From positions 1 through 35,681 of the forward strand of contig JASHRQ010000115.1 of assembly GCA_030037265.1 (NCBI GenBank): a DNA stretch of 35,681 nt. Reading direction: 5' to 3'. This document shows, piece by piece, positions 1 through 35,681 of the stretch (the first letter of the stretch is position 1; the number at the start of each line of letters is the position of its first letter). This DNA is from Thermoplasmata archaeon (GTDB lineage Archaea > Thermoplasmatota > Thermoplasmata > Lutacidiplasmatales > UBA184). Below the pieces are notes generated by a model that worked only from the letters and a program-made list of their open reading frames with translations, was not told the DNA's origin and made no database searches. The position numbers and the translations under genes were made by a program.

Positions 1-2
1 CG

Positions 3-353
3 CGGTTCGCTCGCCGGTTCCTCGGGATCCCGTACCTCTGGGGCGGTACCACGCCCAGCGGGTTCGACTGCTCGGGGCTCGTCCAGCTCTGCTACCGGCA
101 GCACGGCGTGGCGATCCCCCGGGACGCGGACCAGCAGTTCGCGTGGGGCCGGCCGGTCCCGCGGGCGCGCGTTCGGCCCGGCGACCTCCTGTTCTTCTCC
201 CGGGAGAGCACCGGCATCACGCACGTCGGCCTCGCCATCGGCCGGGGCCGGTTCCTCCACGCGTCCGGCCGCGCGCGCGGCGTCCGGACGGACCGGATCG
301 ACGCGCCGGTCTACCGGGCGATCTTCGTCGGCGCCCGCCGGTTCCTCGACTGA
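3..353 (+). CDS. NlpC/P60-family peptidase, 5'-truncated by window edge
   Basis: Frame open from window start: RFARRFLGIPYLWGGTTPSGFDCSGLVQLCYRQHGVAIPRDADQQF...RPGDLLFF...THVGLAIGRGRFLHA; NlpC/P60 DCSGL Cys motif and H-V-G-L motif; stop TGA 351-353. Confidence 0.9.
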   Translation, partial: RFARRFLGIPYLWGGTTPSGFDCSGLVQLCYRQHGVAIPRDADQQFAWGRPVPRARVRPGDLLFFSRESTGITHVGLAIGRGRFLHASGRARGVRTDRIDAPVYRAIFVGARRFLD

Positions 354-421
354 CCCGGCGCGGCCGGGCCCGATCGGCCGCCCGGAATGCCGTATATCCC
401 GCCGGGAGACCGGCTGCGCAT

Positions 422-438
422 CTATACGTATAAATACA
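422..438 (+). promoter_or_regulatory. Archaeal TATA-box-like element (ctatacgtataaataca) upstream of the 489 gene
   Basis: AT-rich block in GC-rich context, ~50-60 nt upstream of ATG 489. Confidence 0.45.
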
Positions 439-488
439 GCAAACCGCCCAGTGGCGTTCGGCCATTCCGGCCGGGGAGAACACACGGG

Positions 489-1097
489 ATGCAACGCCGA
501 CAGCGCACAGTGTATCTGGTGACCGCCGCCGCGATGCTCGCCCTCATCGGGGGGTACGCGCTCGCGGCGACCACCGTCACGGCGGGACCGGGACAGTCGT
601 CGAACGTGACGCAGACGCCAACGCCCACCGGGCTCGCCTTCGCCCAGGTGTCGTCCGAGCAGCTCGTCGTGATCTCGTCGAGCATGGCGTCCGCCGTCGC
701 GGCCGGGACGCCGACGAGCGGCGCCGTGGCGGTCGCGGGCACTCCCTCGCAGCTCGCGAGCTGCGCGGCCGCGCCCTGCGCCGTGCAAAACTACCGCTCG
801 GTCCCGAACGCGGCGACGGCCGGGGACTTCGGGGAACAGTTCGGGCTCGCCGTGACCGAGAGCTCGACCTACTCGGCCGTCGGCTTCGACCTCGCGATCA
901 CGGTCTCGATCACGGTCGGGACCACGACCTCGTCCGTCGTCGTGTTCGCCTACCTCGAGACGCCGGCGAGCACGAGCGGCACCGCGCTGTCGATCCCGGT
1001 CTACCTGTTCGTCGACCTCGGGACGACGACCGCGCCGGCCGTAAACTCCGTGTCGGTCGTCTTCAACCAGTGCTCGTCCGGCACGAGCTGCCCGTAG
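489..1097 (+). CDS. Small secreted/membrane-anchored protein, paralogue of the next gene
   Basis: ATG 489; N-terminal hydrophobic segment VYLVTAAAMLALIGGYALA; CAAAPC and C-terminal CSSGTSCP shared with the downstream ORF. Confidence 0.75.
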   Translation: MQRRQRTVYLVTAAAMLALIGGYALAATTVTAGPGQSSNVTQTPTPTGLAFAQVSSEQLVVISSSMASAVAAGTPTSGAVAVAGTPSQLASCAAAPCAVQNYRSVPNAATAGDFGEQFGLAVTESSTYSAVGFDLAITVSITVGTTTSSVVVFAYLETPASTSGTALSIPVYLFVDLGTTTAPAVNSVSVVFNQCSSGTSCP

Positions 1098-1167
1098 GCG
1101 ACGGAGCGGCACGGCGTCCCGTCGGGGGAGCGGACCGGGCGCCGTTCCCCCAACCCCTTCCCAGTCG

Positions 1168-1809
1168 ATGAAGGACCGAACGAACCCCCCGGCCGCCCGA
1201 CGACGCCGCGCCGACCGGGTCCGGCGCGCGGCGGGCGCGACCGCGCTCCTCCTGGTCGCCCTCCTGTTCGTGGGGGCGCTCGTCGACGCGAGCACGACCG
1301 TCACGGAGCGGACGGCCCCGGTCGAGCGCGTCGTGCATGCGGGCGCCCCGGCCGCCGCACCGGTCCGCCTCACCGGTGAGACCTCCGTCCTCCTGCGGGG
1401 CCGGCTCGCGGGCGTGCCGGCGGCCGGGGTCCAGGCCGCCGACGCGCTCGGCGCGGTCGGCACGACGACGGCGCTGGCCGCGTGCGCGCGGTCCCCCTGC
1501 ACCGACCCGTACCGCTCCGTCGGCGGAACGGCCCTCGCGGCGGGGGAGTACTCGGAGCGGCTGGAGTTCGCGGTGACGCAGCCCGCCACCGGCGGCACCT
1601 CCACGGGGTTCCTCCTGTCCGTCGCCGTCCGGACCAACTCGGGGTGGTACTGGGGATACGGCTACTTCGCGACCGGCGTGAGCGGGCTCGCCGCGGGCGC
1701 GACCGTGGACCTGGAGCTGTACGTCGGGCTCGGCGTGGCCGTCGCGCCGACCGTCCTCGCGACCGAGGTGGCGGCCGACGCCTGCTCGAGCGCGACGAGC
1801 TGTCCATGA
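1168..1809 (+). CDS. Small secreted/membrane-anchored protein, tandem paralogue
   Basis: N-terminal TM; CARSPCTDPYRSVGG and C-terminal CSSATSCP match the upstream ORF. Confidence 0.75.
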   Translation: MKDRTNPPAARRRRADRVRRAAGATALLLVALLFVGALVDASTTVTERTAPVERVVHAGAPAAAPVRLTGETSVLLRGRLAGVPAAGVQAADALGAVGTTTALAACARSPCTDPYRSVGGTALAAGEYSERLEFAVTQPATGGTSTGFLLSVAVRTNSGWYWGYGYFATGVSGLAAGATVDLELYVGLGVAVAPTVLATEVAADACSSATSCP

Positions 1810-2435
1810 CGCTGTCGACCGGTGCCTCGAACGCGGCCGTCGGCGCGTCGCGGGGCCTCGCCCCGACGTGGGGAGAACGGCTCTCGGAGTCGTTCCCCCT
1901 GCTCGTCGTCGGCGGGCTGTGCGTCGGGCTGGGCGTCGCGCTCTCCGCGTACCGAGTGGGCGTCGGGGAGCGCTTCTCACCGGCGCTCCTGTTCCTCGTG
2001 CTGGGCGCCCTCGGTCTTGGCGGGGGCATTGCGTCGTGCCTGGTGGGACCCGACCCCGAGGCGAACGGCCGCCGATCCCCCGGGGCGGGTCGAACCCCCG
2101 GAGGGGCGTCGGACGCCGCCGACCTCCCGAGGGAGCCGACGGAGGCCGCGCCGGTCTGGGCCGAGGAGTGGGACTCCGATTCCGGCTCCGGCCCGGAGGC
2201 GGTGGGCGGCACGGCCCCGCGGCAGCTACCGACCTCGGGACACTACGCGATCCGGCCGACGTACGACGAGGGGTCGGCGTCGGGGTCGATGCCGTCGGGC
2301 GAGGACCCGGCCGCCGCGGCGGGCGCGCTCGCCGAACTGGACGCCGTCGAGGACGAACTCCGGTCCCCGCGCCGACGACCGGCAGCCCCGCCCGAGTCCG
2401 ACGACCCGCGGGATCCGCCGGGCCCCGGCCGATAG
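1806..2435 (+). CDS. Two-TM membrane protein with acidic/Pro-rich tail
   Basis: ATG 1806 overlaps the upstream TGA (ATGA); two hydrophobic segments (FPLLVVGGLCVGLGVALSAY; LLFLVLGALGLGGGIASCLV). Confidence 0.65.
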   Translation: MTLSTGASNAAVGASRGLAPTWGERLSESFPLLVVGGLCVGLGVALSAYRVGVGERFSPALLFLVLGALGLGGGIASCLVGPDPEANGRRSPGAGRTPGGASDAADLPREPTEAAPVWAEEWDSDSGSGPEAVGGTAPRQLPTSGHYAIRPTYDEGSASGSMPSGEDPAAAAGALAELDAVEDELRSPRRRPAAPPESDDPRDPPGPGR

Positions 2436-2528
2436 TCGGGCCCGCCCGGGCCGCTCACCGCCCCGGCCCGCCGCTCGTCGCGACGGGTTGAAGCGTTCCG
2501 GGGACTGGACGCCTCTGGGGGGCGCGGC

Positions 2529-3110
2529 ATGGTCTCGGCGGTCGGGTCGCTGCTGTTCGGCTTCCTGCTCGGGCTCACGCTCGTGGTGCCTCCCGGCCCG
2601 ATGAACGCCCTCATCGCGCTGCGGGCGGCCCGGTCCGTGTGGGCCGGCGTCCTCACGGGGCTCGGCGCGCTCACCGCCGACCTGATCCTGGGGACGCTCA
2701 CCTACCTCCTCCGGTCGGCGGTCGACCTCGGCTCGGTCGCCCGGTACCTCTACCTGGTCGGCGCCGGCGTGATGGCGCTGTTCGGCTCGCTCGCGCTGCT
2801 CGCACGGGACGAGCCGGACGCGCCTCGGGTCGACGTGCGCGCGGCCGTCTACGCGAGCGCGCTCGGCGTCGGTCTCAGCAACCCGTTCCAGATCGTCTGG
2901 TGGTTCACCGCGGGCCTCGCCTACGCGTACTTCGGAGGGCTCGTGCTGCTGGTCGGCCTGTTCGCGGCCGTGCTCGTCTGGGTCGTGAGCTTCCCGGCGC
3001 TGCTCCACGCCGGCGTCGAGCGGTACCCCCGCCTCCGCCCGGCGGTTCGGTGGGCGTCGGCGCTGCTCATGTTCGGCCTCGCCGGGTACTTCGTCTGGCT
3101 CGCGCGGTGA
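2529..3110 (+). CDS. LysE/RhtB-family exporter
   Basis: ~6 hydrophobic segments; LVVPPGPMNALIALRAAR near the N-terminus and GLSNPFQIVWW, typical of LysE family. Confidence 0.8.
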   Translation: MVSAVGSLLFGFLLGLTLVVPPGPMNALIALRAARSVWAGVLTGLGALTADLILGTLTYLLRSAVDLGSVARYLYLVGAGVMALFGSLALLARDEPDAPRVDVRAAVYASALGVGLSNPFQIVWWFTAGLAYAYFGGLVLLVGLFAAVLVWVVSFPALLHAGVERYPRLRPAVRWASALLMFGLAGYFVWLAR

Positions 3111-3131
3111 GCGGCGGCCGGGCGGCGCCGG

Positions 3132-3710
3132 CTACGGCGCCACGAGCCGCTGCGAGAACTGCTTGCGGAACTTCGCCACCTTCGGGGCGATGACGAACTG
3201 GCAGTACGCCTTCTCCGGATTCCGTCGGAAATACTCGCGGTGGTACCCCTCCGCCGGATAGAAGGTCGTGAACGGAACGACCTCCGTCACCACCGGCCCG
3301 CGCCAGATCCTGGCGGCCGTCACTTCGTCGATCACCTGGCGCGCCGTCACCCGCTCCGCCTCGGTGCGGTAGAAGACCACCGAGCGGTACTGCGGGCCGA
3401 AGTCGTTCCCCTGGCGGTTCTTCGTCGTCGGGTCGTGGACCGTGAAGAAGATCGCGAGGAGGTCGTGGAACGTGAGCACGTCCGGGTCGTACGTCACCTG
3501 CACGACCTCGGCGTGGCCGGTCTCGCCCGTGCACACGTCCTCGTACGTCGGGTTCGCGACCGTCCCGCCGGCGTAGCCGGGCTCGACCTGCCGGACGCCC
3601 CGGATCTCGAGGAAGACCGCCTCGGTGCACCAGAAGCACCCTCCGCCGAGCGTGGCGACCGCCGGGCCGGGACCGTTGGCGGGCCCGACGGCCCCGGCGG
3701 CGGGAGACAT
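3132..3710 (-). CDS. msrA: Peptide-methionine (S)-S-oxide reductase
   Basis: ATLGGGCFWCTEAVFLEIRGVRQVEPGYAGG, GHAEVVQVTYDP, FTVHDPTT: MsrA hallmarks. Confidence 0.95.
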   Translation of the reverse strand: MSPAAGAVGPANGPGPAVATLGGGCFWCTEAVFLEIRGVRQVEPGYAGGTVANPTYEDVCTGETGHAEVVQVTYDPDVLTFHDLLAIFFTVHDPTTKNRQGNDFGPQYRSVVFYRTEAERVTARQVIDEVTAARIWRGPVVTEVVPFTTFYPAEGYHREYFRRNPEKAYCQFVIAPKVAKFRKQFSQRLVAP

Positions 3711-3845
3711 CCGGGCGGCGCAGGAGCGACCCCCGTTTCAAGCTTGCCCGGCCGGAGGGGGGTCCCGACCCGGGCGCCGAGTCGGAGGGCGGGCCCGAGC
3801 GACGGCCCGGACAAGCCTCTTCCGCTCCCGCGGTACCGGGGGGCC

Positions 3846-5099
3846 ATGGCCGTCCGGTTCGAGGCCGAGCTGTTGATCCCCGGCGAGGGCGCGCCGATCC
3901 CGAACGGAACGCTCGTCGTCGAGGGCCCGACGATACGGTACGCGGGGCCGACGGAGGGCGCCCCCGAGGCCGCCCCGGGGGAGCGGACGCACACGGTCCC
4001 CGTGCTGATGCCCGGGCTGTGGGACTGCCACTGCCATCTCATGGGCCTCCGGACCTCCAATCCGGACGAGCTCGCCCGAACGCCGGTCGCGACGCAGGTG
4101 GCTCGCGCGGCGTTCGATGCCCAGAAGGCGCTCCGCGCGGGGTTCACGAGCGTGCGCGAGGTGGGCGGCCACGGCCTCCTCATCGCGCGCGCCATCGACG
4201 AGGGGACGATCCCCGGACCGCACGTCTATGGGTCCGGGATGATGCTGAGCCCGACCGGGGGCCACGGGGACTTCCACTCCTACCCGCTGCCGTTCGTCCA
4301 GTCCCTCGCGGAGGCGAACGGATTCTCGGGAGTGTGCGACGGCGTGCCGGACTGCCTCCGGGCGGTCCGCCGCTGCCTGCGGCTCGGGGCCCGCGTGATC
4401 AAGATCTGCGCCACCGGCGGGGTGCTGAGCGACCTCGACCACCCGGAGCACGCGCAGTTCTCGCCGGAGGAGCTCCGGGCGATCGCGGAGGAGGCCGCGC
4501 GCGCCGAGCGGATCGTCGCGGCGCACTGCCACGGCAAGGCCGGCATCCTGGCCGCGCTCGCCGCCGGCATCCGCACGATCGAGCACGGGAGCTTCCTCGA
4601 CGGGGAGGCGGTGGACCGGCTCCTCGAGGCGCAGGCGATGCTCGTGCCGACGCGGTTCGTGGTGCACCAGCTCGTCACCGTCGGGAAGGGCACGGGGCTC
4701 ACCGACGCGATGTTCGCGAAGGCGACGGCGATCGCCGACCGCCACCGGGAGTCGCTCCGCCTCGCGGTCCGCCGGGGGGTCCCGATCGCCGCCGGCTCGG
4801 ACATCTTCGCGTCGACCCCCCAGACCGGGATCGCGTGGGGGATGCACGGGGGCGAGCTCGTGCGGCTCGTGGAGGACGGCGGGATGAGCCCGCTCCAGGC
4901 GATCCAGGCCGGAACGGCGAACGGCCCGAGGACGCTCGGGCCGCAGGCGCCCCGGTCGGGCCAGCTCCGGGAAGGGTTCGCGGCCGACTTCCTCGTCGTC
5001 CGCCGGGACCCGGTGCGGGACATCACGGTCCTCGCGGACCCGGAGAACGTGCAGCAGGTCTGGAAGGACGGCCGACCGGCGGTCGAGCGGCCGGCCTGA
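3846..5099 (+). CDS. Amidohydrolase family protein (imidazolonepropionase/prolidase-like)
   Basis: ATG 3846; MPGLWDCHCHL metal-binding HxH, KICATGGVLS, AAHCHG, IEHGSF, AAGSDIF motifs. Confidence 0.9.
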   Translation: MAVRFEAELLIPGEGAPIPNGTLVVEGPTIRYAGPTEGAPEAAPGERTHTVPVLMPGLWDCHCHLMGLRTSNPDELARTPVATQVARAAFDAQKALRAGFTSVREVGGHGLLIARAIDEGTIPGPHVYGSGMMLSPTGGHGDFHSYPLPFVQSLAEANGFSGVCDGVPDCLRAVRRCLRLGARVIKICATGGVLSDLDHPEHAQFSPEELRAIAEEAARAERIVAAHCHGKAGILAALAAGIRTIEHGSFLDGEAVDRLLEAQAMLVPTRFVVHQLVTVGKGTGLTDAMFAKATAIADRHRESLRLAVRRGVPIAAGSDIFASTPQTGIAWGMHGGELVRLVEDGGMSPLQAIQAGTANGPRTLGPQAPRSGQLREGFAADFLVVRRDPVRDITVLADPENVQQVWKDGRPAVERPA

Positions 5100-5156
5100 C
5101 CGGCGCGCCGGCCGCAACGCTTTCCCTGCGCGGGCCGTTCCCGACGGGCGCCGGCC

Positions 5157-5723
5157 ATGCTCCCGCACCTCCGCTCGCCCCCGGCGACCGTGCCGACCCA
5201 GCCGGACCCGATCGACGAGGGCGCGTACCAGGCGATCTCGCTGCTCGGCGAGGAGCGGGTCCTCCGGTGCTGGGCCATCGCGCACGGTTTCGTGGTCCTC
5301 ACGAACCTGCGCTGCCTCTCCGTCCTGCGGCCGGAGCTCCTCCTGTGGAAGGGCGACTGGACGCTCGGCCCGGAGCTGCCGTTCTACAACCTCGCGGTCC
5401 CCACGGTCGTCGCGGGACGGTACGTGAGCCTCCGGGAGGAGACCCCCGTCAGCGGCACCACCCTCCGGTTCGCCGCGCGCCACCCCGAGAACGTCCGCGC
5501 CGAGATCGAGGCGGCGATCGCGCCGGGCCGCCGGGACTGGGAGGCGCTGCGACGCCAGCCGCGCGTCTCCGTGTCGACGCGGGTCCAGCCGGGACCCGGC
5601 GGCAGCACCGTCTACGTAGAGGAGGTCGTGCGCACGATCGTGAAGGTGCCGTGCCGGTACTGCGGGGCGCTCATCGAGTCCACGGTCTCGCGCTGCCCGC
5701 TCTGCGGCGCCCCGCAGCGCTGA
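5157..5723 (+). CDS. Hypothetical protein with C-terminal zinc ribbon (possible PH-like N-terminal domain)
   Basis: C-terminal CRYCGALIESTVSRCPLCGAPQR (two CxxC). Confidence 0.7.
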   Translation: MLPHLRSPPATVPTQPDPIDEGAYQAISLLGEERVLRCWAIAHGFVVLTNLRCLSVLRPELLLWKGDWTLGPELPFYNLAVPTVVAGRYVSLREETPVSGTTLRFAARHPENVRAEIEAAIAPGRRDWEALRRQPRVSVSTRVQPGPGGSTVYVEEVVRTIVKVPCRYCGALIESTVSRCPLCGAPQR

Positions 5724-5743
5724 CGGCGGGTCGGGGACTCCCC

Positions 5744-5764
5744 CGGCTCGCCCGCGCCGAGCCG
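5744..5764. terminator. Stem-loop between convergent genes (CGGCTCG-7nt-CGAGCCG)
   Basis: Perfect 7-bp inverted repeat between stop codons of convergent genes; not T-rich, so terminator function is tentative. Confidence 0.3.
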
Positions 5765-5777
5765 CCCGGGGGCGGGG

Positions 5778-7931
5778 TCACCACTTGACCCCGGACTCGG
5801 GGGTCGGGAACCCGCAGTGCGGACAGTAGAACGACCCCGACGGGACCGAGCCCCCGCACCGCCCGCAGACCGCCGGCGGGGCCGCGGGGGTCCCGCGCGC
5901 GGCCGGGGCGGGGCGGGCGCCGGTCGCGGGGGTGGGATACCTCCGGGTCAGGAACACCACCGTGCCGATGAGAAGCGCGAGCGCGAGTCCGGCGGCCACC
6001 GCCCCGAGCACGATCTCGACCCACGGAACGCCGTACAGCGCCGGCACGACGGTGAACGCGAACGTCGCGTTCGCGGACCGGCCGACCGAGTCGGTCGCCT
6101 CGACGGTCACCCGGACCGCCCCGGACGAGAGCGGGGCGCACGACAGGGTCGAGGCGTTCGCCGTCGAGCAGTCCGACGGCAGCCCGGTCCACCGGTACGT
6201 GAACGGCGGAAGACCCCCGCCCACCGTCACCGCCATCGTCACCGTGTCCCCTTCGTAGAGCGACCGCGTCGAGAGCGACCCGGACGCGATGACCGGGTCC
6301 GCCGCGACCTCCACCGCGAGCGAGGGGGAGAGGGCGTGCCCGCCCTGGCTATCGGTCACGTTCACCTGGACGGAGAACTCGCCGGTCGCCGTGGGCTCGC
6401 ACGCGAGCTCGCTCGCGTTCGACGACGGGCACCCCGACGGGAGCCCCAGCCAGTCGTACCCGTACGGGGGGGCCCCGCCCATCGGCGAGACCGAGAGCAC
6501 GAGCGACCCGCCCAGGTCGATCGCGCCGGTCGCGGGCTGCGAGGAGATCGGGCCCGGGAGCGGGCCGCTCACCACCACCGGCGCCGCGGTCGAGAGCGGC
6601 GTCGAGTACAGCTCGAGGCTGCTCGGGGAGCCGATGGAGGCGCCCGTCGGGACGTACCAGAGGGTGAGGCCGCTCTCGTACGTCCCGGAGGCGAGCCCGC
6701 CGCAGATCCGCCCGTCCGTGGCGTAGCCCGCCGTGCCGGCCGTCACCGAGAACCCGACCGCGGCGCCCGAGCTCGTAAGGCAGGTGACCGTCCCGTCCTG
6801 CCCGAGCGCGGCGGCGATCCCGAGGTCGGTCGGGCCGGACGCGCCGAAGCTGTCCGGGCTCGTCAGCTCGAGCGAGGCCGGGAGCGCCGCGCCGGCCGGG
6901 TACTGGCCGGCGGTCACGCCGCCTCCGCTCCCCGACCGGTACGGGTCCTCCGCGTCGACGAGGTACTGGAGCCAGAACGTCCCGGGCGAGGCCACGTCGG
7001 AGACGAGCGCGACGACGGCGCTCGAGTACGAGGGGTTGAGGATCGACAGCGCGACGAGGTCCGCGGCGGACCCGTTCAGCGGCTGCCAGGCCCCGGTCCC
7101 GTTCTCGTACTGCGCCGCGGTGACCGGGACGGTCGCGAAGGCGGGCAGCTCCACGATCGTCGAGCCGAGCTCCGGGCTCTCCTCGATCCAGTCCGCGGAG
7201 TCGAACGTCGAGGCGAGGCAGCTGCCCGAGCAGGTCTCCTCCCCGACCCACGCCGACGCGGTCGTGTTGTCGTCGATCTCGAACGTCCACTGCTGGTCGT
7301 CCCCCGCGGAGAGCCCCGAGTACACGACGCTGACGAAGATCGCGTCCCCGGCGGAGATCGTCGGGTCCGGCGCGAGCTCGACGGCGGTCGCCGACGCCGG
7401 GAGCATCTCCCACCACGCGGTCAGCACCGTCCCGCCGCCGGTCTCCGGCTCGGCGAACACCCCGGCCTGGACGAGGTCGTTGACGGCGAATCCCCCGACC
7501 CCGACCCAGGTCGCGCTCGCCTCGGTGCCCGACGAGGTGACGGCGGCCGGAGTCGCGACGAACGACGCGCGGACGCCGGTCACGTGGGTCTCGCTCGCCG
7601 TCGGGGCCGGACAGGAGGTCCCGCTCAGGTCGGGGCAGACGACGTAGCCGGCCCAGTTCTCGCTGTCGACGGCGATCCCCTGCGACGTCGACCGGGCGGT
7701 CCCCAGGCCCAGCACGTCCTGGCCGCCGGGCTCGAGCAGCGCTCCGCCGAGGCGTACCGAGAGGGCGGTCGGGCCCGGGACGCCACCGGCGCCGGCGGGC
7801 AGCGCGACGAGCCCGAGGCCCAGCACCGCCGCGACGGCGACGGCCATCGCGACGCGCGACCCTCGACCGCCAGAGCGGGACGCTGCCCACGGGCGACCCG
7901 CGCCGAACCGGCCCGGCTTGCCGTCCGGCAT
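5778..7931 (-). CDS. Peptidase G1 (eqolisin)-like secreted/membrane-anchored protein with two Ig/PKD-like domains, C-terminal TM and zinc ribbon
   Basis: SENWAGYV, ATWVGVGG, QAGV, AWWEMLP, SADWIEESP match G1 family motif order; repeated LxxxPSGCP...LxCxPxxxG domains; TM EIVLGAVAAGLALALLIGTVVFL; CGRCGG...CPHCG. Start chosen at MPDGK because the first in-frame ATGs overlap a TATA-like element; ORF extends to 7997. Confidence 0.75.
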   Translation of the reverse strand: MPDGKPGRFGAGRPWAASRSGGRGSRVAMAVAVAAVLGLGLVALPAGAGGVPGPTALSVRLGGALLEPGGQDVLGLGTARSTSQGIAVDSENWAGYVVCPDLSGTSCPAPTASETHVTGVRASFVATPAAVTSSGTEASATWVGVGGFAVNDLVQAGVFAEPETGGGTVLTAWWEMLPASATAVELAPDPTISAGDAIFVSVVYSGLSAGDDQQWTFEIDDNTTASAWVGEETCSGSCLASTFDSADWIEESPELGSTIVELPAFATVPVTAAQYENGTGAWQPLNGSAADLVALSILNPSYSSAVVALVSDVASPGTFWLQYLVDAEDPYRSGSGGGVTAGQYPAGAALPASLELTSPDSFGASGPTDLGIAAALGQDGTVTCLTSSGAAVGFSVTAGTAGYATDGRICGGLASGTYESGLTLWYVPTGASIGSPSSLELYSTPLSTAAPVVVSGPLPGPISSQPATGAIDLGGSLVLSVSPMGGAPPYGYDWLGLPSGCPSSNASELACEPTATGEFSVQVNVTDSQGGHALSPSLAVEVAADPVIASGSLSTRSLYEGDTVTMAVTVGGGLPPFTYRWTGLPSDCSTANASTLSCAPLSSGAVRVTVEATDSVGRSANATFAFTVVPALYGVPWVEIVLGAVAAGLALALLIGTVVFLTRRYPTPATGARPAPAARGTPAAPPAVCGRCGGSVPSGSFYCPHCGFPTPESGVKW

Positions 7932-8036
7932 CTGCCTACCGAGCCTCGATTCGCCACCGGTCCGCATATACTCGTCGTGACGGCTCCGGGTCCGCACCGG
8001 CCCGCGCGGGGGGCCGGAGCGGCTCCGCCGCCCCGC

Positions 8037-9419
8037 CTACGCCGGGGCGGGCGGCGTCCCGACGCCGAGGAGGAGCGTCGCGAGCGCGAGCATCGACGGG
8101 GGCACGTCCTCGAGCCGCACGTTCTCGTTCGGGGCGTGGGCGCGGCTGCCGCTGTTGCCGACGCCCGGCGGCTCCAGCGCCGGGGTGCCGGCGCGGGTGA
8201 AGTAGGCCGTGGTGGACGAGCCGAGCGACCACGGGACGACGTTCGGCGGGGCGCCGTACGCCTTCTTCGCCGCCCGGAGCGTCGCCTGGGCGAACGGGGA
8301 GGAGACCGGCGTCGAGGCGGGCGGGAACCCGTCGGACGCCCGGACCTGGACGTCCTCGAAGCCCCGCGCCTTGAGGTGCGCGACGAGCCGGTCCCGGGCG
8401 ACGGCGGCCGTCTGCCCGGGCAGGAGGCGGAGGTCCAGCTTCGCGCGCGCGACGGCGGGGTTCACGGTCTTGCTGCCGGGGCCGGTGTACCCGCTCACGA
8501 GCCCGTTGATCGTGCAGGTGGGGCTGTAGTACGCCCGGCGGAGCCGGACGAAGCGGCTCCCCTTCACCAGCAGGGAGGTCACGCCGTACTCGTCCTGGTA
8601 CCGGGCCGGGTCGAAGCTGTTGCGCCGGAGGTACCGCAGCATCTCCGGGTCGGGGGCGTCCACGCCGTCCAGGAACCCGTCGATCAGTACCTTCCCGTCG
8701 TCCCGCCGGAGCGTCCGGAGGGCGGCCACCAGCCGCCAGGCCGCGTTCGGGACGAGGACCGCGAGCGAGGAGTGCTGGTCCACGCGCGCGGTCCGCACTT
8801 CCAGCTCGAAGCTCGCGACCCCCTTCGACCCGAGGGCCACGACCGGCCGGCCGTCGGGGCTGCGCGCCGTCGCCTCGATCGTCGCGCCCGCGCCCCGGAA
8901 CAGCTCCGGGTGCTCGCGCGTCAGCGCCTCCAGGTGCGGGCTCCCGCTCTCCTCCTCCCCCTCCACGAGGAACCGCACGTTCACGGGGAGGTGCCCCGCC
9001 TCCTCGCGGAGGGCCCGGACCGCGAGCGCCTGGGCCACGGTGTTCCCCTTGGTGTCGGAGACCCCGCGCGCGTAGATCCGCCCGTCCCGCACCTGGGGCG
9101 AGAACGGCTCGCTGGTCCACTCGTCGACCGGGTCGACCGGCTGGACGTCGTAGTGGTTGTACAGGATGACCCACGGCCGGGCCGGGTCGCTCTCGACCTC
9201 GCCGACGACGACCGGCGGACCGCCGTCGGCGGTGTACCGGCGGACCTGGGCCCCGGCCCGCTCCAGTACCTTCTGGGTCGCGGCCGCGCCCTCCTCGAAG
9301 GCCGCCCCGTGCGCCGAGATCGTCGGCACGCGGGCGTACTCCGTCAGCGCCTCCGTGAACTCGCCGAGGAGGGCGTCGGTCCGTTGGAGCAGCTTGCGGT
9401 GCAGCGGGTCGGCGGGCAT
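8037..9419 (-). CDS. M20-family metallopeptidase (dipeptidase-like)
   Basis: ILYNHYDVQPVDP, YARGVSDTKGN, FLVEGEEESGSPH; classic M20 motifs. Confidence 0.93.
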   Translation of the reverse strand: MPADPLHRKLLQRTDALLGEFTEALTEYARVPTISAHGAAFEEGAAATQKVLERAGAQVRRYTADGGPPVVVGEVESDPARPWVILYNHYDVQPVDPVDEWTSEPFSPQVRDGRIYARGVSDTKGNTVAQALAVRALREEAGHLPVNVRFLVEGEEESGSPHLEALTREHPELFRGAGATIEATARSPDGRPVVALGSKGVASFELEVRTARVDQHSSLAVLVPNAAWRLVAALRTLRRDDGKVLIDGFLDGVDAPDPEMLRYLRRNSFDPARYQDEYGVTSLLVKGSRFVRLRRAYYSPTCTINGLVSGYTGPGSKTVNPAVARAKLDLRLLPGQTAAVARDRLVAHLKARGFEDVQVRASDGFPPASTPVSSPFAQATLRAAKKAYGAPPNVVPWSLGSSTTAYFTRAGTPALEPPGVGNSGSRAHAPNENVRLEDVPPSMLALATLLLGVGTPPAPA

Positions 9420-9504
9420 CGGAGGAACGCTCCCGCCCGGGCACGCCCCGGGACTTAAGAGGCCGCCGGTCCGGCGGGATCGCCCCGGGCCCGCGGGGGC
9501 CGGG

Positions 9505-10188
9505 CTACGAGGCGGTCCCCGCGGCGCGCCGGTCCCGTCGGCCCCGAGCGGGCAGCCGGCGGGACCGGAAGGCGCCGATGAGCGTCAGCGCCCAGACGAG
9601 CTCGGCGACGATGGGGAGCAGCAGCGCCAGCCCCGCCGCGAGGAAGAAGATGAGCGTGTTCCGGACGCTCACGTCGTCGGAGTGCCGGATCCACGCGTCC
9701 GGGAGCGCCGGGTCGACGAGGCGGCGTCCGTAGGTGGCGTGCCGCCAGATCGCCAGCATCACGAGCCCCGTCACGCCCTCGACGACCGAGAACAGCGCGA
9801 CGGCGAGCCGCGCGGAGTCGGAGGTTTGGAGGGTGCCGGACGGACCGTAGACGAAGACGATCGCGAGCGTGAACGGGGTGATGGTGATCAGGAGGAGGAA
9901 CATCAGGTTGAGGAACGTGAGCCGCCGGTCGTACCGTCGGATCGCGGAGAAGATCCGGTGGTGCGTCGACCACCAGGTCCCGACGATGATGAACGCGAGC
10001 GCGTAGTCGAGGAGCGACCCGCCGAGGCCGGACAGGTACGAGACGAGGCTCGCGTGGTGGCTGCTCGTCCCGATCGCCGGGAGCGCGAGGTTCAGCACGA
10101 GCAGCGTCATCGCGAATCCGAACACCCCGTCGCTCAGCGAGGTGATCCGGCCCATGTCGGTGCCCTCGCCGTCCAGCCCCTCGACCAT
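9505..10188 (-). CDS. TMEM175/DUF1211-family membrane protein (putative K+ channel)
   Basis: RITSLSDGVFGFAMTLLVLNLALP matches the TMEM175 R-x-x-x-FSD-type TM1 motif; multiple TMs; GTWWSTHHRIFSAIRRYDRRLTFLNLMFLLLITITPF. Confidence 0.85.
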   Translation of the reverse strand: MVEGLDGEGTDMGRITSLSDGVFGFAMTLLVLNLALPAIGTSSHHASLVSYLSGLGGSLLDYALAFIIVGTWWSTHHRIFSAIRRYDRRLTFLNLMFLLLITITPFTLAIVFVYGPSGTLQTSDSARLAVALFSVVEGVTGLVMLAIWRHATYGRRLVDPALPDAWIRHSDDVSVRNTLIFFLAAGLALLLPIVAELVWALTLIGAFRSRRLPARGRRDRRAAGTAS

Positions 10189-10250
10189 CGGGAGCGGGGG
10201 GCCCTCGTCGGCCGGGCCTCCCGGTGCGGGAGGGGCCGGCGCGTCGCCCG

Positions 10251-10796
10251 TCAACGGGACCGCCGTCCCCGGGGGCGCCGGCGCGGCCGCCGCCGGGCGC
10301 GACGCAGGTGGGGGATCCACATCATCGACGGGGGCTCCCGGTCCATCTGCCAGTAGACGGCGATCAGCTCCCCCACGTGGTGCGCCTGCTCGAGCGTGAC
10401 CTGGAGCAGCGCGTCCTTCACGGTGTACGTCCCGGGCATCCACGGCGCCTTCACGGGCCGGCGCAGGTCCCGGTCCGTCAGGGTCGACAGCCGCTCCGTG
10501 ACGCCGGCCCATACGCTCCGGTCGTACGCGCGCACCTCGGCGAGGGAGCGGAGGCGGTCCGGGTCGTACCGCTTCCGGCTCTCGGCGAGCTCGGCGAGCC
10601 GTCCCGGGAGGATGTAGTTGACCCAGGCGTCGTAGACGCGGAGGATGTGGAGGTAGGTGTTCTTCATCGAGAGATGGCCGGTCTCGACGTTGCGCGTCAC
10701 CGTCCTCCACGGGAGCCTCGCGAGGCCCCGACGATAGTCGTCGAGCACGGCGCGGTTGTACGCGAAGAGCGCGCGGAAATCGTCGGCCGTCGCCAT
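10251..10796 (-). CDS. DinB-superfamily protein
   Basis: NVETGHLSMKNTYLHILRVYDAWVNYIL ... LLQVTLEQAHHVGELIAVYWQM, spaced His typical of DinB fold. Confidence 0.85.
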   Translation of the reverse strand: MATADDFRALFAYNRAVLDDYRRGLARLPWRTVTRNVETGHLSMKNTYLHILRVYDAWVNYILPGRLAELAESRKRYDPDRLRSLAEVRAYDRSVWAGVTERLSTLTDRDLRRPVKAPWMPGTYTVKDALLQVTLEQAHHVGELIAVYWQMDREPPSMMWIPHLRRARRRPRRRPRGRRSR

Positions 10797-10871
10797 GCCG
10801 GTCGGGGGAGGCGCCTCCCGCTATTTCAGCGCGCCGAACGCGGACACGATTCGGGGAATCCGTAAGTACTG

Positions 10872-10932
10872 CGCGCGGTTCGCTCCGCGCGGAACCGCGC
10901 GACGACCCCCGTTGGGCCGCGGCGCGCGGTTC
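10872..10932. repeat. Three copies of CGCGCGGTTC (+ at 10872, - at 10892, + at 10923) in the DinB / PNGase A-like intergenic region
   Basis: Exact 10-mers read from sequence; the first two form a perfect 10-bp inverted repeat with 10-nt spacer. Confidence 0.6.
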
Positions 10933-10947
10933 GAGGGAGTGGAAACG

Positions 10948-12699
10948 ATGGTGGCACGGGCCCGGGGCGTTCTGCTGTTGATCGGCGTCGCCGCGCTGGC
11001 GGCGGTGATGATGATGCCGACGAGCGTGGGCACGGCGGCCGCCGGGCCCGTCCGCCTCGCCGACGACCCGTCGAGCTTCCCGGCGGCGAACTACTCCAAC
11101 CTGGACGTGGCGCCGCTGCCGGAGGTACCGCACACGACCCCGATCGTCGTGAACGTGACCGCGTACGGCACCGTCGCGATCCCGACCGGGACCTGGGAGA
11201 CGGTCCTGATGAACTACACCGGCTACACCGCCGGGACGGCCTACGACTACTTCCAGACGGTCACGATCGACGGCGCGATGGTGTACGTCGGCGTGAACCC
11301 CGAGGCGGGCCACTGGACGCAGTTCGTGAACCTCAGCGAGTACCTCGCGTTCTTCGACGGGCAGTCGTCGATCACGATCTCCGGCCCGTCGCTCGGCTCG
11401 GGCACGAACTTCGAGGGAATCCAGGACAACTACATCTCGCTCGTCTTCTACCCCGTCCCGGCGCGCCACGCCGGGCCGTCGTATCCGACCGAGGTGATCC
11501 CGCTCTTCCAGTTCTCCGGCACGCCCTCCTCCACGTCGGTGACGATCCCGACGGATGCGAGCGCCGTCGTCCTCCAGATGATGGCGATCGGCTCCGAGTT
11601 CTGGTACTCGCTCAACCCGGACTTCACCGCCGTCACGGTCTCGGTCGGCGGCACCAACGTGAGCAACTACCTGCAGTACCCCTGGATCAACTCGGGCGGC
11701 ATCGACCTGTTCTCCTGGCGTCCGATCTTCCCGGTGAACATGCTGAACCACCAGTGGGAGGACTTCAACCTCACGGGCGCGCTCGGCCTCATCGAGGGGA
11801 CCCACGACCTGAACGCGACGCCCGCCGCCGGCTCGCTCGGGGCGGACGTGATCGCGAACCTCCTCGTCTACACGAGCCCGACGGTGCTCGGGGCGCACTC
11901 CGTGTCGTACAGCTACCGGCAGGCGCCGGTGCGGACGACCTACGCCGAGAACGCCTCGCTCGTGAACCTGAACGGGAACAACTACACCTTCTACGACCAG
12001 GCCGACCGGATCTCGTACGACTACTCGAGCCGGATCACCACGACCACCGGGCAGTACACCGCGTCGCTCAGCACCCAGGAGGAGTACGTGAACGACCAGA
12101 CGTTGACCGCGCTCTGGCAGAACATCACCGAGAGCGAGGTGACGACGACGCAGACCACGACGACGTACAACGAGCGGAACCTCCACGGCGAGGCGACCAG
12201 CTCGCAGACGCTGTCGTATCCGCTCGCGATGGACCTGGGCGAGGTCCTCACCTACCTGTACAGCGAGGACGGCGGGAGCCTCCAGTTCTACAACTACACG
12301 AGCGACTTCCTCAACGTCGAGCAGGGGTACTTCGAGACCGACGCGTCGGCGGCCGTGCTGAACGGCGTCGCGTCGAGCTCCTCCACCTCGATCGAGAACG
12401 CGATCGTCCACACGAACGGGGTGTTCGTGAGCCTGCTCGAGATCGGGCCGGGCTACGCGATCATCCTCAACATCACCTCGTCCCAGCACACGACGAACAA
12501 GGTGTACGCCGCGCTCACGACCCAGCGGACCGGCGACCGGACCTCCGTCGGGTACTACTACCACGCCCTGTCGGGCGTCGAGGACAATTCGACCTCGTAC
12601 TACGTCGAGGAGAACGTGACGCAGAACGTCGTCGTGGCGTACGAGCTCAGCTTCGGCGGAGGGCGGTCCGCACCGAGCCTCGGGGCGCGCCTCCGCTGA
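10948..12699 (+). CDS. Secreted PNGase A-like (peptide-N4-asparagine amidase A-type) protein
   Basis: ATG 10948 with signal peptide; TGTWETVLMNYTGYTAGTAYDYFQTVTIDGAMVYVG, EFWYSLNPDF, YPWINSGGIDLFSWRPIFPVN, HDLNATPAAGSLGADVIANLLVYTSP resemble the PNGase A family. Confidence 0.7.
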   Translation: MVARARGVLLLIGVAALAAVMMMPTSVGTAAAGPVRLADDPSSFPAANYSNLDVAPLPEVPHTTPIVVNVTAYGTVAIPTGTWETVLMNYTGYTAGTAYDYFQTVTIDGAMVYVGVNPEAGHWTQFVNLSEYLAFFDGQSSITISGPSLGSGTNFEGIQDNYISLVFYPVPARHAGPSYPTEVIPLFQFSGTPSSTSVTIPTDASAVVLQMMAIGSEFWYSLNPDFTAVTVSVGGTNVSNYLQYPWINSGGIDLFSWRPIFPVNMLNHQWEDFNLTGALGLIEGTHDLNATPAAGSLGADVIANLLVYTSPTVLGAHSVSYSYRQAPVRTTYAENASLVNLNGNNYTFYDQADRISYDYSSRITTTTGQYTASLSTQEEYVNDQTLTALWQNITESEVTTTQTTTTYNERNLHGEATSSQTLSYPLAMDLGEVLTYLYSEDGGSLQFYNYTSDFLNVEQGYFETDASAAVLNGVASSSSTSIENAIVHTNGVFVSLLEIGPGYAIILNITSSQHTTNKVYAALTTQRTGDRTSVGYYYHALSGVEDNSTSYYVEENVTQNVVVAYELSFGGGRSAPSLGARLR

Positions 12700-12733
12700 C
12701 CACCCCCGGCTTCCCGCGAGGGACGGCGCGCCG

Positions 12734-13747
12734 ATGCCGCCGCGCGCCGGCCGGCCCGGCCCGACGGGGTTCGCGCTGGCCGACTTCATCGACGCGCACG
12801 CGGCGGCGCGGCACGACCTCGCCCGGTCCGGGATGTACGGAGCGCTCCGGACGGTACCGCGGATCCTCGCGGCGCCCCAGCCCCCGTGCTCGGCCGAGGA
12901 GCTGCGTCGGCAGCTCGCGCGCCGGCTCGGCGTCGCGCCCGACCGGCTGTTCCTGACCCACGGAGCGCACGAAGCGAACCTCCTGGCCGTCGCGTACCTC
13001 GCCCGCGACCGCCCCCGGCCGTTCCGCTTCCGCGTGGACCTCCCCGAGTATCCCCAGCTCTGGGGAGCGGCCGAGCAGCTGGGAGGCCGGCGGAGCCCCG
13101 GGGATCGAGGCGCCGTGGTGCGCCTCGTGTCGAACCCGCACAACCCGACCGGCCGCCTCGTGCCGGTGGAGGAGCTCACGGACGGGGCCGGGGACGCCGA
13201 GGCGCTCCTCGTCGACGAGACGTTCCGGGAGTTCACGGCGGCCCGCTCCGTCGCCGCGACGGCCGCGACGGGGGTCTGGGCGAGCGGCACCTTCACGAAG
13301 GCGTACGGCGGGGACGACGTGCGCGTCGGCTGGCTCGTGGCTCCGTCGGAGGCCGCGGACCGGTTCCGGGACTTCTACGCCCTCGCGCTCGACCACGTGC
13401 CGCCCGCATCGCTGGCTGCCGCGGCGGCGCTGCTCCGGCACCGGGACCGGGTCCGCCGGGAGGTCGACGGCATCTGGCGGCAGAACGCCGCGTACCTCCG
13501 GCGCGAGGTGGGCGGTGCGCCGGAGCTGTTCGCGCCCGTCTGGTTCGACCCCGGCCCGCCCGGCGTATCGGGGGACCAGCTCCAGGCCGCCGGACTCCGC
13601 GCGTCGGTGCTCGTCTGCTCGGGCCGCTTCTTCGGGGTGCCCCGGGGCGTGCGCGTCTGCCTCACACGGCGAACGTTCCCTCGGGACCTCCGTCGGTATC
13701 TCGAGGTCCGGGCGTCGGTCGCGGCGCGGAGCCGCCGACGTCGGTAG
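12734..13747 (+). CDS. PLP-dependent aminotransferase class I/II (fold type I)
   Basis: LVSNPHNPTGRLVP, LLVDETFREF, ASGTFTKAYGGDDVRVGWLVAP (PLP Lys region). Confidence 0.88.
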   Translation: MPPRAGRPGPTGFALADFIDAHAAARHDLARSGMYGALRTVPRILAAPQPPCSAEELRRQLARRLGVAPDRLFLTHGAHEANLLAVAYLARDRPRPFRFRVDLPEYPQLWGAAEQLGGRRSPGDRGAVVRLVSNPHNPTGRLVPVEELTDGAGDAEALLVDETFREFTAARSVAATAATGVWASGTFTKAYGGDDVRVGWLVAPSEAADRFRDFYALALDHVPPASLAAAAALLRHRDRVRREVDGIWRQNAAYLRREVGGAPELFAPVWFDPGPPGVSGDQLQAAGLRASVLVCSGRFFGVPRGVRVCLTRRTFPRDLRRYLEVRASVAARSRRRR

Positions 13748-13764
13748 TCGGCGCCTCGGCCCGG

Positions 13765-13911
13765 TCAGACGCCGAAGAAGTGGCGCGCGCCGGTGAGCAG
13801 GTCGACGAGCGTGAAGCCCAGCCGGTCGAGCGTATACGCGGCGATCAGCACGAGCCCGGCGCCGACGACCAGATCCAGGACGACTCCTCCCCGGCGGGAG
13901 TGAAAGCGCAT
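13765..13911 (-). CDS. 48-aa single-TM small protein (absent from supplied ORF track)
   Basis: Manual translation: MRFHSRRGGVVLDLVVGAGLVLIAAYTLDRLGFTLVDLLTGARHFFGV*, ATG to TGA, fills the gap between flanking genes. Confidence 0.55.
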   Translation of the reverse strand: MRFHSRRGGVVLDLVVGAGLVLIAAYTLDRLGFTLVDLLTGARHFFGV

Positions 13912-14014
13912 CGCAGGGCCCCTCGGGACGCAGCCCCGCTACGGCATCGCTCCTATTTCTCCCTGACTGTCGACGCGAGGTTTTTGGCCCGGTTTTACGT
14001 CACGGGCCCGCGGT

Positions 14015-15229
14015 ATGCGGGATAACTACGGGGGCTTCGGCGCCGAACGACAGACCGACCTCTATCTGGCCGGCCTCGGCGGACAGCCCCCGTCGGTGCC
14101 GGTCTCGCCGGAGGAGCTCGAGGCCGAGGCGAGGGCGAAGCTCCCTCCCGAGGCGTTCGACTACGTGGCCGGTGGCGCGGGCGGCGAGACGACGATGCGG
14201 GCGAACCGCGCGGCGTTCGACCGGTGGCGCCTCGTCCCCCGGATGCTCACCGATGTGAGCGCCCGCGACACCCGCATGGAGCTGTTCGGCCGATCCCTGC
14301 CGGTTCCGGTCCTGCTGGCCCCCGTGGGCGCACTGGAGATCGTGCACCCGGACGGCGAGCTGGCCGCGGCCCGCGCCGCCGCCGGCGTGGGGCTCCCGTT
14401 CGTCCTCAGCACCGCGGCCTCGCACTCCATCGAAGAGGTCGCGGAAGCTGCCGGTCCCGCGCCGCGCTGGTTCCAGCTCTACTGGGGCCGCGACCGGGAG
14501 GTGAACCTGAGCCTCGCCCGGCGGGCCCGGGCCGCGGGCTACGATGCGATCGTCGTCACTCCGGACACGAAGATCCTCGGGTGGAGGGAACGCGACCTCC
14601 GGCGCGGATACCTCCCGTTCCTCCGCGGGGTCGGCGTGGCGAACTTCCTCACCGACCCGGTCTTCCGCAGCCGCCTCGCCGCGCCCCCCGAGAGCGCTCG
14701 GGAGATCGCCGTCCTGCGAGCTACCGAGTCGATGGTCGACCCGTCGTTCCGATGGGACGACGTGGCCCTCCTCGCGCGGACGACCCCGCTCCCGGTGCTC
14801 GTGAAGGGGGTCCTCCACCCGGACGACGCGGAGCGGGCGCTCGGCTCCGGCGCGCGCGGCCTCATCGTCTCCAACCACGGCGGACGGCAGGTCGACGGCA
14901 GCGTCGCGGCGCTGGACGCGCTCCCCGGCGTCGTGTCCGCGGTCGCGGGTCGGGCGCCCGTACTGTTCGACGGCGGAATCCGACGGGGGGCCGACGTGCT
15001 CCGGGCCCTCGCGCTCGGCGCCCGGGCGGTGCTCGTCGGACGGCCGTACGTCTGGGGCCTCGCCGTCGGGGGCGAAGCGGCCGCCCGGGAGGTGCTCCTG
15101 AACCTCCTCGCCGACTTCGACCTGACGCTGGGGCTCGCCGGGTGCGCGACCCTCGCCGAGGTAGGGCGCTCGCTGCTGGTCCCGGAACCGGGGACCGGCG
15201 GACCCGTGTCACCGCCGGTTACGCGCTGA
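14015..15229 (+). CDS. FMN-dependent alpha-hydroxy-acid dehydrogenase (lactate 2-monooxygenase-like)
   Basis: FDYVAGGAGGETTMRANRAAFDRW, RWFQLYWGRDRE, VLVKGVL, GLIVSNHGGRQVDG, LFDGGIRRGADVLRALALGARAVLVGRP; TATA-like ggttttacg ~25 nt upstream. Confidence 0.93.
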   Translation: MRDNYGGFGAERQTDLYLAGLGGQPPSVPVSPEELEAEARAKLPPEAFDYVAGGAGGETTMRANRAAFDRWRLVPRMLTDVSARDTRMELFGRSLPVPVLLAPVGALEIVHPDGELAAARAAAGVGLPFVLSTAASHSIEEVAEAAGPAPRWFQLYWGRDREVNLSLARRARAAGYDAIVVTPDTKILGWRERDLRRGYLPFLRGVGVANFLTDPVFRSRLAAPPESAREIAVLRATESMVDPSFRWDDVALLARTTPLPVLVKGVLHPDDAERALGSGARGLIVSNHGGRQVDGSVAALDALPGVVSAVAGRAPVLFDGGIRRGADVLRALALGARAVLVGRPYVWGLAVGGEAAAREVLLNLLADFDLTLGLAGCATLAEVGRSLLVPEPGTGGPVSPPVTR

Positions 15230-15916
15230 GTCGGTCCCGGCGGACCGGGGGCCGGACCGCTTGGAACGGCCTGGAGCCCGGTCGGCCGGGAGGACGATGG
15301 TCCCCTCGCGGGGGTCGCCGACCGCGACCGCCATCCCCCGGAGCAGCTCGAGCCCGACCCACGCCAGGGTCACGGCGTCGAGCTCGTCGTGTGTCAGGCT
15401 CCGACGGGCGAGGTCCCCTCGGATCCCGAGCCGGCGGAGCGACCGTTGCAACCGGGCGACGCCGTGCTGCTTCCGGGCGATTCCGAGGAGGTCCTGGGCG
15501 CCGCCGGGGTATCCCTCCTCGACGCGCAGCCCCATCGCCCGCAGCCGCCGGGCGAGCCGCATGCCCCGGGCGGTGAGCATCCGCATCGGCCCGAGCGTGA
15601 GCGGGAAGAAGCGGATGCCCAGCCTCCGGAGCTCCCGGTCGCACTCGCGGAAGTGCGGCCCGGACCGGTCGCCGATCGTCCGTCGCCCGCGGGGAAGGCT
15701 CAGCGGGGCGTCGACCAGGACGACGTCCGGACGCAGACCGGCCGCGAGCGCATCGATCTCGCCGTCCGGTCCCAGGACCCAACTTACGGCATCCCCGGTG
15801 CCGGAGAGCGCGCAGGCGCCGGTCGACCGTCGGGGAGAGCCGGCGAGGTCGATGCCGAGGGCCACCAGACCCCCCGACGTGGTTGCGGGGGGCGGGTTCA
15901 CGCTCCGTCTCGCCAA
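15209..15916 (-). CDS. DUF429 family protein (predicted RNase H-like nuclease)
   Basis: ALGIDLAGSPRRSTGACALSG ... VVLVDAPLSLPRG ... RECDRELRRLGIRFFPLTLGPMRMLTARGMRLARRL ... THDELDAVTLAWVGLELLRG. Confidence 0.85.
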   Translation of the reverse strand: MARRSVNPPPATTSGGLVALGIDLAGSPRRSTGACALSGTGDAVSWVLGPDGEIDALAAGLRPDVVLVDAPLSLPRGRRTIGDRSGPHFRECDRELRRLGIRFFPLTLGPMRMLTARGMRLARRLRAMGLRVEEGYPGGAQDLLGIARKQHGVARLQRSLRRLGIRGDLARRSLTHDELDAVTLAWVGLELLRGMAVAVGDPREGTIVLPADRAPGRSKRSGPRSAGTDSARNRR

Positions 15917-15955
15917 CGTCGGCTCGGTGAAGCGGCGAGAACCGGACCGACGGGG

Positions 15956-17047
15956 CTACGCGCCGGCCCCCGACCGCGGCTCGGACGGGGAGCGGGCGAG
16001 CGTCGTCGCCATCCGCCGGAACAGGGCCTCGAACCGGGGGGTCCGGTCGAAGTGCCCCCCCGCGAACTCCTCGTGGACGACCGGCACGTGTCCGAGGGCC
16101 GCCTCCTTCGCGAACATCCGCGCCCCGACGTCGAGGAACCACTCGTCCGTCTCGGACCCGGTCACCTGGAGGAGCCGAGGCCGTCGGAACGCGGCCCGGC
16201 CCTCCTCCGTCGCCACCCGTCGGACCGGGTCGAACGCGAGCCACCGTCGCCAGACCTCGGGGTCGACGGCGCCGGTCTCGGGGTCGAACGGGAGGTCGAA
16301 CGCTCCCGGCTCGTCGGGGCGGGGCGAGTAGCATGCGGCCATCGCCAGGGTGTTGATCGTTGCGGCGAACGGCTCCGTCGGTCCGCGCAACGCCGGGGGA
16401 CCTTCGAAGAAGCGAGCGAGGAACGCCTCGGCGCCCCCGGCCCTCCGGAGCTCCCGGAACGCGCGGGGGAAATCCGGAAGGTAGCAGTACTCGAACGCCG
16501 CGTCGCCGGCGCTCGAGCCGACGGCGTCGAACAGGCCGGGAAACTCGCAGGCGAGGTGGAGCGCCCCGAAGCCGCCGCTGGACTGGCCGAGGACTCCCGT
16601 GGGACCCGTCCCGAACTCGCGTCGGGCCCAGGGGAGGATCTCCTTCGCCACGTAGTCGGCGTACGGCCCGGTCGCCGACGAGTTCACGTACTGGCTCCCA
16701 CCGAGCGCCGTGAGCGCGTCCGGAGCCACCAGCACGACCTCGGGGCAGTCGCCCGACCGGATCATCCGGTCGAGCGTCTGGATGAGCGTCTCGCCGACCG
16801 CGGTGCGCGGGGGGAGTTCGATCCACCCCGCTCCCATGAACCCGGTCAGATGGAGGAGCAGCGGGATCCCGTCGGTCTTTCCGGAGGGAGGGGTGTACAC
16901 GACGACGCGTCGGCGAGTGGGATCTCCCCACGGGTTGTTCCGGAGCCGCTCGCTGTCGAGCTCGACGACCCGCGCGGTACCGGCCATCTCCGGCGGGAAC
17001 GTTCGGGGGCCCCGTCGGTCGGAGGGCACGTGCACTCGGGTCGGCAT
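15956..17047 (-). CDS. Putative alpha/beta-hydrolase esterase (EstD/antigen-85-like)
   Basis: RRVVVYTPPSGKTDGIPLLLHLTG, GVLGQSSGGFGALHLACEFPGLFDAVGSSAGD nucleophile elbow; start taken at MPTRVHVPSD. Confidence 0.82.
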   Translation of the reverse strand: MPTRVHVPSDRRGPRTFPPEMAGTARVVELDSERLRNNPWGDPTRRRVVVYTPPSGKTDGIPLLLHLTGFMGAGWIELPPRTAVGETLIQTLDRMIRSGDCPEVVLVAPDALTALGGSQYVNSSATGPYADYVAKEILPWARREFGTGPTGVLGQSSGGFGALHLACEFPGLFDAVGSSAGDAAFEYCYLPDFPRAFRELRRAGGAEAFLARFFEGPPALRGPTEPFAATINTLAMAACYSPRPDEPGAFDLPFDPETGAVDPEVWRRWLAFDPVRRVATEEGRAAFRRPRLLQVTGSETDEWFLDVGARMFAKEAALGHVPVVHEEFAGGHFDRTPRFEALFRRMATTLARSPSEPRSGAGA

Positions 17048-17226
17048 GAGAGGCGGCGAGGGCCGCGCCGAGAGTTCAACCTTCCCGTCGGGGGCCCTCG
17101 TTCCGGGCGGGCCCCGCCCTACTTCGGCACGTCCGGCCACGCTGCACAGCGCTCTGCGAAGGGATTTATCCGAGTAAGCGCTTCGCACGCCGGCTTCTCT
17201 CGGAGTTCCACGGCGGGGGAGTTTGT

Positions 17227-20200
17227 GTGAACGGGTCGCCAACCGGGTATCGGAGTCTTCGAGCCAATCGACGAGCGATCTCTTCGGCCATCGGCGCGAT
17301 CATCCTCGCGGTGATCGTCGTCGTGGGCGGCGTCGGGGCCTTCCTGGCCACCTCGGCCACCACATCGCCCACGCACAGCTGCACGCCCTCGACGAGCCCG
17401 GTCTGTATCGGCACGTCGAACCTCCATGACGTGACCGTGCTCGCCCCGCTCAAGGCGGCGCTGCAGGGCACACCCGTGCCCTTCACGGCGCAGTTGCCGG
17501 GGGGAGAGGTCGCGACGAGTTACAATTTTAATTTTGGAGACGGGGCGTACCAGAACGACACCACGAGCGGGTCGTACGACCATACGTATGCCTCGCCGGG
17601 CACCTACCTCGTCCAGGTCTCGGCCGACGTCGGGGGCGTCCTCCACGACAACGACCACGCGATCACCTCCCTCGTCATCCAGACGTCCTACGCTTCGGAT
17701 ATCCGCGGGATCTATCCCACGGACGCGGGCTCGATCCTCTCCAACAGCACCTCCTCCGCCTCCAGCGGCTCTCCGACCGCGCTCCTGCACGTCGGTCAGT
17801 CGATCACCGTGGAGGGCCAGTACACCCTCTCGCCGACGAGCCCCGGCTACTCGCTCGGCACTCCGTCCCTGGTGGCGACCGGCGGCGTGACGCCGACCGG
17901 CTACACGGTGACCGCCTCCTCGGCGCAGGGGACCTTCACGTTCTCGACCGCCGGCACGTACCTGATCACGTACGTCGGCACCGGCGTGAGCGCATCGGCC
18001 CCGACGGCGTACGAGAACTACACCTGGACCGTCGATGTCGCCCCGACGGGCACCGGGCTCGGACTGGCCGGCACGAGCACGACGAGCAGCCCACACCCGG
18101 GCACGATCATCGCGTACGAGGACCAGCCGGGCGGCGCGACCACCTTCGACCCCGCGATCGACTACGACGTCGCCGGGTTCGAGGTGCTGCTCAACGTCTA
18201 CCAGACGCTCATCCAGTACAACGGCACCGAGGTGGGACCGTCGTACTCCGACTACGTCCCCGTGATCGCGACCTGCGTGCCGGGAAGCCCCCAGTGCACG
18301 TCCCTGTACGGCAACTCGCTCCTCAACGGGACGAACTACACCTTCGTGATCAGCAAGTCGGCGCACTACTACGACCACGCGACCGGCGCGGACTGGGAGG
18401 TGTACCCGTCCGACGTCGTCTTCTCGATGCTCCGGACGATGGGCTTCTCGCAGTATCCGGGGCTCAGCGTCACGCCGGGCTGGATCCAGACCGAGGCGCT
18501 CCTGCCGGCCGGGAACGGGAGCTGGGACAACGGGACCCACGCGACGTTCAACAACACGCCGCAGTACATGTTCGCCTCCATGTCGGTCAACGCGAGCCCG
18601 TGGTGCCCGGCGATCGCACTGACCGAGGACAACGGTTGCGTCACGTTCCACGCGAACGCGACGAACTCGTTCGGCAGCTCCTGGCCGTACTTCCTCGAGC
18701 TCATCGCCGATCCGGAGGGCGCGGGGATCGTGCCGTGCGGCTGGTTCAGCGAGCCGGCCCAGGGCCAGGGGATCCCGGGTTGGACGCTCGACAACGCGTC
18801 GGACCAGGGGGACCATTCGTGCGCGATGCCCACCGCGAGCCAGATCGCCGCGATGAGCCCGACCTCGCTCGACAACTGGGAAACCTCGTACGTCAACAGC
18901 AACACGGGCGCGTATGTCGGGGACACCCAGTGGAACACCGTCGGGAGCGGCCCGTACTACCTCGTGAACACCCAGGTCCACTACTCCTACACGCTCGCGG
19001 CGAACCCCTACTACGAGGCGAACCCCTCGTGCACGGGCGGAAACTGCCTCCCGGCGCCGGGGACGTACGTGCCCAACATCGAGGTCTACTGGGAGCAGAA
19101 CCCGTCGGCCGGGGAGCAGGCGATCGCGTCCGGGGCGGCCGACGTGGGCTACATCCCGTCGACCGACACGGACCTACTCCTCCAGTTGGGGGAGCAGGGG
19201 AAGACGAACTCGATCATCCTGCCCACGCTCGGGCTGAACGTGCTGTCGTTCACGTTCAACTTCTCCGTCGCCCGGGAGCACACGTACACGTCGAACCCGG
19301 TGAACATCCCGTCCACCTGGTTCTCCAACCTCGGCGTGCGGCAGTTCTTCACCCACGCCTATCCGTACGCGACGATCGAGTCGGAGATCAACACCAAGGA
19401 CGGCATCCAGTACGGGTTCGACGTCGGCGGGGCGATCCCGCAGTTCATGTCGAATTACTACCCGTCCAACGTGCCGTGGCCGAACGGCACCCCCGACACG
19501 AACGCGAACGACATCGGCGGCGCGGCGTGGTGGTGGGCCCAGGTCACCGAGAACACGAGCAGCCCGTACTACGACGCCTGGACGGCGACGCACTGCCTCC
19601 CGTCCTCGCCGTGCGAGTTCCCGATCTACGGCGAGCTGGGCGCCCCCGACGAGGACCAGCGGCTCACGCTCTACATCCAGTCGGTGTCTCAGCTCACGCA
19701 CGGGGCCGTCGAGATGAGCCTCGTCGACCTCACGCAGACCGAGGAGACCGAGGAGGGGACGGACACGGGCGGGCCCGGCACGAGCGCGCTCCCGATGCTG
19801 ATCAACCTCTGGCTCCCCGACTTCCCGGACCCGAGCGACTACACCGTGCCGTTCTACACGCCGGACGCGTTCTTCACCTACCCGACCGCGGTCGGGGAGC
19901 AGTTCGCCCAGCCCCAGTACAACACGACCCTGCCCGGGACCACCACGCCGTGCCCGACCGACTACAACTACTGGGTGAACAACTCGGTGCCGCAGAGCTG
20001 CCAGGGCGCCGCCTACTCCGCGATGATCATCCTGAACGCGCTGGCGGGCGCGCTCCCCGCGGGCCCGCTCCGGGTCCTCTGGTACGACGAGATGGAGACG
20101 ATCGCGAACAAGCTCGCGATCATGGTCGACGAGTACCAGAGCAACTACGTGGAGACGTTCGCCTCCTGGCTCTACCCGCCCTCGCTCGAAACGAACGTGA

Positions 20201-20268
20201 TCAACGTGGGCGACTACGTCTGGTACTACGTGACCGGGAACAACGTGCTCCCGCCGTCCTCGTCCTGA
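17227..20268 (+). CDS. Pilin-like signal + PKD domain + ABC transporter family-5 (peptide-type) solute-binding protein
   Basis: GTG 17227; RRAISSAIGAIILAVIVVVGGVGAFLATSATT (archaeal pilin/DUF1628-like N-terminus); YNFNFGDGAYQNDTTSGSYDHTYASPGTYLVQV (PKD); GGATTFDPAIDYDVAGFEVLLNVYQTLIQYNGTE (SBP_bac_5-like). Confidence 0.85.
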   Translation: MNGSPTGYRSLRANRRAISSAIGAIILAVIVVVGGVGAFLATSATTSPTHSCTPSTSPVCIGTSNLHDVTVLAPLKAALQGTPVPFTAQLPGGEVATSYNFNFGDGAYQNDTTSGSYDHTYASPGTYLVQVSADVGGVLHDNDHAITSLVIQTSYASDIRGIYPTDAGSILSNSTSSASSGSPTALLHVGQSITVEGQYTLSPTSPGYSLGTPSLVATGGVTPTGYTVTASSAQGTFTFSTAGTYLITYVGTGVSASAPTAYENYTWTVDVAPTGTGLGLAGTSTTSSPHPGTIIAYEDQPGGATTFDPAIDYDVAGFEVLLNVYQTLIQYNGTEVGPSYSDYVPVIATCVPGSPQCTSLYGNSLLNGTNYTFVISKSAHYYDHATGADWEVYPSDVVFSMLRTMGFSQYPGLSVTPGWIQTEALLPAGNGSWDNGTHATFNNTPQYMFASMSVNASPWCPAIALTEDNGCVTFHANATNSFGSSWPYFLELIADPEGAGIVPCGWFSEPAQGQGIPGWTLDNASDQGDHSCAMPTASQIAAMSPTSLDNWETSYVNSNTGAYVGDTQWNTVGSGPYYLVNTQVHYSYTLAANPYYEANPSCTGGNCLPAPGTYVPNIEVYWEQNPSAGEQAIASGAADVGYIPSTDTDLLLQLGEQGKTNSIILPTLGLNVLSFTFNFSVAREHTYTSNPVNIPSTWFSNLGVRQFFTHAYPYATIESEINTKDGIQYGFDVGGAIPQFMSNYYPSNVPWPNGTPDTNANDIGGAAWWWAQVTENTSSPYYDAWTATHCLPSSPCEFPIYGELGAPDEDQRLTLYIQSVSQLTHGAVEMSLVDLTQTEETEEGTDTGGPGTSALPMLINLWLPDFPDPSDYTVPFYTPDAFFTYPTAVGEQFAQPQYNTTLPGTTTPCPTDYNYWVNNSVPQSCQGAAYSAMIILNALAGALPAGPLRVLWYDEMETIANKLAIMVDEYQSNYVETFASWLYPPSLETNVINVGDYVWYYVTGNNVLPPSSS

Positions 20269-20284
20269 GCCGGAACCTGGAGGG

Positions 20285-21046
20285 TCAGGGCGCGCCCGCG
20301 CCCGACCGCGGCGGCGCCGCCGCGGCGCCGGGGTCGTGGACGAGCCGGCTGCCACCGAACACGAGCGCCGGGCCGAGCACGACGAGGACCGGCGCCGCGA
20401 CCAGGAGGTACTCCAGTCCCGGCACCGGCCGGAAGATCGTCACGAACGGGCCGACGAGCACGACCAGCAGGAGGGCGTACGCCACGCCTCCGGCGGTGAT
20501 CGCTCCCTGGCGGAACCGCCCGCCGGCGAGGAGCAGCCCCATCACGATCCCGACGCCGCCCAGCCAGCCGAGCCAGAACCCGGCGAGGCCGGTGTACGCG
20601 CCGAGCGGCGTGCCGGACCGGACGCACGAGAGGGCGTGCGACGGTTCCCCGTGCACGCAGCTCACGAGCGCGTTCGTCGAGCCCAGGAGCACCGCGGCGG
20701 CGACCAGCAGCAGCAGGAACCCCACGGAGCCGACGATGCAGAGCACCGAGGCGACCGCGAAGCGGCGGTCGACCTGCCGCAGCGCGGAGAAGCTGCGGCG
20801 GTAGAGGAAGAGCGACAGGATGTACAGGATCGCCCCCGCGAGGACGAGGATGCTCGACGTGTCCAGGAGGGACGCGTTGAGCCGGAAGAAGCCGCCCGGC
20901 GCGTAGGTCGACAGGTAGACGAACAGCACCGGCAGCACGACCGCCACGATCCCGGCGGCCAGCCCGAGGCCGGCGCCGACGCCGAGCCGCCGGAGCCCCT
21001 TCGCGGAGGTCGCCCCTCCCTCGACGGTCGGCGCGGACGCGGGCAT
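20285..21046 (-). CDS. Multi-TM membrane protein (DUF973-like, tentative)
   Basis: Start at MPASAPTVEGG; ~6 hydrophobic segments. Confidence 0.65.
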   Translation of the reverse strand: MPASAPTVEGGATSAKGLRRLGVGAGLGLAAGIVAVVLPVLFVYLSTYAPGGFFRLNASLLDTSSILVLAGAILYILSLFLYRRSFSALRQVDRRFAVASVLCIVGSVGFLLLLVAAAVLLGSTNALVSCVHGEPSHALSCVRSGTPLGAYTGLAGFWLGWLGGVGIVMGLLLAGGRFRQGAITAGGVAYALLLVVLVGPFVTIFRPVPGLEYLLVAAPVLVVLGPALVFGGSRLVHDPGAAAAPPRSGAGAP

Positions 21047-21181
21047 GACGCGCCGGGCGAGCGGCGACCCTCTACTTGAGGCTGGAGGCGGGCGCGAAAT
21101 CCCCCCGGGGGGCGCGGGGCCCGGGCGGGGGGGGGTCGGCACGCACGCCTAAATAGCCCGCGGGCCCGGCCGGCGAGGGCC

Positions 21182-21646
21182 ATGGTCGCTCCGCCGTCCG
21201 GCCCGCCCCTCACGCCCGGGCCGTACCCTCCGTTCGGACTGCCGCCCCGTCGTCGGAGTTGGGTCCCGCTCGCGATCCTGGCGATGCTCGTCGCGATCTT
21301 CGTCCTGCTCCTGCTCGCCGTGCTGTTCCCGGCGGTCCTGGGGATCGGCCCCGTGACCCGGGAGGGCGTTCCGCTCATCGGCGTGTTCGGAGTGCTCTTC
21401 CTGGTGTTCCTCGGCTGCTGGGTCGCGCTGTGGGCCGTTCGGATCGGTTTCTGGCGCTCGCGGGGCCGGTCTGGGGGCCGGGGTCCGTGGGGTCCCGGCG
21501 GTCCGGAGGACCGACGCGCGGTCTGGATCGCGCGTCAGCGGTACGCCCGCGGCGAGATCTCGCGGGAACAGTACCTCCAGATCGTCCAGGACCTGCGGGA
21601 GAGCCCAGGGCACCCCCCGCCCCCTTCGCCTCCGGTCCCGCCGTAG
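21182..21646 (+). CDS. Two-TM protein with C-terminal SHOCT domain
   Basis: ARQRYARGEISREQYLQIVQDLRE SHOCT signature; two TMs. Confidence 0.8.
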   Translation: MVAPPSGPPLTPGPYPPFGLPPRRRSWVPLAILAMLVAIFVLLLLAVLFPAVLGIGPVTREGVPLIGVFGVLFLVFLGCWVALWAVRIGFWRSRGRSGGRGPWGPGGPEDRRAVWIARQRYARGEISREQYLQIVQDLRESPGHPPPPSPPVPP

Positions 21647-21697
21647 GCCCGGCCCGGACATCGCCGGGGGTTCCTCGGCTTCGCCCAGTCGACCGGG

Positions 21698-21997
21698 TCA
21701 GGCGATCCGCGACAGGACGCGGGACCGGGCGCGCAGGAAGCCCCCGGTGACCAGGAGCATCACGCCGAGCAGCGGGACGAGGAGCCCCGCGAACATGACG
21801 TCCGTCTGGTAGAAGAGCGCGGGGAATCGGACGAAGCAGGTCGAGAGGGCCCCGCACGCGACGACCAGCACGACGTACAGCATCCCGAAGACGAGCAGCA
21901 GCGCGCCGACGGCGATCGCCGCGCCTCCCCGGGGACGCTCCACGCGATTCAGAGCGATGTCACGGTTCTTACAGGTTCCGGCGGCCGTTCGGCCCAT
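21698..21997 (-). CDS. Small two-TM membrane protein (start uncertain)
   Basis: GAAIAVGALLLVFGMLYVVLVVACGAL and MFAGLLVPLLGVMLLVTGGFL. Confidence 0.55.
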   Translation of the reverse strand: MGRTAAGTCKNRDIALNRVERPRGGAAIAVGALLLVFGMLYVVLVVACGALSTCFVRFPALFYQTDVMFAGLLVPLLGVMLLVTGGFLRARSRVLSRIA

Positions 21998-22057
21998 CGG
22001 AGCCGGTGGAGCACCTCGAGGAACGGACCGTCCGGGAGCGGGGGCGACCCGTTGGGG

Positions 22058-23005
22058 TCAACCGCTCGCGCGCTCGAGCTCCGCGACGGCCGCGGCGTCG
22101 AGCTGGAGCGAGGCCCCGACGATGAGCTCCTCCAGTTGCTCGCGCGTCGTGGCGCTCGCCAGCGCGGCGGAGATGCCGGGCCGTCCGACGACCCAGGCGA
22201 GCGCGACGGAGGCGGGCGCCACGTCGAGTCGCTTCGCCACCGAGTCGAGCGCGGCCAGGATGCCGCGGCCCCGATCGTTGAGCCGCGCCTCCATCCGGCC
22301 CCCGCGCGGGCTCCGGGAGAGGTCCGCCGGACTCCGGTACTTCCCCGTGAGGAATCCGCCCGCGAGCGAGGCGTACGGGAGAACCCCCAGGCCGTGCTCC
22401 CGGCAGACCGGGGCCAGGTCGGCCTCGAAGCCGGGTCGGTCCGCGAGGTTGTACCGCGGCTGCAGGCTCTCGTATCGGGGCAGTCCCGTGGCGCGGCTGA
22501 CCTCGAGCGATTCCACGAGCCGGGCGGCGGTGAAGTTCGAGGCCCCGATCGCGCGAACGACGCCCCGACGGAGGGCCCGGTCGTACGTCGCGAGCACGTC
22601 CGCGATCGGGACGGACGCGTCGTCCGTGTGGGACTGGTACAGGTCGATGCGATCCGTGCCGAGCCGCTCGAGCGAGCCCGCGAGGGAGGCCTCGATGTGC
22701 GCGGGGGAGAGTCCTTGCTCGCCGCTCGCGGTCTTCATTCCTACCTTCGTCGCGAGCACGACGTCGTCGCGTCGCCCGCTCTCGCGGAGCCAGCGTCCGA
22801 TCAGCGCCTCCGACTCGCCGCCCCGGTGGCCGGGGAGCCAGGCCGAGTACGTGTCGGCGGTGTCGATGAGGTTGAAGCCCGCGTCCACGAACGCGTCGAG
22901 GAGGCGGAACGCCCCCGGCTCCGTCGCGGTCCAGCCGAGCACGTTCCCGCCGAACCCCCACGGGGCGACCGAGATACCGGACCGACCAAGGGGACGACGC
23001 TGCAT
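22058..23005 (-). CDS. Aldo/keto reductase
   Basis: MQRRPLGRSGISVAPWGFGGNVLGW, FNLIDTADTYSAWLPG, VVLATKVGMK, DRIDLYQSHTDD, IGASNF. Confidence 0.95.
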   Translation of the reverse strand: MQRRPLGRSGISVAPWGFGGNVLGWTATEPGAFRLLDAFVDAGFNLIDTADTYSAWLPGHRGGESEALIGRWLRESGRRDDVVLATKVGMKTASGEQGLSPAHIEASLAGSLERLGTDRIDLYQSHTDDASVPIADVLATYDRALRRGVVRAIGASNFTAARLVESLEVSRATGLPRYESLQPRYNLADRPGFEADLAPVCREHGLGVLPYASLAGGFLTGKYRSPADLSRSPRGGRMEARLNDRGRGILAALDSVAKRLDVAPASVALAWVVGRPGISAALASATTREQLEELIVGASLQLDAAAVAELERASG

Positions 23006-23065
23006 CCGTACCGTGCTCCCGTACCGTGAGGCTCCCGCGACCCGCCCGGCGCGCCCCGCCCCGGC

Positions 23066-23605
23066 CTATCCGGTCCTCCGACGGCCCCGCCCGGAGGCCC
23101 GCCGGGTCGGCCGGCCGAGGCCGGCCCGTCGAACGAGGCGGCGGTGCTCCCGGGGGGTGATCCACTCGACGCGAAGGTACTCCACGAGCTCCTTCTCGGT
23201 CATGCCGATCCGCTGCCCCTCGCGCACCGTGAACCGGTACGCCTCGACCTCGGACGGGGCGTCGACGTAGCTCAGCTTGGGATAGAACAGCGGGCGTCCG
23301 TCCCGGAACTGCTTCACGTGGCAGAGCTCGTGCACGACATCCAGGTAGATCGTCCGGAAGTCGCTGTGCTCGAGGTGATACCGGCTGACCATGAGGTGGC
23401 CGTCGACGTCGCTCGTGCCCATGTAGCCGAACCGGCTCGAGAAGAACTCGACGCGGAGCGCGTGGAGGACCGCGCGGGTTCGCCGGCCGAAGAGGGACCG
23501 GACCGCCTCGACCCGGTCGAAGCCCCGGAAGTAGCGGTCGAACCGGTACAGGTGGACCGGCGCGGCGCGCTCGACGGTGACCCCGAAGCCGGACTCCACC
23601 ACCAC
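23066..23605 (-). CDS. Putative zinc metallopeptidase-like protein (HExxH-type)
   Basis: TIYLDVVHELCHVKQFRDG contains HELCH; conserved-looking E downstream (APSEVEAYRF). Confidence 0.65.
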   Translation of the reverse strand: MVVESGFGVTVERAAPVHLYRFDRYFRGFDRVEAVRSLFGRRTRAVLHALRVEFFSSRFGYMGTSDVDGHLMVSRYHLEHSDFRTIYLDVVHELCHVKQFRDGRPLFYPKLSYVDAPSEVEAYRFTVREGQRIGMTEKELVEYLRVEWITPREHRRLVRRAGLGRPTRRASGRGRRRTG

Positions 23606-23618
23606 GGCACCCCCCGGG

Positions 23619-24380
23619 CTATTCCGAACCCGCCGCGGGCCGCCCGGTCCCCCGGCAGGACCGGTCCGACCCCCGAGCGGAGGTGGCGACCCAGTCGTCC
23701 TGCTCGCGGCGGACCGGGGCGGGCGGCGTCTCGAGGAGGTGGCCGGCGCGGAGGCGCTTCGTCTCGAGGTAGCGGGCGTTGTACCGGTTCGGCGCGGCGA
23801 TCACCGGGATCCGACCCTCCACCGCAATCCCGTGGCGGCGCAGGTCGTCGATCTTCGCGGGGTTGTTCGTGAGCAGCAGCACGGAGGTGACGCGGAGGGC
23901 CTTGAGCATCTGGGCCGCAACGGCGTAGTCGCGCTCGTCGCCGCGGAACCCGAGCGCCTCGTTCGCCTCGATTGTGTCGAGGCCCAGCTCCTGGAGCCGG
24001 TACGCCTTCACCTTGTTCTCGAAGCCGATCCCCCGGCCCTCCTGCCGGAGGTAGAGCAGCACCCCGGTCCCGCGCCGCTCGATTTCCGCGAGCGAGATCT
24101 CGAGCTGCTGTCGGCAGTCGCATCGCAGCGACGCGAAGACGTCGCCCGTGAGGCACTCCGAGTGGATCCGTACCGGGACCCGCGGCCGGTCGGACACGTC
24201 CCCGCGGATCAGCGCGGCGTGTTCCTTGCCGTCTCCGGGGCTCCGGAAGGCCGCGACGGTGAACGTCCCGAAGCGGGACGGCAGCCGAGCGGTCGAGGAG
24301 ACGGCGACCCCGGACGGGGCCGCCGGCTCGACGGTCGGGGCGGCCGACGCTCTCCGGCGAAGTGGGGGACTGGGACTCAT
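23619..24380 (-). CDS. ribA: GTP cyclohydrolase II
   Basis: RIHSECLTGDVFASLRCDCRQQLE, YLRQEGRGIGFENKVKAYRLQELGLDTIEAN, LLTNNPAKI. Confidence 0.95.
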   Translation of the reverse strand: MSPSPPLRRRASAAPTVEPAAPSGVAVSSTARLPSRFGTFTVAAFRSPGDGKEHAALIRGDVSDRPRVPVRIHSECLTGDVFASLRCDCRQQLEISLAEIERRGTGVLLYLRQEGRGIGFENKVKAYRLQELGLDTIEANEALGFRGDERDYAVAAQMLKALRVTSVLLLTNNPAKIDDLRRHGIAVEGRIPVIAAPNRYNARYLETKRLRAGHLLETPPAPVRREQDDWVATSARGSDRSCRGTGRPAAGSE

Positions 24381-24602
24381 GGACCTACGCCGGGCCGGTC
24401 ACCCCTGGCGGTTCCCCGACGGGGACGCGACCGGGCGGCTCATTCACCTTCGGGACCGTGTCGCTGCGCGACATATATCGTGGCGGGGGGTGGAGCCACG
24501 TGATTACGCGACGGTTCCGGCGTCCGTCGGCCCCGTTCGAACAGCTAATGCGGGGGCCGCCCTCCCGCCCGCCGAAGCCCCGAACGGGGATCGGTGGAGC
24601 CG

Positions 24603-25679
24603 ATGACCGACGGGTCCGCGCCGGGGTTCCGAACGCTGGGCGAGCTCGAGTCGGTCGCGGCCCGGGCCGTCCCGCCCTCGGTCTGGGCGTACGTCCAGGG
24701 CGGGGCGGGGGAGGAGCGAGCCCTCGCGTCCAATCGCGAGGCGTTCCGGCGACGGACGCTCCGTCCGCGCGTACTGGTCGACGTCGAGCGGCTGGAGCTC
24801 TCGACGACCCTCCTCGGCGAGCCGTCGGCCGCCCCGCTCTTCCTCTGCCCGACCGCCTACCAGGGCCTCCTCCATCCGGAGGGGGAGTGCGCCACCGCCC
24901 GAGCGGCCGCCGGGGCCGGCCTCGTCGGCGTGTTCTCCACGCTCTCGACCCGGCCCCTCGAGGAGATCGCCACGGCGGCTCCCTCGGGCCGGCGCTGGTT
25001 CCAGCTGTACGTGCAGCCGGAGTTCCCGGCCACGGCTCAGCTCGTGGACCGTGCCGAGCGTTCGGGGTACTCCGCGATCGTCCTGACGGTCGACACGCCG
25101 GTGTTCGGCATCCGGGACCGGCAGGCGGAGGGCGGCTCGGTGGAGGCGTCGGCGGCGCGCGGGAACGGGCCCGGACTCCAGCCGCCGCCTCGCGGACCGG
25201 TCCGGTCGGCGCAGGGGTTCTCGGTCCCGCGGGGGGGTACGCTCACGTGGGAGACGGTGCGGCAACTTCGGTCGGTGACCCGCCTGCCGGTCGTCCTCAA
25301 GGGGGTGGCGACCGAGGAGGACGCCCGTCGGGCGGCCGGGCTGGGCGTTCGGGGGCTCGTCGTGTCGAACCACGGGGGCCGCCAGCTCGACGCGGCCCGG
25401 CCGACGCTCGAATCGCTCCCGGAGGTCGTGCGCGGGGCCGGGCCGGACGTGGAGGTGTATCTCGATGGGGGGGTGCGGAGGGGAGCCGACATCGTCGTCG
25501 CGCTCGCCCTCGGCGCGAAGGCGGTGGGTATCGGCCGCCCCGTGCTCTGGGCGCTCGCGGCGGGCGGGGCCCCCGGCGTGGCGAACCTGCTCGATCTCCT
25601 CACGACCGAGCTGGCGAACGTCCTCGCCCTCACGGGCCGGCGGTCCGTGCGGGAGATCGACGGGTCGATGCTGGACTGA
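24603..25679 (+). CDS. FMN-dependent alpha-hydroxy-acid oxidase/dehydrogenase (second paralogue)
   Basis: VWAYVQGGAGEERALASNREAF, RWFQLYVQ, VVLKGVAT, GLVVSNHGGRQLD, YLDGGVRRGADIVVALALGAKAVGIGRP. Confidence 0.93.
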   Translation: MTDGSAPGFRTLGELESVAARAVPPSVWAYVQGGAGEERALASNREAFRRRTLRPRVLVDVERLELSTTLLGEPSAAPLFLCPTAYQGLLHPEGECATARAAAGAGLVGVFSTLSTRPLEEIATAAPSGRRWFQLYVQPEFPATAQLVDRAERSGYSAIVLTVDTPVFGIRDRQAEGGSVEASAARGNGPGLQPPPRGPVRSAQGFSVPRGGTLTWETVRQLRSVTRLPVVLKGVATEEDARRAAGLGVRGLVVSNHGGRQLDAARPTLESLPEVVRGAGPDVEVYLDGGVRRGADIVVALALGAKAVGIGRPVLWALAAGGAPGVANLLDLLTTELANVLALTGRRSVREIDGSMLD

Positions 25680-25708
25680 CGGAACCGTCCGGGGCCGCGG
25701 AACCGCCC

Positions 25709-26239
25709 CTACCGGGTCGTCGGGTCCGGGGCCGGTTCGGGCGGGGCCGGCGGCGCGAGGCGCAAGCCGAGGAGCTGCTCCCCGGAGACCAGCATCATGC
25801 GGCTCCTGAGGCCCCAGGCACCGAGTCCGCCGTCGCGGTAGCCCCGCTCCTGGCGCTCGACCCGCCGGAACCCGCGGGACGTGAACAGACGGATCGACGC
25901 CACGTTGTCCTCCTCGGCGGCCGCGTAGACCACCTGGGCCCCGGCCGCCCGGAACCGAGCGAGGGCGTCGTCGAGGAGGCGCGCCCCGACTCCCTGCCGA
26001 CGCGCGGTCCGGCCGACGGCGATGTAGTAGACGTATCCGACCTCGGGAACGAGCCGCTCGAGCAGCGCGAACCCGACGACCTGCCCGCCGGCGATCGCGG
26101 CCCGGACCGTCTCGATCCGGCCGAGGGTGCGCTTCGCGTGCCATCGATAGATCCCGGTGAAGGAGTCCTTGAGGACGGGGATGGCGCGCTCGCGATCGGA
26201 CCCGGTAAGGTCCACGAGCTCGAGCGACGCCGCCTCCAC
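25709..26239 (-). CDS. GNAT-family N-acetyltransferase
   Basis: VYYIAVGRTARRQGVGARLLDDALARFRAAGAQVVYAAAEEDNVASIRLFTSRGFRRVERQERGY. Confidence 0.93.
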   Translation of the reverse strand: MEAASLELVDLTGSDRERAIPVLKDSFTGIYRWHAKRTLGRIETVRAAIAGGQVVGFALLERLVPEVGYVYYIAVGRTARRQGVGARLLDDALARFRAAGAQVVYAAAEEDNVASIRLFTSRGFRRVERQERGYRDGGLGAWGLRSRMMLVSGEQLLGLRLAPPAPPEPAPDPTTR

Positions 26240-26406
26240 GCTCCCCCTCCCGTCCTCGACACCCGGGACGGCCGGGGACGCACATCAAGAGCGCCGGCGC
26301 CGCGCGGACCGTTCCCCAGCCCCCGGGACCCCATCGCACGGCGGGACCGGCTCCTTTCGAGCTCGCAGCAAATCTAAATCCTGCCGGAGGAGTGCTGCTC
26401 GGCACC

Positions 26407-26859
26407 ATGACGGTGGAGTTCGCGCTCGCGCGCGCCCCGCGATACCGCGTCGCCTTCCTTCGGTGGAGCGGGCCGTGGAGCGACCGAAAGGTCCGGAGCC
26501 AGTTCGAGGCCGTGGCGCGGTGGGCGAGGGCGAACGGTCTGCGGACGGGCAAGTGGGTCTTCCGCGAGCCCGGCGAGCGGCAGTGGGAGACCGGGATCGA
26601 GGTTCCGAGGGGCGGACGCTCCGAGGGTCGGATCCGGATCCGGACGCTCCGCGCCGCGACGGTCGCGCGGGCCGTCTTCGACCCGGAGGTCGTCTCGCCC
26701 GAGGTGATCTACCACGGGCTCAACGACTGGCTCCGGTGGCGTCGCCGGGAGAAGAAGATCCGGGCCGTGGGCTCGTTCCGCGAGCTCTATTCCGGCAACC
26801 CGTGGACGGACCGGAAGGCGTGGTCCCGGACCGAGATCCAGTACCTCGTGCGCCGCTGA
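26407..26859 (+). CDS. GyrI-like small-molecule-binding domain protein
   Basis: RAPRYRVAFLRWSGPWSD, WETGIEVPRGG, TVARAVFDPEVVSPEVIYHGLNDWLR. Confidence 0.65.
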   Translation: MTVEFALARAPRYRVAFLRWSGPWSDRKVRSQFEAVARWARANGLRTGKWVFREPGERQWETGIEVPRGGRSEGRIRIRTLRAATVARAVFDPEVVSPEVIYHGLNDWLRWRRREKKIRAVGSFRELYSGNPWTDRKAWSRTEIQYLVRR

Positions 26860-26952
26860 ACGGCCGACGGCCGTCCCGCGCGCGTCGGCGGGCCTCACCT
26901 CCGGTGACTTTCTGCCTTTAAGCGGAGGGCGGTGCTTCCCCCGGAGGCGACG

Positions 26953-27207
26953 ATGAAGATCGACGTGGACCTGGACGGGACGCTCAAGGACCTCGAGGAG
27001 CAGCTCAAGGACCTCGACCGGCAGATCGGGGACCGGATCCCCGACCTCATCCATACCGTCTCGAAGCAGGCCCGTTCCCAGCTCCGGGACCGCGCGATGG
27101 AGGAGCTCGACGCCATGAAGGCGTCCTACGAGAAGGGCGACATGGAGGCGGCGGAGATCCACTCCCTCGTCACCAAGGTCCTGCTGTCCGTCTCCCGGTC
27201 GCTGTAG
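26953..27207 (+). CDS. Small helical/coiled-coil hypothetical protein
   Basis: MKIDVDLDGTLKDLEEQLKDLDRQIGDRIPDLIHTVSKQARSQLRD...; TATA-like ctttaag upstream. Confidence 0.6.
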   Translation: MKIDVDLDGTLKDLEEQLKDLDRQIGDRIPDLIHTVSKQARSQLRDRAMEELDAMKASYEKGDMEAAEIHSLVTKVLLSVSRSL

Positions 27208-27237
27208 CCGACCCACCCTCGGGCGGGTGCCCGGGGC

Positions 27238-28701
27238 CTATTCGAGGACCCAGGTCGGATCGCCGTAGCCGGGCGGTCGCCGCCGCGCCGGGCCGGGCGC
27301 CCCGAGCGGGTCGGGTCGGGGGATCGGCGCGCGGCCCTTCTTCTTCGCGATGTACGCGTCGATCGCCTCGGCGGCGCGCGTGCCGGCGGCCATCGCGTAC
27401 ACGACGGACTTCCCGCCGGAGGCGAACACGCCCTCGACGTCGGTCATCCAGTCCGGGTGGCCCCCTTCGGGCCAGCCCTGCGACGTGAGCTTGAGGTCGA
27501 GGTCCTTCGGAAACCCCTCGAGGTCGGCCTTCTGGCCGACGGCGACGACGACGGTGTCGCACGGAACGGTCTCCTCCGAACCGGGCACCGGCTCGAGCTT
27601 CCGCTTCCCCCTCGCGTCCGGAGGGCCCAGCTCCACCCGCTGGATGACGATCCCCTCGACGTGGTCGGTCCCGACGATCCGGACCGGAACCCGCTGGAAC
27701 CGGTAGTTGATCCCCTCGTAGGCGCCGCCGTCGACCTCCTCGGGCCCCGCGGGCATCTCCTTGCGGTCCCGACGGTAGATGACCGTCACGTCGCCCTTCT
27801 TCGAGACGCGCAGCGCCGTCCGGGCGGCGTCCATCGCGACGTCCCCCCCGCCGATGACGACGACCTTGCGGCCCACGCGGCCGAGGGGCGGGTCGCCCTT
27901 GTTCATCGCGAGCAGGAACGGGAGGGCCGAGAACACCCCGGGCAGCTCCTCGCCCGGCACGTCCATGCCGCGGGGCGCGGAGGCGCCGACGGCGAGGTAG
28001 ACCGCGAGGTACCCTTCCGCGAGCAGGCTCTCCGGGGTGAAGTCGACCCCGGCCTTCTTGCCGAGGACGAACGTGAGGTCCAGGTTGCGCATCCGCGCGA
28101 GGTCCCAGTCGAAGTCGGTCTCCTCGAGGTGATACTTGGGGATCGTGCTGATCTGACCGCCCAGGAACTGCTCCGACTCGAACAGCGTGACCCCGTAGCC
28201 CCGGATGCACAGCTCCCAAGCGGCCATGAGGCCCGCGGGGCCCCCGCCGACGATCGCCACCCGCTCGTGCCGCGGGGCGCTGGGCACGTAGGTCAGCTCC
28301 GACTGTCCGTAGTCGAGCGCGGCGCGCTTCAGATGACGGATCGCGATGGGGGTGCCCTTGCCCCCCATGACGCAGTCCTCCTCGCAGTAGTGATAGCAGC
28401 ACTTGCAGAGGACGGTCGCGAACGGGTTGTCCATCAGGGTGAGGTGCGCCGCCTCGTTGAACTTGCCCTGGGAGATGAGGATGATGTACCCCCGACAGTC
28501 CTGGGTGATCGGGCAAGCCTGCACGCAGAACGGCATCGCGCACTGGAGGCACCGCTGGGCCTCCAGCACCGCCTCCTCCGGCGAGTACGGGCGCTCGATG
28601 AGGCTGAAGGTCGTGCGCCGAACGTCCTGCGGCTGCTCGGCGATCGGGACCCGGGCGTACCGACCGTCCTGCGACGGCAACCGTTCGGCGGCCCCTGTCA
28701 T
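27238..28701 (-). CDS. NAD(P)-binding FAD/Fe-S oxidoreductase, glutamate synthase small-subunit (GltD)-like
   Basis: RCLQCAMPFCVQACPITQDCRGYI, VAIVGGGPAGLMAAWELCIRGYGVTLFE, VVVIGGGDVAMDAARTAL, VVAVGQKAD, GVFASGG; start at MTGAAERL. Confidence 0.9.
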   Translation of the reverse strand: MTGAAERLPSQDGRYARVPIAEQPQDVRRTTFSLIERPYSPEEAVLEAQRCLQCAMPFCVQACPITQDCRGYIILISQGKFNEAAHLTLMDNPFATVLCKCCYHYCEEDCVMGGKGTPIAIRHLKRAALDYGQSELTYVPSAPRHERVAIVGGGPAGLMAAWELCIRGYGVTLFESEQFLGGQISTIPKYHLEETDFDWDLARMRNLDLTFVLGKKAGVDFTPESLLAEGYLAVYLAVGASAPRGMDVPGEELPGVFSALPFLLAMNKGDPPLGRVGRKVVVIGGGDVAMDAARTALRVSKKGDVTVIYRRDRKEMPAGPEEVDGGAYEGINYRFQRVPVRIVGTDHVEGIVIQRVELGPPDARGKRKLEPVPGSEETVPCDTVVVAVGQKADLEGFPKDLDLKLTSQGWPEGGHPDWMTDVEGVFASGGKSVVYAMAAGTRAAEAIDAYIAKKKGRAPIPRPDPLGAPGPARRRPPGYGDPTWVLE

Positions 28702-29002
28702 GGTTCCTTCCCCGGTCCGATTCGTGGGCACGCGAGCCGACCCCGAACGACCTCGAACCCCGCGCTCGGTCCTCGCATCGCTTCGGCCCGGCGGTCGGAG
28801 GTGTTCCCGGTCGGCGACCGTTACCCGTACTAGGTTCGTCTTCGACACTTTTAACATTTGAGTGGCAAGGAACGGACCCGCGTTCCGTAGCTACGCTTCG
28901 GCCGACCCGGACGGCGCGAGGTCCGACGAGCCGATGGCCGCCCGACCGGGCGCGCCGGGCCCGCGCCCTTAATAGGGGGCGCGTGTCCGGTCCGTCGGAG
29001 CG

Positions 29003-29281
29003 ATGCAGGGAACCCCGGTGCGCCTCCCCACGTGGTACCGGGCGCTGGCCCTCGTCGTGGGGCTGATCGCCATCGGGCTGGCGTTCGTCGTGCTCGCGTT
29101 CCCGAACCTGGCGCTCCTGACCCTCGTCTTCCTGCTCGGATTCGCGCTGCTCGTCATCGGGATCGACCGGGTCATCGCCGGAATCACCGGCCATCCGTTC
29201 GGCTGGATGCCGATGATGACCCCTCCGTCGGGCTCCGCTCCGACCAGCAGCACTCCGTCCCCGCCGGGGCCGCCGCACTAG
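29003..29281 (+). CDS. Small TM protein (HdeD/DUF308-like)
   Basis: YRALALVVGLIAIGLAFVVLAFPNLALLTLVFLLGFALLVIGIDRVIAGITG. Confidence 0.65.
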   Translation: MQGTPVRLPTWYRALALVVGLIAIGLAFVVLAFPNLALLTLVFLLGFALLVIGIDRVIAGITGHPFGWMPMMTPPSGSAPTSSTPSPPGPPH

Positions 29282-29649
29282 GGTCCCGTCGGCGGAGGAG
29301 CTTTCCGCCCTCCGCCGGGCGGTTCCGCGGGCGGGGACCTCGTCGGGCCCGCGTCGGCGGTGGGCCGGGCCACGATTCCCCCGTACAGGTCGAACATCGA
29401 CCACCGTCGGCAGAGCGGGCAGGCCATGTACCTCGAGGGACCGAGTCGGACCGCCGTGAACGACGCGCCGGGAACCCAGTCGTAGTCGAATTCCCGGTGG
29501 CACTTGGGACAGCTCAGCCGCGACCGCTGAACCAGGCCGCGCGTGCCGACGCGGCGCCCCCGAGCGTACATGAAGGCGTACACGACCACGGCGATCCCGA
29601 CGCACGCGACCCCGACGCCGAGGGCGGCCCAGAACACCGCGCCGGCCAT
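29278..29649 (-). CDS. One-TM protein with two CxxC zinc-binding motifs
   Basis: LSCPKCHREFDYDW...MACPLCRRW. Confidence 0.65.
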   Translation of the reverse strand: MAGAVFWAALGVGVACVGIAVVVYAFMYARGRRVGTRGLVQRSRLSCPKCHREFDYDWVPGASFTAVRLGPSRYMACPLCRRWSMFDLYGGIVARPTADAGPTRSPPAEPPGGGRKAPPPTGP

Positions 29650-29652
29650 CCG

Positions 29653-30000
29653 TCACGACCCCCGGGGAGGGTCGGCGGCGCGGGGGAGCGACGCGGAGGG
29701 CCGTCGCCGGAACCAGGCGCGCCGCAGCCGTTGGCCGAAGGTCACCAGCGGGTCGGCGAAGAGGGGGACGCGTGCTCCGGGCGTCGAGAGCTCGGGCGGC
29801 AGGAGCCGTGGGTCCCTTCGCGCGGCCACCGAGTACAGCTGCCAGTCCGCCAGCGAGCGGCCGGCCTTCTGCCGGATGCCCCACATCAGCTTCCGCCGGT
29901 ACGCGGGGTTCGGGAACGCGGCCTCGAGCTCGACGCTCGCGCCGGCCCCCGGGCTCCGACGCAGGATCTCGAGGAACGCCCGCTCCGTACGGCTGAACAC
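29653..30000 (-). CDS. Hypothetical small protein, possibly DNA-binding; operon with the 29649 gene
   Basis: GTG start 30000 with TATA-like TTTTATCC 21-28 nt upstream; 3 nt gap to the next gene. Confidence 0.55.
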   Translation of the reverse strand: MFSRTERAFLEILRRSPGAGASVELEAAFPNPAYRRKLMWGIRQKAGRSLADWQLYSVAARRDPRLLPPELSTPGARVPLFADPLVTFGQRLRRAWFRRRPSASLPRAADPPRGS

Positions 30001-30020
30001 GCACTCCCGAACGGCCGGGC

Positions 30021-30048
30021 GGATAAAACGTTACCGAAATCGGTAACG
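30021..30048 (-). promoter_or_regulatory. TATA box abutting a palindromic operator-like site CGTTACCGA-AA-TCGGTAACG
   Basis: Perfect 9-bp arms with 2-bp centre (30029-30048) directly adjacent to ggataaaa (30021-30028). Confidence 0.6.
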
Positions 30049-30189
30049 CCCCCGGGGAAGGAGGTTCCGCCCGCGCGCCGGTCCGGTCGGTCGACGGCTC
30101 CGGTACGGAGGGGCCGGCGCGACGGGCGGGGACCGCGGGGCGCCGGTCGGAGGGTTCCCCGTCCGTCCACGGGACGGGCCGCCCGTCGC

Positions 30190-31239
30190 TCAGAACCGGA
30201 TCAGGGGTTTGATGATCCCGTCTTCCTTGCGGTCCATCATCCCGAACGCCGTTTCGATCGCCGAGAACGGGAACCGGTGCGTCGTCATCGGCGTCGGGTC
30301 GACGCGCCCCGTCGACAGGAACCGGAGGAGCCGAGCCATCCGCTCCCGCCCGCCGGGACAGAGGCCCGTTCGGATCGCCTTGTCGCTCATCCCGACCCCC
30401 CAGTCGAGCCGCGGGATCCGGACGTAGTCGCCGGCGCCATGGTACCCCACGTTCGAGATCGTGCCGCCCGGGCGCGTGGCGCGGACGCAGTTCATGAAGG
30501 TCTCCTCGGCCCCGAGCGCCTCGATCGCGGAGTCGACCCCCTGCCCTCCCGTCAGCTCGAGGATCCGGCGCACCGGGTCCTCCTTCGAGAAGTCGACGAC
30601 CTCGTCCGCGCCGAACCGGCGCGCCAGCGCCTGGCGCTGCGGCACGTTCTCCACCGCGATGACCTGACCGGCGCCGAGGAGCTTCGCTCCCTGGATCGCC
30701 ATCATCCCGACCGGCCCTGCCGCGAACACGGCGACGCTCCCGCCCAGCGGGATGGCGGCGTGCTCGGCCCCCATGAAGCCGGTCGACATCATGTCGCACG
30801 CGTAGACCGCCTTCTCGTCCGGCACGTCGTCGGGGATCCGGGCGAGGTTGGCCATCGCCTGGTTCACGTGGAAGTACTCCGCCAGCGCCCCGTCCTTGGT
30901 GTTCGCGAACTTCCAGCCCCCGAGGGCCTGCAGGCACTGCGACGGGAAACCGCGCAGGCAGTTCTCGCAGACATAGCACGGGGTGATCGCGTTGACCGCG
31001 ACCCGCTCGCCGACGCGGAGTCCCTCGACGGCCGCGCCCAGCCGCTCGACGACTCCCACCGACTCGTGGCCGAGCGTGAGGTCATGTCGGTCCCCGATCG
31101 CGCCCCGGACGGTGTGGCTGTCCGACGTGCAGATCAGCGCCGCGGTGGTCCGAACGATGGCATCGTTCGGCCCCGGCTCTGGCACCGGCTTTTCCATCAC
31201 GCCTACCGCGCCAATCTTCCGCATCACGAACGCCCGCAT
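30190..31239 (-). CDS. Zinc-dependent MDR alcohol dehydrogenase (Thermoanaerobacter brockii ADH-like)
   Basis: ALICTSDSHTVRGAIGDRHDLTLGHESVGVVERLG, ACDMMSTGFMGAEHAAIPLGGSVAVFAAGPVGMMAIQGAKLLGAG. Confidence 0.92.
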   Translation of the reverse strand: MRAFVMRKIGAVGVMEKPVPEPGPNDAIVRTTAALICTSDSHTVRGAIGDRHDLTLGHESVGVVERLGAAVEGLRVGERVAVNAITPCYVCENCLRGFPSQCLQALGGWKFANTKDGALAEYFHVNQAMANLARIPDDVPDEKAVYACDMMSTGFMGAEHAAIPLGGSVAVFAAGPVGMMAIQGAKLLGAGQVIAVENVPQRQALARRFGADEVVDFSKEDPVRRILELTGGQGVDSAIEALGAEETFMNCVRATRPGGTISNVGYHGAGDYVRIPRLDWGVGMSDKAIRTGLCPGGRERMARLLRFLSTGRVDPTPMTTHRFPFSAIETAFGMMDRKEDGIIKPLIRF

Positions 31240-31264
31240 GGTTGAGACGGAGTCGACCTGCGGT

Positions 31265-31307
31265 CAAATAGCGGGCGTAAACGGGACTTGACCCCGTGCC
31301 GACGCCC
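31265..31307 (-). promoter_or_regulatory. TATA-like CTATTTGA preceded by nested inverted repeat GGGCGT/ACGGG...CCCGT/ACGCCC upstream of ADH
   Basis: 31273-31278/31302-31307 and 31281-31285/31293-31297 complementary; TATA ~30 nt from ADH ATG. Confidence 0.45.
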
Positions 31308-31494
31308 GTGGGCTCCCGCGAGCCTCGAGAACCTCCGGCGCGGCGCCCAGAGGCTCCCGCTGCCCGAGCCGGTACGGAGTCGCCGACGACGCTCGGGGCG
31401 AGCCCCCAGCGTGCTCCGCCCCGGACCGATTCGGACCTCCGGTCGTCGTCCTCCCTCCAAAGGAGCGGGGTGTATACGGCGCCCGGCTCCGAGC

Positions 31495-31899
31495 TTAAGG
31501 CAAAACCACGAATCCCGCCTGGGCAAAGTCGGCATCGAACGCGAAGGCCGTATCCGCCCCGAGCGCGCGCATCACCACGAAGCTTGTGCAATCGGTGACG
31601 CTCCAGTCCTTGTCGTCGTGCTGCGCCATCAACGCGATGGCTCCGTCGTGATGAACTCGCTCGATCCAGAAAGTGATTAGTTGACGACTCTGGGTCATCG
31701 AGGTGGCCAGAGTTGCCGCTCGGCTCGGACCGAGGCGGCGTGCGACTAGGGTGAGTGTCTCTTGGATCACGTAGTTCGTGGTGATGGGCTGCCCGAACTC
31801 GCCCCGACTGACTCGCCCGTAGAAGTCCGCCGCCGCCGCGTGGTGCCGATCGTGGCGATCGGCCAACGCGACCCAGGCGCTGCTGTCGACGAAGATCAT
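31495..31899 (-). CDS. vapC: PIN-domain toxin (VapC), module 1
   Basis: MIFVDSSAWVALADRHDRHH, VIQETLTLVARRLG, DWSVTDCTSFVVMRALGADTAFAFDADFAQAGF (PIN acidic residues). Confidence 0.93.
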   Translation of the reverse strand: MIFVDSSAWVALADRHDRHHAAAADFYGRVSRGEFGQPITTNYVIQETLTLVARRLGPSRAATLATSMTQSRQLITFWIERVHHDGAIALMAQHDDKDWSVTDCTSFVVMRALGADTAFAFDADFAQAGFVVLP

Positions 31900-32141
31900 C
31901 GGCGCCGGGCGGGGCCGTAGAGCAGGTCGTCGTGCTTCCGGGCCGTGTCGTGGCCCTTGGGGCCACTCGCCCCCAGCGGGAAGGCATGGAAAATCGGATC
32001 GGCGGCGTCCACCGGCTCCTCCGCTAGGTAAGCGTGGATGGCCTGGCGGATAATCTCCTTCATCGGCTCTCCTCGGGCCGACGCCCGTTGGCGGAGGAGT
32101 CGATACTCGGCCTCGGGAAGCTGCGCCTGGACCAGAGTCAT
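31896..32141 (-). CDS. vapB: VapB-like antitoxin (RHH-like), module 1
   Basis: MTLVQAQLPEAEYRLLRQRASARGEPMKEIIRQAIHAYL; ATGA overlap with vapC; TATA-like aaaatac upstream. Confidence 0.85.
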   Translation of the reverse strand: MTLVQAQLPEAEYRLLRQRASARGEPMKEIIRQAIHAYLAEEPVDAADPIFHAFPLGASGPKGHDTARKHDDLLYGPARRR

Positions 32142-32355
32142 ACCTCATGCTGTATTTTCCATTCAACATAAAGCCTCCGTATCCGGCTCCCGGGCGTTTC
32201 CGTTGGAACCTCACCCCCTCTATCGGAGTGGAGGGTTCCGCCCACCTCCGGGCCGGGCGTACGGGCGGTTTCGAAGCGGGCGATCGCTCGTCCGGACGTG
32301 CCGTCAGGACGGAGGGGAGGGGCAACTGGGCCCCCGCACGGCTGCGGGTCGAACG

Positions 32356-32376
32356 GACCGCGACGGAGTCGCGGTC
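32356..32376. other. Perfect 9-bp stem-loop GACCGCGAC-GGA-GTCGCGGTC
   Basis: Read directly; lies in otherwise unassigned DNA upstream of repeat copy A. Confidence 0.45.
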
Positions 32377-32507
32377 TCCTCCATGGCGCGATCGGTGCCG
32401 CCTCAGCTCGTCGGTTCATCGACATCTAGAGTAGCGGTGGAGTCGAGCCAGCCACCGGATGGGCGGGCGGTCTCGCTCCGGCTGAGCCAGACTCGCCGAG
32501 GGAGACC

Positions 32508-33110
32508 GCGAACGGACCCCGAACATGGGAATGCTCACCCCGACGGCCCGGTCATCCCACGAGAGATGGAAGCGGGCGACGGTACGAAATCTCAGCTCCT
32601 CCAGAGACTGGGGAAGGTCTCGGTCCGGAGGAACTCGCTCGCGGAAAGGGTGTCGGCCGTCGACCGATTCACGACTGCTGAGACGAAGTACGTCGTGCCG
32701 ATGGTAGAGCTCACCGCGGGCGGCCCCGGTCAACCACACGAGGCCACCCGGGAGGAGATCCGTACTCGATCCCGCCGGTACGGCTTGGAAGTATGCCCCC
32801 TGGGACCGGGGCCCTACCGGCCACTGGCCCACCTCAACCAGGCCGAAGGTTCCTACGGGAGTCCCTTCCGGCAGCACCGAGCGCCGTTCAGCTCCTTCCC
32901 CATCTGCTCAGAGCCGCTCGATGAAGACGCGACACTCCGAGGGGATTTTACCGGCGGCGGATCTATGGCATCCGGTGGCTACCGGGAATCCCCTCGCAAG
33001 GGAAGTTCGTTTGGGATCCCGGTGACCTTCTCCTGTTCGCTCGCTCCACGGACCCCCCGGCGCCACGCGTCGGAGCCGAAGATCGTGCATGAAGCGCAGG
33101 ATACCGGTCG
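32508..33110. repeat. Diverged repeat copy A (homologous to 34549-35152)
   Basis: Hand alignment at offset 2041-2042; ~69% identity over the 348 nt counted, one 1-nt indel. Confidence 0.75.
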
Positions 33111-33270
33111 GAAACACAGCTAGAAAGTACGCTCAAACAGATAGCCCCGAGCGGATTCGAAACGCTCCCCGACGCGGGCGGGACTTCTTCAGACCCGGTA
33201 CCGACAGGTACGCCGTAGAGGTCACCGCCGTCCGACCCGCGAGCGAAGCTCGGGGGCGGCCGGCGGCTGA

Positions 33271-33657
33271 CTAGTACGTCTCGAGGTGGAGTCCCGGGAT
33301 CCGTTGGAAGTCCTGGTCTCGTGTCACCAGCGTGGCCCGGTGCCTGTGGACGATCGCGGCGATCAACAGGTCGAGAGTGCCCACCGAACGCCCTTGCCGG
33401 TCGAGTTCGCCCCCGAGCCGAGCTGCGTCGTCGGCGGTCTCGGCCTCCAGTGGCAACACCTGCAGCCGTCGGGTCAGCGTGAGGCTTCGGTCCAGCAGCC
33501 GGCCCCCACGGCGGTAGCCGGATCGAAGAAACTCGGTGAGGGCCGGCGCGGGAATCGTAAGGGTCTCCGGAACTCCCTCCCACTCGACGGCGCGACGCCG
33601 AGCCCCCTCGTCACCACGCAGCAGATCGAAGCAATACGTCGCGTCAAGTGCCTTCAC
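33271..33657 (-). CDS. vapC: PIN-domain toxin (VapC), module 2, GTG start
   Basis: VKALDATYCFDLLRGDEGARRR ... LTIPAPALTEFLRSGY ... GTLDLLIAAIVHRHRATLVTRDQDFQRIPGLHLETY. Confidence 0.93.
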   Translation of the reverse strand: MKALDATYCFDLLRGDEGARRRAVEWEGVPETLTIPAPALTEFLRSGYRRGGRLLDRSLTLTRRLQVLPLEAETADDAARLGGELDRQGRSVGTLDLLIAAIVHRHRATLVTRDQDFQRIPGLHLETY

Positions 33658-33905
33658 GGGCCACCTTGGGTCCGGTGAAGGCGGGACTGCCGTCGCGCGT
33701 CGCCCCGGCGGGCCGAGTCGCGCTCTCGCTCGATCTCCCTCCACACCCGAGGGGGAAGGTTGCCCAGGGAGCCAGCGAGGTCCGAGATTCGCGCGGGAGG
33801 GCGGAGAGTCCTTCGGACAACGGCGCTGAACGTCTCTCCGGACCGCTTCGACTTCGACAGAAGTTCGTACGCCTCCGCGTCCAGGGCAACGGTCTTGGAC
33901 GCCAT
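33654..33905 (-). CDS. vapB: VapB antitoxin, DUF217-like, module 2
   Basis: MASKTVALDAEAYELLSKSKRSGETFSAVVRR; GTGA overlap with vapC; TATA-like aatatatc at 33929-33936, ~28 nt upstream. Confidence 0.88.
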   Translation of the reverse strand: MASKTVALDAEAYELLSKSKRSGETFSAVVRRTLRPPARISDLAGSLGNLPPRVWREIERERDSARRGDARRQSRLHRTQGGP

Positions 33906-33977
33906 CAACGCAACGAACGTGTGCCGCCAATATATCGGTTGTGTCTTGTCAACACAGGCGGTGCAGTCCTGGACTGT

Positions 33978-34001
33978 GACCCTCGGCGGGCTCGAACCGC
34001 C
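33978..34001 (-). other. tRNA T-arm-like 3' fragment (GGCGG-TTCGAGC-CCGCC + GAGGGTC A); no complete tRNA found
   Basis: 5-bp stem, 7-nt TTCGAGC loop with T54 T55 C56 A58 and G53-C61 in place; no matching 5' acceptor seen nearby. Confidence 0.3.
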
Positions 34002-34040
34002 TCGTCGGCCAACGTGGGCTGTTCCTTGCGACCCCGAAGG

Positions 34041-34290
34041 TCAGCTCAGCATCACGAAGCCGGCCAGAGCGAAGGCGGCGTCACAAGAGGACGCCATGTC
34101 CGCCCCGAGCGCACGCAGCACGACGGAGCCCGTTCACTCGGCGACGCTCCCGTCCGTGTCGTCGTGCCGTGCCCTCCGCGTGGCGGCCCCGCTGTGACGG
34201 ATCCGCTCGACCCAGAAGGTGCTCATGGACGACCTTGGGTCATCGAGGCGGCCGGGCGCGTCGCTCGGGTCGCCGAGAGGAGAGCGGGCC
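34041..34290 (-). pseudogene. Degenerate vapC relic homologous to the 3' half of module-1 vapC
   Basis: Alignable to 31495-31745: ...MTQSRQ/MTQGRP..., TTCTGG(A/G)TCGAGCG, GAGCG(C/A)GC...GGCTTCGTG stop; 1-nt deletion and in-frame stops. Confidence 0.75.
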
Positions 34291-34548
34291 GGCCCCACGT
34301 GGGGTGTTTGCAGTGACTCCGAGTCCGCAACCTATCTTCGGGAACGTGTCGTGGGGAGGCCGGTGACGGGCGACCTCCCTGTACCGCGAGGGAGAGAGTG
34401 GGTCGCGAAGCACGCTCGGACTCCGTTACCGCGTGAGCGACACCGCAAGGGTCCCCGGGGACCCTCCGGCCCCGGAGCCGCGGAGCACCCCAGCCGCAGC
34501 CGGGTCGCCGGTTGAGCACGCTTCGACCGAGACGGCTTCGCGGGGGGG

Positions 34549-35152
34549 GCGAGCGGACGCCGAACCCCGGAAGGTCTGTCCGGACTGTTCCATGGTCAGT
34601 CGACCGGTGGAAGTGGGTCGCCAAACGAAGTCCCGGCTCCTTCAGCGACTGCGCGAGCTCTCGGTCCGGATGAATGAGTCCGCGCGTCGGTTGCTCTCCG
34701 ACGGTCGACTCACTACCACCGAGACGAGGCATATCCTGCCGACGGTGGAGCCCACCGTGGGCAACCTCGGTTATCGTCGGGGCGTCCCCGGGGAGGAGAC
34801 CCGCGCGCTATCCCGCCGACTCGGACTGGACGCATGCCCACTGGAACTCGGACCCCACCCGCCATTCGCCTATCTCGGCCAGCCCGTGGGTTCCTTCGGG
34901 GCTCCCGCCCGGCAGCACCGGGCCCCGTTCCGCTCGGTTACGGTCCTGTCCGAGCCGCTGGATGGGGACCCCGGCGCCCCGAGAGGACTCTGCCTCCGGC
35001 AGATTGACGGCGTACCGTGGCTCCCCGGATACCGATCGGAAAGGACGCTCGTTTGGGACCCCGGTGGCCATCTCCTGTCCTCTCGATCCGCGGATTCCCC
35101 GACGCCGCCGGTCGGATCCGAACCCGGCGGAACCAGCGCCGGATCCCCATCG
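34549..35152. repeat. Diverged repeat copy B (homologous to 32508-33110)
   Basis: See copy A; shared blocks CTCTCGGTCCGGA, CGGCAGCACCG, CCGTTC, GAGCCGCT.GATG, TCGTTTGGGA.CCCGGTG. Confidence 0.75.
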
Positions 35153-35249
35153 GGAGCGCCGGTAGACCGACCCGTGAGGTGGACCGGCGGCTAAGCCCTG
35201 CCCCGAGTCCTCCATCGACCACCGACTAGTCAGCCAGAAAGAGGGCCTG

Positions 35250-35403
35250 CCCTTCACGAGGGATGAAGGGTGGAGCGCGTGGGTGGCGGGCGTCGACACT
35301 ATGGGGCCTGGACCCCGTCGCTAGTCTGCCCGCCGTCGACCCGCTGTCTTGGGGTTCGCCCCCGAAGAGGAGTTTGTCGGGTTCTGCCCGCACGCTCCAC
35401 CCT
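35250..35403 (+). ncRNA. Candidate IS110 bridge RNA / structured left-end RNA
   Basis: 5' hairpin CCCTTCA-cgaggga-TGAAGGG (35250-35270); stem-loop GGCGGGC/GCCCGCC (35285-35291/35328-35334) with 9+9-nt internal loop and apical ATGGGG-CCTGGA-CCCCGT; second internal-loop stem-loop 35338-35383; outer AGGGTGGAGCG/CGCTCCACCCT (35267-35277/35393-35403). Confidence 0.5.
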
Positions 35404-35430
35404 GACCACCACCGTGGAGGAGGTGATCGG

Positions 35431-35681
35431 GTGTACGTAGGTATCGATGCCCATAAACGCGAGTGTCACGCCACTGTGCTGAATGAACGAGGAGAGAAGC
35501 TCTCCACCGCCAAGTTCCCGACGAACCTGGGGGCCCTGACCGCCTGGGCGCGGACCCTGCCCGAGGGCAGTGTGCTCGCCCTCGAGGCGAGCACCGTCGC
35601 CAAGCGGCTCTACTGGCACCTCAAGGGGTTGGGTCTCGACGTGCGGATGGCCCATCCCCTGGAGGTCCGACGGATGGCCGG
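35431..35681 (+). mobile_element. IS110-family transposase (DEDD N-terminal domain), GTG start, truncated by window end
   Basis: VYVGIDAHKRECHATVLNERGEKLSTAKFPTNLGALTAWARTLPEGSVLALEASTVAKRLYWHLKGLGLDVRMAHPLEVRRMA; preceded by SD GGAGGAGGTGATC. Confidence 0.9.

Follow-up and report, generated by a model that had tools for sequence, protein, structure and literature searches.

The window, a 35,681-nucleotide stretch (contig JASHRQ010000115.1), carries on its minus strand a gene for a G1 (eqolisin) peptidase that is predicted to be exported and held in the membrane by a C-terminal helix. The source genome (1.67 Mb, 154 contigs, 82% complete) also has two further G1 genes, both without a C-terminal anchor. 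The gene, its parts and the frame opposite it are:

5778..7997, minus strand: anchored G1 peptidase gene, at most 739 aa; likely starts GTG 7997, ATG 7967, ATG 7931 or ATG 7847
7788..7853, minus strand: signal-peptide hydrophobic core, residues 49-70 (hydropathy, charge; cleavage site inferred)
7008..7685, minus strand: G1 (Peptidase_A4, eqolisin) domain, approximately residues 105-330 (Pfam, profile match, Foldseek)
7467..7469, minus strand: predicted catalytic Gln177, equivalent to Gln53 of scytalido-glutamic peptidase (SGP), by alignment
7179..7181, minus strand: predicted catalytic Glu273, equivalent to SGP Glu136, the second E of ADWIEES, by alignment
6558..7007, minus strand: companion beta-domain, approximately residues 331-480 (alignments, profile search, strands in the model)
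6288..6536, minus strand: first Ig/PKD-like stalk domain, approximately residues 488-570 (model, Foldseek matches to Ig-like domains)
6033..6287, minus strand: second Ig/PKD-like stalk domain, approximately residues 571-655 (PF00801 below cut-off; model)
5940..6026, minus strand: transmembrane (TM) helix, residues 658-686, then Arg-Arg (hydropathy 2.51, predicted helix, positive-inside charge)
5811..5867, minus strand: putative CxxC-x11-CxxC zinc ribbon, residues 711-729, predicted cytosolic (cysteine pattern, model strands; Pfam below cut-off)
5817-9458, plus strand: 1213-aa antisense open frame, a GC-rich mirror ORF opposite the G1 and M20 genes

The G1 gene has four candidate starts, at residues 1, 11, 23 and 51. 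A preliminary description of the locus had begun the gene at the in-frame ATG of residue 23 (5778-7931), and the eqolisin motifs it listed lie at their given positions on the minus strand, within the ORF 5778-7997. Codon-based gene calling, which was only approximate in the G023 sample, missed the G1 gene in the window and scored the antisense ORF above it; the G1 gene is therefore defined here independently of that call. The antisense ORF is spurious, because homology places both the G1 and the M20 gene on the minus strand.

Based on profile, alignment, tree and predicted structure, the ORF encodes a genuine member of the G1 glutamic peptidase family, the identity proposed in the preliminary description, which had suggested a Peptidase_A4/G1 profile search and a structure prediction as checks. 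The Pfam Peptidase_A4 model matches residues 135-315 with 63.2 bits (curated cut-off 22.3, E=3.1e-17). Aspergillopepsin II (1y43) is the best sequence match among solved structures in a plain sequence search, with its catalytic residues aligned, and a profile built from 26 relatives retrieves 1y43_B at 1.2e-31 and 1s2b (scytalidopepsin B) at 1.3e-23. In an AlphaFold model of residues 72-480, the G1 part mostly exceeds a pLDDT of 90 and is predicted to form the G1 beta-sandwich, which Foldseek superposes on SGP (2ifw) with E=1.7e-11, an rmsd of 2.5 Å and a target TM-score of 0.86; the best PDB matches of the model are SGP and aspergilloglutamic peptidase.

The catalytic Gln and Glu previously assigned to this protein are both present by alignment. 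In the alignment, the catalytic Gln of aspergillopepsin II falls on the QAG motif, and ADWIEES pairs with AEWIVED, so that the catalytic Glu is predicted to be the second E, residue 273. Among 96 aligned G1 domains, the Gln is kept in 88 and the Glu in 89. The aspartate at position 43 is important in SGP, and the window protein differs in having a glycine there. Gly43 is regarded as an acceptable substitution in fungal, bacterial and archaeal eqolisins (PMC6154417). The same source lists Gly8, Gly41, Gly44, Gly55, Trp67, Glu69 and Pro72 as conserved in eqolisins (PMC6154417), and by alignment their equivalents in the window protein are Gly117, Gly166, Gly169, Gly179, Trp195, Glu197 and Pro200. 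No counterpart of the long, strongly basic prosegment of fungal eqolisins was identified in the window protein.

Eqolisins are described as secreted enzymes. SGP (MEROPS G1; 2ifw, 1s2b) shares with the window protein the beta-sandwich, the Gln/Glu pair, the conserved glycines and the Trp67/Glu69/Pro72 equivalents, but is a fungal enzyme secreted in free form, which lacks the companion domain, the stalk, the TM helix and the ribbon. Aspergillopepsin II, unlike the window protein, is secreted, two-chain after processing and devoid of an anchor. Alicyclobacillus pepG1 and the prokaryotic G1 branch, which already includes archaeal members (PMC3009609), belong to the same family and have the same catalytic pair, whereas a term search of that publication returned no mention of a membrane anchor.

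The regions flanking the catalytic domain suggest a type I membrane protein. A basic n-region precedes the hydrophobic core of the signal peptide, and the G1 domain is followed by the companion beta-domain, which had been overlooked in the preliminary description and is conserved in, and common to, all anchored relatives. The two Ig/PKD-like repeats and the C-terminal TM helix reported there are supported, and we call the stalk domains Ig/PKD-like only, since PF00801 (PKD) scores 18.4 bits on the second of them, under its cut-off of 23.5, while the fold is clear in the model. With a basic N terminus before the hydrophobic core and Arg-Arg after the second helix, the positive-inside charge pattern predicts an N-in/C-in topology, and the ribbon, joined to the helix by a linker that is disordered in the model, is expected to be cytosolic provided that the signal peptide is used. 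The ectodomain has an acidic pI (~4.05) and contains no lysine in its 585 residues.

The presence of a G1 gene in this order is ordinary: 60 of the order's 106 genomes and 83 of 400 genomes sampled across the class contain one, and A4 peptidases are reported to rank with the most prevalent extracellular peptidases in Lutacidiplasmatales (PMC9287336). Its high GC content and its many A4 peptidases suggest that the order is probably Candidatus Lutacidiplasmatales as described there. Nearly all G1s of the order are free secreted proteins which, although of the same family and host group as the window protein, stop soon after the G1 domain with no later TM helix and fall outside the anchored clade. 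The earlier suggestion that a membrane-anchored G1 is unusual agrees with these data, as a TM helix follows the domain in only six of the 95 G1 ORFs whose end is visible, all in one clade. A tree computed from 96 tail-less G1 domains groups these six with the fragment L052, itself a long branch, with support of 99/97; the group is recovered in 200 of 200 bootstrap trees, and none of 500 shuffles clusters as well. The closest anchored G1 is that of G040, a related genome of the same family. A companion-domain profile, trained on these same seven anchored sequences, finds only them in the order and none beyond it in 390 genomes of the phylum. This seven-member anchored G1 clade with a companion domain is new and is seen only in this order; searches of an open-access literature collection gave no direct report of membrane-anchored G1s or of ribbon-tailed archaeal surface proteins, which is not proof of novelty.

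The cytosolic tail is more variable. The CxxC...CxxC ribbon noted earlier is present (CGRC-x11-CPHC), predicted as short strands and probably cytosolic; the 55-residue tail has four cysteines, every one of them within CxxC-x11-CxxC, a spacing seen in 0.1% of shuffles, and as Pfam ribbon models stay under their cut-offs (DZR, 14.1 vs 27.3; Zn_Ribbon_1, 10.5 vs 25) the tail is called a putative zinc ribbon on its cysteine pattern only. None of the six anchored relatives shows a ribbon: five finish in a short basic tail, and the frame of the sixth (L052) breaks off ahead of any TM helix. Of 33 Ig/PKD-stalked surface proteins whose end is visible, 30 carry a TM helix close to it, and a ribbon follows the helix at a short distance in three (the window protein included) and further out in a fourth, a rate that may be too high because the sample was drawn with a ribbon-containing query. 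About 800 kb of a same-genus genome yielded no ribbons among its C-terminally anchored candidates. Because the ribbon-tailed proteins carry different ectodomains, namely SBP_bac_5 (L198), Kelch (L199) and Ig/PKD arrays (L200, L202, L203), we conclude that the Ig/PKD-TM-ribbon tail is a swappable module moving between unrelated surface proteins.

Several other genes with related tails were observed. The same-genus SBP_bac_5 protein L198:260-4192 (+) has a PKD-TM-ribbon tail, and its homologue in the window (17227-20268, +; E=8e-51) is without one. Two adjacent PKD-array surface genes, L200:3-3434 and 3508-6330 (+), both have TM and ribbon ends, the second with two CxxC-CxxC units. In the window, 5157-5723 (+) encodes a 188-aa protein with no predicted TM helix and the same kind of ribbon at its end, convergent with the G1 gene at a distance of 54 bases. 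L201:686-3556 (-) is a Kelch/PKD surface protein with a MarR-type winged-helix-like tail after its TM helix (Pfam MarR_2 E=0.0015, below cut-off), possibly an outside-to-DNA one-component regulator.

An amidohydrolase gene and three further genes of interest accompany the G1 gene in the window:

8037..9419, minus strand: M20 metallopeptidase, dipeptidase-like (PF01546 E=4.2e-31; NCBIfam PRK06446/dipeptidase models)
10756..12699, plus strand: secreted PNGase A-like protein (PF12222 E=2.8e-9; listed start probably too early)
17227..20268, plus strand: PKD and SBP_bac_5 solute-binding protein, family 5, peptide-binding type (PF00496 E=2.8e-8, PF00801 E=2.5e-9)

The M20 gene is co-oriented with the G1 gene, 39 bases upstream of its first possible start. 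None of the M20, PNGase A-like, amidohydrolase or SBP_bac_5 neighbours was found in the short flanks of the anchored relatives; hence the link to peptide uptake is drawn from this single window, and we claim no operon.

We propose, as the probable role of this protein, that it is a surface-retained G1 acid endopeptidase that feeds peptide uptake and whose ribbon is an auxiliary module for docking in the cytosol. The protein would be exported via its signal peptide, anchored as a type I membrane protein and act at acidic pH as an endopeptidase on the outside of the cell. If the catalytic step is carried over from the characterised eqolisins, Glu273 would be the general base activating water and Gln177 would stabilise the tetrahedral intermediate, as in SGP. 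Proteins held near the cell would be cleaved, the resulting peptides could be bound and imported via the SBP_bac_5 protein, and cytosolic peptidases, the neighbouring M20 enzyme for example, may finish them. The ribbon would be an interchangeable docking module gained on the stalk-TM cassette in this lineage and dispensable for catalysis.

Alternatively, the protease may mature or attack specific envelope proteins, neighbouring cells or viruses rather than digest food protein, since anchoring restricts its reach and favours defined targets, and the two unanchored G1 genes could serve bulk digestion. We regard this as unlikely, as no target is known and the neighbouring genes point to amino-acid and peptide use.

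Somewhat more doubtful is an adhesin or scaffold whose G1 fold is used for binding while catalysis is being lost in the clade. The catalytic pair is lost in two of the seven members, L051 (Gln to Ala, Glu to Ala) and L052 (both changed), and peptidase activity is therefore not essential to the architecture everywhere; both genes (L051:808-3090, -; L052:231-2162, -) encode anchored-type G1s that are likely pseudo-peptidases. Long Ig/PKD stalks are typical of adhesins, which also appear among the Foldseek matches of the stalk. However, no visible residue of the pair is changed in the window protein or in four of its relatives, and the window protein retains the other eqolisin hallmarks.

For the ribbon, docking is the modest reading and signalling the bold one. 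The preliminary description had proposed that the architecture could couple outside proteolysis to an inside partner, in which case outer cleavage or substrate binding would alter the cytosolic ribbon and recruit a nucleic acid or protein partner. A well-formed, probably cytosolic ribbon fits this proposal, as do the ribbons on Thermoplasmatales heliorhodopsins, for which signalling has been proposed (PMC8612252), and the weakly matched MarR-like winged helix after the TM helix of L201, another surface protein of the order. We nevertheless consider it improbable and unsupported, since the ribbon is seen in none of the six clade relatives, tails of this kind are shuffled between ectodomains that are unrelated, there is no known conserved partner gene and the ribbon is that of a single sequence. 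Its furthest extension, a transmembrane proteolysis sensor that would be the first eqolisin reporting extracellular activity to the cytosol via a zinc ribbon and would belong to a broader class of archaeal surface proteins whose cytosolic ribbon or winged-helix tails are exchangeable, seems more improbable still.

Returning to the surface-retained endopeptidase that we favour, an anchored clade with its own companion domain, in which some active sites have been lost, suggests that archaea of acid soils may digest at the cell surface. The recurrence of the stalk-TM-ribbon cassette on varied ectodomains raises the question of what docks at the inner face of the membrane.

Follow-up and report, generated by a model that had tools for sequence, protein, structure and literature searches.

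The closest described counterparts of the locus analysed here are the guide RNAs of IS110-family elements, called bridge RNAs in IS621 and the IS110 group (Durrant et al. 2024, PMC11208160; Hiraizumi et al. 2024, PMC11208158) and seekRNAs in the IS1111 group, for which Siddiquee et al. 2024 (PMC11187229) treat ISEc11, ISKpn4, ISPa11 and IS4321. Two published studies link the location of the RNA to the subfamily, i.e. upstream of the transposase in IS110 and downstream in IS1111 (PMC11187229, PMC11208160), and one of the two also reports that the order of the guides differs between these subfamilies. IS110-group bridge RNAs lie between the left end and the recombinase gene, with the target loop on the 5′ side, the donor loop on the 3′ side and the CT core at the 3′ ends of the guides; in IS621-like elements, subterminal repeats are absent or 2–3 bp long. 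In the IS1111 elements of PMC11187229, subterminal inverted repeats carry 7-nt and 3-nt extensions, and the RNA presents the complement of the top strand before the match to the bottom strand. ISMtsp17, whose non-coding region is upstream, and ISHvo10 and ISAcp5, which have one upstream and one downstream, are named there as exceptions among IS1111 relatives because of non-coding length, and the sections that name them give no guide order, structure or covariation. A literature search covering few subscription journals and no bioRxiv preprints returned no paper on the guide order of these exceptions or on the archaeal group described below.

The window (the whole 35,681-nucleotide stretch of DNA that was analysed) ends in an archaeal element that combines traits of both subfamilies. 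Positions 35247–35408 of its plus strand are very probably the gene of a bridge RNA (seekRNA), with guides in IS1111 order, belonging to an intact-looking IS110-family element. The comparisons below support a variant that would uncouple the polarity of the RNA from its position, the position being that of IS110 and the ends and polarity those of IS1111. Similar to IS621 and its group, the RNA lies between the left end and the recombinase gene, the target loop precedes the donor loop, the guides run to the core at their 3′ ends and the catalytic residues are shared, but the guide order and the orientation of the element are opposite, the subterminal repeats are long, and both loops are held within one outer helix. 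With IS1111 elements it shares the 7-nt and 3-nt extensions, the order of complement and match in the RNA and, in a related copy from genome G058, an insertion site within a terminal repeat of a different element. Unlike IS1111 elements, it carries the RNA upstream, its right end spans only tens of nucleotides, and in a tree with weak deep forks its transposase falls in a separate archaeal clade. ISMtsp17, ISHvo10 and ISAcp5 resemble it in having subterminal repeats and an upstream non-coding region, a likeness drawn from their published description. An element on a Halobellus sp. DFY28 plasmid (NZ_CP134948.1) has a 16-bp subterminal repeat, the core AG, the same extensions and, in a single-sequence reading, its right end ATAGGAG (7/7) within the upstream region; it differs in carrying ~210 nt downstream as well and in its transposase (~34% identical). 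A second group in the same archaeal order has the ordinary IS1111 layout, with ~94 nt before the transposase, ~155–177 nt after it and 11–12-bp subterminal repeats.

Ends of the element and its transposase

The Thermoplasmata genome concerned comprises 154 contigs, and the window, which corresponds to contig C104, stops within the transposase gene. The end of contig C153 of the same genome overlaps the window end exactly over 116 bp and holds the remainder of the gene, and the element was assembled across these two contigs. It measures 1,372 bp from core to core, RNA region included, and a search of the genome's contigs returned no second copy of the joined sequence. The 5′ part of the transposase gene (377 amino acids in all) occupies plus-strand positions 35431–35681. 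It starts with GTG at 35431, downstream of and co-oriented with the RNA, and is preceded by a ribosome-binding-like GGAGGAGGTGATC (35416–35428, plus strand). PF01548 and PF02371 score above cut-off, NF033542 scores 229.5 bits, and alignment to IS621, whose catalytic residues are published (PMC11208158), shows that D6, E52, D90, D93 and the SG motif are retained. The predicted protein thus has the DEDD RuvC N-terminal domain and the Transposase_20 C-terminal domain with an SG motif by which the IS110 family is defined. In a tree with weak deep forks and a midpoint root used for drawing only, the transposases of elements with an upstream RNA form one Thermoplasmata clade (98/96), apart from those of IS4321 and IS5708 (IS1111) and of IS621 (IS110).

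The left end lies at 35228. Homology among related copies starts at 35226 in three of them, with different flanks outside; copies in the same archaeal order have common DNA from 35226 to CTCTTTCAGAGGAGTG at the right, and their flanks are unrelated. The left junction (35226–35229, plus strand), placed by this loss of homology, consists of the flank CT, which is half of the target, and the core AG (35228–35229) with which the element starts. The boundaries read CT-AG on the left and AG-TG on the right, and the same AG precedes the right flank, so that the CT core proposed in the earlier note corresponds to AG on the top strand. The core is followed by TCAGC (35230–35234, plus strand), the donor half whose complement in loop 2 forms the left donor guide; AG and these five nucleotides make up the 7-nt extension. 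Next comes the left subterminal inverted repeat CAGAAAGAGGGCCTGCCC (35235–35252, plus strand), complementary at 16 of 18 positions to its right-end partner GGGCAGGACCTCTTTCAG on the minus strand of contig C153 (L004 17186–17210). Counting the core, 7 nt separate the repeat from the left end of the element, and 3 nt lie between its partner and the right core. This rule (AG plus five, repeat, three plus AG) holds for the window element and its relatives, among them 18 elements scoring at least 21 and further relatives, despite their other sequences, as in AG-TGGAC-GTGAAAACGC..GCGTTTTCAC-GGG-AG and AG-ATGTC-ATGAAAAAAGTT..AACTTTTTTCAT-AGA-AG. In relatives with defined ends, 10–12 of 12 repeat positions pair. 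The right end of the window element lies ~28 nt past the transposase stop, leaving no long right end.

On contig C153, a tRNA-Gln gene (L004 17098–17170) borders the right end. A 27-nt stretch of this gene recurs (96%) at window positions 33140–33166, ~2 kb upstream of the element, and may be left over from an unrelated integration event at this tRNA gene. Sister genomes yielded no empty site for the copy in the window; they match the tRNA-Gln gene and scattered stretches beyond it but not the 20 nt adjacent to the element.

Structure and conservation of the RNA

The 35247–35408 span is that of two covariance models, R1 and R2, and all features that follow are on the plus strand. The stems, loops, caps and outer inverted repeat listed in the earlier note are all present in the sequence. 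Sequence and folding place a 5′ hairpin at CCCTTCA/TGAAGGG (35250–35256/35264–35270). The outer inverted repeat (35267–35277/35393–35403) extends into an outer helix of 16 pairs (35267–35284/35386–35403), which encloses both guide loops (both partners changed in 15 of 16 pairs, pairing in 89% of cells). The outer helix and the 5′ hairpin both use TGAAGGG and therefore compete. Within the helix, the stem GGCGGGC/GCCCGCC (35285–35291/35328–35334; 95.6% of cells paired, six of eight pairs changed on both sides) leads to the target internal loop GTCGACACT/CGCTAGTCT (35292–35300/35319–35327), which is closed by the cap ATGGGG/CCCCGT (35301–35306/35313–35318). The donor-binding stem-loop (35338–35383) follows, with the stem GACCCG (35338–35343)/CGGGTT (35378–35383); helices 4 and 6 covary.

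Segment 35240–35425 folds with a z-score of −3.85 (0 of 200 shuffles equally good) and segment 35264–35408 with −3.6 (1 of 200), and an Rfam search of the RNA region gave no match. Conservation is the stronger evidence for the structure. Among nine close copies, mostly 81–92% identical with one at 71%, six pairs show compensatory changes and the covariation score is 0.136 against 0.107 ± 0.009. A covariance model built from these copies and run on 400 genomes of the class retrieved low-G+C members in another family, and in the resulting 18-row alignment 28 of 43 pairs are changed on both sides. With the second covariance model, the RNA was recovered from 21 genomes in a set of 395 from the phylum; within the family to which the window belongs, matches also lie upstream of more distantly related transposases. 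Among the loci checked, each that reaches a transposase lies directly upstream of an IS110-type one. Altogether, 48 covariance-model matches span Thermoplasmatota at ~40% to more than 70% G+C. In their final 48-row alignment 87.3% of cells are paired, 34 of 43 pairs carry compensatory changes, and the covariation score reaches 0.474, compared with 0.178 ± 0.008 after shuffling (46 distinct rows) and 0.06–0.10 with partners slid. As the larger alignments (A3, A4) are fits to the covariance model, the unfitted nine-copy set is the cleaner, albeit weaker, test. Covariation among homologues, which the earlier note had put forward as a check, is present in both sets, and by this comparative evidence the predicted RNA is a real conserved structure.

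Guide order and alternative readings

Twenty-five elements with both ends defined were used for the target test, in which each RNA was compared with its own flanks and with those of other elements. The left strand of loop 1 carries the complement of the flank at the right end, and its right strand carries the flank at the left end; the left strand of loop 2 carries the complement of the left end, and its right strand the right end. The first target strand matches the right flank at 167 of 225 positions (125.3 ± 4.4 for permuted flanks) and the second matches the left flank at 152 of 225 (128.7 ± 3.7). In IS1111 order, the elements' own target flanks match at 319 of 450 positions, compared with 254.0 ± 6.2, and in each case none of 20,000 permutations, from which relatedness among elements is not wholly removed, did as well. 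In the window element the first target guide GTCGACACT (35292–35300, plus strand) is complementary at 6/9 to the top strand of the flank on the right (core AG plus TG and onwards), and the second, CGCTAG (35319–35324, plus strand), has the same sense as the left flank and core but matches them in CTAG only. This own match is modest; strong target matches are found in relatives, e.g. G089 (GCATGCTCT, 9/9), G022 (TCAACCCCT vs GCAACCCCT, with GAGAGGAAG vs GGGAGGAAG) and G021 (TATCGTTCA vs CATCGTTCT, with GAGAGGCAG vs GCGAGGCAG).

The donor matches follow the same order. The left donor guide GCTGTCT (35343–35349, plus strand) is a near-complement of the left end AGTCAGC (6/7, the perfect complement being GCTGACT); in general, this guide matches the 5-nt extension and not the core. 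Across 15 donor-end types, the first strand of loop 2 matches the complement of the left extension at 69 of 75 positions (55.7 ± 2.6) and the second strand matches the right end at 103 of 105 (83.7 ± 2.8), each with 0/20000 permutations. The right donor guide AGAGGAG (35366–35372, plus strand) equals the right end plus core in the window element (7/7), and right end plus core recurs exactly in 23 of the 25 element RNAs. In the G035 copy, co-changes are visible by eye: a left end CTGG accompanies CTGG in loop 1, and a right end AGCG accompanies CGC in loop 1. The search windows for guides were defined once 14 elements had been inspected, and with the 11 elements added later the guide signal was kept and grew (z 10.4). 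The assignment of loop 1 to the target and loop 2 to the donor, made in the earlier note from the sequence alone, is borne out, as are the matches it called for between the loops and the insertion flanks and element ends. IS621, read in the same way as a single-sequence control, shows the reverse guide order, as published (PMC11208160).

That reverse order is what the earlier note had expected here as well. A canonical IS110/IS621-type bridge RNA, in which the left strands of the loops would be same-sense copies of the left target and of the right end, is in keeping with an RNA that precedes the transposase, the arrangement of most IS110-group elements (PMC11187229, PMC11208160), and ISCro4 and IS621 are the nearest solved structures. 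However, target matches in IS110 order are at chance among the 25 elements (250 of 450 vs 248.7 ± 5.5), the donor left end is near chance (59 of 75 vs 56.1 ± 1.8), and the right-end score, although raised (80 of 105 vs 70.9 ± 2.4), is probably so because the two donor search windows overlap. Long subterminal repeats, moreover, belong with IS1111, as does the 7/3 rule, and we regard the canonical order as very unlikely. A guide RNA made antisense to the transposase gene is more doubtful still: the inverted loop palindromes do fold on the minus strand too (R1 gives a weak minus match, E 0.028), but the core would then fall at the 5′ end of the guides and not at the 3′ end, unlike in the published handshake, the covariance model scores 193.8 bits in sense and 18.5 bits on the minus strand, and it is on the sense strand that the ribosome-binding-like site and the transposase come next. 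Guide order and core position led us to reject both of these readings.

The proximity of the hairpins to the ribosome-binding-like site, and the occurrence of the left 60 bp alone as short copies in several genomes, would also suit a mere translation-control leader or a REP-like repeat devoid of guide function. Yet the letters of the loops track the differing ends and flanks of each copy, which is not expected of a leader, and the solo pieces resemble element remnants, making such an explanation scarcely credible. The bridge RNA with guides in IS1111 order is thus the preferred reading. An IS1111-type organisation with a downstream RNA had been named in the earlier note as an outcome that would speak against its proposal; the IS1111-type organisation is found here, and the RNA is upstream.

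In such a system, the transcribed RNA would be bound by the recombinase, and the left strand of loop 2 would pair with the left end, and its right strand with the right end, of the joined ends in an excised circle. Both guides of each loop would extend to the core dinucleotide (AG on the top strand of the element, CT on the other), where the recombinase would catalyse strand exchange, so that the circle would be integrated with CT-AG on one side and AG-TG on the other. With respect to the guide RNA, the element would be inserted the opposite way to IS621, as in IS1111.

The archaeal clade appears to separate RNA location from guide order. Whether the whole clade constitutes a third layout of RNA-guided recombination, with the left target of the bridge RNA at the far end of the element from the RNA itself, is to our mind evenly balanced; if it does, where the RNA lies and which way the element points evolve independently of each other, and the clade may represent an intermediate step linking the IS110 and IS1111 layouts. 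Its natural insertions are numerous enough for testing guide rules without experiment, and it is a source of compact recombinase–RNA pairs from acidophilic archaea, including the three-copy element of G280, whose copies are well suited to bench work.

Insertion sites, remnants and neighbouring genes

The G058 copy sits at the tip of a terminal repeat of a ~110-bp repeat that has CTAG on both sides (CTAGTGTAGTGTCCTC .. GAGGACGCCACACTAG); taking the element out restores CTAG-TG, a putative empty site. Full-length relatives of the ~110-bp repeat encode a DDE_3 transposase, which, from its motifs, we take to be of the IS630 type. Insertion into terminal repeats is known for IS4321 and IS5075 (Partridge and Hall 2003, as cited in PMC11208160). 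In G045 (contig C14, L050 360–1505), a 1,146-bp DDE_3-type element is inserted at CTAG within loop 1 of a copy of the RNA gene; recombination inside the RNA gene was considered for this copy and rejected in favour of this insertion. The G045 and G058 insertions are a case of reciprocal targeting between the IS110-family element and related DDE_3 elements. A mixed-frame ORF in a related copy gave no Pfam match.

Solo left-end pieces without a transposase occur in several genomes of the order (L083, L094, L096, L087, L090, L003), among them a degenerate one in the window's own genome (contig C103). L100 (G033, contig C55, ~54948–55032) is an 85-bp palindrome-like mini-element with CTAG on both sides, in which the left-end 66 bp of the element precede 22 bp of that end in inverted orientation; such a structure suggests mobile non-autonomous copies that have a left end on either side. 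The single-contig genome G280 holds three copies (L198, L199, L200) at different sites; they share their ends, have identical RNA scores and are flanked by TCAAAATA, ATCTAAAT and TCAAAACA. Their identical scores suggest recent movement, and the element was probably active recently. L168 and L169 (G339 and G244) contain, in head-to-head arrangement with the first, another IS110-type transposase gene that differs from it and has its own weak match to the RNA model.

Elsewhere in the window, two minus-strand gene pairs (33271–33930 and 31495–32141), each a PIN-like ORF with a small upstream ORF, look like putative VapBC toxin–antitoxin modules. IS110-family transposases were also seen at one record end of Thermus phages with short genomes (LC210520.1, PQ109074.1, PP554188.1).
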